A stretch of 64,000 bases of DNA, from positions 2,356,001 through 2,420,000 of the forward strand of contig NZ_CP107783.1 in the NCBI RefSeq assembly GCF_036345255.1. The letters are read 5' to 3'. Of the stretch, positions 1 to 64,000 are shown piece after piece. The position numbers and the translations under genes were made by a program. Below the pieces are notes generated by a model that was given only the letters and a program-made list of their open reading frames with translations, was not told where the DNA came from and did no database searches. The stretch is from Streptomyces sp. NBC_00569 (GTDB lineage: Bacteria > Actinomycetota > Actinomycetes > Streptomycetales > Streptomycetaceae). Position 1 is the stretch's first letter. Every line of letters begins with the position of its first letter.

Positions 1-177
1 CGGCGCCTCAAGCGGTGGAAGCGCCGCCACAACACCACCCACGCCAAGATCCGCTGTCTCGGCGAGCAGGCCATGGCCCTCAAGGGGTGGCGCCTCCTGC
101 GGAAGCTCCGCTGCAGCACCAACCGCATCACCGATGTCGTGAAGGCCGTCCTGGTCCTTCACCTCGCATCAACGTGA
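1..177 (+). CDS. IS5-type (DDE_Tnp_4-like) transposase, C-terminal part only
   Basis: The frame open from the first base reads 58 codons to a TGA. The peptide has the basic, Leu/Arg-rich tail usual for actinobacterial IS5-group transposases (RRLKRWKRR near the start, then LRKLRCSTNRI and a hydrophobic VLVLHL end). The conserved Glu/Arg-rich block before this tail and all upstream domains lie outside the window, so I cannot say whether the gene is intact. Just after the stop, GGTTGGAAAAGGCTC looks like the terminal inverted repeat of such an element, which would put its right end near 195. A fragment of a similar family occurs at 2670..2859. Confidence 0.7.
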   Translation, partial: RRLKRWKRRHNTTHAKIRCLGEQAMALKGWRLLRKLRCSTNRITDVVKAVLVLHLAST

Positions 178-729
178 GGTTGGAAAAGGCTCAGTAATCA
201 CCATCGGATCTGATTGGATTCGCACCGCCGCGAACCCCCGAATTAGGCGGGTTCATTGGACGTGCTGACCTCCTGTCGTCATTCGTTCGTTTAGCGACAG
301 AGTCGGGGTGCCGCTCGGAGTTCGGCAGGGCTCCGAAGCCCACGGGTTCCTGTTCGGGGAGTTCGCGGGCAGTTCCTGGTCGCAGGGCGGTGCGGCCAGC
401 CACCGGCCCTGTCGGCGGCCAGGCGTCGAGCCGTTGGCTGGGCTGGCGCTTTCAGCCGGTGGGGGGGCCTGGACGACGACACCGACGCCCCAGTCATCTT
501 CACCGGCCGCAGCCACCCGAGGCCCGTAGCGCTCCCGAGGAACAATCCGTTAAGAGGACTGGGAGGGAGCGGGCTCCCTGTCAAGGGAGAATCCGGCGCC
601 AAGGCATTGGGGTGCTCGGCCGACGACCCCGGAAGTCCGGTGACCCACGACGACATTGTGAACGGGAACGTCCCGAGTTCCAGGGGCGGCACCATGCCGC
701 CCGCCCAGCAGATCCGATAGGCGACAACC
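178..729. other. Intergenic stretch with a hairpin and a long-range repeat
   Basis: No convincing gene is seen here; open frames on both strands have arginine- and proline-rich, out-of-frame composition. A hairpin is formed by GAACCCCC at 232..239 and GGCGGGTTC at 246..254, without a T-run. The stretch also holds the left copy of the direct repeat at 541..583. No clear promoter for the gene at 730 is visible. Confidence 0.5.
541..583 (+). repeat. Left copy of a 43-bp imperfect direct repeat (partner 21843..21885)
   Basis: Position-by-position comparison with 21843..21885 gives about 36 matches in 43 without gaps. Both copies contain CAATCCGT followed by GGACTGGGAGGGAGCG and then GCTCCCT. The inner part, AGGGAGC-N2-GCTCCCT, is a perfect dyad. 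Similarity continues weakly upstream (CCCGAG) if a 3-base gap is allowed. The copies are about 21.3 kb apart and enclose the IS-rich zone. Confidence 0.6.
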
Positions 730-1488
730 ATGGTGAGTTTCTCGGTCGGCGGCACGGTCAGTGTCGAGACGACGGGGCGTCCGTTGCGGTTTACCCCGCG
801 TTTCGACCTTCCCGGCCAACAACTGATCGTCGCTGGATACACGGACGCGCGTGAGCGTGAGAAGCAGTTGGCCGACACCTTCGGCAGCATGCAGTGGCTG
901 TGGTCGGAGAACGACTTCCTTCGGTTCGACAGGGACAGTCGGGTGCTATGTAGCGCTACGTTCTTCCTCCCGCTCCGGTCCGCTCCTTACGAGGCAGGAC
1001 ACGGTGCGGCAGCACTGCCGCCGAGCGAGCTGGCCGGGCTGCGGGCAAACGAGCCGTCGGAGTTCGAACTACCGCAGGCGACCGTGTTCCGCTGCGCCCC
1101 GGACGGCGCTGAGTTGGTGTGCCTACGCGCCCCCGACCTGCTCGCCAGGCAGCCGGACGCCAGGATCGGCATCGCCCCCGACGTGGAACTGCTGGTCCAC
1201 GACGGCGCATTGACCGGCTGGCGCCTCATCGACCCCGCCCGCTGTCTCACCAGCGGCTTCAGCACGCCGGACACCGATTCCCCGCCCTCCCCGGCTACTC
1301 GCCGCCATCTCGCCGAGTGCCTGCGTCTTGTCTCCGCGCCCGTCGTCGACTCTGTCATGGAGCAGGACGCGGATGCATGGCGCGACCTGCTCGCACTCCA
1401 GCGTGCCGTGCGCGACCAGCACGACGACCGGCATCGCGCGGATGTCGTGCAAGCAGTGATCGACCGGTTGGTCGACGACAACGAGTAG
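730..1488 (+). CDS. Hypothetical protein, 252 aa
   Basis: I do not recognise the family. The ORF has normal high-GC codon usage and a balanced soluble composition, with no signal peptide or membrane segment. The middle is rich in acidic residues and short hydrophobic strands; the last 60 residues look helical (HLAECLRLVSAPVVDSVMEQDADAW begins this part), ending in an Asp/Glu-rich tail. The ATG at 730 has no good ribosome-binding site, so the start is uncertain; in-frame GTG codons follow closely. The gene sits alone between IS fragments, so context gives no function. The protein could be a remnant of a larger accessory locus cut by the insertion that follows 80 bp downstream. Confidence 0.6.
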   Translation: MVSFSVGGTVSVETTGRPLRFTPRFDLPGQQLIVAGYTDAREREKQLADTFGSMQWLWSENDFLRFDRDSRVLCSATFFLPLRSAPYEAGHGAAALPPSELAGLRANEPSEFELPQATVFRCAPDGAELVCLRAPDLLARQPDARIGIAPDVELLVHDGALTGWRLIDPARCLTSGFSTPDTDSPPSPATRRHLAECLRLVSAPVVDSVMEQDADAWRDLLALQRAVRDQHDDRHRADVVQAVIDRLVDDNE

Positions 1489-1565
1489 CGTTTCCGGCGG
1501 CAGCCGGGTGTGGCTCCACACACGACTGCCGAGACAGGCGGGCTTACCGATGAGCGCGGCTCCAG

Positions 1566-2622
1566 ATGCACCCGGCACCACTCCACCAGGCGATCGGTCA
1601 GTCGATCGAACGGTGCGTCGCCCGCAGGGACATCAGGCCAGAGGTCCTCGCGTTACGGCATGAGAACGCGGTGCTGCGCCGTGAGATCGCCCGCGTCCGC
1701 TACGAGCCCGCAGACCGAGTCCGCTCGCCAGCGCTCTCGCGGTTCGTCCCGCGCGAGCGCTGGCGCCAGACCTTCACGGTCACCCCACCACACTGCTGGC
1801 CTGGCACTGCCAACTCATCGCCAGGAAACGGCCGTTCACGCGGCACCGCCGCCCCGGCAGACCCTCCACCGCGCCCGCCGTCAAGCAGCTCATCCTGCGC
1901 CTGGCCCAGGAGAACAGCAGCTGGGGCCACCGCCGGATACAGGGCGAACTCGCCAGCCTCGCCTACCCGATCGCCCCGTCCACAGTCTGGGAGATCCTCC
2001 ATACAGCCGGCATCGACCCCACGCCGCAGCGCCCCGGACCCACCTGGCGCCAGTTCCTCACACCCAGGCCCACGGCAACATCGCCGCCGACTTCCTGCAC
2101 CTGGACACCATCTCGCTCAAGCGCCTGTACGCCCTGATCTACATCGAACACGGCACCCGCCGCGTCCACCTCGCCGGAGTCACCACCCACTCCACCGCCG
2201 CGTGGACCGTTCAGCAGGCCAGGAGCCTTGCCATGAGACTGGGACGCCGGTTGGAGTCGCTGCGCTTTCTCCTCCGGGAGGGGGACAGCAAGTACACCCG
2301 CACCTTCGACGCCGTCTTCGAGGCCGACGACGTGGAGATCCTGCTCAGCCCGCCGCAGGCGCCCAAAGCGAACGCGATCTGCGAGAGAGTCGTGGGCACC
2401 CTCCGCCGCGAGCTCCTCGACCGCATGCTGATCTACAACGAGGCCCACGCTCGCGCAGTCCTGGTCGAACACATCAGGCACTACAACGGGCACCGTCCCC
2501 ACCAGTCCCGGCAGCAGCTGCCCCCGGACATCGCCGAACCAGCCACCCCGGCCACCGTCACCAACCTCCAGGCCCACCGGATCCGGCGTCAACGCCTCCT
2601 CGGAGGCCTGATCAACGCCTGA
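1566..2622 (+). pseudogene. IS3/IS481-type integrase-core transposase, frameshifted
   Basis: Three reading frames must be joined to give one transposase. The first carries the N-terminal VLALRHENAVLRR motif (from about 1647). A second frame, from about 1790 to 2060, carries the linker with a GHRRIQGELASL-type helix. The third, to the TGA at 2622, carries the rve catalytic core. In the core the DDE residues are still readable: Asp in AADFLHLD, Asp in REGDSKYT and Glu in ICERVVG. The tail reads RLLGGLINA. At least two frameshifts separate the parts, so the gene is dead. It is close in sequence to the intact transposase at 18656..19741, but is clearly an older copy. No clean terminal inverted repeats were found. 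Confidence 0.8.
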
Positions 2623-2669
2623 CCGAACGGACTCACCGCAGCTCACAGCACCGAATCGTATTTTCGAGC

Positions 2670-2859
2670 GGCACAGGATGCTCCGAACCCGGATGCGCTC
2701 TCGCGAGGCTGTCGTGGCAGCGCAGATACACGAGAGCAATGAGCGCGCGCTGGTGCGGCGGGAGTTTGCACCGTCGGTTGCCCTCACGGTGACGCTGAGC
2801 ATCGTGACCCACTCGACCAGGGAGTGCGGAAGACCGAGTGCGGCAGGATAAGGAACCAC
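2670..2859 (-). pseudogene. IS5-type transposase N-terminal fragment
   Basis: On the minus strand a GTG at 2859 opens VPYPAALGLPHSLVEWVTML, the typical start of an actinobacterial IS5-group transposase. A frame change then gives RCKLPPHQRALIALVYL, the helix-turn-helix segment of the same family. After that the similarity fades near 2670. The piece is therefore a frameshifted, truncated remnant. It belongs to the same broad family as the C-terminal piece at 1..177, but they need not come from one copy. The span 2623..2954 holds nothing else that I recognise. Confidence 0.55.
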
Positions 2860-2954
2860 CGAGGCTCCTGTGCCGGTGGGTTGAGACTTCGAACACCTCC
2901 CTCAACGGCACGGGAACCTCGTGCAACGCGGCCCGTCTGCATACCCCGCCACCG

Positions 2955-4448
2955 TCACCCGATCCGTGGCCCCGCTGAAAAGGCTCGGTGAGGCGGAGTG
3001 CCTGGATCGTTCGGTTCGGACTGCTCGGGGGGTGCGTCGAGGGTTTGGAGGTCCCCGACTGGCACGGGCTTGATCGGCAGGTGAGCGGAGAAGCGTCCGC
3101 CGAGTCCGATCGGTTGCTTGCGTGCGGTCGCGAGGATCGCGCCGACGCTGTTCTCGCAGTAGCGCCCCTGGCAGGGGCCCATGCCGGTACGGCAGGAGAG
3201 CTTGACCGCGTTGACACTGCTGACGAACGGGGACGATTCGAGGAAGCCGTCGAGGGTGTCGCGGGTGACCAGTTCACATCGGCAGATGGTGGTCTCCCGT
3301 GTGGCGAGGTCGCCGAGTGCTTCCCGGGCCGGCTCGAACATTCGCTGCACCACGGTGGAGAACTGGGTCGCCTTGCGGATGTGCCGTTCCGCTTCGGTGA
3401 ATGCCGCCCGAGGCACGGCGCATCCCAGGCTGACGGCAACGCCGAGAGCCGCGAGTGCGCCTTCGGCGCGGGACTGATCGGCGCCGGCGACTCCTGTGGG
3501 CTCACCGGAGACGAACACGTGGGGGACGGATGTCTGAAGTCGTTCGTCGTGTGCGACCACCCAGCCGCCTCGCGGCGAGTCGTACACGAGGTCGCATCCG
3601 ATCTGGCGGGCGAGTTCCGTCGATGCGGAGAAGCCGTACCCGAGAACCAGGTGGGAGGCGGGGACCTGGCGGGGGGTGCCGGTGACCTTCCACTGCCGGT
3701 TCACCCGGGCGAGTTCGACTCGGGAGACGCGATCGGTGCCGTGGGCGGCCGTCACGATGGTCCGGGGTGAGACCCGGATGCCCTTGCGGGTCAGTCGTGC
3801 CAGGATCGCGCCTGTTTCCGCGAGCATCCGCAGGTGGCCGGGCACGGCTCCGAGGGCGTGCAGCATCTCCGCTGGTGTCGGGATGCTCTGGGCGAAGGCG
3901 ACCTCGCGGACGGGTACGCCGTCGCGGACGAGGAGGTCGGCCACGAGCAGGAGCAGGGGGTGTGCCCCGGCCAGTACGACATCGCCGACGGGTGCGATCT
4001 TCTGTGCCTTCACGAGGGTCTGGACTCCGCCGGCGGTCACGACGCCGGGCAGCGTCCAGCCAGGGAAGGCCACGGGAAGGTCGTAGGCGCCGGTGGCGAT
4101 CAACAGCCGTCGCGTGCCCAGCACGCGAGTCCCGTGCTCCGGGTGGTTGATCGCTACACGCAGACAGTCGGGCTCGCTGTCGTCGCTCAGCACGCCGATC
4201 GCCGACCAGCCGAACTCCGTCGTCAGCCGGGTGTCCGTCTCGAAGCGGCGGATGAGGTCGGTAGCCCAGCCGTAGCCAGCGGTGGGGTGCAGGACGCTTC
4301 CGGAGAAGTCCTCGGGTGTCTGACGGAAAATCTGGCCGCCTGCTCGCTGCTGCTCGTCGACGACGACGACGGTCAGGCCGTGATCGGCTGCGGTGAGTGC
4401 CGCGGACATGCCCGCTGGGCCCGCGCCGACGATCGCGAGATCGAACAT
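2955..4448 (-). CDS. FAD/NAD(P)-binding oxidoreductase with C-terminal BFD-like [2Fe-2S] domain (HcnB/LhpE-like subunit)
   Basis: The 497-residue protein starts with MFDLAIVGAGPAGMSAA, a Rossmann dinucleotide-binding motif at residues 2 to 16, and has a two-dinucleotide-domain flavoprotein core. The C-terminal part has a BFD-like iron-sulfur pattern: C389-R-C391, C419, C426 and C431. This architecture matches the HcnB subunit of hydrogen cyanide synthase, opine oxidase subunit A and D-hydroxyproline dehydrogenase subunits. In those complexes it passes electrons from the amine-oxidising subunit. I chose the ATG at 4448 because it overlaps the stop of the upstream ferredoxin-like gene by one base (TGATG) and starts exactly at the Rossmann fold. 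It is the last gene of a leftward operon starting at 8399. The exact substrate is unknown. Confidence 0.85.
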   Translation of the reverse strand: MFDLAIVGAGPAGMSAALTAADHGLTVVVVDEQQRAGGQIFRQTPEDFSGSVLHPTAGYGWATDLIRRFETDTRLTTEFGWSAIGVLSDDSEPDCLRVAINHPEHGTRVLGTRRLLIATGAYDLPVAFPGWTLPGVVTAGGVQTLVKAQKIAPVGDVVLAGAHPLLLLVADLLVRDGVPVREVAFAQSIPTPAEMLHALGAVPGHLRMLAETGAILARLTRKGIRVSPRTIVTAAHGTDRVSRVELARVNRQWKVTGTPRQVPASHLVLGYGFSASTELARQIGCDLVYDSPRGGWVVAHDERLQTSVPHVFVSGEPTGVAGADQSRAEGALAALGVAVSLGCAVPRAAFTEAERHIRKATQFSTVVQRMFEPAREALGDLATRETTICRCELVTRDTLDGFLESSPFVSSVNAVKLSCRTGMGPCQGRYCENSVGAILATARKQPIGLGGRFSAHLPIKPVPVGDLQTLDAPPEQSEPNDPGTPPHRAFSAGPRIG

Positions 4449-4738
4449 CACAGCCTCCCGGAGGTCTCGATGGTCAGGCCTTCGCGGGCCGGGGTGAGAC
4501 AGGTGCGCGTCAGAGGGCGGCCGTCGACCGTGGCGACGCACTCGAAGCACGTTCCCATGTTGCACAGTGGCGCTCGAGGAGCTCCAGTGCGGTCGCGTTC
4601 GAAGGTGGTTCCTGTGGCCAGCATGGCTGTGGCCACGGTCTCGCCCGCGCAGGCATGAACGGGCTCGCCGTCCACGGTCAAGGTCACGTCAGCTCCGCGT
4701 TCTTGCGCGGTGCGGCGCCAGGCATCGCTCCGGGACAT
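4448..4738 (-). CDS. (2Fe-2S)-binding ferredoxin-like subunit (HcnA/LhpF-like)
   Basis: This 96-residue protein has a short plant-type ferredoxin-like fold. The visible cluster ligands are Cys in VHACAG and the CNMGTCFEC motif, with a further Cys in RTCLTP. Such small subunits occur with HcnB- and HcnC-like flavoproteins in cyanide synthase, opine and nopaline oxidases, and D-hydroxyproline dehydrogenase. Both gene junctions are single-base overlaps (stop TGA sharing its last A with the next ATG), so the three subunits are probably translated in step. The protein is expected in the cytoplasm or at the inner face of the membrane, carrying electrons between the two flavin subunits. Confidence 0.85.
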   Translation of the reverse strand: MSRSDAWRRTAQERGADVTLTVDGEPVHACAGETVATAMLATGTTFERDRTGAPRAPLCNMGTCFECVATVDGRPLTRTCLTPAREGLTIETSGRL

Positions 4739-5937
4739 CAGGCGCTCCTTTCTGCGAAGCGGGCCGGGTCGTACGGCGCGAGGTCGACATCAGACGAGCG
4801 CCCGGAAATGAGGGCGGTCAGCACCCGAGCGAAGCTCGGTCCGAGCGTGAACGCGGATCCGCCGGTGGCGACGAATACTCCCGGGGCGCCCTTGACCGCT
4901 CCGACGAGCGGGAGCTGGTCGGGGGCCACCGTGGTGGTGCCGACCCAACTGCGCACGGCGGGTATCCGGTCCAGCCCGGGGACGGTCTTCACGGCCGCGC
5001 GCGCGTTGCCCGCGATCGACTGCGGAATGAGCTGGTGCTTGCGGTCGAACGCCGGGGAGCCGTCCGCGTCCCGCATCAGCCGCGCGGGCCACCCGCCGCC
5101 GATGAGAACCGTGCTGTCGAGTGACTGCTTGAGCGACAGGCGCGCGCCGGCGTGCTGGACGAGATGAGGGATGAACCGGGGGACCTTCGAGGTGACCGTC
5201 ATGGTGAGGGCCAGCGGGACGGTGGGCAGGTCGGCGTCGAAGACCCGGCCGAGTTCGGTCGTCCACACTCCGGCGGCGAGCACGATCGCGGCGGCCCGGA
5301 CGGTGTGGGCCCTCTCGTCCCCCGTAGCAGACGTCTCCCGGAGGGAAAGGTCCCATCCGGCCGGTACGCGGTGCGCACCGACCAGTCGGGAGCGTGTGCG
5401 CACGGTGGCTCCGGCGGCGACGGCCGCGCGGGCGACGGCCGGAGCGGCGATGCGGGCGTCGGCCTTGCCCTCCAGCGGGCTGAAATTGGCCGCGACGATG
5501 GCCGGTGAGAGGTAGGGCGCGACGACATCGAGCTCCGAGCGGTCGAGTGTGCGCACGTCGAGGCCCCAGGAGCGTTCCAGCTCCGCCTTGAACTCGAGCA
5601 TCCCGACCTGGTCGGCGTTCTCGGCGACCATGAGCCCGCCGGTCTGGCGCACGCCGAACGGTTCGCCGATCTCGTCCTCCATGCGTGCCCACATCGCGGC
5701 GGCGTCGAGGTGGAGCGGCATCGCCTCCGCTGCGACGCGCGCGGCTTCCTCACCTGACTCGACCATGCGGTATTCGAGCTGGAAGTGCAGACTTCCGGCG
5801 TTCTGGCCCGAGGCGTGCTGGTTCACCTGGTCCTTGTCGACCAGCAGCACCCGCGCGCCGTCGCGGGCAGCCATCCATGCTGTGAGGCAGCCGAGCAGGC
5901 CGCCCCCGACAACAGCGACGTCGTAGTGGTCAGACAT
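4738..5937 (-). CDS. FAD-dependent amine/imino-acid oxidoreductase (DAO family, HcnC/LhpB-like)
   Basis: The 399-residue protein begins with YDVAVVGGGLLGCLTAWMA (GxGxxG dinucleotide fold, residues 5 to 23) and the ED/DKD acidic end of beta-2. It has the length and layout of D-amino-acid oxidase-type enzymes such as glycine oxidase, sarcosine oxidase beta and HcnC. In its operon it would be the catalytic subunit oxidising a C-N bond, with electrons leaving through the two iron-sulfur subunits encoded downstream. Its start overlaps the end of the DapA-like gene by 8 bp. Known relatives act on glycine, opines or D-hydroxyproline; a DapA-type lyase next door fits a hydroxyproline-like route best, but this is inference. 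Confidence 0.82.
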   Translation of the reverse strand: MSDHYDVAVVGGGLLGCLTAWMAARDGARVLLVDKDQVNQHASGQNAGSLHFQLEYRMVESGEEAARVAAEAMPLHLDAAAMWARMEDEIGEPFGVRQTGGLMVAENADQVGMLEFKAELERSWGLDVRTLDRSELDVVAPYLSPAIVAANFSPLEGKADARIAAPAVARAAVAAGATVRTRSRLVGAHRVPAGWDLSLRETSATGDERAHTVRAAAIVLAAGVWTTELGRVFDADLPTVPLALTMTVTSKVPRFIPHLVQHAGARLSLKQSLDSTVLIGGGWPARLMRDADGSPAFDRKHQLIPQSIAGNARAAVKTVPGLDRIPAVRSWVGTTTVAPDQLPLVGAVKGAPGVFVATGGSAFTLGPSFARVLTALISGRSSDVDLAPYDPARFAERSA

Positions 5938-6868
5938 GGGCGGGGGAGACCGTCTCGATGCCGAGCTGGTGCAGGGTCGCCTCGACCCGGGCGACCTCCT
6001 CGGTGGTGAGGTCGAGCAGCGGCGCCCGTACGAATCCCGCGGGGATGCCGCGCAGCCGCAGCGCGGTCTTGATGATCGCCTGCTGGTTGCCGAACTGCAC
6101 GCCGTAGTCGGGACGGAACCAGGCGTTCATGTAGACGCGGTCCTTCGCCCCCAGGCGAATAGCGCGTTCACGGTCCCCGGTGTCGACGGCGTTCCAGAAG
6201 TCGGCCTGGTCGCGTCCGAGGATGCCGCCCGTTCCCATCAGGCCGTCGCCGTGGCCGAGGATCGCGAGGTCGGCGCCGAGTGCGTTGGTGGGCAGACCGA
6301 AGTAGCGGACCTGGCCTTCCAGCGCGTACATCCCGGCGAGGAAGCTCGCGAAGTCTCCTGTCGAGTTCTTGATCGCGACGACGTTCTCGATCTGTGCGAG
6401 CTCGGTCAACAGGTCCACGTCCATGTCCACGACGCAGCCACGTGGCCAGTTGTACACGGTCATCGGGATGTCGGTGGCATCGCTCACCGCCCGGTAGAAC
6501 GCGATGATCTCCTTCCGGTTGGGCACGATGTAGGGCGGCGGGGTGAGGAGAATGCCGTCGAGGCCCGCTGCCTCGGCCGCGCGGGCGTGGGTGATCGCCT
6601 CGTGCGGGGTGAATGCGTTGCAGGCGCCGATGACCGGGAAGGTGTCGCTACGGTGCTCGGCGCCTGCCGCGAACAGCTGTGCGCGCTCCTCTGTCGACAT
6701 GGAGAACCACTCGCCGCTGGTACCGGCCAGGATCGCGCCCTGGATACCTTCCTTGACGAGCCAGTCCACCTGTACGTGCAGCGCGTCGGTGTCGAGCACG
6801 CCCTCACGGGTGAACGGTGTGGTGATGGCGGGGATGTAGCCACGCCAGTTGACAGTGTTGCGATCCAT
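5930..6868 (-). CDS. Dihydrodipicolinate synthase/N-acetylneuraminate lyase family protein
   Basis: The 312-residue TIM-barrel enzyme shows the class I aldolase signatures of this family: GTSGE at residues 49 to 53, the proton-relay Tyr139 in VYNWP, and the Schiff-base Lys167 in AIKNSTGD. Members catalyse aldol cleavage, dehydration or deamination of keto acids. In hydroxyproline catabolism a member (pyrroline-4-hydroxy-2-carboxylate deaminase) works beside an HcnABC-like dehydrogenase, as this gene does. Real dihydrodipicolinate synthase is unlikely given the catabolic operon and the altered GTxGE region (GTSGEWFSMS). The gene lies 61 bp downstream of the NhaC-like transporter gene and overlaps the next gene by 8 bp. 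Confidence 0.85.
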   Translation of the reverse strand: MDRNTVNWRGYIPAITTPFTREGVLDTDALHVQVDWLVKEGIQGAILAGTSGEWFSMSTEERAQLFAAGAEHRSDTFPVIGACNAFTPHEAITHARAAEAAGLDGILLTPPPYIVPNRKEIIAFYRAVSDATDIPMTVYNWPRGCVVDMDVDLLTELAQIENVVAIKNSTGDFASFLAGMYALEGQVRYFGLPTNALGADLAILGHGDGLMGTGGILGRDQADFWNAVDTGDRERAIRLGAKDRVYMNAWFRPDYGVQFGNQQAIIKTALRLRGIPAGFVRAPLLDLTTEEVARVEATLHQLGIETVSPAHV

Positions 6869-6929
6869 GAAGGCTGCTCCGACTACTGCTTGCTACTGCC
6901 TGTGCAGGGTGTGTGCTGGGGGGTGCCGC

Positions 6930-8399
6930 TCAGACCAGGGCCGGTGCGGGCTCGGTCCTGGGCTCGGGCCGCTTCAGTTCGACGCCGTCCGCGCCCTCGA
7001 AGCGGCGACCCCATCCGGTCGCCGCTGCCACGACCATGACGACGGTGAGGATGAGCGGGTAGAGCATGGCGACGAAGATCTCGGTGGTGGTCAGGGCCGG
7101 GGCGCCCTTGATGCCGGTCGTGAGCTGCGCGCCGATGAACAGGTAGGCGCTGAGGACAGGGACGATGGCGGCGATGCCCATCGCGAAGCAGTCCATAACG
7201 ACCGCCCTACGGTAGGGGTGCAGGTCGACGCGGGCGCCGATCTCGTCGGCGACGGGGCCGAAGGTGAGCATCGCGGCCGAGTTCACACCGCCGAACAGCA
7301 GGGTGGTGGCCGAGATCCCGATGCCGATCGCGAACTCCGCGCCGCGGGGGGTACGGGACAGGCGACCGTTGGTCAGCGCGCTCACCAGCCAGTCGAGGAC
7401 GCCGGCGGCGGTGAGTACGCCCATGATGCCGAAGACGGCCACCACGAGGGCGATCACGCTGAGCATGTTGGAGACGCCCTGCACGAGGAATCCGGTGGGG
7501 GCCCCGTCGGTGACGCCGATGATGCCGGAGAGGGTGAGCAGGCCCGAGGCGAGGCCGGTGATGATGCCCGTGCCCAGTCCGACCGTGACCGCCTTGAAGA
7601 TGTCACGGGTGAGCAGCGCCACGGTGAGCATGAGGGCGACGGGGATGAGCATCACCAGGGCGCGGGGGTTGGAGGCGTGCTCCAGCAGCTGCTGGGAGTG
7701 CGCGGAGCCGGTGGCGTGGCCCGAGGATCCGAGCAGGAAGAACCCTATGGCCGCGAGCCCCGCCGTGGTGAAGGCGAAGCGGGCACGGTTGCGCACGACC
7801 CCGGCGATGTCGGCGGTGCCGGCCTTGCGGCGGAACGTCTGCGTCGACGACGAGATGACGGTGGTGTCGGAGATCGGGGCCACGTTGTCGCCGAAGATCG
7901 CACCAGAGATGATCGCGGCGGCGAGGAGGGCGGGCTGGGCCCCGAGGAGCACGCCGGCCGGGTAGAAGATCGGGAACGCCGTGAACATGGTGCCGATGGA
8001 CGAGGCTGTCGACATCGAGATGATGCACACCGCGACGAACGTGAAGAGGGTGAAGGTGCCCCCGCGGACGCCGAGGAGGTCGGCGAGCCACACGAAGCCG
8101 CCCGAGACGTTGGTTGCCTTGATCAGCGCGGACATCATCCCCACGCAGAAGAGGATCATCACGATGGTCACCGCGGTGGGTGACCCGATCCCTCGTGTCA
8201 CGGCGGACCAGTAGGAGCCGTACGACTTGGCGACCAGCGCGCCGACGAGCAGGGCGACGACACCGCCTGTGGCGAGCGCCGTCATGTCGAACGCCTTGAA
8301 GACGACGAAGAAGACTACGCAGAACCCGAGGAACACGACGACTGGCACGAACGCCAGCGCCCTTCCTCCTCGGAAGTCCAAATCCTTGTCGGTGGTCAT
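6930..8399 (-). CDS. NhaC-family Na+/H+ antiporter-like transporter
   Basis: The 489-residue protein is very hydrophobic, with about 11 to 13 predicted membrane segments. It contains the NhaC-type region with IISGAIFGDNVAPISDTTVISS near residues 190 to 212, where conserved Asp residues lie in the membrane. In catabolic operons NhaC-like proteins often take up an organic substrate with Na+ rather than serving pH control, which suits its position as first gene here. I chose the ATG at 8399 because GAGAGAGGGC lies just upstream on the minus strand; a longer in-frame extension to 8465 would run through the regulatory region. It is transcribed divergently from the XRE-cupin regulator. Confidence 0.8.
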   Translation of the reverse strand: MTTDKDLDFRGGRALAFVPVVVFLGFCVVFFVVFKAFDMTALATGGVVALLVGALVAKSYGSYWSAVTRGIGSPTAVTIVMILFCVGMMSALIKATNVSGGFVWLADLLGVRGGTFTLFTFVAVCIISMSTASSIGTMFTAFPIFYPAGVLLGAQPALLAAAIISGAIFGDNVAPISDTTVISSSTQTFRRKAGTADIAGVVRNRARFAFTTAGLAAIGFFLLGSSGHATGSAHSQQLLEHASNPRALVMLIPVALMLTVALLTRDIFKAVTVGLGTGIITGLASGLLTLSGIIGVTDGAPTGFLVQGVSNMLSVIALVVAVFGIMGVLTAAGVLDWLVSALTNGRLSRTPRGAEFAIGIGISATTLLFGGVNSAAMLTFGPVADEIGARVDLHPYRRAVVMDCFAMGIAAIVPVLSAYLFIGAQLTTGIKGAPALTTTEIFVAMLYPLILTVVMVVAAATGWGRRFEGADGVELKRPEPRTEPAPALV

Positions 8400-8458
8400 G
8401 ACAGGTGCCCTCTCTCCGCGACGCTGGGGAGACCCAGGCGTGTACTTATTTACGCTGA

Positions 8459-8563
8459 TACACAAAAGTGCACGATCGCTCGCGTGTCAACTGTCGAGAC
8501 ACCAGCAAAAACGCATGGACGCAGCACATGTGCGCCATGACACTCGTACACAAGAGTGCGCAC
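8459..8563. promoter_or_regulatory. Divergent control region with a repeated operator-like motif
   Basis: The 188-bp gap between the transporter and the regulator holds two direct copies of one motif: TACACAAAAGTGCACG at 8459..8474 and TACACAAGAGTGCGCACG at 8547..8564. The second is also inside a dyad, CACTC at 8541..8545 and GAGTG at 8554..8558. One copy lies about 60 bp from the transporter start and the other 25 bp from the regulator start, as expected if the XRE-cupin protein controls both directions. No footprint is known to me. Confidence 0.45.
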
Positions 8564-8587
8564 GCCTGGGCTAAGCTGAACCCCGTG

Positions 8588-9121
8588 ATGGGAGACCAGC
8601 TACGCACCCTGCGGACGGAAGCAGGACTCAGCCTGCGCGACCTCGCGGCCCAGACCGGCCTGTCCGCGACCCTGCTCAGCCAGGTCGAGCGGGGAGTCCG
8701 GGAACCAAGCCTGAAAACCCTCCGCGCCCTGAGCACGGCGTTCGGCCCGTCGACCGCCTCGCTCTTCCACGGGAACGCCCCACTCACGGCCCATCACAGC
8801 CGCCCTCACGAGCGATCCCGCCTACTCATGCCCAAAGGCCTGGTGCAGTACGAACGCCTGACTCCGAGCAACGGCCAGCTCGAAGTGCTCCTCGGCACCC
8901 TCGAACCGGGCCAGGCCTCCGGCGACGAGCCATGGGGCCACACCGCGGTCGAGTGCGCCTACGTCATCAGCGGCACGCTTACCGTCCACCTCGCCGACCA
9001 GCGTCACGAGGTGCACGCCGGGGAGGCCCTGACCTTTGATGCCGCGCTGCCGCACCGCTACACCAACGATACAAGCGAGCCCACGAGCTACCTGGCGTCT
9101 GTGACGCCCCCCACGCCCTAA
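8588..9121 (+). CDS. XRE-family transcriptional regulator with C-terminal cupin sensor
   Basis: The 177-residue protein has an N-terminal helix-turn-helix (residues 2 to 57: LRTEAGLSLRDLAAQTGLS, then SQVERGVREPSLKTL) and a C-terminal cupin_2 barrel (about residues 95 to 172, with GHTAVECAYVISG and the second motif HAGEALTFDAALPHRY). PuuR-type regulators with this layout sense a small ligand through the cupin and control adjacent catabolic operons. I chose ATG 8588 since it opens directly on the helix-turn-helix; GTG 8585 is also possible. It is divergent from the five-gene oxidoreductase operon, which is its likely target. Immediately downstream is IS debris. Confidence 0.85.
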   Translation: MGDQLRTLRTEAGLSLRDLAAQTGLSATLLSQVERGVREPSLKTLRALSTAFGPSTASLFHGNAPLTAHHSRPHERSRLLMPKGLVQYERLTPSNGQLEVLLGTLEPGQASGDEPWGHTAVECAYVISGTLTVHLADQRHEVHAGEALTFDAALPHRYTNDTSEPTSYLASVTPPTP

Positions 9122-9179
9122 TTGACCGATTCAGATCCTGTGGGGTTCCAGAGCAGGGGCGTCGTGCTGACCTGCAGAT

Positions 9180-9467
9180 CTAGGCTGCCCTTTCGCGCTC
9201 GTTGATGAGTCCGCCGAGGACTGGACGGCGCTTCATCCTCTCGTGGGTGAGGTCGGCGGTGGGGTGGTCGGGCTGCGGCGGGTGCAGTTGTTGTCCGCGG
9301 TGCGGTCGTCGCCCGTTGTAATGCTGGGCGTACTCGTCCAGCACGGTGCGCAGGTGGCGCTGACCGAAGATGAGCATCCGGTCGGTGACCTCCGAGCGGA
9401 CGGTGTGCACGAACCGCTCCGCGTACGCATTCGCTTGCGGACAGCGCGGAGGGATCTTCACGACTGA
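9180..9467 (-). pseudogene. Integrase-core transposase, C-terminal remnant
   Basis: The minus strand encodes the last part of an rve-type transposase: KIPPRCPQANAYAERFVHTV (catalytic Glu in AYAERF), then VLDEYAQHYNGRRPHRG and the usual PVLGGLINE ending before a TAG at 9180. The first two catalytic Asp residues and everything upstream are missing. Family similarity stops abruptly near 9467, so this is a truncated element. It belongs to a subgroup different from the copies at 1566 and 18656, judging by the QANAYAERF motif. Confidence 0.7.
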
Positions 9468-9971
9468 TCCCGTCCCCCCGGGCCTCCGCACTGGCCTAGG
9501 AGATCCCAGCAGCGCCGGAGGTTCCCGGGGCACCGGTGGATGCGGAGGACCCCGAACCCGTGGCCACCGATGTCGCCGCCCCCGAACCCCATACCGCCTC
9601 GGCGGTACGGGCTCGCAGCCAAGGCCCGGATGATCAGCGTCAAGGATGGACGACCGCCCCCTCGCGCTTCATCTCCACTGCCTGCAGCATGCTCGCGCCG
9701 CTGGGCGAGGGGACCGCGCATACGCCCGGACGGAAGCCCAGAAGTCTGACGCCAACCGCTCACGCGCGATTCGCTCTCCTCACGAACGGATGACGTCCGA
9801 CCATAACTTCCGTGGTTCCAGTGGCAGTTGATGGCTGGGAAGAGTGCCGCACGATCGTCCTCACTCCGCGCTTGAACCAGGGAGATTCCCTCACGCGCCC
9901 TTCACTGGCCCTCCTCATCTGCGTGCTTCACTCTCAGCTCAAGATCAACATCCCGACCAGATGGGTAGATA
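9468..9971. other. Intergenic stretch without recognisable gene
   Basis: Several open frames exist on both strands, but none has a recognisable domain or a good ribosome-binding site. Their composition is what is expected of out-of-frame GC-rich DNA. The right part must contain the promoter of the protease gene at 9972; I cannot assign its -10 and -35 boxes with confidence. Confidence 0.4.
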
Positions 9972-11081
9972 GTGAACATACGTGCGACCCGACGAGCAAC
10001 CGCAGCCGCGCTGCTTTCCCTTGCGCTCCTCCCCGCCACCCTCGCCACCGCCACCGTTGCCCAGGCCGAGACGCCGTTACCCAAGCCGAAGCTGACCATC
10101 GGCAAGCAGACCACCGACCCGCAGAAGGTGCGGGACTACTGGACCGCCGAGCGCGTCAGCAGTGCCGTCGCCAACGAGAAGAAGGACCAGGCCGACTTCG
10201 ACAAGAAGGCAACGTCCGCGACCCAGGGCGGCGAGCGCAAGGCTGTCAAGCAGACCTTGCCGGCGCAGTCCGTGCCCGCGGTCACCGGCAAGACGCTCGC
10301 GCCTCTCGCCACCGCCTCGGTCGTGCCGGAGATGCCGCACGCCCAGCCGGTACCGTTCCCGCAGTCGCAGCCCGCCGTCCTGGTCGGGAAGATCCTGTTC
10401 ACCGCTAAGGACGGCACCACGCACGGCTGCAGCGGATCGTCCATCGTCACCGCCAACAAGAACACCGTGTGGACCGCGGGCCACTGCATCCACCCCGGTG
10501 ACGGCACGGGCGCGGAGGGCTTCTACAAGAACATCCTCTTCATCCCCGGCTACAAGAAGAACGACATGGCCCCCAAGGGCTATGACGCTCCGTGGGGCGA
10601 GTGGGCCGCCAACGCGAAGGTCGCGCCCACCGCATGGACCGCGGACGAGGACTATTTCTGGGGCGACATGGCGGCCTTCACGGTCACTCCCCCGTCCGGC
10701 TACACGAACCTGACCGACTCCGTCGGCGCCTTCGGCTACAAGTTCGGCTCGGGCCCGGACTGGCCGGACATCATCGACTCCGGCTTCCCCGGTGACGGCT
10801 ACCAGCGCACCGACATGGACGGCTACACGCAGTTCTACTGCACGGGCAACGCGGAGGACGCCACCCCGTTCTTCCCCGTGGACGACCGGCTGAAGTTCGA
10901 CTGCGACATGGGCCACGGCGCCTCGGGCGGCCCGATGTCCACCCCGGAGGGTCAGATCGTCGGCGCCAACTCGCACGGTATCGACGACGGAGCGGGCAAC
11001 ATCGTCGAACCGGTCCTGTACAGCTCGGCGCACGCCGACAACGCGATCGACGTGATCAACCGGATCGGCACGCTCAGCTAG
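9972..11081 (+). CDS. Secreted trypsin-like serine protease
   Basis: The 369-residue protein starts with a Sec signal peptide (Arg-rich start, hydrophobic core, likely cleavage after VAQA near residue 32). A roughly 100-residue prosegment rich in Lys, Asp and Gln follows. The chymotrypsin-fold domain has the catalytic triad in view: His171 in WTAGHC, Asp232 in WGDMAAF and Ser318 in GHGASGGP. Paired cysteines flank the histidine (C153 and C172) and precede the serine (C290 and C311). The protein is expected outside the cell, degrading peptides or processing other exported proteins. The start is the GTG at 9972, because an in-frame stop lies just before it; the ribosome-binding site is weak. 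A strong hairpin follows the stop. Confidence 0.88.
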   Translation: MNIRATRRATAAALLSLALLPATLATATVAQAETPLPKPKLTIGKQTTDPQKVRDYWTAERVSSAVANEKKDQADFDKKATSATQGGERKAVKQTLPAQSVPAVTGKTLAPLATASVVPEMPHAQPVPFPQSQPAVLVGKILFTAKDGTTHGCSGSSIVTANKNTVWTAGHCIHPGDGTGAEGFYKNILFIPGYKKNDMAPKGYDAPWGEWAANAKVAPTAWTADEDYFWGDMAAFTVTPPSGYTNLTDSVGAFGYKFGSGPDWPDIIDSGFPGDGYQRTDMDGYTQFYCTGNAEDATPFFPVDDRLKFDCDMGHGASGGPMSTPEGQIVGANSHGIDDGAGNIVEPVLYSSAHADNAIDVINRIGTLS

Positions 11082-11104
11082 CAGCACGCGCACGACAGCA
11101 GAAA

Positions 11105-11137
11105 GCGGGCACCAGCCGAACTCGGGCTGGTGCCCGC
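11105..11137. terminator. Bidirectional hairpin terminator
   Basis: GCGGGCACCAGCC at 11105..11117 pairs perfectly with GGCTGGTGCCCGC at 11125..11137 across a 7-base loop. The 13-bp GC-rich stem lies between two convergent genes, the protease and the small exported protein. A short CTCTTTG follows on the plus strand. Confidence 0.85.
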
Positions 11138-11151
11138 CTCTTTGACGTCAG

Positions 11152-11475
11152 TCAGTCGTCCGGGCCGCCGAAGTCGGGGTCGAGCGCGGCGCCCGTAGGC
11201 GGCGGGCCCGCGTTGGCCAGTTCCTGGCTCATGTACTCGGTCCGGATCTGGTCCGTCGACATCTTCTCCCAGCCCTCGGGAAGCTTCAGGCCAGCGACAG
11301 CCAGCGACTTCTCCCACTTCGCGACCAGAGCCTGCCGCGTGCGAGGGATCTCATCGGCCGGCGGTCTGCTGCTGACCGTCACGCCCGACGGTTCGACCAG
11401 CTCGGACACCGTCACCGCGGTTCCCACGCCCAGCAGGAAGGCTGCTGCTATGGATAACCACGCCTTACGCCCCAT
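11152..11475 (-). CDS. Small exported or membrane-anchored hypothetical protein, 107 aa
   Basis: From the ATG at 11475 the protein opens with MGRKAWLSIAAAFLLGVGTAVTV, a single hydrophobic segment that can act as an uncleaved signal anchor. A polar C-terminal part of about 75 residues follows, ending in DPDFGGPDD. I chose this start because GAAGGGAAGTGGG lies just before it and because the upstream extension to 11670 lacks sensible composition. I do not recognise a family. The gene converges on the protease and shares its terminator. The 337 bp upstream, to 11812, hold no other recognisable gene. Confidence 0.6.
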   Translation of the reverse strand: MGRKAWLSIAAAFLLGVGTAVTVSELVEPSGVTVSSRPPADEIPRTRQALVAKWEKSLAVAGLKLPEGWEKMSTDQIRTEYMSQELANAGPPPTGAALDPDFGGPDD

Positions 11476-11812
11476 CCCACTTCCCTTCTCCGTACCGATC
11501 TTGCTGTGGTGAAGGAGCGTACCGGCATCGGTCAACTGGCTTCCGAGCACGTCAGCGTCGCGAGGAAGTCGGCGACCGACCCCCGCGCACCCGTGCGGCT
11601 GTGGCACCCGGACGGTCCTCGCGATGGGCCGCACCGCTTCGCCACAGCCCTCCTCTGAGCGTTGCGTCATGACGCTTCCTCATGTGTTCACGCGACGCCG
11701 CCGCGATCGCACCACCACTTAGGATCGCTCCCGACAAAGAATCGAACGGGTCGAACAGCTCCCCTCTCTCCTATGCCGTCGGACGGCCCGTTGTCTCTGC
11801 TTCCCGATAACT

Positions 11813-12693
11813 GGCTCTAACAAAAGCTGTTGATCATGTGACTGTTGGCTTGTCGGGTCGTTGGTCTGTTCATGGGGAAACGTCAGCCGCGGCCGTGGAT
11901 CGTGTCGGACGAACTGTGGTCGCTCATCGCACCGTTACTACCCAAGCCAGGCCCGAAGCTAGTCGAGGGCCGACCGCGGGTACCGGATCGGCAAGCGTTC
12001 TGCGGGATCCTGTTCGTCCTGCACACTGGCATCCAATGGGAGTACCTGCCGCAGGAGTTGGGCTTCGGATCAGGCATGACCTGCTGGCGGCGCCTGGCTG
12101 CCTGGAACGAGGCCGGCGTGTGGGACCAGCTCCACGCGGTGCTGCTGAAGGAACTGCGGTCGAAGAACCAGCTGGACTGGTCTCGGGCGGTGATCGACTC
12201 TTCCCACGTCCGGGCGGCCCGGCGGGGCCCAAAAGCGGTCCCAGTCCGGTCGACCGCGCACAACCGGGCAGCAAGCACCATGTCATCACAGACGGGCAGG
12301 GCATCCCGCTCGCGGTGTCGCTGACCGGTGGAAACCGCAACGACGTCACGCAGTTGCTGCCCCTGCTCGACAAGATCCCTGCCATCGGCGGCGTCGTCGG
12401 CCGGCCACGGCATCGGCCCGACCTGCTCTTCGCTGACCGCGGCTACGACCACGACAAATACCGGCGTCTCGTGCGGGCGCGTGGCATCCGCCCTGTGATC
12501 GCCGAGCGCGGTCAGCCGCACGGCACCGGTCTGGGAGTCTTCCGTTGGGTCGTCGAGCGGACGATCTCCTGGCTCCACGGCTTCCGCCGCCTGCGCATCC
12601 GCTGGGAAAGACGCGACGACATCCATGAAGCCTTCCTCGGCATCGCCACCTGCCTCATCACCCACCGCCACGTTCAACGCCTTTGTTAGGGCC
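11813..12693 (+). mobile_element. IS5-family insertion sequence, about 881 bp
   Basis: The element has terminal inverted repeats: GGCTCTAACAAAAGC at the left end and the reverse complement of CTTTGTTAGGGCC at the right end, with one mismatch and a one-base length difference in the A-run. Inside is a single transposase gene in two overlapping frames. No clear target duplication was found at the ends. The element looks complete and recent compared with its neighbours. Confidence 0.75.
11872..12689 (+). CDS. IS5-family transposase made by programmed -1 frameshift
   Basis: Frame one runs from ATG 11872 to 12324 (150 residues) and carries the N-terminal DUF4096-like part: RQPRPWIVSDELWSLIAPLL, then IQWEYLPQELGFGSG, and the first catalytic Asp in RAVIDSSHVRA. 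The -1 frame continues with SGPSPVDRAQPGSKHHVI, the second Asp in LLFADRGYD, and the Glu in RWVVERTISWL, to the TAG at 12689. The shift site C CCA AAA at 12228..12234 fits the X XXY YYZ slippery heptamer exactly. The fused product would be about 272 residues with an intact DDE triad. A natural frameshift mutation is the alternative, but the heptamer and the conserved layout of IS5 relatives favour programmed shifting. Confidence 0.78.
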
Positions 12694-13124
12694 TCTAAGG
12701 CTGAGCACCGTAATAAAAGTGCTGCACCCGGCCCAACCGCCCAGGCCGCCGCGGCCACACTCAACCCGGAGGTGTATCCGGTGCCCAGGATTCGGGCGCT
12801 GCGCACTCTTGTCCCGGAACTGGATGATCCCCCTCTGACCGAGGCCCTGACGGCCGAGATCCGGTGCGCTCGGCTCGGTGAACTATCCCACCTCGCCGGC
12901 ATCCGCGCCGAGGGTCAGCTGGCCACCTGGGCTGCCCCCGTTGAGTGGAGCCCGATCTGACGGGCGCCCCGCCATCATCGCGTTCTTGGGCTCGCAAATC
13001 GGGCCGCGGACGCCTCACGTCGGCGGGGCCGCCGGTGGATACGTCCGGTAGCGGTATAGCCTGCTGGCCCCCAGTCCCCCAATTCGCCCCACACCACCAG
13101 CTGCTGGCCTTACGATCAGTGCGC
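12694..13124. other. Intergenic stretch before the SAMD9-like gene
   Basis: No supported gene. A frame from about 12780 to 12960 (containing RIRALRTLVPELDDPPLTE) has plausible protein composition but no start and no family I know. It may be a remnant cut by the IS that ends at 12693. The promoter of the gene at 13125 should lie between 12960 and 13120; no consensus is obvious. Confidence 0.4.
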
Positions 13125-16100
13125 ATGAGCACCGCCTCCGACCTTGAGGGCCCTGCCCCCCAGGAACAGCAGCCGTCCTTGCACAGCAGAGCCGACGCGA
13201 TCATTCAGAGTGAGTTGGGCACGGAGGTGTCCATCACCTACTTGCAGGAACTCAACGACGGCTACACCGACGCACTCGTCGCCCGCTGTGACTTCATGGG
13301 TGCACAACTGGGCGGCCTTGATGGGCAGTTCATCGTGAAGGTGTCCGCCGACGGCGAGGGCCGCCAGCACGAGGCCCACGAAAGGTTCAGTACGGCGCTG
13401 GGCGGGTTCGCCGAGGAGCACGTGCCAGGACTGCGACTTTCCGCCGGCGGCGACGGTCTGCGCGTCGACGTGTACGAGATCGCCGGTGGCAGTCTACGGA
13501 ACGTGGGCGCCGCCGAGATGGCCCACAGCCCGAGGCTCCTCGCGGCATGCCGTACCGTGAGCGCCGAGCTGCTGGAAGCCCAGCTGAGCGGATACACAGG
13601 CGTACGCATGCAGGCCGGGCAAACGCTGGACGCTTGGCTGGGCGAGGGCTTCCTCTGGGCCCAGCGCGGGGACGCGCTGCGGGAGACCCGTCGCATGGCC
13701 GGCATCAGTGGTAGCACGTTCGTCTTCCATGGCGAGGTATTACCCGACCCCGTCTCGGTGCTGGAGCAGGAGAACGAGCTGACCCGGCGTTCGGACCTGG
13801 TCCTGATGGGCTTCAACCACGGCGATCTCCATCTTCGCAACATTCTTCTGGACGCGACCCGGAGTTACCGGGGCTCGTACTGGCTGATTGACGTCAACTG
13901 GGGGAAGAAATCTCCCCTGTTGTATGACCAGGCATATCTGGAGACGGCCGCTCTGATCAGCATGCAGTCCCGGCTCCGTGTTCCGGTGCCGCTGGCGGTG
14001 CTCCAGGAATGCGACGGCCTCATCAGCGCCGCCGGACTCGAATGGCAGGGGCTCGTGAGCGCCGTGCGTGCCGTCCGCGACGGCACGCACGAGAGCATCA
14101 ACCGGCTCCAGCCCGGCCGTGTGGACTCACTCACCCACCAGTACCTACTGGCCCGCCTGGGCGCCGCGCTGAACTACGCGGCCAAGAACATGCCCGAAAG
14201 GGACCGCATCACCGCGTACCAACTTGCCGGCTGGATCACCCACAACCTCCTCAAGGAGTACCACCCGGAACTGCGACAGCGGGTACTCGAGCAGGCACAG
14301 TCCCCGCGCGCTCCGCGGGAAGCGGTGGTGGCCCCGACGCGAGCCGCGGATGTCGAGGCACTGGCGGAGCGGCTCGCCCCCTTCCTGGCTACGGCGCACA
14401 GCGGTTACGACCGCATCCTCATCGTCGAGGCCGGGGTCAGTCCTCCCGACCTGGCTCACCTGCTCGCGCCGCAGTGGACAGTGATCGTCGACCTCAGCCC
14501 GGAGAGTGAACGGAGTGGTCTGGCCCGCCACTTCGATCCTGAGACTGCCGAGAAGCAGACTGTGATGTTCGGCCTGCACGAGGCGCCGTCCTCGGGACGC
14601 AATTCCGTCTCCTGGATCATGGCCGGCGGTTGGGAGACCCGGGGCGAGCCAGCTCCGGCGACGTTCGTGGAGTGGCGTCGGTCCCATTTGCCGGTCGTGC
14701 GGGGCGTTCTCGACCGCTCCAGCGGGGCGAGCGTAAACCGGGCAGCGGCCGTCCTCTGCATCTCCGCGGGGAGCGATCCTGATCAGCGCTCCGAGCGGAT
14801 CATGGAGGAAGTCGAGGTTCTCTACGAACAGACGGACATTGTCCGTGTTGCCGGAGACGGCGACGAGTTCCGTGCCCTGCTCGACGCCTTCGGCAATGCG
14901 CAGGCGATGGCCCGGCCCGACCGGCTCGCCACTCTGCCGGGCCAGGACGGACCCGTCCCCTTCGAGCAGGAGCAACTCGTCCGCCTGGCAGCCGATCTGG
15001 TCGTCCTGCATTCGCGCATCCTCGTCGACGAATTGCGTGAGGAGCCGGTCGACGAGTTCTGGCGTGGCCGCCCGGCGAGCTGGGTAGACCTGGACGCCGG
15101 TCTGGACGTGCCCCGTGACACACAGCCGATGGTCCAGGGAGCCATCGGCCGAGTGCTGAGGAAGCACAGCTCAGCCACCTTCGAGATCTTCCACACCCCG
15201 GGGGCCGGAGGCACGACTCTGGCCAGGCGCATCGCCTGGGACCTGCACCGCGACCATCCCGTGGTCTTTCTGCACCACTACGGGCAGCAGACCGTGGAGC
15301 GCATCGACGACATCTATCGAGCCACCAAGAAGTCGGTCCTGGTGGTGGTGGAGAGCGCGACTCTCGGCCAGAGCGAGCGTGAGGACCTCTACTACAAACT
15401 GCACGATCGCAACACACCGGCCGTCGTGCTGTGGGTGACGCGCGGCATCCGGCCGACGGCGGATCCCGGTGCCCCGGCCTCGGGCAAGGGACGCAAGGAC
15501 GACAACAAGTTCTATCTGAAAGAGCCCCTTTCCCTGGAGGAGGCCCGGGAATTCCGGGCGATCTTCGGGGCCCGTGCCCGCTCTCCCCGGGCAAGGGCAG
15601 CTGTGGAACGCCTCATTCCCGGCTCCGCTCCTGAGCAGCATCTGTCGCCGTTCTACTTCGGCCTGTCAGCCTTCGAAGAGGACTTCGAGGGCACGCGCCG
15701 TTATGTGGACAGCCACGTCGCCCACTTCAACGACCTGCAGCGCAGCGTTGCCGGCTACCTGTCACTCGTAACCCGGTTCACTCAGAACGGGCTCCCCTAC
15801 TTCCTCGTCCGGCGCTGGCTCACCGGAGCATGGGGCGGGCAGGCCGCGTCGGCGGCGGCGTATCAGGAGGACCTCAGGTCAACTCTTGGGGAGGACCTGC
15901 GGCATCTCAGCGTCGAGAATGACGAGGAAGTGCGGATCCTGCACCCCTCGGTGGCCGAGAAGGTCCTGGAATCCGTCCTGGAGTCGGTCCGCGGGGACAG
16001 GGACTGGGAGTTCCTGCTGGCAAACACGGCCATAGAGTTCATTTCGCAGGTGTCCGGTCATCTCGGTCCCGACAACGCATGGACGAAGGAGATCCTTCAG

Positions 16101-17942
16101 AACCTCTTCATCCGGCGCGACAAGTGGTCGGGATCGACGTCGAATTCCCAGAGATTCGCCGAGTTCATCCACGAATTCGAGAACAAGGACCAGGCGTACC
16201 GGGTTCTCGAGGAGCTCACCCGCCGTTGCCCGAGCGAACCGCACTTCTGGCTGCACCTGGGGCGCTTCCACGCTTCTGTCCGTGGGCACCTGGACGGCAA
16301 GGCGGAGACGCTCATCAAGAAGGCGATCGATCTGTCCGACGAGCTGGACCCGGTTCCCTTCCACTCACTGGCGATGCTGCACCGCGAGTCGGTGCGCGGT
16401 GAACTCATCCAGCTCGGCAGCAATACCGGCCGCGAGGACGAGGCGATCACCCGGATCCGGGACCGCTACAACGAAGCGCTCCGCGTTTTCGGAAGGGCCA
16501 GGCAGCTCAACGGGATCGACGAGCACAACTACGTCACCCCCGTTCAGATGATCGTCACCGTCCTGAACCAACTCCGCCGCATCTCACACCACAACAACCT
16601 CATCGACCTGATCCGCGCCGGAGGCATGGCGGCGGACTGGGCGAGCGAGCAGCTGAGCATCGCCGAACTGCTCCTGGACGAATGCGAACTGGCCCGGCCC
16701 GACCACCAGGACAGCTCCTATCTCAGCTCCTGTAAGGTGAGTCTCGACACCCTTCATGGCGGAGTGAAAAGCTTGGTCAGCGCCTGGCGCGACCTTGTCG
16801 TCCAGTCCCGTAGCCACTCGCGTGTGGCGCTCGTCCTGGCGAGGGCCCTGCTCCGCGAACACGGCGACGACTGGCAGGAGACCTCTCCCGAGGTGTTCCG
16901 GACCGCCGTCGAGTTCTATGACGCGGCCTTCGACGAACGGGGCGATCTCTCCGAGCACGACGTGCAGTTGTGGTTCCGGTGCTATCGAAGGCTTCCGGAG
17001 TACGACGAACTCGCCGCCCTCGAACGGTTCTCGTTCATCGCCTCCTCCCGGCCCAGCCCGGTCTGCCGCTATTACCTCTACGTGCTGCGCTTCATGCGCT
17101 GGTTGAACGGGGACGAGCTGAGTCAGGACGAGGTCGAGAACCACATGGCCGAGGCAAAGGCGCTTATGCAGGGCCGCCGCAAGGCATTCAGCTACGAGTG
17201 GGTCGCGAAGGACGAGTCCGGCAAGGGTGCGGACATCGCTCCTCGGCTCGCGCACTTCTCGGAGCTCGGGGAGCGCAGGCCTGCGACCCACGACTGGGAG
17301 AACTCCGCGAACGTATGCCGGCGGGTCCGGGGCGTTGTCAGAAAGATCGAAGGTCAACAGGCAGGGTGGCTCGCTGTGGAGGACGGCTCCATCGAGGCGT
17401 TCTTCGTCCCGAGGGAGGAGTTCCTCAGGCATCGGGACATCAACAAGGTGGTCGAATTCGACCTGGGTTTCGCACAGGACGGGCTGAGGGCCTGGCGGGT
17501 GGAGGTCGCCAAGGAAGCCCGACTCCTGCGGCGCCCCGACGTGGAGATCCGAACGGTCGAGGTTGCACCCATCCCCTTGCCCTCACAGGTCAGGCCTACC
17601 CTTCCCCGAACGGGTGGCGGCATCGCTCCCGTCCCAAAGGCCATCGCCGTGGCACCCGAAATCAGGGAACAGGCTCTCGCTCTCGCCGACACGAACGAGC
17701 GCGACGCCTACCGGCTGGTAATCGGCCATCTCGTGTCGTCCGCTTCGGGCACGACGGCCGTCACCTCCCTGAACCTGGGGGTTCTTCTCCAGAAGACCTT
17801 CGGGGATGCGAACTACACCCGTGCGCTGTCGGGAACGAAGTTGCGGCCGTACGTCGAAGGCCTGGGCTTCCGCGTGACGTCAATGGCGCACGGGCAGTTC
17901 GCTGTCACATTCGACGACGCCGAAAAGGGAAGTGACCTTTGA
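13125..17942 (+). CDS. SAMD9-like P-loop NTPase with kinase-like N-terminus and LOTUS-like C-terminus, 1605 aa
   Basis: The N-terminal 270 residues look like an aminoglycoside/choline-kinase fold: glycine loop LNDGYTDALV (43 to 52), Lys72, Glu83, catalytic HGDLHLRN (232 to 239) and metal Asp256 in LIDVNW. Residues about 470 to 660 resemble the degenerate SIR2-like region of SAMD9. A signature FWRGRPASWVDL precedes the P-loop PGAGGTTLARRIAWDL (from residue 692), followed by a Walker B-like VLVVVES near 744. Residues about 1000 to 1380 are helical TPR-type repeats; about 1395 to 1470 look like the SAMD9 OB-fold. The last 75 residues resemble an OST-HTH/LOTUS winged helix. Animal SAMD9 shares the HPGCGGTTLAMHVLWDL P-loop as I recall it. 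The ATG at 13125 opens directly on the conserved part. An immune or conflict role is inferred from the family. The next gene overlaps its stop. Confidence 0.82.
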   Translation: MSTASDLEGPAPQEQQPSLHSRADAIIQSELGTEVSITYLQELNDGYTDALVARCDFMGAQLGGLDGQFIVKVSADGEGRQHEAHERFSTALGGFAEEHVPGLRLSAGGDGLRVDVYEIAGGSLRNVGAAEMAHSPRLLAACRTVSAELLEAQLSGYTGVRMQAGQTLDAWLGEGFLWAQRGDALRETRRMAGISGSTFVFHGEVLPDPVSVLEQENELTRRSDLVLMGFNHGDLHLRNILLDATRSYRGSYWLIDVNWGKKSPLLYDQAYLETAALISMQSRLRVPVPLAVLQECDGLISAAGLEWQGLVSAVRAVRDGTHESINRLQPGRVDSLTHQYLLARLGAALNYAAKNMPERDRITAYQLAGWITHNLLKEYHPELRQRVLEQAQSPRAPREAVVAPTRAADVEALAERLAPFLATAHSGYDRILIVEAGVSPPDLAHLLAPQWTVIVDLSPESERSGLARHFDPETAEKQTVMFGLHEAPSSGRNSVSWIMAGGWETRGEPAPATFVEWRRSHLPVVRGVLDRSSGASVNRAAAVLCISAGSDPDQRSERIMEEVEVLYEQTDIVRVAGDGDEFRALLDAFGNAQAMARPDRLATLPGQDGPVPFEQEQLVRLAADLVVLHSRILVDELREEPVDEFWRGRPASWVDLDAGLDVPRDTQPMVQGAIGRVLRKHSSATFEIFHTPGAGGTTLARRIAWDLHRDHPVVFLHHYGQQTVERIDDIYRATKKSVLVVVESATLGQSEREDLYYKLHDRNTPAVVLWVTRGIRPTADPGAPASGKGRKDDNKFYLKEPLSLEEAREFRAIFGARARSPRARAAVERLIPGSAPEQHLSPFYFGLSAFEEDFEGTRRYVDSHVAHFNDLQRSVAGYLSLVTRFTQNGLPYFLVRRWLTGAWGGQAASAAAYQEDLRSTLGEDLRHLSVENDEEVRILHPSVAEKVLESVLESVRGDRDWEFLLANTAIEFISQVSGHLGPDNAWTKEILQNLFIRRDKWSGSTSNSQRFAEFIHEFENKDQAYRVLEELTRRCPSEPHFWLHLGRFHASVRGHLDGKAETLIKKAIDLSDELDPVPFHSLAMLHRESVRGELIQLGSNTGREDEAITRIRDRYNEALRVFGRARQLNGIDEHNYVTPVQMIVTVLNQLRRISHHNNLIDLIRAGGMAADWASEQLSIAELLLDECELARPDHQDSSYLSSCKVSLDTLHGGVKSLVSAWRDLVVQSRSHSRVALVLARALLREHGDDWQETSPEVFRTAVEFYDAAFDERGDLSEHDVQLWFRCYRRLPEYDELAALERFSFIASSRPSPVCRYYLYVLRFMRWLNGDELSQDEVENHMAEAKALMQGRRKAFSYEWVAKDESGKGADIAPRLAHFSELGERRPATHDWENSANVCRRVRGVVRKIEGQQAGWLAVEDGSIEAFFVPREEFLRHRDINKVVEFDLGFAQDGLRAWRVEVAKEARLLRRPDVEIRTVEVAPIPLPSQVRPTLPRTGGGIAPVPKAIAVAPEIREQALALADTNERDAYRLVIGHLVSSASGTTAVTSLNLGVLLQKTFGDANYTRALSGTKLRPYVEGLGFRVTSMAHGQFAVTFDDAEKGSDL

Positions 17943-18400
17943 ATGCTTGGATGGGCACGTTGATCGCGCTCTGCGCGCTCGCCCTCTCGGCCGCCACCGC
18001 GTACATCCAGCATCGCGCCCGCAAACGCGAGACGCTCGGCGCCGACGTGACCGCCTACTTCCACCGTACTTCGGACTTCGCGAGGATAAAGCTGTTCGAT
18101 GGCACAGTCCGGCAGGCCGGGTACCACCTGGTCATCTGGAATCACGGCCCCGCGCCGGCCGAGCGGGTTCACCTGGCGGTCGCGGACATCGAGGGTGCCG
18201 CGGTAGAGCTGGCGGACTGCCCGCCGGACGAGTTTCCGCTCCAGCGGCTAGACAAGGGCGCCCGCTATCCAGTGCCGTGGATTCCGGTGTCGGACACCCA
18301 TCGCGGCGCCCGGCGCTTCAACGTCCACCTGCGGTGGCAGGACGGGAACGGAACGCAGGAGCGGGTCTTGCCGATGCGGCGGGGCCAGACAAACGTGTGA
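17939..18400 (+). CDS. Small membrane-anchored partner of the SAMD9-like gene, 153 aa
   Basis: The start is TTG at 17939, overlapping the preceding TGA (TTGA), with AAGGGAAG upstream; ATG 17951 in the same frame is an alternative. Residues about 5 to 24 (MGTLIALCALALSAATAYI) form one membrane segment followed by HRARKRE, so the rest is probably cytoplasmic by the positive-inside rule. The remaining 120 residues look like a beta-sandwich, with GYHLVIWNHGPAPAERVHL and later VHLRWQDGNG strands. I do not recognise a named family. The overlap means tight translational coupling and suggests the two proteins work together, for example by placing the large NTPase at the membrane or acting as its membrane effector. 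Confidence 0.7.
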   Translation: MNAWMGTLIALCALALSAATAYIQHRARKRETLGADVTAYFHRTSDFARIKLFDGTVRQAGYHLVIWNHGPAPAERVHLAVADIEGAAVELADCPPDEFPLQRLDKGARYPVPWIPVSDTHRGARRFNVHLRWQDGNGTQERVLPMRRGQTNV

Positions 18401-18624
18401 CGCGCCGTGGCGCGCTGGTGCGGGGCAGCTCGGGCCGGTGGACGGAGCGTCACTACCAGGCAAGCCTGCGCACGACGTGTACGGGGATTGTCCAGCCCGC
18501 GCCGGGGCCAGCACTTCCTTCGCCGGTTCGCAAGCTGTCCCCGAGCGCACTTTTGCCACGCCCATGCCAACATCACGCCCTGGCTGGCTCGGCGGCGTCC
18601 CACACAACTTGCGGGTGCCGAATA

Positions 18625-19820
18625 CCTGTACCGTTCGGAAACTCATCGCCCCTGGTCAGGCTGCGTGTCTGTACTCGTTGATCACGCCGCCGAGTATTCG
18701 GGTGCGTAGAACCCGGTGAACGGACGGAGCGGCCATGGGCGTCGGGTGCTCCAGGGCGAGGGGAGGGAGCTGTCGGCGAGCTTGGTGGGGGCGATGACCG
18801 TTGTAATGCCGGACGTACTCATCGAGGACGTGCTGGGCGTGGAACTCGTTCCAGATCAAGAGGTGGTCGAGGACCTCGCGCCGCAGCGTGCCGATGACCC
18901 GTTCGCAGTGGGCGTTCATCCGAGGGGCCCGCGGCGCGCTCCTCACAACCTGGATGTCGTCGGCCGAGAAGACCGCGTCGAAGGACTCGGTGTACTTCGC
19001 GTCCCGGTCTCGGAGCAAGAAACGCAGCGATTCTGCCCGCGTACCCAATTTGACGGCAAGGTTTCTCGCCTGTTGCACCGTCCAGGGCCCGTTGGGATGG
19101 GCAGTCACTCCCGCGATGTGTAGCCGGCGTGTGCCGTGCTCGAGGAACACGAGCGCGTACACCCGGCGCAGATCGACCAGGTCGATATGGACGAAGTCGC
19201 AGGCGATGATCCCCTCGGCTTGCGCGGTCAGGAACTCGCGCCACGTCGGGCCGCTGCGGCGTGGGGCTGGATCAATGCCCGCTGCGGTGAGGATCTCCCA
19301 GACCGTCGTCGATCCGACCGGGTGTCCGAGCCGGACGAGTTCCCCCTGGATCCGTCGGCAGCCCCAGGCCGGATTCTCCTTGGCGAGCTGCAGCACCAGA
19401 GCCTTCACCGCACTCGCGGTCGACGGTCGACCGGGCCTGCTCCGGCACTTGCTGTAGTCCCACCTCAGGGCGATCAGCCTGCGGTGCCACGCCAGCAGCG
19501 TCGTGGGCGCCACCGGGAACACCTGCGCCCACCGGCGCCGCGGAATCAGCGAGGACAGCCCTGCGAACCACAGCCGATCCGCCAGCTCGTAGCGAACCGG
19601 CTTCGTGAGCTGCCTGCGCAGCACCGCGTTCTCGTGCCGCAGCACCAGCAATTCCGCGTCCTTGGCCACGTCCCGGCGCAGCAGCACCGCCGCGGCTGCC
19701 AGCAGCTTCCGCGCCACCTGGTACACCAGTGAAACGATCACCCGGACAGGTTTCCAGCAGACAGTGATGCCGCGCCAGACCGCCTCCGAGCAGTAGCGAT
19801 GAGTTTCCGAACGGCACAGG
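18625..19820 (-). mobile_element. Integrase-type insertion sequence, about 1.2 kb, apparently intact
   Basis: The ends are 25-bp inverted repeats with a single mismatch: 18625..18649 (CCTGTACCGTTCGG at its outer end) and 19796..19820 (reverse complement beginning CCTGTGCCGTTCGG). They enclose one transposase gene on the minus strand. No target-site duplication is obvious. The element sits between the SAMD9-like operon and an IS256 fragment. The preceding span 18401..18624 contains no recognisable gene. Confidence 0.8.
18656..19741 (-). CDS. IS3/IS481-type transposase with rve integrase core, 361 aa
   Basis: The protein has the N-terminal ELLVLRHENAVLRRQL motif, the arginine-rich linker with RPGRPSTASAVKALVLQLA, and a complete rve core. 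The catalytic triad is visible as Asp in ACDFVHID, Asp in RDRDAKYTES and Glu in AHCERVIGTLRR. The tail ends RILGGVINEYRHAA. The open frame extends past the inverted repeat to 19927, but that part is outside the element; the GTG at 19741 (VIVSLVYQVARKLL) is the first start well inside it. The gene seems intact, unlike its relatives at 1566 and 20276. It cuts the DNA strand ends of its own element and joins them to a new site. Confidence 0.82.
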   Translation of the reverse strand: MIVSLVYQVARKLLAAAAVLLRRDVAKDAELLVLRHENAVLRRQLTKPVRYELADRLWFAGLSSLIPRRRWAQVFPVAPTTLLAWHRRLIALRWDYSKCRSRPGRPSTASAVKALVLQLAKENPAWGCRRIQGELVRLGHPVGSTTVWEILTAAGIDPAPRRSGPTWREFLTAQAEGIIACDFVHIDLVDLRRVYALVFLEHGTRRLHIAGVTAHPNGPWTVQQARNLAVKLGTRAESLRFLLRDRDAKYTESFDAVFSADDIQVVRSAPRAPRMNAHCERVIGTLRREVLDHLLIWNEFHAQHVLDEYVRHYNGHRPHQARRQLPPLALEHPTPMAAPSVHRVLRTRILGGVINEYRHAA

Positions 19821-19909
19821 GTAACAGCGATCTCTATGTAGCCCCTGGTCATGAGGCGGCCATCGCGCAACTTTCCGAGTAGAAGAGGCTTGTTGAGAGA
19901 GGTGACACG

Positions 19910-20044
19910 ATGGGCTTGCCCCAACATGACTTACTCCGGCTGATGGAGTCACTGCGTACGGCGGACGGAATCGAGCTGATCCGGGTTCTGGCCCAGCGGA
20001 ACCTGCAGGAGCGCATAGAGGCCGAGGCCACCGCCATGACGTAG
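19910..20044 (+). pseudogene. IS256-family (mutator) transposase, N-terminal fragment
   Basis: A 44-codon frame reads MGLPQHDLLRLMESLRTADG and then IELIRVLAQRNLQERIEAEA before a TAG. This matches the conserved first segment of IS256-type transposases of actinobacteria. The next expected block (the ERTDxRNG-like region) is absent, so only the first part of the element survived. AGAGGTGACACG just upstream retains a ribosome-binding site. Confidence 0.6.
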
Positions 20045-20109
20045 TTACGGCTGCCACCCGCGAGCCTGGACACCGGCCCTGCGCTTGCCGAGAACTTCGT
20101 CCGCGCCGG

Positions 20110-20177
20110 TCACGCGGCATGTTCGTATTCGTGGAGAATGCCGCCGAGGCGTTGGCGTTTCCGTATGTCGAGGTAGG
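20110..20177 (-). pseudogene. Tail of an integrase-type transposase
   Basis: The minus strand reads DIRKRQRLGGILHEYEHAA and a TGA at 20110. This is the typical last 20 residues of the same transposase family as the copy ending at 21368 (there IRRRDRLGGVIHEYRNAA). Only this tail is left. It faces away from that copy, so two related elements once lay in opposite directions, or one end was inverted. Confidence 0.5.
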
Positions 20178-20275
20178 CTATCTGCTCCGAGTCAGCGAGC
20201 GGGACAGTGCGCCTGCCGAGAATGCCGTCCGTGCAGCTCAGGGGTCTGTGCGGTGCTGCGACATGATGAGCACTT

Positions 20276-21368
20276 GTGTTGCTTCGTCTCGCCTACCTGA
20301 CCCTCACCAACGCGTTCGCCATGCTGCGACTGCTACCGATGAGCGACCGCGACAAGGACGCGGAGATCCTTGCCCTGCGCCACCAGATCACGGTCCCCAA
20401 ACGGCAACTCGGCACGGACTGAGTGGAGTTCACTTCGGAAGACCGAGGCTTCCTCGCCGCTCTGCTGATGCCGCTCCCGCGCCAGGCTCTGCGCCGGCTC
20501 CGGCTGCTGGTCCAACCCGACACCGTGCTGCGCTGGCACCGCAACCTGATCAAGCAGCGCCACCCCCACACCTGCCGGCCGAAGAGGCCAGGCCGCCCAC
20601 CCACCGTTCGCCCGATCCGCACGCTGATCCTGCGCCTGGTCCGGGAGAACCCCTCGTGGGGCTACCGCAGGGTGCACGGCAAATCGCCACACTCGGCATC
20701 AAGGTCGCCGCCTCCACCGTCTGAGAGATCCTCAGAGTCGAAGGCATCAACCCCGCACCCGACCGCAGCGCCACCACCTGGGCCGACTTCCTGCACTCCC
20801 AAGCCGAGGCCCTCCTGGCCTGCGACTTCATCGAAACCATCACCCTGACCGGCAAGCGCCAGTACATCCTCGCGGTCATCGAGCACACCACCCGCCGCAT
20901 CCGGATCTCGGGCACCACCGCCCAACCCACCGCACCATGCATGACCCAGGCCACCCGGAACCTGGCCATGGACCTCGAGGACACGGGAACCAGCACCATG
21001 CACCTCATCCGGTCCGGGACGCGAAATCCCCTGTTCTCTTCGACCAGATCCCGTGCGACGCCAACATCCAGACCGTGCTCACCGGCGTCCGGATACCACG
21101 CATGAACGCCATCACCGAGCGCTGAGTCCAGACCCGCCGCCACGAACTCCTGGACCACACCCTGATCTGGAACGAGCACCACCTGCGGCACGCCCTTCGC
21201 CAGTTCGAACTCCATCACAATGCTCACCGGCCCCACCAAGCGATGAACCAGGCGGCGCCACTGCGCGCGCCACCGAACCAATCACCGATCCGGACAAATG
21301 CCGGTCTCGACATACGCCGCCGAGACCGGCTCGGCGGAGTGATCCACGAGTACCGGAATGCCGCCTGA
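20276..21368 (+). pseudogene. Degenerate integrase-type transposase with several stops and frameshifts
   Basis: A GTG at 20276 opens LLRLAYLTLTNAFAMLRLL. The recognisable transposase follows: DAEILALRHQITV, then an in-frame TGA, QALRRLRLLVQPDTVLRWHR, and ENPSWGYRRVHG. Next comes a frame change to VAASTV, a stop, and ILRVEGINPAPDRS. The core gives ACDFIETITLTGKRQYIL (first Asp) but the second Asp and Glu regions are broken by further shifts and stops. The end reads RLGGVIHEYRNAA. At least two stops and two frameshifts show the gene is long dead. Confidence 0.75.
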
Positions 21369-21842
21369 CCTGGGCGGATGCGGTATTCGGCAGCCGCACT
21401 GTGGCAGACCATCGGCTTCCGGCACTCCGAGGACGACGTCTACCCGCTCGACACCCCAACCGACGCGACAAGCGCACCCGGCCGGAAACGTTTCCCCACA
21501 CGTCCGAGCCCAATCCGCGCACCCGCTCCCACCGTCGCAGCATCTCCCAACCGCGTTCAACGTCTCGATGCCGCGCACAACGGCCGGGACAGAAATCTGG
21601 CATATGGGGTCCCTGAAATCGGACATGGGGCCAAGATTTCGCATGGCCCCATAACGTCGGTTCCGGTTACGGGGACGCCGCTCCCAGCCCCGCTCCCACT
21701 GGGAGCGAGTGTGACCTGCGCGAAGAGCGCAAGCCCATACCCGTAAGACCCCCCGAACGACGGGGAGCCTGCGGTCACAAAACGGGCACGGATGCGAACG
21801 CGTGGCCAAGAAATCGAATATGGGGCCAGTGGCCCGAGTGGG
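21369..21842. other. Intergenic stretch with repeated GGGGCC boxes
   Basis: No gene supported. Between 21600 and 21655 there is ATATGGGGTCC, then ATGGGGCCA and its inverted copy TGGCCCCAT separated by 10 bases. A further ATATGGGGCCA lies near 21811. Such clustered boxes are reminiscent of IS21-type element ends, but no istA or istB sequence is present. GGGAGC/GCTCCC hairpins also occur around 21690 to 21715. Confidence 0.35.
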
Positions 21843-21885
21843 AGCAATCCGTAATGGGGACTGGGAGGGAGCGTGCTCCCTCCCA
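21843..21885 (+). repeat. Right copy of the 43-bp imperfect direct repeat (partner 541..583)
   Basis: The copy contains CAATCCGT, GGACTGGGAGGGAGCG and TGCTCCCT. Its core is the dyad AGGGAGC-GT-GCTCCCT. It lies about 90 bp beyond the 3' end of the tRNA-Pro gene. Identity with the left copy is about 36 of 43 positions. Confidence 0.6.
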
Positions 21886-21915
21886 TCGCTCCCAGGGAGC
21901 GGGCCCCGGGAACAG

Positions 21916-21942
21916 AAAAAGGGCCGTTCGAAAACGGCCCTT
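21916..21942 (-). terminator. Intrinsic terminator of tRNA-Pro
   Basis: AAGGGCCGTT at 21919..21928 pairs perfectly with AACGGCCCTT at 21933..21942 across a CGAA loop. On the minus strand the hairpin is followed by a run of T (AAAAA at 21916..21920 on the plus strand). It lies 30 bp downstream of the tRNA 3' end. Confidence 0.88.
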
Positions 21943-21971
21943 CACCTGCGACGTTCGATACGTTCGAACTG

Positions 21972-22045
<74 letters not shown>

Positions 22046-22158
22046 GTGCTCGTCTGACCTGGGCTTTCCCCTGGCCGAACGCGCAGAGAAACCATACCGC
22101 ACTCGGGGCCGTGGTCGCGCACCCCTTTCTTCCGCGGTCGGCGCGCGGCAGGTCACTC

Positions 22159-22189
22159 TTGACCTCAAGTTGACTTGAGGTTGCACGCT
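22159..22189 (+). promoter_or_regulatory. SoxR/MerR-type promoter of the transketolase genes
   Basis: A perfect dyad ACCTCAAGTTGACTTGAGGT spans 22162..22181. It differs at one central base from the classical SoxR box CCTCAAGTTAACTTGAGG. It begins inside a -35 box TTGACC (22159..22164), and 19 bp further is CACGCT (22184..22189), a -10 of the kind seen at MerR-class promoters with a long spacer. A transcript starting 7 bases later would begin at the ATG at 22196, giving a leaderless mRNA. Confidence 0.75.
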
Positions 22190-22195
22190 CCTGTC

Positions 22196-22909
22196 ATGAC
22201 AACGACAGCGGCACGTACAGCGACGGCCTCCTACTCTTACGAAGATCTTCCGGCCCTCATGGCCCGCATGACCGGCGACGAGAAGCACGGCCCCGCGGCG
22301 ACCTCCACCCTCGATGTCCTGTGGGTGCTCTACGACCTCGTGCTGCGGGTGACGCCCGACGGTGTCCGGGATCCGGAACGTGACCGGTTCCTGCTGTCCA
22401 AGGGCCACGGCCCCATGGCGTACTACGCGGTGCTCGCCGCGAAGGGGTTCGTGCCGGTGGAGTGGCTGCCCGGCTTCGGGTCGTACGACTCCCCGCTCGG
22501 ACACCACCCGGACCGCATCCTCGTCCCCGGCGTGGAGATCGCGAGCGGGAGCCTGGGACACGGGCTGCCGATCGCCGTCGGGACCACACTCGGACTACGC
22601 GCGCAAGGCCTCGCGGGGCCGGCGGTCTGGACGCTGATCGGGGATGCCGAGCTGGACGAGGGCAGCAACCACGAGGCCATCGCCTTCGCGGGGCCCGCCG
22701 CCCTCGACCGGCTGCACACCGTCGTCGTCGACAATTCCTCGGCCAGCCACGCCCGGCCCGGCGGCATCGCCGCCCGCTTCGAGGCGGCCGGCTGGTCCGC
22801 CGCGACCGTCGACGGACGCGATCACGAGGCCCTGTACGAGGCCTTCACCACGCCGCACCCCGGAAAGCCTCGCGTGATCGTCGCCCGCGTGGAGCCCAAG
22901 AACGCCTGA
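22196..22909 (+). CDS. Transketolase, N-terminal (thiamine diphosphate-binding) subunit
   Basis: The 237-residue protein matches the first half of transketolase: SKGHGPMAYYAVL, GSLGHGLPIAVG, and the thiamine diphosphate/Mg motif GDAELDEGSNHEA with the following N of VVVDNSSASH. It transfers two-carbon ketol units in the pentose phosphate pathway or a related sugar route, together with the C-terminal subunit encoded 65 bp downstream. The ATG at 22196 lacks a ribosome-binding site but fits the predicted transcription start, so I take it as leaderless. The SoxR-type box in its promoter suggests induction by redox-active compounds. Catabolic or antibiotic-precursor variants of split transketolase are also common in actinobacteria. 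Confidence 0.85.
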   Translation: MTTTAARTATASYSYEDLPALMARMTGDEKHGPAATSTLDVLWVLYDLVLRVTPDGVRDPERDRFLLSKGHGPMAYYAVLAAKGFVPVEWLPGFGSYDSPLGHHPDRILVPGVEIASGSLGHGLPIAVGTTLGLRAQGLAGPAVWTLIGDAELDEGSNHEAIAFAGPAALDRLHTVVVDNSSASHARPGGIAARFEAAGWSAATVDGRDHEALYEAFTTPHPGKPRVIVARVEPKNA

Positions 22910-22974
22910 CTCGCACCGTCCCTCGCTCCTGCTCTCGCTTTCTGCTCTCACTTCCCAGGAAGGACCCCCACGTC

Positions 22975-23889
22975 ATGGACACCATGCGTGATCGATTCGC
23001 CTCTGTCGTCTCCCGGCTGCTCGACGAGGACCCCCGGGTCGCCGTCGTCCTCGCGGAGATCGGCAGGGACCGCTTCGTGGAGGCGGAACGCCGGCACCCG
23101 GACCGGGTGATCAACGTGGGCATCAGGGAGCAGCTGCTCATCGGGACAGGGGCGGGGCTCGCGCTGACCGGGCTACGGCCCGTCATGCACACCTTCGCCA
23201 GCTTCCTGGTGGAGCGACCCTTCGAGCAGGTGAAGCTCGACCTCGGGCATCAGGACGTGGGCGGGGTCCTGGTGAGCGCCGCCGCCTCCTTCGACTGGCC
23301 CTCCGGCGGCTTCACGCACATGGCACCGGGAGACGTGGCGCTGCTCGACACCCTCGACGGCTGGACCGTGCATGTGCCGGGGCACCCGGACGAGGCCGAG
23401 ACGCTGCTGCGGCATGCGGTCGGCGCCGGTGACGACCGCGTCTACGTCCGCCTTTCGGTGCAGTCGAACAAGGAGGCACTCGCCGTCGACGGGGAGCGTT
23501 TCCTGACCGTCCGCGAAGGCCACAGCGGCGTCGTGGTCGCGGTCGGGCCGATGCTCGACGCGGTCCTCACCGCTACCGAGGGCCTCGACGTGACCGTGCT
23601 CTACGCCACCACGGTGCGGCCCTTCGACTCCGAGGCACTGCGCCGTGCCGCGGGTGCGGCCGACGCCGCCGACGTGGTGATCGTCGAGCCGTATCTGGCG
23701 GGTACATCGACGGCGGCCGCCAACGACGCGCTCGCCGATCTGCCGCACCGGGTGCTGGGGCTGGGTGTGGGCCGCCGTGAGCTGCGCCGGTACGGACAGA
23801 TCGAGGAGCACGTGGCCGCGCACGGCCTCGACCCCGCGTCCCTACGGGAGCGGATCAGTGGCTTCCTCGCTGGGCGGGCTCGGGGGTAG
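22975..23889 (+). CDS. Transketolase, C-terminal (pyrimidine-binding and C-domain) subunit
   Basis: The 304-residue protein carries the second half of transketolase: MRDRFASVVSRLLDEDPRVAVVLAEIG, then the conserved Glu in VINVGIREQ that activates thiamine diphosphate, and FASFLVERPFEQVKLDL. The C-terminal Rossmann-like domain follows from about residue 180. It should pair with the protein encoded at 22196..22909 as an alpha2-beta2 enzyme. I chose ATG 22975, preceded by GGAAGGA 14 bases upstream. Its end overlaps the convergent MFS gene by 35 bp. Separate alpha and beta genes are an alternative to single-chain transketolase and are found in many archaea and actinobacteria. Confidence 0.85.
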   Translation: MDTMRDRFASVVSRLLDEDPRVAVVLAEIGRDRFVEAERRHPDRVINVGIREQLLIGTGAGLALTGLRPVMHTFASFLVERPFEQVKLDLGHQDVGGVLVSAAASFDWPSGGFTHMAPGDVALLDTLDGWTVHVPGHPDEAETLLRHAVGAGDDRVYVRLSVQSNKEALAVDGERFLTVREGHSGVVVAVGPMLDAVLTATEGLDVTVLYATTVRPFDSEALRRAAGAADAADVVIVEPYLAGTSTAAANDALADLPHRVLGLGVGRRELRRYGQIEEHVAAHGLDPASLRERISGFLAGRARG

Positions 23890-25312
23890 AGGCGGACTTG
23901 CCCGGGTTCCGGCCCGGCACCGGCACGGTGCTGTCCACCCGTATCAGGCCCCTGATCGCGGGGACGGAGAGCAGGGCCGCCGCCACGAGGACGGTCGTGA
24001 CGCCACCGGCGAGCAGGACGTGGCGCGTGCCGAAGACTCCGGCGGCGGGGCCCGCGAGCGCCTGGCCGACCGGTGTCATCGCGAGGGAGCCCGCGACGTC
24101 GTAGGCGTGTATGCGGTTGAGGACGTCGCGCGGGACCTGGGTCTGGATGCTGGTCGCCCACATGACGCCCCAGAACGACATGCCCGTGCCCGCGACGACC
24201 GCGCCCGCCGCCATCCACTCCACGCCGAACCCTGCGCCCACCGCCGCCGGGAACAAGCTGAAGCCGAACAGGGCGACGGCGCCGGCGCGCAGCATCCGGC
24301 GGGGGCGCAGTCGCAGCGCGAAGACGCCGCCGATGACCGTGCCGAGGCCGAGCGCCGAGTTGATCAGGCCGTAAGCGCGCGGGCCGTGCTCCTGGACGAC
24401 CTGGGTGGCAATGAGCGGGACGGCCGGGCCCCAGGCGGCGATCATCAGTACGCACCAGATGGCAATGACTCCCCAGAGCCACGTGCGCGATCTGAACTCC
24501 CGCCAGCCCTCGACGAGATCGGCCCGGAACCCACTTCCGCGGATCGCCTCGGTACCGGGCTGAGCCGGCGGCAGTCGGAGCAGCAGCAGGCACAAGGCGC
24601 TCAACCCGTACGTGCCCGCGTGGGCCGCGAAGACGATGCCCGGTGAGGCGAACGCGACGAGCAGGCCGGCGACGGCAGGGCCCGCGAGCTGCGCCACGGA
24701 CTCGGCCACGCGTATCGCGCCGTTCGCCGCCTGCACGTCGGCGGCGAGGCGCGGGACGGTGCTGGCCACGCCGGGCTGGAACAGGGCGGCCGCCGCGCCG
24801 TTCACCGCGCCGATCACGCAGATCTCCCAGAGCACCACGTGCCCGGAGAAGAACATGACCGCGGCGAGGGACTGCGTGACCAGGCGCGTGACGTCGGCGC
24901 CGATCATCAGCAGTCGGGTGTTGAACCGGTCCGCGAAGACGCCGCCGAAGATGACGAGTCCGGCGAAACAGGCCACGGATGCGGCCATCGCGAGGCCGAC
25001 CGCGCCCGCGCCGTACCCGTGCTGGAGCAAGCCCGCGGCGAGCGCCACCGGCAGCATGGTGTCCCCCAGCTTGGCCACGGCACGCGCCGAGAAGAACAGC
25101 CCGAAGTCCCGCGACCAGATACCGCCGCGCGGCCGCCTCGATTCACCGGGACCAGGAGTCGACCCGCCAGACCCGCCGGCCCCGCCAGCCGAATCCCGCG
25201 GGCGCCCGCGCTCACCAGGACCAGCACCAGGACTCGACCCCCCAGTCGAATCCCCGGCCCGTTCCCGCTCCTCCCCCGACCCCCGTGGCCCTTCCTTCGA
25301 CATTCCGCCCAT
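23855..25312 (-). CDS. MFS transporter (MFS_3/enterobactin-exporter type)
   Basis: The 485-residue protein starts with about 60 disordered residues rich in Gly, Pro and Ser. About 12 membrane segments follow. The region after TM2 reads GGVFADRFNTRLLMIGADVTR, the conserved MFS GxxaDRxxRR loop. Members of this group export siderophores, macrolides or other drugs. The direction of transport and substrate cannot be read from the sequence. The start at 25312 follows GGGAGGG; the ATG three codons later is also possible. It converges on the transketolase genes. Their SoxR-type promoter makes a redox-active drug exporter tempting, but there is no shared promoter. Confidence 0.8.
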   Translation of the reverse strand: MGGMSKEGPRGSGEERERAGDSTGGSSPGAGPGERGRPRDSAGGAGGSGGSTPGPGESRRPRGGIWSRDFGLFFSARAVAKLGDTMLPVALAAGLLQHGYGAGAVGLAMAASVACFAGLVIFGGVFADRFNTRLLMIGADVTRLVTQSLAAVMFFSGHVVLWEICVIGAVNGAAAALFQPGVASTVPRLAADVQAANGAIRVAESVAQLAGPAVAGLLVAFASPGIVFAAHAGTYGLSALCLLLLRLPPAQPGTEAIRGSGFRADLVEGWREFRSRTWLWGVIAIWCVLMIAAWGPAVPLIATQVVQEHGPRAYGLINSALGLGTVIGGVFALRLRPRRMLRAGAVALFGFSLFPAAVGAGFGVEWMAAGAVVAGTGMSFWGVMWATSIQTQVPRDVLNRIHAYDVAGSLAMTPVGQALAGPAAGVFGTRHVLLAGGVTTVLVAAALLSVPAIRGLIRVDSTVPVPGRNPGKSASTPEPAQRGSH

Positions 25313-25413
25313 GCCTGCCCGTACCCTCCCCGGCGGCGCGGCGGCCCCAGCGGCTCCGCGTCCCCCACCCCTGCCGGATCATGCCACGCGGCACTGACAT
25401 CGCCCCGGGAATT

Positions 25414-25776
25414 TCAGGCCGCCGGATCCGGTGGGCCCAACTCCGGGTGGGCGTCGAGGAGTCGGCCTGGAGCGGCCTGGCGCCAGGAGTCGGTGAGGAT
25501 GTCACGCAGCTCATCACCGTCGTCGAGCGCAGCAAGCCTCACCCGCACCCACGCGAAGCCCGCCTCGTGGTCCGCGATCCAGAACTTTTTCGGCTCCGCC
25601 AGGACCAGTTCGTCGCGCTCCACCTTCGGACAGCGCACGGCGATGGAGGTCTCCTCCTCGGGCATCGTGGCGAACATCTTCCCCGCGACCCGGAACGTCG
25701 GCATGCTCCAGGCGATCTTCTCCGTCACCTCCGGCAGGGCGAGTGCGATGGAACGTACGTCGTCGGCGTCTTGCAT
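25414..25776 (-). CDS. MmcQ/YjbR family protein
   Basis: From the ATG at 25776 the 120-residue protein begins MQDADDVRSIALALPEVTEKIAW, followed by FRVAGKMFATMPEEE, FWIADHEAGFAWVRVRL and a C-terminal DILTDSWRQAAP helix. This is the compact CyaY-like fold of the MmcQ/YjbR (DUF661) family, which is often annotated as DNA-binding; its biological role is not established. The longer frame to 25824 adds an unconserved stretch. The gene appears to be a single transcription unit in a stretch with little else. Confidence 0.85.
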   Translation of the reverse strand: MQDADDVRSIALALPEVTEKIAWSMPTFRVAGKMFATMPEEETSIAVRCPKVERDELVLAEPKKFWIADHEAGFAWVRVRLAALDDGDELRDILTDSWRQAAPGRLLDAHPELGPPDPAA

Positions 25777-26278
25777 GGAAGAAACCGTAGCCAAGGCCAC
25801 TGACAACCGCCGGTCGGAGCGCATACACGAGACAGCCGACCTCTACCGACTCACCAGTTCGGGCGTGACGGGCGCCGGATCCCCGCGAACGGCTGCCGGC
25901 ATCCCGGTTCGGGCGCCACCGGCACCGGGCCTCGGCGAACGACGACCGGCCGCCCCACCCGTTCAAGTACCCCCGGCACCGGGCACCCGGTCCCCGCGGA
26001 CAACGCACATCCGGCCACCAATTCGGGCGCGACCAGCACCGGGCTGGCGCCCCGCGAACGACGATCAACCGCTCCACCGGCCCCCGCGATCGACAGCCCT
26101 CTTCACCGGTTCAACGGCGGCAGTCACCCGCTCCCCCGTGAGGCAACCGCCCCCGGCCCCCCGCGGGGCGACTGCCGCCGGTTCCCCCGCGATTCGCGGC
26201 GCCCCCTCCGCGCCCCTCACCCCGCCCCGCCCCATTGACCCCCCTCCGCTCGGAACCTACGCTGAGCGACGCCATCGG
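25777..26278. other. Low-complexity GC-rich intergenic stretch
   Basis: About 500 bp rich in CCGG, GGGCACC and CGGGC tracts (for example around 25870 to 26050). Open frames on both strands are proline- and arginine-rich and I see no gene. Near 25900 to 26050 short imperfect repeats of GGCACCGGG recur. The promoter of the large gene at 26378 lies at the right edge. Confidence 0.45.
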
Positions 26279-26290
26279 GAAAGCGCTTTC
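26279..26290. promoter_or_regulatory. LacI-type operator GAAAGCGCTTTC
   Basis: A perfect 12-bp palindrome with central CG lies 88 bp upstream of the ATG at 26378. The same palindrome, extended to 16 bp, lies upstream of the ABC transporter operon at 34892..34907. The form matches operators of LacI-family regulators. The candidate protein is encoded at 36445..37494. Confidence 0.65.
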
Positions 26291-26377
26291 TAAGCTTCGG
26301 CTTCCAGGCGTTCCGGCATTCCCGCAGCACTCACCGCACGCCCGAGTCGGCCACCGGCCAACAGCCAAGGGAGCGCC

Positions 26378-29300
26378 ATGAGTTCTACGAGTTCCGCCAC
26401 ACCCGTACCGTCCGGGAGACATGGTCCTCCCGCGCGCACCACGTCCGCGGCGCGAAGCCAGCACAGCCGGCGAAGCCCGCACAGGGGCTCGCCCTGGACC
26501 GTCCTCCTCGCGCTCGTCGCCCTCGTCGTCGGGCTCGGCCTTGCGGCCCCGCCGCGCGCCCACGCCGCGGCCTCGTACCGCGTACTCGTCTTCTCCAAGG
26601 TCACGAACTTCGCCCACGACTCGATCCCGGCGGGCATCGACGCGATCAAGAAGCTCGGAAGTGAGAACGGCTTCGAGGTCGAGGCGACGGACGACGCGGC
26701 CGCGTTCACCGACGAGAACCTCGCCCGCTTCAAGGCGATCGTCTTCAACAACACCAACTCGACGCCGGAGACAGGCGATCTGCTCGACTCCGGCCAGCGC
26801 GCGGCCCTCCAGAAGTACGTCCGCGGGGGCGGCGGCTGGGTCGGGCTGCATGCCGCGTCCGCCAGCGAGCGGGACTGGGGCTGGTACGAGGGGCTCGTCG
26901 GAGCCATCTTCGATCAGCATCCCGCCGTTCAGACGGGCCGGATCAAGGTCCTCGACCATGCGCACCCGTCCACGAAGGGGCTTCCGGAGCTCTGGGAGCG
27001 TACGGAGGAGTGGTACAACTGGCGCACCAACCCGACCGGGAAGGTGCACACGCTCGCGCAGGTCAAGGTGCGTGACGGAGTCACCGGCCTCGACGAGGGC
27101 GTCGATCATCCGTGGTCGTGGTGCCAGAACTACGACGGCGGCCGCTCCTGGTTCACCGCGGGCGGGCACGCCAAGTCGGCGTTCGAGGAGGCCGGTTTCC
27201 TCCAGCACATCCTCGGCGGCATCCAGTGGGCGGCCGGTGACAAGCCGGGTGACTGCTCGGCGACCAAGACCGGCAGCTTCCAGCGCACCCCGCTCGCGAC
27301 GGCCGACCTCGCCGACCCGTTCGAGCTGGCCGTGGCGCCGGACCGGCGCGTGTTCTTCATCCAGCGGACCGGCAAGCTGAAGATCATCGACCAGGAGACG
27401 CTGAAGGTCACCACGGCGCTCGACCTCGACTACACGCCCGAGATGACGAGTCAGTCGGACGGCCTGCTGGGGCTCGCGCTCGATCCGAAGTTCCGGGACA
27501 ACCACTGGATCTATCTCCTGAACTCCGACAAGACCGAGAAACGGATCAACCTCTCGCGGTTCACCGAGTCGGGCGGCAAGGTCGACGTGGCGTCGGAGAA
27601 GCGCCTGCTGACCCTGCCGACCTGGCGGGGCGAGGGTCGCGCCAACTCGCACATGGCGGGCTCGATCGCGTTCGACAACAAGGGTGACCTCTACATCGCG
27701 ACGGGCGACAACACGGACCCCTTCGCGTCGGACGGGTTCAACCCGATCGACGAGCGCGAGGGCCGGCGCGCCTGGGACGCGCAGGGCACCGCGGGCAACA
27801 CGAACGACCTGCGCGGCAAGGTGCTGCGGATCACCCCGAAGGCCGACGGCACGTACGGCGTCCCCGAGGGGAACCTGTTCGCGCCCGGTACCGACAAGAC
27901 CCGCCCCGAGATCTACGCGATGGGCATGCGCAACCCGTTCCGGATCACGACGGATCCGGTCAGCGGGGCGCTCCTCGTGGGTGACTACGGTCCCGACGCG
28001 CGCAACGCGGTGGCCGACCGCGGGCCCGAGGGCACCGTCGAGTTCAACCGCATCACCAAGGCGGGGAACTACGGCTGGCCGTACTGCATCGGCGACAACA
28101 CCCCCTTCAGCGACTACGACTTCGAGTCGAAGACGTCCGGGGCGAAGTTCGACTGCGCTCACCTCGTGAACGACTCGCCGAACAACACCGGTCTGCGCGA
28201 CCTGCCGCCCGCGCACCCGGCGACGGTCTGGTACGCGTACTCGGCCTCGGAGCAGTTCCCGGAGCTCGGTACCGGCGGCGGCGGTCCGATGAGCGGTCCC
28301 GTGTACACCTACGATCCCGCGAACCCGAACAAGACCAAGTTCCCTGAGTACTTCGACGGGAAGTGGTTCAACTACGAGCTGACCAGGCAGTGGTTCAAGA
28401 CCTTCTCGATCCAGGAGAAGGACCAGACGTTCACGGATCCGCGGTTCGCGCCCGCCAAGGCCGGCGATGTGCAGTCCATCAACTCCGTGTTCGGCGACAT
28501 GAAGTGGAACCAGCCTTTCGACGCGGACTTCGGTCCCGACGGGGCGCTGTACGTCATCGACTTCGGGCTCGGCAGCGGCACGGGCCGCGGCGGGAGCAAC
28601 GAGGGCGCCGGCATCTACCGGATCGACTACGTCGCCGACAGCCGCCTGCCGGACGCGCGGGCAGCCGCTGCGCCGGACAGCGGCTCGGCGCCGCTCGCCG
28701 TCACGTTCTCCAGCGCCGGCTCGGGCCTGCCGGACGGCAAACCCGTGACGTACGCCTGGGACTTCGACGGGGACGGCACCACCGATTCGACCGACGCCAA
28801 CCCGACGTACACGTACACGAAGAACGGCGTGTTCACCGCGCGGCTGACGGTGACCGGGCCGACGGGTCTGACCGGACGGGCCGTGCAGGACATCACCGTG
28901 GGGAACACGCGGCCGAAGGTGACGATCCAACAGCCGCCGAACGGCGGGACGTTCAGCTTCGGTGACACGATCCCGTTCACGATCAAGGTGACGGACCGGG
29001 AGGACGGGCGTCCGATCGACTGCTCGCGCGTCGTCGTCCAGTCCCAGCTCGGCCACGACTCCCATCTGCATCCGCTCGACAACTACACGGGGTGCGCAGG
29101 GGAGATCGTGACGGACGCCGGGGACAGCCACGGGCCCGGCCAGAACCTGTACTACGGCATCAGCGCCCAGTACGAGGACAAGGGCGGGGCGGGCGGCGTG
29201 CCCGCGCTGACCGGGTCGGCGTCGCTCTCGCTGCGCACCTCGTTCCGTGAGGCCGAGCACTTCACGAAGACCGGTGGCGCGCACGACGGTGTCGTGGTCG

Positions 29301-29929
29301 CGAGCCGCGCGGACGCCTCGGGCGGCAAGCGGCTCACCGAGATCGAGGACGGGGACTGGGTGTCCTTCGACCCGATGCATCTGAAGGGCGTCGACTCGGT
29401 GACCGTGGGCGCCGCGTCCGGCGGGATCGGCGGCGACGTCGAGTTCCGCGTGGGCTCCCCGACCGGCAAGCTGCTCGGCAAGGTGTCCGTCCCAAACACG
29501 GGAGACTGGGGCAACGTGGTGTCACCCACCACCCAACTGGCCGAATACAACGGCACGTTCCCGCTGTACGCCGTCTTCACCAACCCGCAGTGGAGCGCCG
29601 ACAAGCCCGACCTCTTCGCGGTCGACTGGCTGCACTTCAACGGGCCCGGAGTGGAGAAGCGCACGGGCGCCAAGGTGAAGGTGACCGCGACACCGGAGGC
29701 CGGTGCACCGCCGCTCACCGTCGCGCTCAAGAGCACGGTGAAGCTCCCTGAGGGCCGTACCGCGGCCTCGTACCACTGGGACTTCGGGGACAACGGCAAG
29801 CCGAGCGGTACGGAGGGCGCCGACGCCCAGCACGCGTACGCGCGCGCGGGTGCGTACACGGCGCATCTGACCGTCACCGACGACAAGGGCGACACGACCA
29901 CCGGCTCGGTCCGGATCACGGTGAAGTGA
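26378..29929 (+). CDS. Secreted ThuA/sugar-dehydrogenase/PKD/CBM6 multidomain protein, 1183 aa
   Basis: A long Arg-rich start and hydrophobic core lead to a signal cleavage site near AHAAA (residue 65). Residues about 66 to 290 form a ThuA domain (YRVLVFSKVTNFAHDS, GGGGWVGLHAAS). Residues about 300 to 755 form a soluble PQQ-type glucose/sorbosone dehydrogenase beta-propeller (GLLGLALDP, GMRNPFRI, NYGWPYC, DADFGPDGALYVIDFG). A PKD domain follows (TYAWDFDGDGTTD), then an unnamed beta region, a CBM6-like domain (REAEHF, IEDGDWVSF) and a second PKD (YHWDFGDNG). It is probably an exported enzyme acting on a sugar or polysaccharide end. Cofactor use is not proven. The LacI-type operator upstream and the isomerase downstream suggest sugar-dependent control. 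Confidence 0.85.
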   Translation: MSSTSSATPVPSGRHGPPARTTSAARSQHSRRSPHRGSPWTVLLALVALVVGLGLAAPPRAHAAASYRVLVFSKVTNFAHDSIPAGIDAIKKLGSENGFEVEATDDAAAFTDENLARFKAIVFNNTNSTPETGDLLDSGQRAALQKYVRGGGGWVGLHAASASERDWGWYEGLVGAIFDQHPAVQTGRIKVLDHAHPSTKGLPELWERTEEWYNWRTNPTGKVHTLAQVKVRDGVTGLDEGVDHPWSWCQNYDGGRSWFTAGGHAKSAFEEAGFLQHILGGIQWAAGDKPGDCSATKTGSFQRTPLATADLADPFELAVAPDRRVFFIQRTGKLKIIDQETLKVTTALDLDYTPEMTSQSDGLLGLALDPKFRDNHWIYLLNSDKTEKRINLSRFTESGGKVDVASEKRLLTLPTWRGEGRANSHMAGSIAFDNKGDLYIATGDNTDPFASDGFNPIDEREGRRAWDAQGTAGNTNDLRGKVLRITPKADGTYGVPEGNLFAPGTDKTRPEIYAMGMRNPFRITTDPVSGALLVGDYGPDARNAVADRGPEGTVEFNRITKAGNYGWPYCIGDNTPFSDYDFESKTSGAKFDCAHLVNDSPNNTGLRDLPPAHPATVWYAYSASEQFPELGTGGGGPMSGPVYTYDPANPNKTKFPEYFDGKWFNYELTRQWFKTFSIQEKDQTFTDPRFAPAKAGDVQSINSVFGDMKWNQPFDADFGPDGALYVIDFGLGSGTGRGGSNEGAGIYRIDYVADSRLPDARAAAAPDSGSAPLAVTFSSAGSGLPDGKPVTYAWDFDGDGTTDSTDANPTYTYTKNGVFTARLTVTGPTGLTGRAVQDITVGNTRPKVTIQQPPNGGTFSFGDTIPFTIKVTDREDGRPIDCSRVVVQSQLGHDSHLHPLDNYTGCAGEIVTDAGDSHGPGQNLYYGISAQYEDKGGAGGVPALTGSASLSLRTSFREAEHFTKTGGAHDGVVVASRADASGGKRLTEIEDGDWVSFDPMHLKGVDSVTVGAASGGIGGDVEFRVGSPTGKLLGKVSVPNTGDWGNVVSPTTQLAEYNGTFPLYAVFTNPQWSADKPDLFAVDWLHFNGPGVEKRTGAKVKVTATPEAGAPPLTVALKSTVKLPEGRTAASYHWDFGDNGKPSGTEGADAQHAYARAGAYTAHLTVTDDKGDTTTGSVRITVK

Positions 29930-29941
29930 AGGGTGTGGGCA

Positions 29942-30787
29942 ATGAAGAGCAGCAGAAGGGCCTTTCTCGGTACGTCGTTGGGGCTCGCGGCAGCGGTCGG
30001 TGCGGCGCTGCCGGCGTCGGCCGGGCAGCGGCGGCGCATCCCGCGCGGCGGCATCGGCATGCACCTCTACACGATGCGTGACGTCCTCGCGAAGGACTTC
30101 GCCGGCACCGTGGCGCAGCTCGCGGAGATCGGGTACGCGACGGTCGGTGTGAGCGGGCGGCACGGGTACGGGGCGGCGGACATCCGGCGGATGCTCGACA
30201 CGGTCGGCCTGCGCGCGGTCCTGGAGCATGTCGCGTACACGACGCTGACGGGCAGCGGGCTGCCGCAGGCCCTGGAGGATCTGCACACCCTGGGCGCCAG
30301 GTGGCCGGTGGTGCCCAGTCTGCCGGGCTCGATGCACAGTCCGGCCGGATACCGGGAGGCGGCACGGGAGTTCAACCGGATCGGCGCCGCGTCACGCGAG
30401 GCGGGTCTGGGCCCCGTCCTGTTCCACAACCACGACGGCGACCATGACGTGCTGGACGGGGAGAACCTGTACGACATCCTCGTCCGCGAGACCGATCCGC
30501 ATCTGGTCGCCTTCGAGCTGGACGTGTACTGGGCGTCGAAGGGCGGGGCTGATCCCGCCGCGTACTTCGTCCGGCACCGGCGCCGCTTCCCGGCCCTGCA
30601 TGTGAAGGACATGGCGCCCGACGGCGGGTTCGCCGACGTGGGGTCGGGGACGCTCGACTTCGCCGCCATGTTCGACGACGCGCAGGCCGGCGGCGTGAGG
30701 CAGTGGCTGGTGGAGCACGACACCCCGAAGGATCCGTTCGCGACGGCCCGCAACAGTTACGAGTATCTGGCGGCGCTGCGGTACTGA
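29942..30787 (+). CDS. Tat-exported sugar phosphate isomerase/epimerase-like TIM-barrel protein
   Basis: The 281-residue protein starts MKSSRRAFLGTSLGLAAAVG, a twin-arginine signal with the hydrophobic core to about residue 25. The mature part is an AP endonuclease 2/xylose isomerase-like TIM barrel: GGIGMHLYTMRDVL, EIGYATVGVSG, LLFHNHD-type strand PVLFHNHDGD with metal-binding His and Asp, FELDVYWASKGG and LHVKDMAPDGG. Family members isomerise or epimerise sugars and inositols. The gene is 12 bp behind the ThuA fusion gene, with GAAGGGTGTGGG before the ATG at 29942, so the two form one unit. Its 3' end overlaps the convergent acetyltransferase gene by 31 bp. Confidence 0.85.
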   Translation: MKSSRRAFLGTSLGLAAAVGAALPASAGQRRRIPRGGIGMHLYTMRDVLAKDFAGTVAQLAEIGYATVGVSGRHGYGAADIRRMLDTVGLRAVLEHVAYTTLTGSGLPQALEDLHTLGARWPVVPSLPGSMHSPAGYREAAREFNRIGAASREAGLGPVLFHNHDGDHDVLDGENLYDILVRETDPHLVAFELDVYWASKGGADPAAYFVRHRRRFPALHVKDMAPDGGFADVGSGTLDFAAMFDDAQAGGVRQWLVEHDTPKDPFATARNSYEYLAALRY

Positions 30788-31323
30788 GGAGTGCGCACGG
30801 GATCCCGTGCCTCGAGGCGCCTGTAGAAGAGCGTCGTGGGGTGCGGGGTCCCTGTCGGATCGGTCGCGTAGTCCGGGATCACCCCGGCGCGCGTCCAACC
30901 GGCGGTGCGGTAGAGGGTTTCGGCGGGCGAGTCCGTCTCCGTGTCGAGGACGAGGAGGCTCACGCCCGCGTCGAGCGCCGCGTCCTCCAGGTGGGTCAGG
31001 AGAGTGCGGGCGAGGCCACGGCCGCGCGCCGCCGGGTGGACCATCAGTTTGGCCACCTCGGCACGGTGGCGGCCGTTGGGCTTGTCGGTGAAGGCGAGAC
31101 TCACGGTGCCGAGGCAGCGGTCGCCGTCGAGCACGGCCCAGACGGCGAGGCGGCCTTCGGTGACGGCCGGTGCCAGGCCTCTCCACCATGCCGCGGCCTC
31201 GCCGTGGGCCAGGGGTACCAGGAAGCCGAGGGACGCTCCGCCTGCCACGACGTCCGTGAGCAGCTCGGCCAACAGGCCGGCGGAGTCCAGGAGTTCGGCT
31301 GCGGTCAGACGCTGCGGAATCAT
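30757..31323 (-). CDS. GNAT-family N-acetyltransferase
   Basis: The 188-residue protein has the GNAT core. LVPLAHGEAAAWW is near residue 40, the beta4/alpha3 acetyl-CoA pocket is VAKLMVHPAARGRGLARTLL (motif V, then RGRGLA), and the final motif LVLDTETDSPAETLYRTAGW is near residue 140. It transfers an acetyl group to an amine, possibly a drug or a small metabolite. I chose ATG 31323 because it overlaps the stop of the XRE-cupin gene by 4 bp (ATGA), giving a two-gene operon. A longer in-frame reading to 31623 is only a shadow of the regulator. Confidence 0.85.
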   Translation of the reverse strand: MIPQRLTAAELLDSAGLLAELLTDVVAGGASLGFLVPLAHGEAAAWWRGLAPAVTEGRLAVWAVLDGDRCLGTVSLAFTDKPNGRHRAEVAKLMVHPAARGRGLARTLLTHLEDAALDAGVSLLVLDTETDSPAETLYRTAGWTRAGVIPDYATDPTGTPHPTTLFYRRLEARDPVRTPQYRSAARYS

Positions 31324-31904
31324 GGCTCGACCACCACCAGCGCGTACCGTACGGGTTCCGGGCCCGGGCAGTGGAAGCGGGTGGGGCCCCACAGGCGAAA
31401 GCGCACGCAGTCGCCGGCGCGCAGCGTGTGTTCGCTGTCCCGGACGGTGATGTTCAGGGTTCCTTCGAGGACCCAGATGTGCTGTTCGATGCCGGGCACG
31501 GGTGGTCTGTCGTAGGCGAGGTCGGCGTCCGCTTCGAGGCGGCCCTCGACGACCTCGGCGCGCAGTCCTGCCTGCGGGGGCGACACCGAGCGGCGTACGA
31601 ATCCGGATGCCGCGTCGGTCCACACCGTCTGCTCGTCGGCGCGCACCACCTGGGCCGGCGCGGCCTCCACCTCGCTGAGGAGCTGCGACATGGTCCTGCC
31701 GTGGACCGCGCAGAGCCGGTTCAGGAGCGAGGCGGTGGGGCTGATCTCGCCGCGTTCGGCCCGCGACAGGGTGGAGCGGCTGACCCCGCTGCGGTCCGCG
31801 AGCTCGCCCAGGGACCAGCCGCGCTCGGCGCGCAGCGCGGAGAGTCGGGCTGCCAGGCGGGCGTCGATCGGGTCACCCTCGTCGTCCTGTTTCATATCCG
31901 GCAC
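31320..31904 (-). CDS. XRE-family regulator with cupin domain
   Basis: The 194-residue protein has a helix-turn-helix at about residues 13 to 66 (LSALRAERGWSLGELADRSG, RSTLSRAERGEISPTASLL). A cupin barrel covers about residues 105 to 190 (PGIEQHIWVLEGTLNI, LRAGDCVRFRLWGPTRFHCPG). It is cotranscribed with the acetyltransferase and probably represses this operon. Start ATG 31904 gives MPDMKQDD; ATG 31895 is an alternative. The start codon lies inside a 17-bp inverted repeat described separately, so the protein may control its own gene. Confidence 0.85.
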   Translation of the reverse strand: MPDMKQDDEGDPIDARLAARLSALRAERGWSLGELADRSGVSRSTLSRAERGEISPTASLLNRLCAVHGRTMSQLLSEVEAAPAQVVRADEQTVWTDAASGFVRRSVSPPQAGLRAEVVEGRLEADADLAYDRPPVPGIEQHIWVLEGTLNITVRDSEHTLRAGDCVRFRLWGPTRFHCPGPEPVRYALVVVEP

Positions 31905-31930
31905 GATATCTCAGATATGAAACAGGACGA
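31882..31930. promoter_or_regulatory. Inverted repeat around the start of the XRE-cupin gene
   Basis: TCGTCCTGTTTCATATC at 31882..31898 is repeated perfectly inverted at 31914..31930. Between them lies a smaller dyad, ATATCT-C-AGATAT at 31906..31918, sharing the GATAT element. The left arm encodes the first residues (MKQDDE) of the regulator. The right arm would encode MKQDE on the plus strand, so the two look like mirror copies. Likely an operator. Confidence 0.6.
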
Positions 31931-31971
31931 AGGTGAGGTGAGCCGACAGGGGACGAGCAGTCGCCGAGTCC

Positions 31972-32793
31972 TCAGTCGTGCGCCGAGACCGCCCCCAGGA
32001 GCTCGCGGATGCGGCCCGTCGCCGTGCGGAACTCGGGGGTCGCGAGCGTCGCCGCGTAGTCCCGCTCGGCGGGCAGGCCGACGTCGATGATCTCGGTGAC
32101 GGTGCCGGGGCGCGGGCTCATGACGACGACGCGGTCCGCGAGGTAGACGGCCTCCGCGATGGAGTGGGTCACCAGGAGGACGGTGGTCCGGGTCTGCCGC
32201 CAGATGCGGTTCATCTCCACGTTGAGCTGCTCGCGTGTGAGCGCGTCGAGGGCGCCGAACGGCTCGTCCATGAGCAGGACGGGCGGTTCGTGCAGCAGGG
32301 CCCGGCACAGGGCGACCCGCTGCTGCATACCGCCCGACAGCTCGTGCGGATAGGCGTCCTCGAAGCCGGTGAGCCCGGTCATCCGGATCAGTTCGTCGGC
32401 ACGCGCGCGTGCCACTTCGGTGGGCATGCCGCGCATCTCCGCCTGGAGCAGGATGTTGCGGCGCGCCGAGCGCCACTCCAGGAGGGCCGCGCGCTGGAAG
32501 ACGTACCCGATGTCGTGGCGCGGGCCGCGCACTCGCTCGCCGTAGAGGCTGACCTCGCCGGACGAGGGTGTGAGGAGCCCCGCGACGAGCTTGAGGAGCG
32601 TGGACTTTCCGCAGCCGGACGGTCCGACGATGGCGACGAACTCGCCGGCTGCGACGTCGAGCGAGACGTCGGTGAGCGCGGTGACGTCCTTCTTCTTCGT
32701 GCGGAAGCGGACGTCGACGTCCGCCGCGCGCACGGCGGCCCCGACGTGTGCGCTCGTTCCGTCGGCCTTCTTCAGTGTGGCGTCCTTCGGCAT
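31972..32793 (-). CDS. ABC transporter ATPase (nitrate/sulfonate/taurine-type, SsuB/TauB-like)
   Basis: The 273-residue ATPase has Walker A GPSGCGKSTLL (about residues 56 to 66), the Q-loop in VFQRAALLEWRS, signature LSGGMQQR, Walker B LLMDEPFGALD and the switch His in THSIAEAVYLAD. It drives import of a small organic solute with the lipoprotein and permease encoded upstream. It is the last gene of a three-gene leftward operon; 37 bp separate it from the binding-protein gene. The pattern EWRSARRNILLQAE is usual for this NMT1/THI5-linked group. Confidence 0.88.
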   Translation of the reverse strand: MPKDATLKKADGTSAHVGAAVRAADVDVRFRTKKKDVTALTDVSLDVAAGEFVAIVGPSGCGKSTLLKLVAGLLTPSSGEVSLYGERVRGPRHDIGYVFQRAALLEWRSARRNILLQAEMRGMPTEVARARADELIRMTGLTGFEDAYPHELSGGMQQRVALCRALLHEPPVLLMDEPFGALDALTREQLNVEMNRIWRQTRTTVLLVTHSIAEAVYLADRVVVMSPRPGTVTEIIDVGLPAERDYAATLATPEFRTATGRIRELLGAVSAHD

Positions 32794-32830
32794 GGTGCAG
32801 CTCTCCTTGTGGGCTGTACGGGACGGGTGC

Positions 32831-33859
32831 TCAGCCCTTGATCCCGTTGGCCGAATCCCAGTAGTCCGCCACCGGCTTCGGGCTCTTGACCATGCCTGCC
32901 TGGGCGAAGACGTCGATGGTCTGCTGCCAGTCGGCCTCGGTGTTGGCGCCGGGCGCCTTGCCCTGGGTCGCGTCCGTGTGCAGGAGGGTCAGGGTCGTCT
33001 TGAACTGCTCGGACAGCACGGTCTCCGGCGGGAGTTGCTCGGAGGCGCCCTTCATGGAGGCGACGGCGGGCTCGGGGCTCTTCTCGGCGGCGGCCCAGGA
33101 CTCGCTGACGGCCTCGACCATGCGCTTGGCCAGATCGCCCTTGCCCTGGAGGGTCTTGGGGCCGGCGATGAGGCCGTTGGAGTAGAAGTTCAGGCCGTGT
33201 TCGGAGAAGCGGAGGTACGAGACGTCCTTCTTCGCCTTGTCCTGCATGGTGGGGCCCTGGTCGCTCGCGTAGCCGAGGAGGGCGTCGGTCTTGCCCGAGA
33301 TGACGGCGGCGATCTTGCCGGCGGGGTCGGTGTTCTGGACCTTGACGTCCGACTCGGCGAGGCCGTTCTTCTTGAGGAAGATGGGGAACGTCTTGGACAG
33401 CGCGTCGCCCGCCGTCCCCGCGATGGTCTTGCCCTTGAGATCCGCCGGGGACTTGATGTTCTGGCTCGCGAACGACTGCACCGAGGCGGGCGTCGTCTGG
33501 AGGAAGACTCCCAGGCTCTTCACGTTGACACCCTGGTCCACGCCCGCGAGCACGGCGGGGGTGTCGGCCCAGCCGAAGTCGGTCTGGCCCGCGCCCGTGG
33601 CCTGCACGGTCTTCTGCGAGCCCTGTCCCGCGCGGATGTCCAGGTCGATGCCGTGCTTCTCGAAGATCTTCTGCTTCTTGCCGTAGTAGAACGGCGCGTG
33701 TTCGCCGTACGGGTACCAGTTGAGCGTGAGGGTGACCTTGTCGAGCTTCTTGCCGGAGTCACTGGTCGACGTGGAGCCGGAGTCGTCGCCGCAGGCCGTC
33801 ACCGTGAGGGCGACGAGCGTCAGGGGGACGAGACCGGTCAGGAGTCTGCGCGCATGCAT
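32831..33859 (-). CDS. NMT1/THI5-like substrate-binding lipoprotein
   Basis: From the ATG at 33859 the 342-residue protein has a lipoprotein signal (hydrophobic core, lipobox TVTAC, Cys near residue 23), then a Ser/Thr linker. The binding domain begins with VTLTLNWYPYGEHAPFYYGK, typical of NMT1/THI5-like proteins that bind pyrimidine thiamine precursors or other aromatic or amine solutes. GQTDFGWADTPAVLAG and LKGKTIAGTAGDALSK are conserved family segments. A longer in-frame start exists to 33967 but would place the signal peptide internally. The substrate cannot be named; thiamine precursor and alkanesulfonate transport are both possible. Sequence upstream suggests LacI-type control. Confidence 0.87.
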   Translation of the reverse strand: MHARRLLTGLVPLTLVALTVTACGDDSGSTSTSDSGKKLDKVTLTLNWYPYGEHAPFYYGKKQKIFEKHGIDLDIRAGQGSQKTVQATGAGQTDFGWADTPAVLAGVDQGVNVKSLGVFLQTTPASVQSFASQNIKSPADLKGKTIAGTAGDALSKTFPIFLKKNGLAESDVKVQNTDPAGKIAAVISGKTDALLGYASDQGPTMQDKAKKDVSYLRFSEHGLNFYSNGLIAGPKTLQGKGDLAKRMVEAVSESWAAAEKSPEPAVASMKGASEQLPPETVLSEQFKTTLTLLHTDATQGKAPGANTEADWQQTIDVFAQAGMVKSPKPVADYWDSANGIKG

Positions 33860-33921
33860 GGGGCGGCCCTTCTCACGGCGGTCGGTGGGTGGTCCGGGGC
33901 GGTTCCCGGGAATGCCGGCGT

Positions 33922-34785
33922 TCAGTACGCCGTGGTCGCCGCGACGTCGCGGCGGCTCGCGTGCCACGGCAGGAGCAGCTTCTCGGCGATCTCGACGAGG
34001 ACGAAGAGCACGACACCGATCAAGGACATGACGAGCAGTCCCGCGAAGAGCATCGGGGTGTCGAGGTTGCCGTTGGCCTGGAGGATGACGTAGCCCAGCC
34101 CCTCGTTCGCGCCCACGAACTCACCGACGACGGCGCCGGTGACGGCGAGCGTGACGGCGACCTTGAGGCCGGAGAACAGGTGCGGCAGGGAGGCCGGGAA
34201 GCGGATCTTGCGGAAGGTCTGCCAGGGACTCGCGCCCATCGTCGCGGAGAGCTGGAGCATCTCCGGGTCGACGGCCTTGAGTCCGGTCACCATCGAGATG
34301 ACGACGGGGAAGAACGCGATGAGGACGGCGATGAGGATCTTGGGTGCGATGCCGAAGCCGAGCCAGACCACGAACAGCGGCGCGATCGCGATCTTCGGGA
34401 CGACCTGGGCGAAGAGCAGGATCGGATAGAGGGTCTTCTCGACGGTCGACGAGTAGACCATGATCACGGCGGAGAAGATGCCCACGCCGACGGCGATCAC
34501 GAAGCCGAGCAGCGTCTCGTACGTGGTCACCCAGGTGTGCTGCCAGAGGTAGTCCGGCTTGTCGAGGATGACGTCGAGGGTCCGGCCCGGCGACGGCACC
34601 AGGTACGGCTCGACCAGCTCCGCCGCGGCGATCACCCACCAGGCGACGAAACAGACGACGAGCAGCGCGACGGGGCGCCAGCTCCGCTCGGCCACGTCCG
34701 CGGCGCGCCGGCGCAGGCCGGGCGCCTGACGGTCGGCAACTCCCGCCGTCTTGGCGGGGGTTGCGGGCAGTGTGCTCTGACTCAC
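33922..34785 (-). CDS. ABC transporter permease (SsuC/TauC-like)
   Basis: The 287-residue protein has about six membrane segments. The BPD_transp_1 core contains the EAA-like loop TMGASPWQTFRKIRFPASLPHLFSG. LGFGIAPKILIAVLIAFFPVVIS is a characteristic segment of this subfamily. It is the first gene of the operon, with the binding protein 62 bp downstream and the ATPase last. Two LacI-type operator-like sites lie about 100 bp upstream of its ATG, so it is probably induced by a sugar or by loss of a repressor. Confidence 0.88.
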   Translation of the reverse strand: MSQSTLPATPAKTAGVADRQAPGLRRRAADVAERSWRPVALLVVCFVAWWVIAAAELVEPYLVPSPGRTLDVILDKPDYLWQHTWVTTYETLLGFVIAVGVGIFSAVIMVYSSTVEKTLYPILLFAQVVPKIAIAPLFVVWLGFGIAPKILIAVLIAFFPVVISMVTGLKAVDPEMLQLSATMGASPWQTFRKIRFPASLPHLFSGLKVAVTLAVTGAVVGEFVGANEGLGYVILQANGNLDTPMLFAGLLVMSLIGVVLFVLVEIAEKLLLPWHASRRDVAATTAY

Positions 34786-34880
34786 GATGAACTCCTACGA
34801 ATCGGGAGGCAGTTGAGGAGAGCTGAGGTATCAGAGTTCGCGAGGTAACGGAACAACAGGTGGAACGGCAACGAAGGGGA

Positions 34881-34907
34881 GAAATCGCTTTCAGAAAGCG
34901 CTTTCTG
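34881..34907. promoter_or_regulatory. Tandem LacI-type operators upstream of the ABC operon
   Basis: CAGAAAGCGCTTTCTG at 34892..34907 is a perfect 16-bp palindrome. Directly beside it, GAAATCGCTTTC at 34881..34892 is an imperfect second copy. The core GAAAGCGCTTTC is identical to the site at 26279..26290. The rest of the 34786..35008 gap shows no gene. Confidence 0.7.
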
Positions 34908-35008
34908 GTAAGATGTCAGCCACGCTAATGACTCGTGGAGCACAGGGTCAATAGGCCGTTCCGAAGTTTCCTGCGACCGGTGCCGCGACCGGAATCCGAG
35001 GGGGCAGA

Positions 35009-35200
35009 TTGACGTCCTCCCCCGCTGAAGCAGGGGGATTCCTAGCTCACTTTGCCTGGCACCTAGCAGGTGGCAGGGCTTACAAGATCAGCACTAGCCG
35101 GGTTGAGACCAGCCCGGACGAGCATCACGCGGGCGGAGTTCTTGTCCCTGGGGGACACGGTTCCGCACGCGGTGCACGTATACGTTCTCTCGGAGAGAGG
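35009..35200 (-). ncRNA. Predicted omega/reRNA of the TnpB element
   Basis: In this family the guide RNA overlaps the 3' end of tnpB and runs to the right end of the element, with the guide being the flanking sequence. The structured right end is present here (stem GGGGG/CCCCC with an inner GCT/AGC stem). The position is placed by family knowledge; no RNA signal is directly visible and the upstream boundary is a guess. Confidence 0.3.
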
Positions 35201-36265
35201 CAGGCGATGCTTGGCTCTCGCATCGCAGTGCGCACAATCCATGGTGGTGTGCGCGGGGTTGACGAGGTGCACGGTGCGGCCGTGTTTACGGGCCATCTCG
35301 ACCAGGGCGCTCTTGGTCGCGCCGATCGCAGCGTCAGCGGCCTTGCGGGCCATCGTCGACTTCGCCAGGAACTTCGGGCGGAAGTCCTCTACCGCCAAGG
35401 CGTCATGGTCGCGGACCACACGCTTGGCCCACTTGCGGGCGGTGTCCTGACGCTGCCGGGCCACCTTCTTGTGCAGCTTCGCCGCCTGCTTCTTGGCGCC
35501 CCTGTAGCCGTTCGAACCGGGCTGGCCCTTCTTCGGCTTCCTGCGGGCCATCATCCGCTGGTACCGGGCCAGGCGCTGCGCGGCCTTGTGGCCATGCTCG
35601 GGATGGGGAAGGTCGTAGTCGTCGGATGTGGTGGTCGCGGTCTCCTTCACACCCCAGTCGATGCCGATCACGCAGCCGGTTTCGACAAGCGCCTGGGTGC
35701 TGGTGGCGACAACGAACGAGGCGTACCAGTGGCCGAGGCTGTCGCGGTAGACGCGCACGCTGGACGGCGGCTTGGGCAGCTCACGCGACCACACGACCGT
35801 CGCCGCGATGCCGCCGGCGAGATGCAGACGGCCGTCTTTCACCCGGAAACCGCGCTGGGTGTAGTTCAGGCTCGGGTCGACCTGATGCTTCTTCTTGTAC
35901 TTCGGCATACCGGCCCGCTGCCGTATCGGCAGCCGGGCCTTGATGTCTTTCAGTGCCTTCGCGCGGGACTTCGCGAAGTCCCGTATCAACTGCTGCTGCA
36001 CAACGCTGGAGCCCTCACGCAGCCACGCGTTCGCGGTGCGGGCCGCGGTCAGCATCTTGTCGAGCTGCGCCGGGCCACACGTTGTCTTCTCGCCGGTGGC
36101 CTTGTTGTGCAGATGCACGGCCTTCGACTTGGCCACCGACTCGTTCCACACCCAGCGACAGCGCGCCCACTCCGCTTCCAGCGCGCGGACCGCCGTGGAC
36201 GACAGGCGCAGCCGGAAAGTGTAGCGAGCGTGCCCGCCACCTGCCGTCAACGCTCCGGTCGTCAT
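35063..36265 (-). CDS. tnpB: TnpB, RNA-guided RuvC-like nuclease of IS605-type element
   Basis: The 400-residue protein has an N-terminal helix-rich part, a middle with QRAGMPKYKKKHQVD, and a C-terminal RuvC domain. Catalytic residues are in place: Asp203 in GIDWGVKE, Glu293 in ALAVEDF and Asp374 in PRDKNSARV. A four-cysteine zinc finger is at C344, C347, C364 and C367. TnpB cuts DNA with a guide RNA from the right end of the element and helps the element persist. The ATG at 36265 gives the family's normal length, while the open frame continues upstream without conservation. The protein seems functional. Insertion placed it between a LacI regulator gene and a LacI-type operator. Confidence 0.9.
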   Translation of the reverse strand: MTTGALTAGGGHARYTFRLRLSSTAVRALEAEWARCRWVWNESVAKSKAVHLHNKATGEKTTCGPAQLDKMLTAARTANAWLREGSSVVQQQLIRDFAKSRAKALKDIKARLPIRQRAGMPKYKKKHQVDPSLNYTQRGFRVKDGRLHLAGGIAATVVWSRELPKPPSSVRVYRDSLGHWYASFVVATSTQALVETGCVIGIDWGVKETATTTSDDYDLPHPEHGHKAAQRLARYQRMMARRKPKKGQPGSNGYRGAKKQAAKLHKKVARQRQDTARKWAKRVVRDHDALAVEDFRPKFLAKSTMARKAADAAIGATKSALVEMARKHGRTVHLVNPAHTTMDCAHCDARAKHRLPLSERTYTCTACGTVSPRDKNSARVMLVRAGLNPASADLVSPATC

Positions 36266-36444
36266 GAAGCACAACCTATCTGGGAGGACTGACAGTTGAG
36301 AACAACTGATCTCGCCGGGGTTCCTCATCATCACGCGCGTTGGACGCCGGATCGCCCTGACGGCAATCCGGCCTTCTCTGCCCTGCTCCCCAGGAGTCCG
36401 ATACCTCCGCGGCCCAAAGGCCGGCGCATCCTCGGAGGAATCCG

Positions 36445-37494
36445 GTGAGCGAACCGCACCGGCACCCGCAACCACCGCACGTGACCCTCGACGCGGTGGC
36501 CCGCACGGCGGGGGTCTCCCCCGCGACGGCGTCCCGCGCCCTGAACGGAACCACCCGCGTCCGCGACGACCTGCTGCGCCGGGTCCGCGCAGCGGCCGAC
36601 GAACTCGGCTACATCCCGAACGCGCACGCACAGGCCCTCGCCAGCGCCTCCAACAACACCGTCGGCGTCATCTGCCACGACGTGGGCGACCCGTACTTCG
36701 CCGCGATCGCCAGCGGAATCATGGCGCGGGCCGCCGAGGCCGGGCTGCTGGTGATGCTGTCCAGCACGTTCCGCGCGCCCGAGCGCGAGATCGCGTACAT
36801 CTCCATGCTGCGGGCGCAGCGGGCCCGCGCGATCCTGCTCATCGGCTCCGGCTTCCAGGACCCCGCGTGGGAGCGTTCGCTGGAGTCCGAGATCGCCCCC
36901 TATCTGCGCGGCGGGGGCCGGGTCGCGGTCGTGAGCCGGCACCGCAGTCTGCGCGTCGACACCGTACTGCCGGAGAACCGGGCGGGGGCAGCGGCACTCG
37001 CCCGCGCCCTGCTCGGCCTCGGGCACCGGGAGTTCGGGGTGCTCGCCGGGCCCGCACGGCTGACGACCGTCGCCGACCGGCTGACCGGATTCCGCCAGGC
37101 GCTCGCCGAGGCAGGGGTGCCCCTCGCGGACGAACGGGTCGTCGAGGGGGCCTTCACGCGCGACGGCGGATACGCGGCGGCGAGCGAACTGCTGCGCCGC
37201 ACTCCCCGGCCCACGTGCGTCTTCGCCGTCACCGACGTGATGGCAGTCGGGGCGCTCGCCGCGTTCCGCGACCACGGGCTGCGCGTCCCTCAGGACATCT
37301 CGCTGGCCGGCTTCGACGACATCCCGCTGGTGCGCGAACTGACCCCGCCCCTCACCACGGTGGCCCTCCCCCTGACCGGCATGGGCCGTGCCGCCCTCGA
37401 CCTCGCGCTGCGCGAACCGAGGGGGCCGCGCTCACGGGTGGAGCGGATCGTGGGCGAGGTACGGATACGGGCGAGCACGGGGACGCCGGGGTGA
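36445..37494 (+). CDS. LacI-family transcriptional regulator
   Basis: The 349-residue protein has the LacI helix-turn-helix VTLDAVARTAGVSPATASRAL at residues 13 to 33, the hinge helix with NAHAQALAS, and a periplasmic-binding-like sensor from about residue 70. GGAGGAA precedes the GTG at 36445. The sensor ends with SLAGFDDIPLVRELTPPLTTV, as in regulators of sugar use. Before the TnpB insertion it was probably adjacent and divergent to the ABC operon, whose upstream region carries tandem GAAAGCGCTTTC-type sites. It is thus the best candidate repressor for those sites and for the ThuA gene at 26378. Confidence 0.88.
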   Translation: MSEPHRHPQPPHVTLDAVARTAGVSPATASRALNGTTRVRDDLLRRVRAAADELGYIPNAHAQALASASNNTVGVICHDVGDPYFAAIASGIMARAAEAGLLVMLSSTFRAPEREIAYISMLRAQRARAILLIGSGFQDPAWERSLESEIAPYLRGGGRVAVVSRHRSLRVDTVLPENRAGAAALARALLGLGHREFGVLAGPARLTTVADRLTGFRQALAEAGVPLADERVVEGAFTRDGGYAAASELLRRTPRPTCVFAVTDVMAVGALAAFRDHGLRVPQDISLAGFDDIPLVRELTPPLTTVALPLTGMGRAALDLALREPRGPRSRVERIVGEVRIRASTGTPG

Positions 37495-37509
37495 CCCCGT
37501 CGCTCCCGA

Positions 37510-38409
37510 CTACTCCGCCGCTTCTCCCAGCGCTTCCAGGACCGGCCTGATCAGAGGGTGCTCCTCCGCTCCGCAGCGGACCGCCGCGAACACCCTGCGC
37601 GTCGGGGCCACCCCCTCGACCGGGCGGACGACCGCGTCGGACAGGTCCATGCCGCGCAGCGCCGAGCGTGGTACCAGGGCGACGCCCGCGCCCGCCGAGG
37701 CGAGGGCGACGACGGCGCGGAAGTCGTCCGAGGAGTGTTCCACCCGCGGCTGGAAACCGGCGTGCTCGCAGGCCAGGACCACCACGTCGTGGCACGGGTT
37801 GCCGGGGAAGGGGCCGATCCAGGTGTCCTTGGCCAGCTCGGCGAGCGGCACCCGGTCGGCCGCCGCGAGCCGGTGCGCCGCGGGAAGCACCGCGTCGAAC
37901 GGCTCGGCGTACAGCGGTACGCGCGTCAGGCGGGCGTCGTCCGCGCCCGGCGCCCCCCGGTACTCGACGGCGACGGCTACGTCGACCTGCCGGTCGAGGA
38001 CCATGGGCAGGCTCGCGTCGCCCTCGGCGTCCTGGACGCGGATCCGGATGCCGGGCGCCGTCCGCGCGAGGCGGGTCAGGGCCGGTCCGACGACCAGGCC
38101 GATCCCGGTGGCGAACGCGGCGACGGTGACGGTGCCGGCCTCCCCCGAGCTGTACGCGGCGAGCTCGGACTCCGCCCGCTCCAGCTGGGCGAGGACCGCG
38201 TTCGTGTGCGTGAGCAGGATCTCGCCCGCCGGGGTGAGCCGGACGCCTTTCGCGCCGCGCTCGACGAGCCGGTGGCCGGTCTCCTGCTCCAGGGCGGTCA
38301 GCTGCTGGGAGACCGCCGACGGGGTCAGATAGAGCGCGGCGGCAGCCGCCGTCACGGTGCGGTGGTCGGCCACCGCACGGAGGATGTGCAGCCGCCGCGC
38401 TTCGATCAT
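37510..38409 (-). CDS. LysR-family transcriptional regulator
   Basis: The 299-residue protein has an N-terminal winged helix (LHILRAVADHRTVTAAAAALYLTPSAVSQQLTALEQ at residues 8 to 43 is the typical LysR start) and a two-lobed effector domain from about residue 92 (GTVTVAAFATGIG; later ELAKDTWIGPFPGNPCHDVV). It lies 55 bp behind kbl on the same strand and may be cotranscribed with the threonine-degradation genes and control them. It converges on the LacI gene, with 15 bp between stops. Confidence 0.85.
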   Translation of the reverse strand: MIEARRLHILRAVADHRTVTAAAAALYLTPSAVSQQLTALEQETGHRLVERGAKGVRLTPAGEILLTHTNAVLAQLERAESELAAYSSGEAGTVTVAAFATGIGLVVGPALTRLARTAPGIRIRVQDAEGDASLPMVLDRQVDVAVAVEYRGAPGADDARLTRVPLYAEPFDAVLPAAHRLAAADRVPLAELAKDTWIGPFPGNPCHDVVVLACEHAGFQPRVEHSSDDFRAVVALASAGAGVALVPRSALRGMDLSDAVVRPVEGVAPTRRVFAAVRCGAEEHPLIRPVLEALGEAAE

Positions 38410-38464
38410 GGGACCGATTCTCCCAAATGTGCCGCCGATGTCCGAACCGGGGGCAGGCCCCAGG

Positions 38465-39679
38465 TCAGCCGGCCGCCCCGGCGGACTCGGCGTCGAGCTC
38501 CGCGCGCGCCGCGACGAAGGCGTCCACGGCCCGGTTCACGTCCTCGGTGGAGTGCGCCGCGGAGAGCTGGACGCGGATGCGGGCCTTGCCCTGCGGGACG
38601 ACCGGGTACGAGAAGCCGATCACGTACACGCCGCGCTCCAGGAGCAGCTCGGCCATGCGGCCCGCGACGGACGCGTCGCCGATCATGACGGGCGCGATGG
38701 CGTGGTCGCCGGGCAGGATGTCGAAGCCCTCCTGCGCCATGCGCGTGCGGAAGAGCGCCGTGTTCGCGGCGAGCCGCTCGCGCAGCTCGCCCGCCGACTC
38801 CAGGAGGTCGAGGACCTTGAGGGACGCGGCCGCGATCACCGGGGCGAGGCTGTTGGAGAAGAGGTACGGGCGCGAGCGCTGGCGCAGCAGCGCGACGATT
38901 TCGGCGCGGGCCGCGACATAGCCGCCGGAGGCACCGCCGAGCGCCTTGCCGAGGGTGCCGGTGATGATGTCGACGCGGTCCATGACGCCGTGCAGCTCGG
39001 GGGTGCCGCGGCCGCCGGGGCCGACGAAGCCGACGGCGTGCGAGTCGTCGACCATGACCATGGCGTCGTAGCGGTCGGCGAGGTCGCAGATCTCGCTCAG
39101 CGGTGCCACGTAGCCGTCCATGGAGAAGACGCCGTCGGTGACGATCAGGCGGCGGCGCGCGGACTGCGCCTCCTTCAACTGCTGCTCGAGGTCCGCGAGA
39201 TCGCGGTTGGCATAGCGGAAGCGGCGGGCCTTGGACAGGCGGATGCCGTCGATGATCGAGGCGTGGTTCAGCGCGTCGGAGATGACGGCGTCCTCCTCGC
39301 CGAGGAGCGTCTCGAAGACACCGCCGTTGGCGTCGAAGCAGGAGGAGTAGAGGATCGTGTCCTCTTGGCCGAGGAACGCGGACAGGCGCGCCTCGAGCTC
39401 CTTGTGGACCTCCTGGGTGCCGCAGATGAAGCGGACGGAGGCCATGCCGTAGCCCCAGCGGTCGAGCGCCTCGTGGCCGGCGGCGATGACCTCGGGGTGG
39501 TCGGCGAGGCCGAGGTAGTTGTTCGCGCAGAAGTTGAGGACCTCGCCGGGGCGGCCGCCCGCGGTGACGGCGACCGTCGCGGACTGCGGGGTGCCGATGA
39601 CGCGCTCGGGCTTGTGCAGGCCCGCGGCGGCGATCTCGTCGAGCGTGGTCTGCAGATCATCGCGTACGGAGTCGAACAT
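38465..39679 (-). CDS. kbl: Glycine C-acetyltransferase (2-amino-3-ketobutyrate CoA ligase)
   Basis: The 404-residue PLP enzyme matches Kbl through its length. It contains [35 protein letters not shown], the PLP Asp region [21 protein letters not shown], and the Schiff-base Lys245 in [13 protein letters not shown]. It splits 2-amino-3-ketobutyrate with CoA into glycine and acetyl-CoA, the second step of threonine breakdown. It is 54 bp downstream of tdh on the same strand. Other alpha-oxoamine synthases (BioF, HemA) are less likely because of the tdh neighbour and the SVRFICGTQ segment. Confidence 0.93.
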
Positions 39680-39733
39680 GGTGACTTCCTTTAAAGAAGT
39701 GGTCGGTCAGGAGGTCGGGGCCCGGCAGCGGGC

Positions 39734-40762
39734 TCAGGCGGTCCAGTCGAGGATGACCTTGCCGCCGCGGCCGCTCGCCGCGTCGTCGAAGGCCGCCTCG
39801 AAGTCGCGGTGGCTGTAGCGGCCCGTGATCACGGGGGCGAGGTCGAGGCCGCCCTCCAGGAGGACCGACATCGCGTACCAGGTCTCGAACATCTCGCGGC
39901 CGTAGATGCCCTTGATCGTGATCATCGAGGTGACGATCCGGGACCAGTCGACGGCGAACTCCGCGGCGGGCAGGCCGAGCATGGCGATCTTGCCGCCGTG
40001 GGTCATGTTGGCGAGCATGTCGCGCATGGCGACGGGGTTGCCCGACATCTCCAGACCGACGTCGAATCCCTCGCGCAGGCCGAGGTCGCGCTGGCCCTCG
40101 GCGATCGTCGACTCGGCGACGTTCAGGGCGAGGCTGACGCCGATCTTGCGGGCCAGGTCGAGCCGCTCCTCGCTGACGTCGGTGACGACGACGTTGCGGG
40201 CGCCGGCGTGCCGGGCGACGGCGGCGGCCATCAGGCCGATGGGCCCGGCGCCGGTGATCAGGACGTCCTCGCCGACCAGCGGGAACGACAGAGCGGTGTG
40301 CACGGCGTTGCCGAACGGGTCGAAGATCGCGGCCACGTCGAGGTCGACGGGCACGCGATGCACCCACACGTTGGAAGCGGGCAGGGCGACGTACTCGGCG
40401 AACGCGCCGTCGCGTCCCACGCCGAGCCCGACGGTCGAGCGGCACAGGTGGCGCCGCCCGGCGAGACAGTTGCGGCACTTGCCGCACACGAGGTGGCCCT
40501 CGCCGCTGACGCGGTCGCCGATGGCGATGTCGGAGACGTCACGGCCGGTCTCGACGACCTCGCCGACGAACTCGTGGCCGACGATCAGCGGCGCGCTGAT
40601 CGCCTGCTGCGCCCAGCCGTCCCAGTTGCGGATGTGGAGGTCGGTGCCGCAGATCCCGGTCCTGAGGACCTTGATCAGCACATCTCCGTGGCCGATGCCC
40701 GGCTCGGGCACGTCCGTCAGCCACAGTCCCGGCTCGGACTTCTCCTTGACCAGCGCCTTCAC
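39734..40762 (-). CDS. tdh: L-threonine 3-dehydrogenase
   Basis: The 342-residue zinc-dependent medium-chain dehydrogenase has catalytic zinc ligands Cys38 (GICGTDLH), His63 and Glu64 (VGHEFVG). The structural zinc cysteines are C93, C96, C99 and C107, and [17 protein letters not shown] is the NAD-binding fold. [14 protein letters not shown] is a Tdh signature. It oxidises threonine to 2-amino-3-ketobutyrate with NAD. The start ATG 40762 gives the [15 protein letters not shown] start typical of Tdh. The upstream region carries a small divergent ORF. Confidence 0.93.
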
Positions 40763-40834
40763 CGTACGGCTCCCGTCGTCGCACCCCGCGTCACGGCATG
40801 CCGGGACCGGCCGCCGTGCGAGGGGAAGAGTGAA

Positions 40835-40939
40835 ATGACAGCACGGGCGGGCGCCTTGGTGCGGCTGCGGCGCGCCCTGCTGCCGACGGGAGCAAATCTG
40901 CCGTACGGCGGCGCTCTCGGTCCATCGAGGATTTCTTAA
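40835..40939 (+). CDS. Possible 34-aa small protein divergent from tdh
   Basis: AGGGGAAGAG lies about 8 bases before the ATG at 40835. The peptide starts [20 protein letters not shown] and ends with TAA. The Leu/Arg-rich start followed by a Gly/Pro part has no family I know. It may be a chance ORF in the tdh promoter region (40763..40975); the good ribosome-binding site is the only support. Confidence 0.25.
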
Positions 40940-40975
40940 GCGCCGCCGCAGGTTTCCTTCAGGCCTCCACCGCAG

Positions 40976-43201
40976 CTACGGATGGACCAGGACGTGGGCG
41001 AGTGCCACGCGGCCCGTTCCCGTGAGCTTGATCCGTACGTAACGGGCCTCGGTGCCCTTGCCGGTGTCCAGGACGGTGGGCCGCAGGGCCTTGCCCGGGA
41101 CGTGGAGGGTGGTGGCGTCGGCGAAGTCCGCGGTGCCGGCCAGCTGGACGTCGAAGCCGGTGGTGGTCATCGAGGTGTTGTTCCAGACCTCGACCTGGCC
41201 GACGTGCTGTACGGACCCCAGGTCGACCTGCCACCAGGCGCCCGGCTCGGACAGGGTGCGGGTGTCGGTGGACGTGTCGCCGTCGGTCGCGGCGGCCGCG
41301 GTGGCGGTGCCGTCCGTGGAGGACTGCGAGGCGGTGCCGGTGCGGGCGAGGTCGGGGCGCAGCTGTTCGACGCGGTCGTGCCCCTGGGCGCCCGCGGAGG
41401 CGGCGACCTTCAGCGCGTCGGCGGGGAGCCGGTCGAGCTTGGTGTGGTTGTCGACCATCACCGAGCCGGTGCCGGCCAGGGCGGGGGCGTCGGTGTCGGT
41501 CCAGTTGCCGGTGGCGTGGTTGTCGATGCCGTAGTCGGCCCAGTTGGACACCCACTTGTAGCCGAGGCGGGTGAGGACGTTGCCCTCGACACGGATGTGG
41601 CTGGACTGTTCGTCGAGGTAGATGCCGTTGCCGTCGCGCTCGGTGTTGCCGAAGGCGCTGCGGTTGATGTAGTTGCCGGAGATGACGGTGCCGGGCTGGG
41701 CGCCCTGGGTGTAGATGGCGCCGCCGTCGTGCTGCTCGTGCTCGACGCGCATGACGTTCGTGATGCGGTTGTTCGTGATCCGGTTGTCGCGCAGGACGGA
41801 CTTCTGCGCCTCGGGCTGGTTCCAGCCCCAGCCGACGGAGATGCCCGAGTAGGGAAGGTCGTCGAGGGTGTTGTGGTCGATGACGGTGGCGGCCTCGTAG
41901 CCGGCCCAGATGCCGACGGCGTCGGTGAACTCCACACCGGTGCGACGGATGGTGTTGTACGCCACCGTGTTGCGCGCGCCCGCGAGTTCGGCGGCCGGCA
42001 TGGGTTCCGTGTCGCCTGTGTAGGCGGCTCCGGAGGACAGGTCGGTGAAGCGGGACCGGGTGATCTTCGAGTCCTGCGTACCGGCCTCGAACACCACTCC
42101 GGCGCCGCCGAGGTGGCTGAACTCGGCCTGGTCGACGGTCACATGTCTGCCGCCGCGCACGGTGAGGGCGGCGGCGGGCTTGGTGTAGTAGCGGCCCGCG
42201 TGGTCGACGGGGCCGGTGGCGCCGGTGAGCACGAGTCCCGCCTGCATGCCGGCGTAGCCCTCGTCGGTGGAGGGCTGGTGCCAGGCCGCGTACCGCAGCG
42301 CTATGCCCTCGACGCGTACGTCGTGGGCGCCGTCGAGGACGAGGAGCCGCTCGGTGGCGGGGGTGACGGCCTTGGCGCGGCGCATGTCCTCGCCCTTGCG
42401 CGGCAGGTAGGTGAGAGTGCGGGCGTCCGAGTTCCAGACGAACTCGCCCGGCTGGTCGAGGAGTTCGGGCGCGTTCTCGAAGTACTTGACCTGCGAGTAG
42501 CGCGACGAGTCGACCGCGGTGGTGTCCCAGGCGGGGCCCGTGCGGTTCGTGCCGGAGGCGGAGTTGGTCCAGCAGGGCTGGGCGAAGGTCAGGTTGTCGC
42601 CGGTGACGGAGGCGATGCGGCAGTGGTAGTTGCGCCAGCGGACGCTGATGACGGCCTCGGCGTCGGTGGGGCGGGCCCAGGAGGCGATGCCGGTGGCCTG
42701 CGCGCCGGTCATGCCGGTCTTGGTGGCGTCGCACACGGAGGCGGCGCACGAGGCACCGCGTGCGCGCACGGCCCGCACCCCGTCGACGAAGAGCTGGCGG
42801 GGCGTGACGCCTTCGGGGACGTGCGTGGTCCAGGTCCCGTCGGTGTTGCCGGCCCAGCCCTTCAGGGGCCTGCCGCCGGAGAGCACGGGGTTGGCGCCCG
42901 GCTCGGCGGTCCAGGTGACGGTGTGCCCGTCGCGCCCGGAGTCGGCCGCGCCGAGTTCCAGGGGTCTGCTCAACGCGTAGGTGCCGTCGGCGAGTTCGAC
43001 ACGTACGTCGCGGCCGTCGACGGTGCGGGCGGCGTCGCGGGCTCCGTCGAGGGAACAGGGGCGGCCGTGCGTACAGGCGGTGCCGGAGCCGTCGGGGGCC
43101 GCGTGCAGGACGCGGGGGGACGGGTCGGCGTGTGCGGCGGGGGCGGTGGACAGGAGGGCGGCCGTGGCGGCGAGGGCGACGGCGATGCGGGTGCCGTTCA
43201 T
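40976..43201 (-). CDS. Secreted right-handed beta-helix protein with F5/8-type C domain, 741 aa
   Basis: A Sec signal (MNGTRIAVALAATAALLSTAP, cleavage near AHAD) precedes a mature protein with a long parallel beta-helix (about residues 30 to 580). Typical coils read NTVAYNTIRRTGVEF, TVIDHNTLDDLPYSG, DNRITNNRITNVM and RVEGNVLTRLGYKW. The last 130 residues form a discoidin-like carbohydrate-binding module (ATDGDTSTDTRTL, WWQVDLGSVQHVGQVEVWN). Such proteins are polysaccharide lyases, hydrolases or epimerases; the catalytic class is not clear. The gene is last in a leftward operon, 8 bp from the M1 peptidase gene. It probably acts outside the cell on the glycan that the transporter imports. Confidence 0.82.
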   Translation of the reverse strand: MNGTRIAVALAATAALLSTAPAAHADPSPRVLHAAPDGSGTACTHGRPCSLDGARDAARTVDGRDVRVELADGTYALSRPLELGAADSGRDGHTVTWTAEPGANPVLSGGRPLKGWAGNTDGTWTTHVPEGVTPRQLFVDGVRAVRARGASCAASVCDATKTGMTGAQATGIASWARPTDAEAVISVRWRNYHCRIASVTGDNLTFAQPCWTNSASGTNRTGPAWDTTAVDSSRYSQVKYFENAPELLDQPGEFVWNSDARTLTYLPRKGEDMRRAKAVTPATERLLVLDGAHDVRVEGIALRYAAWHQPSTDEGYAGMQAGLVLTGATGPVDHAGRYYTKPAAALTVRGGRHVTVDQAEFSHLGGAGVVFEAGTQDSKITRSRFTDLSSGAAYTGDTEPMPAAELAGARNTVAYNTIRRTGVEFTDAVGIWAGYEAATVIDHNTLDDLPYSGISVGWGWNQPEAQKSVLRDNRITNNRITNVMRVEHEQHDGGAIYTQGAQPGTVISGNYINRSAFGNTERDGNGIYLDEQSSHIRVEGNVLTRLGYKWVSNWADYGIDNHATGNWTDTDAPALAGTGSVMVDNHTKLDRLPADALKVAASAGAQGHDRVEQLRPDLARTGTASQSSTDGTATAAAATDGDTSTDTRTLSEPGAWWQVDLGSVQHVGQVEVWNNTSMTTTGFDVQLAGTADFADATTLHVPGKALRPTVLDTGKGTEARYVRIKLTGTGRVALAHVLVHP

Positions 43202-43209
43202 GGGCGGCG

Positions 43210-44652
43210 TCAGCTCCAGTCGGGGTGGCCGGGCATTGGCGGGTTGTCCTTGCTGAACAGCCAGTCCTCCAGGAAGGGCCGCAGCGACGGGTCGTGCGTG
43301 ACCCGTACCGCGTTGTCGATGAAGTCCTGGGAGTCGGCGTTGGCGTGCCGGTGCTTCGTCAGCCAGGACTTCATGATCGCGTCGTAGTCGTCCTGGCCGA
43401 CCTGCTGGTTGAGGGCGTAGAGCACGACGGCGGCCCCGTCGTAGATGTTGAATCCGCCGAGTTCGGTGGGCAGTCCGGGCGGCCCGTCGGTCTTGCGTAC
43501 GGCGTCGAGCTTGCCGTACGCGGTCTTCATCTTGTCCTCCATGGAGGCGGTGCCCTGCTGGTCGGCCCACAGGGCCGCGTAGTAGACGGCGGGCCCCTCG
43601 TTCAGCCAGGCGCTCTGCCAGGTGGTGGGCGTGACCGAGTCGCCGAACCACTGGTGGGTCATCTCGTGGACCATGACGTTCGTGTACGTCGTCGACGTGG
43701 ACGCGTCCTTGAACCAGCCCGGCCCGAACAGTGACAGGGTCTGGTTTTCCAACGCGTCGCTGTAGCCGTCGCGGACGATCTGCATCCCGTAGGTGTCGAA
43801 CGGGAAGCGCACGCCGAGGGTCTTCTCCAGCCACGCGATCTGGCCGCCGGTCTGCTCGACGATCGGCCGGTATTTGGCCACCTGGTCGTCGGGGACGTAG
43901 TGGCGCAGTTTCACTCCGTGCGGCCCGTGGCCCGTCAGGAGGGTCTGCTTCTCCACGGAGATGCCGAGGAGTTCGGAGGCCATGGACACATCGAGGCGGA
44001 AGTCGGAGGTGGTCTTCCCCTCGCCCGCCGGGCGGGTGCCGGTCGCGGTGCCGTTGGCGCCGGGCGTCCAGCCGTCGGGTGCGGTGAGGTGGAACGTCCA
44101 GGTCGCCTTGTCCATCGTGGTGTCGTTGACCGGGGCGAAGGTGTCGGCGCGGGACGACTGCGCCGCGGAGGCGAACCCCCCGTCGCTCATGTAGCGCCAG
44201 CCCGGGACGCCGACCGGCTTCGTCTTGCCGTTGCCGTGATAGGTGACGGCGACCTCGAAGGGCCGGTTGTCGTGCAGGCCGCCGGAGGGGGTGACCGTCA
44301 GCTCCTGGCCGCTCTTGCCGAGCGACACGGCGAAGGCCGCGTCCTTGCCGTCGACCTTCACCGCGTCGATGGCGAGCGAGTCGACGTCGAGGTTGAAGGA
44401 GGAGAGGTCCTGGGTGGCCTTCGCGCTGATCTTCATGGTGCCGGTGAAGTCGTACGTGACCGGCGTGAAGTCGAAGGACAGGTCGTAGTGCCGGACGTCG
44501 TAGCCGCCGTTGCCGAGCGTCGGGAAGAGCGGGTCCCCGACGCCGTCCGCGCCGGGCTTCGGGTCGAACGGGTGCGCCTGCGCGGGCGCGGCCAGGGCGA
44601 GGGTCGCGGCGGCCGCGGCGGTGGCGATGGCGGCGCGTACGGTGCGGGTCAC
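43210..44652 (-). CDS. Secreted M1-family metallopeptidase
   Basis: The GTG start at 44652 overlaps the stop of the binding-protein gene (GTGA). A signal peptide ends near AQAHP (residue 27). The 480-residue protein has the M1 gluzincin motif H329-E330-x-x-H333 in VHEMTHQW, with Glu352 in LNEGPAV. The exopeptidase motif is ALENQ, a variant of GAMEN. Only the N-terminal and catalytic domains are present, so it is a short M1 form. It probably removes N-terminal residues from peptides, and next to the M60 peptidase and lyase genes it may help strip glycoprotein or peptidoglycan-like material. Confidence 0.85.
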   Translation of the reverse strand: MTRTVRAAIATAAAAATLALAAPAQAHPFDPKPGADGVGDPLFPTLGNGGYDVRHYDLSFDFTPVTYDFTGTMKISAKATQDLSSFNLDVDSLAIDAVKVDGKDAAFAVSLGKSGQELTVTPSGGLHDNRPFEVAVTYHGNGKTKPVGVPGWRYMSDGGFASAAQSSRADTFAPVNDTTMDKATWTFHLTAPDGWTPGANGTATGTRPAGEGKTTSDFRLDVSMASELLGISVEKQTLLTGHGPHGVKLRHYVPDDQVAKYRPIVEQTGGQIAWLEKTLGVRFPFDTYGMQIVRDGYSDALENQTLSLFGPGWFKDASTSTTYTNVMVHEMTHQWFGDSVTPTTWQSAWLNEGPAVYYAALWADQQGTASMEDKMKTAYGKLDAVRKTDGPPGLPTELGGFNIYDGAAVVLYALNQQVGQDDYDAIMKSWLTKHRHANADSQDFIDNAVRVTHDPSLRPFLEDWLFSKDNPPMPGHPDWS

Positions 44653-46322
44653 TTGCCGGTTCCCTTCTGGGCGGCGTCCTCGAATTCGGAGCGGCACTGC
44701 TCCCCGCCCTTGGCGAGGTAGTCCTTGACCAGGGCGTCGTAGTCCTTCATGGACTTGCGGCCGGAGATGATGTCCTTGAGCCCGTCCCCCTTGAGGGTGC
44801 CGAGGCTGCCGTAGCCCTTCGAGTCCCAGGTCGGCGACGTGTAGTCCAGGAAGTCGGACTTCACGAGCTTCGGAACGAGCTGGGTGTACGCCTCGTGCGC
44901 GTGCGTCACCGCGTCCTTCGACGTCGGCGAGAAGAGGGCCGGGACACCGGAGGCGAGCTTGCCCCAGGGGACGCCGATGTCCTGGCTGCCGGCGGGCGTG
45001 AGCACCGGGATGCCCTTGGCGTCGCGCTTGAAGTCGGTGCCCTCCACCCCGAAGTTGATCAGGGTGTACTCCTCGGTGCCGAAGGGCGCCGCGATGAAGT
45101 CGAGGAGTCGCAGGATCTGCTCGACGCGCGCCTTGGGGGCCTTCTTCACGAAGGACTCGCTGAGCGTGGCGTTGTCGGTCCAGGTGACCGCCTTCGACCC
45201 GACCGGCACGAAGGGCCGCACGTCGTAGCTCTTGTCGATGGCGGCCATCGCGTCGACGTAACCGCTGGAGGGCTGAAGGTAGGCGGGCATGCCGTCGTAG
45301 ACGTACGCGCCCTTGCCGTTCTTGAAGAGGTCCGTGTACTGGGCCTTCTGCGCGCCCGTCATCGCGAGGGTGCCGGGGTAGTAGCAGCCCGCCTTGTAGA
45401 GCTTGGCCGCCATCTCCACGGCGGAGCGGTACTCGTCGGTCTCGAGGTCGGCGGTGAACTTGCCGGTCTTCTCGTCCATGGACCAGAAGTAGGGCGCGCC
45501 TGCCGACATGGCGAGCATGCTGGTGGCGCCCGCGATGATCGCGTACTGCTTCTTCTTCGGCTGCGTCAGCTCCTTGCAGACCTCGAAGAAGCGGTCCAGG
45601 TCGGTGATCTGGTCGAGGCTGTCGACCCCGACCGTCTTGAACAGGTCGTGCCGGTAGAAGCCGGCGCCCGAGGTGCCGTAACGGGTGACCGGGACGCCGT
45701 AGAGCTTGTCTCCGTAGAGGGCCTGCTGCCACGCGCTCGCGGGGATCGCCGCGAGGTTCGGGTACGCCTTGACCTTGTCGCCGGACAGGAACGGCGTGAG
45801 GTCGGCGCACTCGGCGGCGAGGAAGGCGGCCTTGTGGTCGACGCCGCCGGACTCCGGGTACATGAAGACATCGGCGAGTTCGCCGCCCGCGACCATCGTC
45901 GAGAACTTCGCCGGGTAGTCGTCGGCGGCCACGGCGGTGATGTCGACCGTGCCACCGAGCCGCTTCTCGATCGCCTGCCAGGCGGTGTTCCTGCCGCGGG
46001 CCGGGGCGGGCGGCGCGTAGGTCTCGGTGAACGCCTTGACGGTCTTGGCGCCCTTGAGCGGAGCGCCCTGGACGGAGCGGGCCGGGGTCTTCGGGTAGCT
46101 GTAGAAGGCGTTGGGCACACCGGCGGCCGTACCGGGGAGGTCGGCCTTGACGGTGTTGGCCGTGACGGTGGACGGCAGCACCTTGCGGCTTTTCGCGGCG
46201 GACTTCTCGGCGGCGCCGCCGTCACCACAGGCGGTCAGCAGCGGGGCCGCGGCGAGTCCGAGGCCCAGGCCGAGGGATGTCCTCAGCAGGGTTCTGCGAT
46301 TGATGGGGGTGGAGCGCGGCAC
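44649..46322 (-). CDS. Extracellular sugar-binding lipoprotein (LipO/LplA-type)
   Basis: The protein of 557 residues begins with MPRSTPINRRTLLRTSLGLG, a twin-arginine-like start, and a lipobox LLTAC near residue 32. It is the large form of solute-binding protein that pairs with LplB- and YtcP-type permeases (ELADVFMYPES, YGVPVTRYGTSG, WTDNATLSESF). Such transporters take up oligosaccharides from polysaccharide breakdown, with an ATPase (MsiK-like) encoded elsewhere; none is present here. It is third in the leftward operon, 63 bp from the YtcP gene, and its stop overlaps the M1 start. Confidence 0.85.
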   Translation of the reverse strand: MPRSTPINRRTLLRTSLGLGLGLAAAPLLTACGDGGAAEKSAAKSRKVLPSTVTANTVKADLPGTAAGVPNAFYSYPKTPARSVQGAPLKGAKTVKAFTETYAPPAPARGRNTAWQAIEKRLGGTVDITAVAADDYPAKFSTMVAGGELADVFMYPESGGVDHKAAFLAAECADLTPFLSGDKVKAYPNLAAIPASAWQQALYGDKLYGVPVTRYGTSGAGFYRHDLFKTVGVDSLDQITDLDRFFEVCKELTQPKKKQYAIIAGATSMLAMSAGAPYFWSMDEKTGKFTADLETDEYRSAVEMAAKLYKAGCYYPGTLAMTGAQKAQYTDLFKNGKGAYVYDGMPAYLQPSSGYVDAMAAIDKSYDVRPFVPVGSKAVTWTDNATLSESFVKKAPKARVEQILRLLDFIAAPFGTEEYTLINFGVEGTDFKRDAKGIPVLTPAGSQDIGVPWGKLASGVPALFSPTSKDAVTHAHEAYTQLVPKLVKSDFLDYTSPTWDSKGYGSLGTLKGDGLKDIISGRKSMKDYDALVKDYLAKGGEQCRSEFEDAAQKGTGK

Positions 46323-46385
46323 GGTGAACTCCTCGGTGACGGAGGGGACATGGGCGCGGGGGGTGTGAGTGCGGACGGTGCGGCG

Positions 46386-47351
46386 TCAGCCCTTGATGGC
46401 GCCGGTGAGGACGCCCTTGGTGAAGTAGCGCTGGAGGAAGGGGTAGACGCACAGGATCGGTACGACGGCGATCACCAGGACGGCCATCTGTACGGCCTGC
46501 TGGGGCGCGAGGGCTTCGCCGGCCGAGGCGCCTTCGAGGGACTGGCCCTGGAGGACGAAGGTGCGCAGGACCATGGAGAGCGGCCACTTGTCGTTGTCGC
46601 TCAGGTAGAGCATCGCGTTGAAGAAGGCGTTCCAGTACGTCACCGCGTAGAACAGGCTGATCACGGCGATGACGGCCTTCGACAGCGGCAGCACGATGCG
46701 CACCAGGGTGCGCAGGTCGCCCGCGCCGTCCACCTTCGCGGCGTCGTACAGCTCCTCGGGCAGGTTCATGAAGAAGGAGCGCAGGACGACGAGGTTGAAC
46801 GCGCTGACCATGGTGGGCAGCACGAGTGAGGCGAGGGTGTTGTACAGGCCGAGTTCCTTGATGGTGAGGAACTTGGGGATGATGCCCGGGTCGAAGAGCA
46901 TCGTGAACAGGGCCGTCATGAGGATGAAGCGGGAGCCGGTGACCTCGCGGCGCGAGAGGCCGTACGCCATCCCGATGGTGACGAGGACGCTGGTCGCGGT
47001 GCCTACGAGGGTCACGCCGACGGAGATGAGCAGCGCGTGCGTGACGACCCCGCCGCTGAAGACCGTGCGGTACGCCTCCAGCGTCGGGTGGTCGGGCCAC
47101 AGGACCAGGCCGGGGCTGCGGATGATGTCGGACTGCGAGGCGAAGCTCGTGCCGATCACGCCGAGCAGCGGGTAGGCGACGGCCGCGACCACCAGGACCA
47201 GCACAAGTCCCTTGAGGAACAGGCCGGTTCGGGTGGGCTTCTCCATCCAGGGCGGGCGGCCGTCGGACACCCTGATGCCGGTCTCGGCCGGGGCGGCCGG
47301 CTTGCGTGTGCGGCGTCCGGCGGCCGCCGTCTGCGTCTCAGCGGTCAGCAC
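46386..47351 (-). CDS. Carbohydrate ABC transporter permease (YtcP-like)
   Basis: The 321-residue protein has about six membrane segments and the permease EAA-like loop ELYDAAKVDGAGDLRTLVRIVLPLSKAV. FDPGIIPKFLTIKELGL and ALAPQQAVQMAVLV occur in YtcP-type members. The GTG at 47351 overlaps the end of the LplB-like gene by 14 bp and follows GAAGGGGTG; a further upstream start would run deep into that gene. It forms a heterodimer with the neighbouring permease. Confidence 0.85.
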   Translation of the reverse strand: MLTAETQTAAAGRRTRKPAAPAETGIRVSDGRPPWMEKPTRTGLFLKGLVLVLVVAAVAYPLLGVIGTSFASQSDIIRSPGLVLWPDHPTLEAYRTVFSGGVVTHALLISVGVTLVGTATSVLVTIGMAYGLSRREVTGSRFILMTALFTMLFDPGIIPKFLTIKELGLYNTLASLVLPTMVSAFNLVVLRSFFMNLPEELYDAAKVDGAGDLRTLVRIVLPLSKAVIAVISLFYAVTYWNAFFNAMLYLSDNDKWPLSMVLRTFVLQGQSLEGASAGEALAPQQAVQMAVLVIAVVPILCVYPFLQRYFTKGVLTGAIKG

Positions 47352-48294
47352 CGCGGTACACCCCTTCGTGGCCGAGCCGGTGGGCGAACTTGTTGGCGCC
47401 GAGTACGAGGACGGTGCCGATGACCGCCTTGACCAGCCCCACGGCCGCCGACGTGCCCCAGTCGTTGTTCTTGATCCCGTGGAAGTACACGTAGGTGTCG
47501 AGGACCTCACCGGCGGCGGGGCCGACCGCGTCGCGCTGGAGCAGGATCTGCTCGAAGCCGACGGAGAGGATCTGCCCCAGGTTGAGGATCAGGAGCAGGA
47601 TGATCACCGGGGAGATGCCGGGCAGCGTGACGTGCCACAGGCGCCGGGCGCGCCCCGCCCCGTCGATGGCCGAGGCCTCGTACAGGCCCCGGTCGATGTT
47701 GAGCAGGGCGGCGAGCATGATGATCGTGCCCCAGCCCGCGTCCTTCCAGGCCACCTGGAGGGTGAGGAGCCACGGGAAGGCGGCCGGGTCGGTCGTCATG
47801 TCGTAGCGCGGCAGGCCGAGGTGGGCGAGGAGGTCGGGCAGGACGCCGGCGCCGCCGAGGATCTGCTGGAAGATCGAGACGATGATGACCCAGCCGATGA
47901 AGTGCGGCAGATAGACGACGCTCTGCACGAAGCGGCGGACCTTGTCGCTGACGATGCTGTTGAGCAGCAGCGCGAGGGCGATGGGGACCGGGAAGAAGAA
48001 CACCAGCTGGACGAGCGCGATCTTCAGCGTGTTGCCGGTCGCCGACCAGAACGCCGGGTCGGCGAAGGCGGACGTGAAGTTCGAGACGCCCGCCCAGGCG
48101 CTGTGCATGTAGCCCAGGTAGGGCTGGTAGTCCTGGAACGCCACCACGTAGCCGAGGAGCGGCACGTAGTGGAACACGCAGAAATAGAGCAGGCCCGGCA
48201 GGGTCAGCAGCAGCATGACCTTGTCCCGCTTGAGCCGCTGCCCCAGCGAGAGGCGGTGAACTGCCCGCGGCGGGGAGGGCGTTGTATCAGCCAT
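47338..48294 (-). CDS. Carbohydrate ABC transporter permease (LplB-like)
   Basis: The protein of 318 residues has six membrane segments, starting RDKVMLLLTLPGLLYFCVFHYVPLLGYVVAFQDY (a strong family signature of LplB/YteP-type permeases), and the EAA loop EASAIDGAGRARRLWHVTLPGISPVI. It is first in the leftward five-gene operon. The ATG at 48294 lies 15 bp from an operator-like site. The operon pairs it with the YtcP-like protein and the lipoprotein. Confidence 0.87.
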   Translation of the reverse strand: MADTTPSPPRAVHRLSLGQRLKRDKVMLLLTLPGLLYFCVFHYVPLLGYVVAFQDYQPYLGYMHSAWAGVSNFTSAFADPAFWSATGNTLKIALVQLVFFFPVPIALALLLNSIVSDKVRRFVQSVVYLPHFIGWVIIVSIFQQILGGAGVLPDLLAHLGLPRYDMTTDPAAFPWLLTLQVAWKDAGWGTIIMLAALLNIDRGLYEASAIDGAGRARRLWHVTLPGISPVIILLLILNLGQILSVGFEQILLQRDAVGPAAGEVLDTYVYFHGIKNNDWGTSAAVGLVKAVIGTVLVLGANKFAHRLGHEGVYRGADR

Positions 48295-48308
48295 GGGGCG
48301 GCAAGTTA

Positions 48309-48320
48309 GTAATCGGTTAC
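48309..48320. promoter_or_regulatory. LacI-type operator-like site before the permease operon
   Basis: GTAATCGGTTAC is a near-perfect 12-bp dyad (10 of 12 positions symmetric) with central CG. It is 15 bp upstream of the lplB-like start. It shares the CGnTTAC half with sites at 48483 and 51592. Confidence 0.55.
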
Positions 48321-48482
48321 CCCTCACGTCAATAGGACTGGGCAACACCCGGGTTCAGCGAGGTTTTCAACTGCCCGATCCTGACGGGTATTTGGCACTA
48401 TCTCGCGGTAAGGCGGGCGAGGACCGAGGTCGGCGCGCTTGACGCTCACCCCTCGTGATCCCTAGCGTTCGGTGACCTCATA

Positions 48483-48494
48483 GAACACGTTTAC
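48483..48494. promoter_or_regulatory. LacI-type operator-like site before the dehydrogenase gene
   Basis: GAACACGTTTAC has the same CGnTTAC half as the site at 48309. It is 14 bp upstream of the GTG at 48509 and just before the ribosome-binding site GGAGG. The rest of the divergent gap (48295..48508) shows no gene. Confidence 0.5.
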
Positions 48495-48508
48495 TGTCCG
48501 GAGGCAGG

Positions 48509-49579
48509 GTGCGTACCACTGACGAGTCGCCGGTCCAGGCCGACTCCGCCGGCTCCACACGGCCCCCACGCAGGCCCCGTACCGTCCTGGCGATGGACGC
48601 GGGGCTGCTCGACGACGTCTTCCCGCCCGCCGTACGGCTCCGGCTCGAGGAGTCCGCGGACATCCGGCCGCCGCAGGTGGTGAGCGAGTTCGCGAGTCCC
48701 GAGGCGGTGGCCGCGCTCGCCGAGTGCGAGGTCCTGCTGACCGGCTGGGGCTGCCCGCACATCGACACGGACGTGCTCGACCGGGCACCGCGGCTGCGCG
48801 CGGTGATCCACTCGGCGGGCACGGTCAAGACGTTCCTGACCCCCGAGGCGTACGGGCGCGGCATCGCGGTGTCGTCCGCCGCGGCCGCCAACGCCGTACC
48901 CGTGGCGGAGTTCACCCTCGCGGCGATCATCATGGGCGCCAAGCGGGCCTTCCCGCTGGCCCAGCTGTTCCGCTCCCGCCGCTCCCACCGCACCGCGGCC
49001 GACCTCGACCGCCACCACTGGCTCGGCACGCACGGCATCACCGTCGGCGTGGTCGGCGCCTCACGCACCGGCCGCAGGGTCATCCAGCTGCTGCGCTCCA
49101 TCGACGCCGACGTGCTGCTCCACGACCCGTACGTGAGCGACGCCGAGGCGGAGCTGCTCGGCGCCACCCGCACCGACCTCGACACCCTCGTCGCCACCAG
49201 CGACGTCGTGACCCTGCACGCGCCGTCCACCCCCCTCACCCACCGCCTGCTCGACGAGCGGCGCCTCGCGCTGATGCGCCCGGGCGCCCTCCTGATCAAC
49301 ACAGCACGCGGCCCGCTCGTCGACACCGAGGCCCTCACCGCGCACCTGGTCAGCGGCCGGATCGACGCCGTACTCGACGTCACGGACCCCGAGCCGCTGC
49401 CCGCCGACCACCCTCTGTGGGACCTGCCCAACGTCTTCATCACCCCGCACCTGGCGGGGGCGCAGGGCAACGAGGTGGGGCGGCTCGGCGCGCTCGCGGT
49501 CGACGAACTCGCCCGCTACGCGCGCGGGGTGCCGCTCAACCACCCCGTCCTCCTGGAGGAACTGGAGCGGATCGCGTGA
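48509..49579 (+). CDS. D-isomer-specific 2-hydroxyacid dehydrogenase family protein
   Basis: The 356-residue protein has the two-domain fold. The NAD-binding part contains GVVGASRTGRRVIQLLRSIDADVLLHDP (variant GxGxxG), LINTARGPLVDTEALTAHL with the catalytic Arg in NTARG, then DVTDPEPLPADHPLWDLPNVFITPHLAG (Glu and His in DPEP and TPHLAG). It reduces or oxidises a 2-keto or 2-hydroxy acid with NAD(P). In this locus a sugar-acid breakdown step is likely. The GTG at 48509 follows GGAGGCAG. The LacI regulator lies 134 bp downstream. Confidence 0.85.
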   Translation: MRTTDESPVQADSAGSTRPPRRPRTVLAMDAGLLDDVFPPAVRLRLEESADIRPPQVVSEFASPEAVAALAECEVLLTGWGCPHIDTDVLDRAPRLRAVIHSAGTVKTFLTPEAYGRGIAVSSAAAANAVPVAEFTLAAIIMGAKRAFPLAQLFRSRRSHRTAADLDRHHWLGTHGITVGVVGASRTGRRVIQLLRSIDADVLLHDPYVSDAEAELLGATRTDLDTLVATSDVVTLHAPSTPLTHRLLDERRLALMRPGALLINTARGPLVDTEALTAHLVSGRIDAVLDVTDPEPLPADHPLWDLPNVFITPHLAGAQGNEVGRLGALAVDELARYARGVPLNHPVLLEELERIA

Positions 49580-49713
49580 GCGGGGGCTCCGCGGACGCCC
49601 TAGGCTCTGCGCACGGGAGGGTCGCGGGACAGGTCGCGGGGCCCGCCGCGCAGACCGGCGACCAGGACGGTCACGAAGACCACGACGACCGCGACGACCA
49701 GGGGGAGGCCCGG

Positions 49714-50808
49714 ATGCCCCGGCAGGGCTCTACGGCGAACGGACGGCGCGCGACCGTCGTGGACGTGGCACGTCTCGCGGGCGTGTCGACCGCGACCGTG
49801 TCCCGCGTGATGAACCGCAACTACCCGGTCGCGGCCACCACCCGCGAGCGCGTCGAGGACGCCATGCGGGAGCTGGGCTATGTGGTCAACGCCCACGCCC
49901 GCGCACTGGCGGGTGTCTCCGGACGCACCGTCGGCATCATCATCAGCGACGTGGTCGACCCCTTCTACGCCTACATCGCACGCGGCGTGGAACGCGAGGC
50001 GACGGCGGGCGGCCGGCTCTGCCTGGTCTGCAGCACCCAGGGCGACCCGCAGCGCGAGCTGGCCTTCATCGAGCTGATGCACGAGCGCCGCGCCGACGCG
50101 GTGATCCTCGTCGGCGGCAGCGTCGCCGACCGCGGCTACCGCACGGAACTCGAACGCCGCGCCCGCGAACTGGACGCCGGCGGCTCGAAGCTCGTGCTGT
50201 GCGGCCGCCCCGCCCTCGGCAAGGACGCGCCCACGGTCGGGGTCGAGTACGACAACGAGGGCGGCGCCTTCGCGATCACCGACCACCTCCTGACCGAGGG
50301 CCACGAGCGGATCCTGTACCTGGGCGGCCCGCCTGGGCTCTCCACCACCAAGGAACGGATCGCCGGCCACCGTCGGGCCCTGGAGCAGCGCGGGCTGCCG
50401 CGCGATCCGGCGCTCGTGCAGCCCGGGGCGTTCAGCCGCCAGTTCGGCCACCGGCGGATGACGGAACTGCTGCGCGACGGGCCGGAGTTCACCGCCGTCT
50501 TCGCGGCCAACGACATCGTGGCGGCGGGCGCGGCCCAGGCCCTGGAAGAGGCCGGGATGCGGGTGCCGCAGGACGTCTCCCTCGTCGGCTACGACGACGT
50601 GCCCGTGGCGCAGGAGCTGCGGCCGCGCCTCACCACCGTGCACATCCCACTGGAGGAGATGGGCCGCCAGGCCGTGCGCGTCGCCCTGGCGGGCGGCGAC
50701 GAGGACGACTGGCGGGCCCCGACGACGGGCACGCTGCGCCTCGGTACGCATCTGGTGGTGCGCGACTCCGTGGCGGCGCCACGTGGGGTGCGCCGCCGCC
50801 GGGGGTGA
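49714..50808 (+). CDS. LacI-family transcriptional regulator of the glycan cluster
   Basis: The 364-residue protein has the LacI head piece ATVVDVARLAGVSTATVSRVMNR at residues 13 to 35, the hinge helix in NAHARALAG and the sensor fold from about residue 70. The sensor ends SLVGYDDVPVAQELRPRLTTV. GGGGGAGG lies just before the ATG at 49714. It sits among genes for a sugar transporter, a lyase and peptidases, so it is probably their repressor. Three similar operator-like sites occur upstream of the three transcription units. Confidence 0.88.
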   Translation: MPRQGSTANGRRATVVDVARLAGVSTATVSRVMNRNYPVAATTRERVEDAMRELGYVVNAHARALAGVSGRTVGIIISDVVDPFYAYIARGVEREATAGGRLCLVCSTQGDPQRELAFIELMHERRADAVILVGGSVADRGYRTELERRARELDAGGSKLVLCGRPALGKDAPTVGVEYDNEGGAFAITDHLLTEGHERILYLGGPPGLSTTKERIAGHRRALEQRGLPRDPALVQPGAFSRQFGHRRMTELLRDGPEFTAVFAANDIVAAGAAQALEEAGMRVPQDVSLVGYDDVPVAQELRPRLTTVHIPLEEMGRQAVRVALAGGDEDDWRAPTTGTLRLGTHLVVRDSVAAPRGVRRRRG

Positions 50809-50984
50809 ACTGCGCTCCGGCTCACGGCGCTCCGGTCCGGCTTCCGGCATCCCGAGACCCCGGCACCCCGGGATGCCGCGCCGCGGCTCACGGAGTTTGG
50901 GCTTTCGGCGTTCCAGGGTGCGGCGTTCCGGGTTGCGCGTCGTGGCTCACGACGTTCCGGGGTGCGACGCTCTGACTCGCGACG

Positions 50985-51480
50985 CTCTGGGATGGGACGC
51001 TCCGGTCCCGTTCACGGCACCCCGACTCGCGGCGCCCCGGTCCTGTTCACGGCACCCTGACTCGCGGCGCCCTGATCCGATTCACGGCACCTCGACTCGC
51101 GGCGCCCCGGTCCGATTCACGGCACCTCGACTCGCAGCGCCCCGGTCCGATTCACGGCACCTCGACTCGCCGCTCTGGCATACGGCGCTCCGACTCACGA
51201 TGCCCGGTTCGATTCACGACACCCCGGCTCGCAACGCTCCGACTCACAACGCGCCGGTCCCGTCCACGGAACCCCGGCTCACGATGCATCGGGCCGGCTC
51301 ACGGCACCCTGACTCGCGGCCCTGGCATACGGCGTTGCGGCTCACAACTCTCCGGTCCCGTCTGCGACACTCCGGCTCACGACGCCCCGGTCCCGCTCAC
51401 GGCACCCCGGCTCACGACGCCCCGGTCCGGTTTCACGGCACCCCAACTCGCGCCCCCGGCATGCCCCGCCGCCGCTCACG
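50985..51480. repeat. Degenerate tandem repeat, 35-bp period
   Basis: TTCACGGCACCTCGACTCGC and close variants begin at 51011, 51046, 51081, 51116 and 51151, exactly 35 bp apart. The unit continues as GGCGCCCCGGTCCGA. More divergent copies continue on both sides to about 50990 and 51480. Because 35 is not a multiple of three and the phase of the open frame changes, the apparent ORF here is unlikely to be coding. No other gene is present in the 50809..51662 gap. Confidence 0.8.
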
Positions 51481-51591
51481 GCTGGCTGCCCCGGACCCTT
51501 CAACGGCTTTCCGACCGGCTCTGTTCACCGGTTTCCGCCCTCAGCCCGTAGTAACAGACAGAAACTTGCCGGGCCCTCTTGCGGCGGGATA

Positions 51592-51603
51592 GCAAACGCT
51601 TAC
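51592..51603. promoter_or_regulatory. LacI-type operator-like site before the M60 gene
   Basis: GCAAACGCTTAC is an imperfect dyad with central CG and shares the CGnTTAC half with 48309 and 48483. It lies 60 bp before the start at 51663. It probably controls the three-gene rightward operon. Confidence 0.5.
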
Positions 51604-51662
51604 ATGCTGGCGCGCAGCCCGCACATCACTCCGATGCTGTTGATCCCCATGGGAGTCTCTGG

Positions 51663-53045
51663 ATGCGCCCTGCCCGTATGCCCTCCGCCACCCCGGCCGA
51701 CGCCGTTTCCCCCGCCGACACCCCCGCCACCTCGGGCTTCTCCCGTCGTGCGGTGCTCGCCACCCTGGCCGGCGCGGGAGCCGCCACGCTCCTCGGCGCC
51801 GGCACCGCACACGCCCACGCAACGGGCGGTGTCACCGTCCCGCTCATCGCGCGCCCCTCCGCCGAGACGGAGCGCCTGCGCCTCGGACAGGCCCTGCGCG
51901 CCACCGAGTTCCAGCCGACCGGGCAGTACGTCCCGGCCGGGACCGCGCTGCGCTTCGACGTGCTGCCCTACGACGGCCTCGTGCCGACGCTCTGGATCGG
52001 GCAGTGGGACTACTACGGCACGGTGACGGAACCGCGCAGCTATGCGCTGAAGCCCGGCGCCAACACGGTCACCGACCCGCATGGCGGTCCCGTCTACTTC
52101 TCCCTCGAAGGCCACGGCGAGCGTGCCGCCGTGAAGTTCAGGACGGGCTCCGCCGCGATGCCCGTCTTCACGCTCGGCCACACCTCCGAGGCCGACTACC
52201 AGCGGCAGTTGGACACCCTCACCGACGTTCCGGTGGTCGAGCTGCACGCGCCGCGCACCATCATGACGCTGACGCGCGACGGCGCGCTCCTGTACCGCGA
52301 CCAGGACCACGCGGCCCTGCTCCGGCTCGTCGAGGAGATCATCGAGGCCGAGTCGCGGATCAGCGGGCTCGACGGGTCGAAGCCGGTGCACCGGCCGAAG
52401 GCGGGCGGCTACCACTTCACCGAGGTGTCGGTGGTCCCGTCCGGCGTCGGGGCCTACGCCACACACGGCTACAACGGCTTCCCGCGCGCCTATCTCGACC
52501 GCGCCACCACCGTCGACGGTCTGCGCACCCGGGGCTGGGGCCTCTACCACGAACTCGGGCACCTGCATCAGCAGATGGCGTACAAGCCGACCGGCCTGAC
52601 CGAGGTCACGGTCAACATCTACTCGCTCGCGGTGCAGCGTGCCCTCGGCCAGCCGTCCAATCTGCTGACCGTCGACCCGAAGACCGGCCTCAACCCCTTC
52701 CAGTCCGCACGCGCGAAGTTCGGCACGGACGGGCTGACGTACGAGAAGTCCTTCGGCGCCTACGAGAAGCTCGTGCCGCTGCGGCAGTTGGAACTGGCCT
52801 TCGGTGACGACTTCTGGCCGCGCCTGCACCGGCTGGTGCGCGAGGAGAACCCGCAGTCCGAATACACCGAGACCGCCAAGCGGTACCGCGCCCTGTCGAC
52901 CTACGCCAGTCGTGTCTCCGGCCGCGACCTCACGGACTTCTTCGTCCGCGACTGGGCCTTCCCCATCGACGCCACCGGACTGGCCGAGATCGCCGCGCTC
53001 CAGCTGCCGAAGCCGACCGTCGAGCCGGCCACGCTGACCGACTGA
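51663..53045 (+). CDS. Secreted M60-family (enhancin-like) metallopeptidase
   Basis: The 460-residue protein has a Tat signal (SGFSRRAVLATLAGAGAATLL, residues about 24 to 44). The M60 zinc motif is H296-E297-L-G-H300 with Glu314, matching HExxHx(8-28)E; before it come GWGLYHELGHLHQQ and YNGFPRAYLDR. M60 peptidases cleave glycoproteins, including mucins, around sugar-bearing residues. The protein is exported folded. I chose ATG 51663 because a longer reading upstream gains no conservation; the start at residue 6 is also possible. It heads an operon with the PL8 lyase (40 bp gap). Confidence 0.87.
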   Translation: MRPARMPSATPADAVSPADTPATSGFSRRAVLATLAGAGAATLLGAGTAHAHATGGVTVPLIARPSAETERLRLGQALRATEFQPTGQYVPAGTALRFDVLPYDGLVPTLWIGQWDYYGTVTEPRSYALKPGANTVTDPHGGPVYFSLEGHGERAAVKFRTGSAAMPVFTLGHTSEADYQRQLDTLTDVPVVELHAPRTIMTLTRDGALLYRDQDHAALLRLVEEIIEAESRISGLDGSKPVHRPKAGGYHFTEVSVVPSGVGAYATHGYNGFPRAYLDRATTVDGLRTRGWGLYHELGHLHQQMAYKPTGLTEVTVNIYSLAVQRALGQPSNLLTVDPKTGLNPFQSARAKFGTDGLTYEKSFGAYEKLVPLRQLELAFGDDFWPRLHRLVREENPQSEYTETAKRYRALSTYASRVSGRDLTDFFVRDWAFPIDATGLAEIAALQLPKPTVEPATLTD

Positions 53046-53084
53046 CCCGACTGACGTGACCGACCCGGAGGGGACCCACCGCAC

Positions 53085-55526
53085 ATGGACCTCACTCGCA
53101 GACAGACCCTGACCCTCGCGGGCGCGACCGCCGCGGCGGCGCTCCCCCTGACAGCGGGCGTCGCGACGGCGGCGGGCGCCGGGGAAGCGGCAGACGCCGC
53201 CCCTGCCGCCGACGCCTTCGACGTACTGCTCGCGCGCGCCGAGGAGCAGCTCACCGGTGGCGCGTTCGACACCGCCGACCCGGACTTCGCGGCCGCCGTC
53301 AAGGCCCTCGACACGCAAGCGTCCGCCTGGTGGAAGGACCTCGACCGGAGCGCGGGCAGGAAGGCGCTGTGGGCCGACCTCTCCCCCGCGTCGGACCCCG
53401 GAATGTTCGGGCAGAGCTATCCGCGCCTGCGCACCCTGGCCACCGCCTGGGCCACTCCCGGCACCTCGCTGACCGGCAGCGCCGAGGTCGCCGACACGCT
53501 CGTCGCGGCGCTGGGCTTCCTGGGCAGCACCGGCTACAACCCGGCCCGCGGCGAGTCCGGCAACTGGTGGTTCTGGGAGATCGGCGCGCCCCGGGCGCTG
53601 ATGGACACCTGCGTACTCCTGCGGTCGAAGCTTCCTGCCGCGGACCTGGCCGCATACGTCGCGACCGTCGCGAAGTTCTGCCCGAACCCCGACCGCCGCA
53701 CCAACTCCCCCTCCCTGTCCGAGACCGGCGCGAACCGTGCCGACAAGGCCGTCATCGTGGCCCTGCGCGGGCTGCTCGCCCGGGACGCGGCCACGGTCGC
53801 GCTGGCCCGCGACGGCCTGTCGGACGTGCGGGACAACGGGCGCCGCAGCCTGTTCACCTATGTCACCTCGGGCGACGGCTTCTACGAGGACGGGTCGTTC
53901 GTCCAGCACGACAGCGTCGCCTACACGGGGACGTACGGAAGTGTGCTGCTCGGCAGCGCGGGGCAGCTGATCGCGCTGCTCGCCGGGTCGGACTGGGCCC
54001 TGACCGACCCGAAGGTGTCGGTGCTCTACGAGGCGGTGGAGCGGTCCTTCTCGCCCGTCATGTTCGACGGGCTGATGATGGACGCGCTGCGCGGGCGGGC
54101 GATCTCCCGCGAGCGGGCCCGCGACTACGACGACGGCGCTGTCACCCTCACTTACATCCTTCAGCTGGCCGCGGGCGCCCCGGCCCCGTACGCCGACCGC
54201 TGGCGTGCTCTCGCCAAGGGGTGGATCAGCCGCAACAAGGCCAATCCGTACGCCGGTCTCGTCGGTGTCCCGGCTCTGGCGCGCGCGAAGGCCGTCCTCG
54301 ACGACGACGCGGTTCCGGCGGCGGAGCGTCTCACCGGTCACTTCTCGTTCGCCGACATGGACCGCGTGGTGCACCGGCGCCCCGGATGGGCGCTCGCCCT
54401 GTCGCTCTCCTCCAAGCGCATCGCGGCGTACGAGGCGGGCAACGGTGAGAACCTGCACGGCTGGTACACCGGTGACGGCATGACGTATCTGTACGACGGC
54501 GACGACCTCGGCCAGTTCGGCGACGGGTTCTGGCCGACCGTCGACCCGTACCGGCTGCCGGGCACGACGGTGGACACGCGGGCGCGCGCGGACCTCGGTA
54601 CGGGCGCCGGCACCGGCACGTACCGCCCGAAGAACGCCGTGGCGGGCGGCGCCGTCCTCCAGGACCGCTATGGCGCGGCCGCGATGGAACTCATCGCCGA
54701 CGGCAGCACCCTGCGGGCGCGGAAGGCGTGGTTCTGCCTGGACAACGCGGTCGTCGCGCTCGGCGCGGGCATCACCGCGAGCGACGGCCGCACGATCGAG
54801 ACCGTCGTCGAGAACCGCAAGCTGCACGCCGACGGGGCGCCGCGCCTCCTGGTGGACGGGCGGCGGCAGCCGGGCGAGCAGGGCTGGTCCGCCTCACTGT
54901 CCGGCGCCGGCTGGGCGCACCTGGAAGGCACGGGCGGCTACGTCTTTCCCGACCAACCGGGACAGAAGCCGGGCGGCGGCGTCCCGCTGAGAGCGCTGCG
55001 GGAGGAACGCACCGGCACCTGGGGCGCCCTCAACTCCGGCGCGGACACCGGCGGCGACACCGAGCCGGTCACCCGCCGCTACGTCACGCTGTGGTTCGAC
55101 CACGGATCCTCCCCCGCCGACTCCTCCTACGCCTATGTGCTCCTGCCGGGTGCGAGCGCCGTGGCGACCGGGGTCTGGGCACACTCGCGGCCCGTGCGGA
55201 TCGTGGCGAACGACGCCACGGTCCAGGCCGTCGAGGCGCGCCGCCTCGGGCTCCTCGCCGCGCACTTCTGGGGTCCCGGGAGCGCCGGCGGACTCACGTC
55301 GTCCGGTCCCGCCACCGTCATGGTGCGGCGGCACGGAGACGCCATCACGGTCGCCGTGGCCGACCCCGGCCGCACCGGGTCGACGCTCACGGTCGAACTC
55401 CCCTTCCCCGTCCGCAAGGTGACGCGTGCCGACGACACGATCACGCTCACACCGGGCCGCCGGCCCGTCCTGACGGTCGATGTCGCCGGCTCACGCGGGC
55501 ACAGCCACACGGCGGAACTCGCGTGA
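53085..55526 (+). CDS. Polysaccharide lyase family 8 (hyaluronate/chondroitin/xanthan lyase-like), secreted
   Basis: A Tat-like signal (MDLTRRQTLTLAGATAAAAL) precedes a 813-residue lyase. Catalytic residues are in the expected spacing: Asn217 in ETGANRAD, His275 in SFVQHD, Tyr284 in TGTYG and Arg338 in RGRAISR. The alpha/alpha toroid (to about residue 390) is followed by the beta-sandwich domains (HGWYTGDGMTYLY, YVTLWFDHG). PL8 enzymes cut uronic acid-containing chains such as hyaluronan by beta elimination. The substrate (hyaluronan, chondroitin or xanthan) cannot be told here. It follows the M60 gene after 40 bp. Confidence 0.88.
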   Translation: MDLTRRQTLTLAGATAAAALPLTAGVATAAGAGEAADAAPAADAFDVLLARAEEQLTGGAFDTADPDFAAAVKALDTQASAWWKDLDRSAGRKALWADLSPASDPGMFGQSYPRLRTLATAWATPGTSLTGSAEVADTLVAALGFLGSTGYNPARGESGNWWFWEIGAPRALMDTCVLLRSKLPAADLAAYVATVAKFCPNPDRRTNSPSLSETGANRADKAVIVALRGLLARDAATVALARDGLSDVRDNGRRSLFTYVTSGDGFYEDGSFVQHDSVAYTGTYGSVLLGSAGQLIALLAGSDWALTDPKVSVLYEAVERSFSPVMFDGLMMDALRGRAISRERARDYDDGAVTLTYILQLAAGAPAPYADRWRALAKGWISRNKANPYAGLVGVPALARAKAVLDDDAVPAAERLTGHFSFADMDRVVHRRPGWALALSLSSKRIAAYEAGNGENLHGWYTGDGMTYLYDGDDLGQFGDGFWPTVDPYRLPGTTVDTRARADLGTGAGTGTYRPKNAVAGGAVLQDRYGAAAMELIADGSTLRARKAWFCLDNAVVALGAGITASDGRTIETVVENRKLHADGAPRLLVDGRRQPGEQGWSASLSGAGWAHLEGTGGYVFPDQPGQKPGGGVPLRALREERTGTWGALNSGADTGGDTEPVTRRYVTLWFDHGSSPADSSYAYVLLPGASAVATGVWAHSRPVRIVANDATVQAVEARRLGLLAAHFWGPGSAGGLTSSGPATVMVRRHGDAITVAVADPGRTGSTLTVELPFPVRKVTRADDTITLTPGRRPVLTVDVAGSRGHSHTAELA

Positions 55527-55622
55527 GGTCATCTCCGTCGGTTCCGACCGTCGACGTCCGTCCCAGGCGCGCATAGGGTCACCCCCGGCCCGCCACTTCC
55601 GATCAAGGAGCGACACGCCCCC

Positions 55623-57530
55623 ATGCCCGCACCGCACCTCTCGTTGCCGCCCACCGACCGTGTCCTGTCCCCGCTCACGGGCTGGACGCGGGCCCACTGG
55701 GAGGCGCTGGCCGACCGGCAGTTGGAGGCGCTCGTCCCGTACGCGACGCCTGGGTTCGCGCAGTACCGGCTGCCGGGGCGGGCCAGCTGGTCGGGGGTCG
55801 TGTCGGACGGGCTGGAGGGGTTCGCGCGGTCATTCCTGCTGGCCTCCTTCCGGATAGCGGGCGCGGGCGGGGACGTGGATCCCCGACTCGTGGAACGCTA
55901 CGCGGAGGGTCTGACAACGGGCACCGACCGCGGCCGCGGCACGGGCCTCGACGGCGAGGCATGGCCCGAACTCACCGACTGCTCGCAGCAGATGGTGGAG
56001 GCCGCGTCCATCGCTATCGGGCTGCACGAGACCCGCCCCTGGATCTGGGACAAGCTCGACTCCCGGGTCCAGGAGAGGATCGTGGACTGGTTCTCCGGCT
56101 TCGTCGGCGGCCGCACCTGGGACAACAACTGGCGTCTGTTCCAGGTGGTTTCGGAGCAGTTCCTGGCCTCGGTCGGGGCCCCGTACAGCCAGGACGACAT
56201 CGACGGCGGCCTGGACCGTATCGAGGACTGGTATGCCGGCGACGGCTGGTACACCGACGGCGACGGCCGCAACTTCGACTACTACATCGGCTGGGCCATG
56301 CATCTGTACCCGCTGCTGTGGGCGCGGATGGCGGGCCCGGACGGCGACGGCGGCCGCGCGAAGGTCTACCGGGAGCGCCTGTCCCAGTTCCTCACCACCT
56401 ACCCGCACTTCTTCGGCGGTGACGGCGCACCCGTGCACCAGGGCCGCTCACTGACGTACCGTTTCGCCGCCACCGCGCCCGTGTGGATGGGCGCGCTCGC
56501 GGACTGCACCCCGCTGGAGCCGGGGCTCACCCGGCGCCTCGCGTCCGGCACGGCACGGCACTTCGTGGAGCGCGGCGTCCCCGACGAGCGGGGCCTGCTG
56601 CCACTCGGCTGGTACGGGACGTTCCTGCCGACGACGCAGCCGTACTCGGGCCCCGCCTCGCCGTACTGGGCGAGCAAGGGGTTCCTCGGCCTGCTGCTGC
56701 CCGCCGACCATCCCGTGTGGACCGAGCGCGAGGCGCAGCTGCCCGTCGAGAAGTCCGAGCAGTACACGGCGCTGCCCGCGCCCGGCTGGCTGCTGCACGG
56801 CACGCCCCACGACGGGATCGTGCGGCTGATCAACCACGGCAGCGACCACAACCCGATCGATGGTCCCGCCTCGGACGATCCGCACTACGCGAAGCTCGCC
56901 TACTCCACGGCGACGGCGCCCGAGTCGGCCCCGCACGCCTGGCGGCGGACCGTCGACAACCATGTGGCGCTCGTCGCGAAGGACGGCACCCCCTCGCGCC
57001 GGCGCCGGATCCACCCGATCTCCTGCGCGGGACGCGTCGCCTCGTCCCGTCATGACGCCCAACTGCCGGGATTCGACGAGGAGTTCCCGATCGAGTCGAC
57101 GACCGTGCTGCACGGACCGTGGGAGATCCGCGTGCACCGGGTGCAGGCTCCCGAGGGCGTGACGGTGCGCGAGGGAGGCTACGCGGTCGCCGACGAGAGC
57201 AGCGTCCACGCCGAGCAGGGCCCGGGCTGGGCGCTGACGCGCACGGAGTCCGGGGTGACCAGCGCGGTGGTGGCGCTGCACGGCTGGGACGAGGAGTCCG
57301 GTATCGCACGGGAGGTCGAGGCCAACGCCTACGGCCCGCACTCGGCGACGCCCTACCTCCGCTCGACCGGCCACCCCGGAGGATCCGGCGTGCACGTCAC
57401 GCTCGCGGTCCTGACCCGCGACGTCGTGCATCCGCAGGCCCTGCGCGAGTCGATCTCATGCGAGGCGGACCCCGGGGACGGCGGGCAGGTGCGGATCACG
57501 TTCCCCGACGGCGGGACGGTCACCGTCTGA
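55623..57530 (+). CDS. DUF2264 domain-containing protein
   Basis: The 635-residue protein has the DUF2264 features: SFLLASFRIAG region, DCSQQMVEAASIAIGLHETRPWIWDKL, WDNNWRLFQVVSEQFL, and GDGWYTDGDGRNFDYYIGWAMHLYP. The last third looks like a beta-sandwich. Members occur in polysaccharide-use clusters and resemble alpha/alpha barrel enzymes, but the reaction is unknown. No signal peptide is present, so it probably acts in the cytoplasm on imported oligosaccharides. It follows the lyase gene after 96 bp; its start is the ATG at 55623 following GGAGCG. It converges on the conservon (5 bp). Confidence 0.85.
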   Translation: MPAPHLSLPPTDRVLSPLTGWTRAHWEALADRQLEALVPYATPGFAQYRLPGRASWSGVVSDGLEGFARSFLLASFRIAGAGGDVDPRLVERYAEGLTTGTDRGRGTGLDGEAWPELTDCSQQMVEAASIAIGLHETRPWIWDKLDSRVQERIVDWFSGFVGGRTWDNNWRLFQVVSEQFLASVGAPYSQDDIDGGLDRIEDWYAGDGWYTDGDGRNFDYYIGWAMHLYPLLWARMAGPDGDGGRAKVYRERLSQFLTTYPHFFGGDGAPVHQGRSLTYRFAATAPVWMGALADCTPLEPGLTRRLASGTARHFVERGVPDERGLLPLGWYGTFLPTTQPYSGPASPYWASKGFLGLLLPADHPVWTEREAQLPVEKSEQYTALPAPGWLLHGTPHDGIVRLINHGSDHNPIDGPASDDPHYAKLAYSTATAPESAPHAWRRTVDNHVALVAKDGTPSRRRRIHPISCAGRVASSRHDAQLPGFDEEFPIESTTVLHGPWEIRVHRVQAPEGVTVREGGYAVADESSVHAEQGPGWALTRTESGVTSAVVALHGWDEESGIAREVEANAYGPHSATPYLRSTGHPGGSGVHVTLAVLTRDVVHPQALRESISCEADPGDGGQVRITFPDGGTVTV

Positions 57531-57535
57531 CGCCG

Positions 57536-58129
57536 TCATGTGCGCGCCCCGTACGTCGGGGCGGGGGCGTGGGCCAAGAGGTGCCTGACAAGGGTGAGCA
57601 GGGTCTGGATGCCCGAGCTGGAGATCCGGGCGTCGCACCGCACGACGGGCACCTGCGGGTCGAGGTCGATGGCCGCCCGCACCTCGTCGGGGTCGTAACG
57701 GTAGGCGCCGTCGAACTCGTTGACGGCCACGATGAACCCCATGCCGCGTTCCTCGAAGAAGTCGACGGCCGCGAAGCAGTCCTCGAGACGGCGGGTGTCG
57801 GCGAGGATCACCGCGCCGAGCGCCCCCTCGGAGAGCTCGTCCCACATGAACCAGAAGCGCTCCTGCCCGGGCGTACCGAACAGATACAGCACGTGTTCCG
57901 GGTCGAGGGTGATCCGCCCGAAGTCCATCGCGACCGTCGTCTCGACCTTGTTCTCGATGCCTTCGAGGTCGTCGGTCTCGGCACTGACCGTGGTGAGCAG
58001 CTCCTCCGTGCTCAGCGGGGCGATCTCGCTGACCGCTCCGACGAAGGTCGTCTTGCCGACACCGAAGCCACCCGCGACCAGGATCTTCAGCGCGGTGGGG
58101 AAGGCGTCAGAGCTGTCGTCGTAGTCCAT
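57536..58129 (-). CDS. cvnD: Conservon GTPase (CvnD)
   Basis: The 197-residue small GTPase has P-loop GGFGVGKTTF (residues 20 to 29), a switch region with TTVAMDFGRI, the G3-like LFGTPGQERFWFMW and the VNEFD G4-like motif replacing NKxD. In Streptomyces, conservons (cvnABCD) encode a complex similar to eukaryotic G-protein signalling at the membrane; some control development or antibiotic production. The start overlaps the end of cvnC by 23 bp. No P450 gene, sometimes found downstream, follows. Confidence 0.92.
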   Translation of the reverse strand: MDYDDSSDAFPTALKILVAGGFGVGKTTFVGAVSEIAPLSTEELLTTVSAETDDLEGIENKVETTVAMDFGRITLDPEHVLYLFGTPGQERFWFMWDELSEGALGAVILADTRRLEDCFAAVDFFEERGMGFIVAVNEFDGAYRYDPDEVRAAIDLDPQVPVVRCDARISSSGIQTLLTLVRHLLAHAPAPTYGART

Positions 58130-58478
58130 CGAGCACTGCCTCCAGTAGGGACCGGTCAGTGGGGTTGTCGTGGAACGTGGGGGGCTTGGTGGTGATCGCC
58201 CCGCAGTCGACGAGGTCGGACAGCAGGACCTTCGTGACGGCGGCGGGGAGTTTCAGATGAGCCGCGATCTCCGCGACCGATGTGGGGTGGGCACACAGTT
58301 TGAGCGCCTCGCCGTGTTCGGGCCCCAGGTAGCCGAGCGGGGTGGCCCCGGTCGCCATCACCAGCGACAGGAGATCCAGCGAGGTGGTCGGCTGCGTCCG
58401 CCCGTTGCTCACCGTGTACGGGCGGACGAGGCGGCCGGCCGCTGCGTCGAGCCACGGCCCGTCCTGCGGGGCCGTCAT
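58107..58478 (-). CDS. cvnC: Conservon protein CvnC (DUF742)
   Basis: The 123-residue DUF742 protein reads LVRPYTVSNGRTQPTT, then LSLVMATG and a small winged-helix-like part (CAHPTSVAEIAAHLKLPAAVTKVLLSDL). It is the third member of cvnABCD, with 2 bp between it and cvnB. It binds the other conservon proteins in the family; its exact role is not known. Confidence 0.92.
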   Translation of the reverse strand: MTAPQDGPWLDAAAGRLVRPYTVSNGRTQPTTSLDLLSLVMATGATPLGYLGPEHGEALKLCAHPTSVAEIAAHLKLPAAVTKVLLSDLVDCGAITTKPPTFHDNPTDRSLLEAVLDGLRRQL

Positions 58479-58480
58479 GC

Positions 58481-58915
58481 TCAGTTCCTCATCGCCGTGG
58501 GTTCGGCCGCGTGCTGGCGGGGTGCGGTCATCAGGTACGGGCGCACGCTCTTGACCAGCATGGCCATCTCGTAGCCGAGCACCGCGGCGTCGGCCTCACG
58601 CCCGGCGAGCACCGCGAGGCACGTGCCGGAGCCCGCGGTGGAGACGAACAGCAGGGTGGAGTCCAGCTCGACGACGACCTGCCGGACCTCACCCCCGTCC
58701 CCGAAACGGACGCCGGCGCTGCGGCCGAGGGAGTACAGGCCCGACGCCAGGGCCGCCATGTGGTCGGCGCTGTCGGCGTCGAGGCCGTGGACGGACTTGA
58801 CCAGCCCGTCGGACGAGAGGAGGACGGCGCTGCGGGTGTGCGGCACACGCTGGACGAGGCCGCTCATCAGCCAGTCGAGATCGGACACATGACCCGTCGG
58901 CACATCGCTCGCCAT
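58481..58915 (-). CDS. cvnB: Conservon protein CvnB (roadblock/LC7)
   Basis: The 144-residue protein is a roadblock/LC7 domain (DLDWLMSGLVQRVPHTRSAVLLSSDGLVKSVHG; LASGLYSLGRSAG; a final VGYEMAMLV-like helix). Relatives act as GTPase-regulating platforms for CvnD and bind CvnA. Gap to cvnA is 114 bp; cvnC is 2 bp downstream. Confidence 0.92.
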   Translation of the reverse strand: MASDVPTGHVSDLDWLMSGLVQRVPHTRSAVLLSSDGLVKSVHGLDADSADHMAALASGLYSLGRSAGVRFGDGGEVRQVVVELDSTLLFVSTAGSGTCLAVLAGREADAAVLGYEMAMLVKSVRPYLMTAPRQHAAEPTAMRN

Positions 58916-59029
58916 GGGGGATCGACTCCTTGGTGGACTGCTGGGGATGCGTTGACTGTGGGAAGTGCGGGACTGCTTGCGGCACTTGGCGGGCGCACGA
59001 GGGGTGGGCGCACCGGTGGCGGGCGAACG

Positions 59030-61063
59030 TCATCCGGCCGTATCGCTCCCGTCGTGCGGTGCGTTCGGTTCGTAGGCGGCGAGTGGCCCGGTGGCGGGAC
59101 CGCCGGTCGGCTCGGGACCGGCCGGAGGCAGGTCGCGCACGCCGAGGGTCAGGTCCCGCGCCTCGGCCGCCTCCGCGAGCCCGATGCCGCGCTGGAACGC
59201 CGCCATCAGACCCGGGTCGTGGAGTACGGGCGCCTCGTTCTCGGGGCGCTCCTGCCGCTGCGCCGGGCCGCCCCTCAGCTGCGGCGCGAGGTGTTCCTGG
59301 ACGCGCCGTCTGGGGAGTTGGGGCCGGCCCATGGTGCCGCGCACGGCGCCGTTGACCGGGGCTGGCCGGCCGGGCGTGTGCTCCCCGGTGGTCTGCCGGT
59401 CCTCGGTGCGGATGCCGGGCAGCGCGTCGGCGGGTGTCCGTCGCTCGTCCCTGGCAGTACGCAGCGGGAGGGGCGGCGCGACGCCGTTCGCCCCGGGATG
59501 CCTGCCGTCGGAGGCACCGCCCTGAGGCTGCCGGGGGACGACGGCCACGCCGGCGTGCGGGGTCTCGCGGGGCGGCGGGGGTTGGTGCGGTGCCTCGTAC
59601 GGCTGGGGGTCGAAGGGCTGGAGGTCGGGCTGAGGGGGACGGTGAAGCTGAGTCTGTGGCTGGGGCTGGGTCTGGGGCTGCGGTGGCCGGCGGTGGGACT
59701 GCGGCTGAGGCTGCTGTTCGAGCTGGTGTTGCCGTTCCTGCCGGCTGTGGTGCTGCGAGAGCCGCCGTTCATGTGCCTGGTGCCGCTGGTGCATGGTCTG
59801 CGCGCTGTCGTCCGTCGCGTCCGCGGCGCTCCGTGGCCTCGGCGCGGGCTCGTTCTCGTCGCCGCCGAGCAGGCTCTGCGGCACGACGAGGACCGCCTGC
59901 ACACCACCGTAGATATTGCTCTGGAGCCGGACCGTGATGCCGTGTCTGCGGGCGAGCTGCGAGACGACGAAGAGGCCGATGCGCCCGTCCTGGAGGAGGC
60001 TCGCGACGTTGACCTGGTCCGGGTCGGCGAGCAGCGTGTTCATCTTGTTCTGCTCGGTGACGGGCATTCCGAGGCCGCGGTCCTCGACCTCGATGGCGAG
60101 ACCGGACGTGACGGTGTTGGCACGGAGCAGGACCTGGGTGTGCGGGGCCGAGAACACGGTGGCGTTCTCGACGAGTTCGGCGAGCAGGTGGATGCAGTCG
60201 GCGACGGCGTGCCCGCGCAGGGTGCCGTCGACCGGCGGGACGAGCTTGACCCGTGAGTACTGCTCGACCTCCGCTATGGCCGACCGCATGACCTCGGTCA
60301 TGGAGACCGGGCGGCTCCACTGGCGCCGGGACACGGCGCCGCCGAGCACGGCCAGGTTCTCGGCGTGCCTGCGGATCCGGGTGGCGAGGTGGTCGACGTG
60401 GAACAGGCCCTTGAGCAGGTCGGGGTCCTCGACGTCGTTCTCGAGTTCGTCGAGGATCGAGATCTCGCGGTGCACGAGGGACTGCAGGCGCCGGGCCAGA
60501 TTGACGAAGACCTCGACCTTTTGTTCGCTGCCCGCGTGGCTGGAGAGCTGGGACGCCTGGACGACGGCGGTGACGGCCACGTCCTGGGCGCGCGTCATGT
60601 CCGCGGCCAGCAGTTCGAACTCGTCGGCGTCCGGGGCTGCCGCGGGGGCCTGCCTGCGGGGCGGCGGCCCCTCACCCTTGCGCAACTGCTCCACGAGACC
60701 GCGCAGTTCACCCTGCCCGCGCGCACTCGCACGGCGCAGGACACCGACCCGTTCGCGTACGGTCCTGGCCGCCCGGTCGGCGGCCACGGCGGCGATCACG
60801 ATGCCGGCCAGGGTGACGAGGCACGCTCCGGCGAGGACGGCCCAGAGGGCGAGCCCTGGGCGGGCGCCCGTGGAGCGGATGGTGAAGAGAACGGCCGCGC
60901 TGGCGCTCAGGGCGACGGCGAGCGGGGGCAGTACGGCGAGGCGCAGAAGCTGGGGCCGTATGTGGGTCTCGGGCTGCGGGGGGACGGACCGGCCGCCCGG
61001 CCTGCCGTGCCGACCGCCCTCTCGGCGGTCTGCGCGGGGGGCCGGTGGGCGAAGGTGAGACAT
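59030..61063 (-). CDS. cvnA: Conservon sensor kinase-like protein (CvnA)
   Basis: From ATG 61063 the 677-residue protein has two membrane segments (about residues 35 to 60 and 70 to 95), an alpha-helical linker, and a dimerisation part (FHVDHLATRIRRHAENLAVLGG). The GHKL ATPase has the N-box ELVENATVFS, the G1-like VEDRGLGMP and a G2-like GRIGLFVVSQLA. A long disordered tail rich in Pro, Gln and His (about residues 420 to 650) is unusual in length. In this family no classical His-box autokinase is proven. It is the first of cvnABCD and senses a signal at the membrane. Confidence 0.9.
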   Translation of the reverse strand: MSHLRPPAPRADRREGGRHGRPGGRSVPPQPETHIRPQLLRLAVLPPLAVALSASAAVLFTIRSTGARPGLALWAVLAGACLVTLAGIVIAAVAADRAARTVRERVGVLRRASARGQGELRGLVEQLRKGEGPPPRRQAPAAAPDADEFELLAADMTRAQDVAVTAVVQASQLSSHAGSEQKVEVFVNLARRLQSLVHREISILDELENDVEDPDLLKGLFHVDHLATRIRRHAENLAVLGGAVSRRQWSRPVSMTEVMRSAIAEVEQYSRVKLVPPVDGTLRGHAVADCIHLLAELVENATVFSAPHTQVLLRANTVTSGLAIEVEDRGLGMPVTEQNKMNTLLADPDQVNVASLLQDGRIGLFVVSQLARRHGITVRLQSNIYGGVQAVLVVPQSLLGGDENEPAPRPRSAADATDDSAQTMHQRHQAHERRLSQHHSRQERQHQLEQQPQPQSHRRPPQPQTQPQPQTQLHRPPQPDLQPFDPQPYEAPHQPPPPRETPHAGVAVVPRQPQGGASDGRHPGANGVAPPLPLRTARDERRTPADALPGIRTEDRQTTGEHTPGRPAPVNGAVRGTMGRPQLPRRRVQEHLAPQLRGGPAQRQERPENEAPVLHDPGLMAAFQRGIGLAEAAEARDLTLGVRDLPPAGPEPTGGPATGPLAAYEPNAPHDGSDTAG

Positions 61064-61416
61064 TCGGCGTCCTCGTACGTGGGGGCTCCTGCGGGTCGGC
61101 GCGAGGCGGGCAGGCGGCATCGCACTCCCGGCCGGGAGCGGGTGGGGATGCCGCCGCTGCGTCGCTCAGCGAGCACACACGGTAGTCGGGGACGGCTCAC
61201 ATGCGGTGGGCAGTTGCCAAAGTCCGGCGTCCCAGGTCCCGCTCTGGTATGAGGCTTCGTACGACAGACCGATAACAGTTCCGGACGCCCGCCCAGCCAT
61301 GGGTACGGGTGTTCCATCGCCCGAAAACGTGTCCTGTTCGGGCGTGCGCGGCATGCCGAATGTCTCGGGGAGTCGGACCCACTACAGTGCGCCGGGATCG
61401 GGACTCTTACGCACGG
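61064..61416. other. Intergenic stretch upstream of cvnA
   Basis: No gene supported. The part near 61064..61200 should contain the cvnA promoter on the minus strand. The small frames here are rich in Arg and Pro and lack ribosome-binding sites. Confidence 0.4.
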
Positions 61417-61464
61417 AGGTCCGGGCTCCCACAGGAACGCTCACCTGAGAGAGCCCGGACCTCA
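61417..61464. terminator. Hairpin terminator downstream of the MBL gene
   Basis: GAGGTCCGGGCT at 61417..61428 pairs with AGCCCGGACCTC at 61453..61464, a perfect 12-bp stem with a 24-base loop. It lies 30 bp after the stop of the MBL-fold gene on the minus strand. No T-run follows, which is common for high-GC actinobacteria. Confidence 0.65.
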
Positions 61465-61493
61465 TAGACGTGCAGAGATGTGCAGAGACGTGC

Positions 61494-62714
61494 TCAGACC
61501 GCCGGAACGGCCTCCTGCCCACCGGAGCCGGCCCCGGCGCCTGCGCCGTTCTCGGCCGCCGCGCCGGTCTCCGGCCCGTCCGCCGGCTCCGCCTCGGGCC
61601 AGCCTTCCGCCGGCTGCGTGGCGACGCCGCGCCACCACGGCTGGACGGGGAGCGACTCGGCCGTGGGTTCGAAGGGCTCGCCCGGGCACGGGAGCGCGAC
61701 CTTGGCACCGGCCCGCTGTCCCGCCGCGAGCGTGCCCTCGCCGGGCTCGGACCACGGGTGCGGCGCCAGATTGAACGTGCCCCAGTGGATCGGCAGCATG
61801 GGCCCTCCGACGGCCCCTCCCTGGAGATCGAGATGGGCGCGCATGCCCTCCTCGGGACGCATGTGGATGTCGGGCCAGAAGTCGCTGTACGCGCCGATCT
61901 GGATCATCGTCGCGTCGAACGGCCCGTGCTCCTCGCCGATGTCCTTGAAGCCGGGGAAATAGCCGGTGTCACCGCTGTGATAGAAGCGGTGCTCGGGACC
62001 GGCGACGACCCAGGACGCCCACAGGGTGTGCTGCTCGTTGCGCAGGCCGCGGCCGCAGAAGTGGCGCGCGGGCGTGGCCGTCAGGGTCAGCCCCGCCACC
62101 TTCGTCGACTCGTTCCAGTCGAGCTCGCGGAGACGGTCCGCGGGGACGCCCCAGTGCTCCAGGTGCGCGCCGACACCCAGCGGCACCGCGAACACCGTGT
62201 CCGTGTCGGCCAGCGCGCGGATCGTGGGCAGGTCCAGGTGGTCGTAGTGGTCATGAGAGATCACCACCACGTCCACCGGGCCGAGCGCGGCGAGCGGCAG
62301 CGGTACGGGGTGCAGCCGCTTGGGGCCCGCGAAGGAGAACGGGGAACAGCGCTCGCCCCAGACGGGGTCGAGCAGCACGCGGTGGCCGTCGATCTCGGCG
62401 AGGACGCTGGAGTGCCCCATCCAGGTGAGCCGCAGGCCGCTCGCCGGGGGCTTGGCGAGGTCGGCGAGGGTCGTGGAGTGCACGGGGACGGTGCCCGTGG
62501 GCGACCGCCGGACGCGCCCCTCCTTGGCGAAGAAGACCTTCGCGAACTCGATCATGGAACCCGCGGGCCGGGTGCGCGCGCCCACCGGGTTCTGGAAGCT
62601 GCCGTCCGCGAAGTTCGGCGACCTCCGGATCCGCTCGAGTCGCTCTCCCGCCGGGTCCGCGCCGAAAGCGGCAGGCCGCAGCGGGCGGAGCCCGGAGCTC
62701 AGGGAACGTGACAC
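61494..62714 (-). CDS. MBL-fold metallohydrolase (NAPE-PLD/UlaG-like)
   Basis: The 406-residue protein has the metallo-beta-lactamase fold: LTWMGHSSVLAEIDGHRVLLDPVW, metal-binding HDHYDHLD, GVPADRLRELDW, then a second metal His in ATPARHFCGRG, Asp in YHSGDTGYFPGF and a final His in LPIHWGTFNL. This type resembles N-acyl-phosphatidylethanolamine phospholipase D and UlaG lactonase. I chose GTG 62714 because the frame further upstream lacks conservation. A hairpin GATCGGG/CCCGATC is 19 bp upstream. The C-terminal 60 residues are a Pro/Ala/Gly-rich disordered tail. Confidence 0.85.
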   Translation of the reverse strand: MSRSLSSGLRPLRPAAFGADPAGERLERIRRSPNFADGSFQNPVGARTRPAGSMIEFAKVFFAKEGRVRRSPTGTVPVHSTTLADLAKPPASGLRLTWMGHSSVLAEIDGHRVLLDPVWGERCSPFSFAGPKRLHPVPLPLAALGPVDVVVISHDHYDHLDLPTIRALADTDTVFAVPLGVGAHLEHWGVPADRLRELDWNESTKVAGLTLTATPARHFCGRGLRNEQHTLWASWVVAGPEHRFYHSGDTGYFPGFKDIGEEHGPFDATMIQIGAYSDFWPDIHMRPEEGMRAHLDLQGGAVGGPMLPIHWGTFNLAPHPWSEPGEGTLAAGQRAGAKVALPCPGEPFEPTAESLPVQPWWRGVATQPAEGWPEAEPADGPETGAAAENGAGAGAGSGGQEAVPAV

Positions 62715-62969
62715 AGCGCCTCCCGGTGGATCGATCGGGGTTTCCCGATCAGGGATTCCATTATGGGCGGCCCCGCCGACAGTGCCCGATCCGGGACCTG
62801 GACGCACAAGGAATTCCAAGGCACGCCCCGGTTGCGCGGCGCCGACGTCACTCGGCGTCACGGCCGGCAACCGGCTCGTGCCGGGATCGGACCTCCTCGC
62901 ACGCCGATCGGGCGGAAGCTTCTCCGCAGCGACGTCAGAAAACTGATCCATCATTCAGTAGCCGTTGCG
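62715..62969. other. Intergenic stretch with a hairpin near the MBL start
   Basis: GATCGGG at 62733..62739 pairs with CCCGATC at 62744..62750 on a 4-base loop. No gene is visible. An ATTCAGTA motif at 62953..62960 is repeated at 63008..63015. Confidence 0.4.
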
Positions 62970-63015
62970 TTGACACCGGTCTTCACGGCCTCGGATACTG
63001 ACTGGCGATTCAGTA
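62970..63015 (+). promoter_or_regulatory. Promoter and overlapping operator-like site of the acyl-CoA dehydrogenase gene
   Basis: TTGACA at 62970..62975 is followed after 18 bp by GATACT at 62994..62999, a sigma70-type promoter. TACTGA (62996..63001) and TCAGTA (63010..63015) form an inverted repeat with 8 bases between, overlapping the -10 and start. A TetR-type repressor would fit. Confidence 0.5.
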
Positions 63016-63080
63016 ATCGGGTCAGTGATCCGCGCCGGTCGTGACCCCCTCGTCGGTATCCGTCAGTTTCTGGAGGCACC

Positions 63081-64000
63081 GTGTCAGAGCTCCCCATCGA
63101 GCTGGTCCCCCTCACCCCGGAGCAGCGGGACATCGTGGACCTCACGAGGACGTTCGCGCGTGAGGAGATCCGCCCGCGCGGGCGTGCCGTGGACGAGGCG
63201 GACGTGGAGACGCCCTGGGATCTGTGGCGCGCGGCCGCGAAGGTCGGCATCACCGGCTTCATGCTGCCCGAGGAGTACGGGGGCGGCGGGTTCACCGACG
63301 TCTTCACGCAGGTCCTCGTCCAGGAGGAGCTGTGCGTCGGTGACCTGGGCATCGGCAACCTCCTCTGCTCGAACGGCTTCTTCGCCGACCCGGTCATGGA
63401 GCTGGGCACCGAGGAGCAGAAGCGTGCGTGGCTGACGCCGCTGGCCGGGCCCGACACCCCGATGACCTCGCTGGCGACGACCGAGCCGGGCTCCGGCTCC
63501 GACGCCGCGTCGATCGTGACGACCGCGACGCGCACGGCGGGCGGCTACCTCCTGAACGGCCAGAAGGCGTGGATCTCGAACGCGGGCGAGGCCGAGCAGT
63601 ACGTCGTCTTCGCCAAGACCGACCCGTCGCAGCGCTCGCGCGGTGTCACGGCGTTCCTGCTGCGCAAGGGCGCGGAGGGGCTCACGTTCGGTGAGCCGAT
63701 GCGCAAGATGGGCCAGCGCGCGATCGTGTGCCGCGAGGTGTTCTTCTCCGACGTGTTCGTGCCCGACGCGGACCGTCTCGGCGACGAGGGGCAGGGCTTC
63801 GCCGGCCTCATGCGGACGTTCGACATCTCGCGCGCCGTTCTGGGCGCGGCGGCCACGGGTGTGGCGCGGGCCGCGTACGAGTACGCCCGTGACTACGCGC
63901 GCACGCGCGTGCAGTTCGGCAAGCCGATCATCGAGCACCAGGCCGTGGCGTTCCGCCTCGCGGACATGCGGACGCGGATCGAGCAGTCCCGTCTGATGAC
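63081..64000 (+). CDS. Acyl-CoA dehydrogenase, 5' part (3' end outside window)
   Basis: The GTG at 63081 follows TGGAGGCACC. The visible 306 residues match the FadE-type acyl-CoA dehydrogenases: LTPEQRDIVDLTRTFAREEI, GFMLPEEYGGGGFTD, MTSLATTEPGSGSDA (FAD-binding), YLLNGQKAWISNAGEA and RVQFGKPIIEHQAV. It oxidises acyl-CoA to trans-2-enoyl-CoA using FAD. The catalytic Glu near the end of the protein is outside the window. Confidence 0.9.
   Translation, partial: MSELPIELVPLTPEQRDIVDLTRTFAREEIRPRGRAVDEADVETPWDLWRAAAKVGITGFMLPEEYGGGGFTDVFTQVLVQEELCVGDLGIGNLLCSNGFFADPVMELGTEEQKRAWLTPLAGPDTPMTSLATTEPGSGSDAASIVTTATRTAGGYLLNGQKAWISNAGEAEQYVVFAKTDPSQRSRGVTAFLLRKGAEGLTFGEPMRKMGQRAIVCREVFFSDVFVPDADRLGDEGQGFAGLMRTFDISRAVLGAAATGVARAAYEYARDYARTRVQFGKPIIEHQAVAFRLADMRTRIEQSRLM

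Follow-up and report, generated by a model that had tools for sequence, protein, structure and literature searches.

A kinase-headed SAMD9-family STAND protein with a LOTUS-like tail in Streptomyces sp. NBC_00569

What might an APH-type kinase fold be doing at the front of a bacterial relative of SAMD9, at the place where the animal protein carries a tRNase? The question is raised by a single gene (13125..17942, + strand) in the 64,000-nucleotide stretch of DNA analysed here, which we call the window. The gene encodes a protein of 1605 residues (P0001), assigned from its open reading frame and an alignment of relatives as a kinase-headed STAND protein of the SAMD9 family; all of its parts described below lie on the same strand. 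The reading frame is open across 12945-17942 and extends upstream of the ATG at 13125, and aligned relatives start at or near that ATG. In its own 10.3 Mb genome, the protein is the single match at E 0.001 or less. Its domain order is an APH/choline-kinase-fold head, a SIR2-like domain, a STAND NTPase, a TPR array, an OB fold and a LOTUS-like tail. The original prediction, made without database searches, had likened the protein to SAMD9 from a handful of motifs, and the positions of PGAGGTTLARRIAWDL (from residue 692), FWRGRPASW (645-653), HGDLH (232-236) and D256 were all verified. Judged by their conservation across 76 core and 57 kinase-headed sequences, these motifs are not a product of chance. 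The 76-sequence core set contains the window protein and some near-copies, such as L018 and P0005 with their identical cores, while P0022 and P0027 were left out as fragments.

The central part of the protein carries the features of the SAMD9-family core, namely a SIR2-like domain before the NTPase, a P-loop without lysine but with its histidine, and a TPR array followed by an OB fold. The SIR2-like domain spans residues 408-613 (14346..14963) and leads into the FWRGRPASW box (residues 645-653, 15057..15083), in which G648 is conserved in 76/76 sequences and W653 in 75/76. The STAND NTPase module covers about residues 649-957 (15069..15995) and includes the P-loop HTPGAGGTT at residues 690-698 (15192..15218). 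Both H690 and G695 are invariant in all 76 core sequences, and the Walker A lysine, expected at residue 696, is found in none of them (74 Gly, 2 Ala). A passage of Mekhedov, Makarova and Koonin 2017 (PMC5445408) describes the corresponding SAMD9 signature, GGT/S, as STAND-like, with Gly in place of Lys and a conserved upstream His. The Pfam family nSTAND_NTPase5 (PF25199) matched residues 644-773 with 31.2 bits against a cut-off of 34, and with 36.3 bits in the genome search. In the AF2 model the TPR-like helical array (about residues 959-1348, 15999..17168), for which Pfam TPR matches stayed below cut-off, is followed by an OB fold of five strands at residues 1400-1461 (17322..17507) that aligns up to the C-terminal end of SAMD9, in agreement with the OB-like part predicted near residue 1400.

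Searches against known structures point to the same family. A single-sequence PDB search matched human SAMD9 weakly (E 0.064). A profile of 28 kinase-headed sequences placed human SAMD9 first at E 1.6e-21, followed at E ≤ 1 only by a designed TPR protein (9e-4) and FKBP1A (0.08). With 11 AlbA-headed relatives added to the profile, the SAMD9 match reached E 4.6e-35 and all 6 PDB matches at E ≤ 0.01 were SAMD9. The Foldseek comparison that had been proposed as a check likewise ranked SAMD9 structures best for the predicted core (8.8e-29), ahead of the first unrelated chain at 1.1e-6. Profile and structure alike support the SAMD9-type core. Its alignment with SAMD9 413-1589 covers 878 residues and reaches residue 1462, with an overall rmsd of 31.8, which means that the structural match holds domain by domain; the fold-search rows for the core mostly end at about residue 1213, short of the tail.

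With animal SAMD9 and SAMD9L, the window protein thus shares the core from the SIR2-like domain to the OB fold and the GGT P-loop with its upstream His, but it has a kinase in place of the AlbA tRNase head, 143 extra residues past the OB fold, where SAMD9 ends, and no SAM domain in a Pfam scan. An AlbA domain was ruled out for the main protein, since the same scan returned nothing AlbA-like, as originally proposed. The protein therefore falls outside the stricter, animal-type SAMD9 tRNases, which are defined by an AlbA_2 head, yet the wider SAMD9 family is still open to it because some members have lost AlbA_2 according to a part of PMC5445408.

The head comprises residues 12-382 (13158..14270), and Pfam TCAD9 (PF19974) matched residues 99-275 with 43.6 bits, over the cut-off of 40. 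Its kinase fold, supported by both profile and structure comparison, comes with the K, HGDxxxxN and D residues of the APH-like kinase superfamily. The putative ATP-binding lysine K72 (13338..13340) is kept in 53/57 kinase-headed sequences, the rest showing Arg twice and a gap twice. The catalytic loop HGDLH (residues 232-236, 13818..13832), followed by N239, and the putative metal-binding D256 (13890..13892) are conserved throughout, with H232, D234, N239 and D256 invariant in 57/57; these counts leave aside L035, an AlbA-type row. The APH-type motif set had been called complete, and in this respect the prediction stood for K72, HGDLH and D256 but failed for E83, which is Glu in 22/57 kinase-headed sequences and is thereby ruled out as the conserved kinase glutamate. 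The conserved acidic column is instead residue 81, with Glu in 15 sequences, Gln in 37 and another residue or a gap in 5; the window protein has Gln. Residues 81 and 83 both lie on a helix predicted by the model at 81-91, and Gln at residue 81 may indicate reduced or altered kinase activity. Most of the model's top kinase matches have small-molecule substrates (glucosamine, methylthioribose, choline and aminoglycosides); the top matches also include a kinase from a lanthipeptide pathway (9dk1).

TCAD9-like heads also occur on other scaffolds. They were found at the N-terminus of an AAA/NB-ARC and TPR protein (L088, 51.1 bits), at the C-terminus of an NB-ARC and TPR protein (L083, 22.1 bits, under the cut-off of 40) and on TPR proteins of Alphaproteobacteria, over cut-off in 2/5 scanned. 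Most of the loci L052-L085, from Alphaproteobacteria with many Ruegeria and Roseibium among them, carry such heads in TPR proteins of about 830-1150 residues; three of the five scanned gave weak TolB_N matches, and L055 has two such heads. TCAD9 is named after NTP-dependent conflict systems, and the window head shares with this family a score over the Pfam cut-off. In PMC10910872, TCAD9 is mentioned in the legend to a figure panel of CARF/SAVED-linked proteins, and this legend ties the name to vWA-MoxR-VMAP systems, whereas the window head is fused to a SAMD9 core. Rare active APH-type kinases are listed among conflict-system effectors in a passage of PMC7159879, and by analogy both listings would fit an effector role for the head.

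At the other end of the protein, residues 1511-1596 (17655..17912) form a predicted winged helix, with helices and a beta wing in the AF2 model and a block pLDDT of 75-92. An OST-HTH/LOTUS-like domain had been predicted here. The winged-helix model and Pfam matches in two relatives agree with that prediction, but the window's own tail gave no match to OST-HTH (PF12872), and we term it LOTUS-like rather than LOTUS. Pfam matched OST-HTH in P0028 (25.4 bits) and P0029 (27.4), over the cut-off of 23.8, and in P0030 (18.4) and L029 (17.1) below it; when 16 tails were scanned alone, two matched. Using hhalign, the actinobacterial tails aligned with the first LOTUS-like copy of P0028-P0030 and L029 at probability 85, and this first copy with the second, Pfam-positive copy at 98.7; directly compared with the second copy, the actinobacterial tails gave a weak match at probability 33. 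Against a profile of the LOTUS-like copies, the window tail scored 5.9 bits, the best of 920 shuffled tails reaching 5.1, and 32/42 tails that had not been used for the profile scored above this shuffled best. A PDB search with the tail profile returned weak unrelated matches and no LOTUS chain.

The tail is unevenly distributed over the family. No more than 7 residues follow the OB fold in 17/17 AlbA-headed, 2/2 other-headed and 11/57 kinase-headed sequences, which resemble SAMD9 in this respect; the other 46 kinase-headed proteins carry 114-510 residues beyond it. One of the 11, L050, is uninformative because its frame ends inside the core. One clade, of 46/76 sequences, is thus set apart by a tail that is LOTUS-like where tested. 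Two congeners (L002:1264-7218 and L003:1252-7260) encode kinase-headed SAMD9-type proteins of about 1980-2000 residues, in which some 500 residues follow the OB fold without a clear Pfam match.

Across the 76 sequences, window included, profiles identified 57 kinase heads, 17 AlbA heads and 2 that are neither. The last two, on SAMD9-type cores at L043:9380-13042 and L049:8624-12397, may represent a third head. In core trees the two main heads require two changes, as the kinase-headed L041 (Chloroflexota) pairs with the AlbA-headed L039 in a joint clade. Support for the joint clade and for the L041-L039 pair was 98 and 85 in the 58-row tree, from which 18 near-copies or fragments had been left out, 100 and 97 in a 30-row tree, and 100/100 and 99/97 in a 24-row tree. 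Forcing all kinase-headed rows into one clade gave a p-AU of 0.022 on 24 rows and 0.075 on 30 rows, so a head swap is likely, though not certain. Overall, the alignments and trees suggest that kinase and AlbA heads have probably been interchanged on one core.

The family is spread patchily, being carried by 3/199 relative genomes, own genome included. Many relatives come from Streptomyces and other actinobacteria, and others from Proteobacteria, Chloroflexota, Firmicutes and Planctomycetota. One relative, in Streptomyces sp. WAC08241 (L026:10134-14908), is split across several frames, which suggests either a decayed gene or poor assembly. Carriage of close relatives on plasmids or phages was ruled out for the one plasmid and one phage collection searched, neither of which gave a match. 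The NTPase family nSTAND_NTPase5 was matched in 17/396 genomes of the phylum, own included. When 17 such loci (from the 16 other genomes and L008) were scanned as fetched pieces, only L089 matched the SAMD9-core profile, very weakly at 13.3 bits. The genome of the window itself contains another nSTAND_NTPase5 match over cut-off, L008 (G000:C1:9252473-9252799), in a 1335-residue frame, with no SAMD9-type core within the fetched piece.

The gene does not stand alone, as it forms part of a recurring two-gene unit of 5.5 kb (13041..18527, + strand). This unit is 94.8% identical to L015 from Streptomyces sp. CB01635 (9917-15411), and within the compared DNA the flanks match on neither side. G+C content is 64-67% in the unit and mostly 68-75% in the rest of the window, but 65-67% at 33-36 kb. 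We consider the unit probably mobile. Its second gene (17939..18400, + strand) begins before the main gene has ended, with an overlap of 4 bases at the stop, and encodes a 153-residue protein whose one hydrophobic helix lies at the N-terminus (hydropathy 1.87 at residue 5). This small gene was found in 2/295 genomes of the genus, own included, both times beside a SAMD9-type core; L015 may itself belong to the second of these genomes.

In other actinobacterial copies the small gene is a different one, located upstream and on the opposite strand, and belongs to one of two families, the first at L016, L017, L018 and L026 (4 loci) and the second at L019, L020, L021, L022, L025, L028 and L030 (7 loci). 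The three upstream proteins tested (L016, L019 and L020) each have one N-terminal hydrophobic helix. By tblastn the small-protein families are unlike each other, and the remaining loci compared gave no match. The counts do not support a broad enrichment of small membrane proteins beside the gene family, as small membrane-helix genes were found in 7/42 cases beside the core and 37/248 elsewhere in the loci (p 0.82), a crude count in which the ORF picks missed several known small genes; the neighbours identified by homology stand.

In the window, positions 8000-22000 are lower in G+C (64-67%), contain at least two insertion sequences and end near a tRNA-Pro gene (21971-22045). The upstream neighbour of the unit is a transposase in two overlapping frames (11845..12689, + strand, from ORFs), presumably IS5-like. 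Downstream lies an insertion sequence (18625..19820, - strand) that we take to be IS3-like, with 25-bp inverted ends (18625-18649 / 19796-19820, 96%) and an integrase-type transposase in the ORF at 18656-19927. The ORF at 9972-11081 appears to be secreted-protease-like. An att site at the tRNA-Pro was ruled out, as 15-30 bases of the tRNA 3′ end had no second copy in the window.

In PADLOC 2.0, neither the main protein nor the 153-residue protein matched any family at E up to 1. Of 190 listed ORFs flanking relatives, 71 from 20 non-actinobacterial loci were scanned as a set, and singly one ORF shown in the set scan plus 30 more. Defence genes could be tied to 3/20 of these loci, a raw count with no background control: a type I restriction gene beside the relative in L034, LmuB (Lamassu) in L042 and an Avs2 piece in L044. 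The L034 and L042 relatives are kinase-headed; the L044 ORF starts inside the NTPase and its head lies outside it. Matches to PDC-S02, PycC, LmuA and a specificity subunit appeared at the level of the set, without locus assignment, whereas mad3, CARF and RtcR matches were not counted as defence since they may be general domains. Among known systems, AVAST type 5 (Avs5, SIR2-STAND) starts with SIR2, whereas the window protein has a kinase before its SIR2-like domain, carries OB and LOTUS-like parts in addition and has no PADLOC match. We regard an anti-phage role as plausible.

Taken together, we favour, with a probability of about one half, a STAND-type immune switch whose N-terminal kinase is the effector and whose TPR-OB-LOTUS half does the sensing. 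At rest, the C-terminal TPR-OB-LOTUS half would hold the protein closed. It would be opened by a trigger, most likely RNA or ribonucleoprotein that derives from phage or is altered by infection and binds to the TPR, OB and LOTUS-like parts; RNA sensing by this half is suggested by domain resemblance. Nucleotide binding would then let the NTPase and SIR2-like units oligomerise, fast hydrolysis being probably absent because the Walker A lysine is missing. Oligomerisation would bring together and activate the APH-type kinases, which are located where SAMD9 has its tRNase, and these would phosphorylate a host or phage target (a small molecule, RNA-linked or a protein), thereby arresting growth or phage production. 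The co-travelling 153-residue membrane protein would most likely be a dedicated partner, serving as target, anchor or inhibitor. The original prediction had the kinase sense or modify something; the evidence favours an executing domain over a sensor. We infer this effector role from the exchange of the head with the AlbA tRNase, the reported effector of animal SAMD9 in passages of PMC13245274 and PMC12331169. More speculative, and in our estimate rather doubtful, is the full proposal that an RNA-sensing (OB and LOTUS) SAMD9-type switch with exchangeable heads assembles APH-fold kinases into an effector that kills or protects by phosphorylation. The literature passages compared gave no instance of such chemistry in SAMD9 or Avs proteins. 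If the proposal is true, one ancient chassis would carry interchangeable weapons, either a kinase or an anticodon-nuclease head, and animals would have retained the nuclease form.

The small neighbouring genes and residue 81 bear on a different division of labour, in which the kinase head would be a regulator that keeps the system off by auto- or partner phosphorylation and the 153-residue membrane protein or the SIR2-like domain would execute the damage. The 4-base overlap, the place of the 153-residue gene beside a SAMD9-type core in both genomes with a match among 295, the opposite-strand small genes of other actinobacterial copies with a hydrophobic helix in the three proteins tested, and Gln for Glu at residue 81 in 37/57 kinase-headed sequences all speak for it. 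The dissimilarity of the small-protein families, the loci without a match and the lack of excess in the crude membrane-helix count speak against it, and we judge this arrangement unlikely.

The wealth of relatives in Streptomyces and other actinobacteria, together with a signal-transduction role proposed for bacterial members in a passage of PMC5445408, would instead accommodate a hub that signals stress or development in filamentous actinobacteria, as an alternative to phage defence. A core developmental gene would be genus-wide, but this family is rare and patchy (3/199), recurs at unrelated sites, extends to Proteobacteria, Chloroflexota, Firmicutes and Planctomycetota and in a few cases adjoins defence genes, which makes a signalling hub improbable to a similar degree. 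Since the top kinase matches of the model are mostly small-molecule enzymes, the head could also detoxify an antibiotic or other small molecule that the STAND part merely senses. Free-standing small kinases manage such detoxification without a 1200-residue switch, however, and the same core bears an AlbA head elsewhere; we give detoxification very little credence. The immune switch with a kinase effector remains our preferred reading.

The basic kinase-headed architecture is already known, as passages of PMC5445408 report many bacterial SAMD9 members without AlbA_2 and with an N-terminal kinase, and place bacterial members in particular in actinomycetes. The window protein shares all three traits. 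The kinase fusion had been called unusual, a view partly contradicted by this 2017 report of kinase-for-AlbA proteins and by the 57/76 kinase-headed sequences found here. The published description names the head a Ser/Thr protein kinase, whereas the window head is closest to small-molecule APH/choline-type kinases; our likening of the two relies on the main-text description, in which LOTUS or OST-HTH does not appear. No experimental study of bacterial SAMD9 proteins was recognised among the open-literature matches listed. New here are the APH-type fold and TCAD9 identity of the head, the replacement of Glu by Gln at residue 81, the clade marked by a tail, the probable exchange of heads and the recurring two-gene unit.

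Human SAMD9 and SAMD9L restrict poxviruses and acquire gain-of-function disease mutations, and their exact triggers are unknown according to a passage of PMC13245274. A bacterial protein that shares the Lys-less NTPase and the OB fold yet bears a different head offers a way to ask where sensing and execution reside. If the kinase is the effector, TCAD9, an obscure Pfam family, would be marked as a portable kinase module, and APH-type phosphorylation would join the weapons of STAND immunity.
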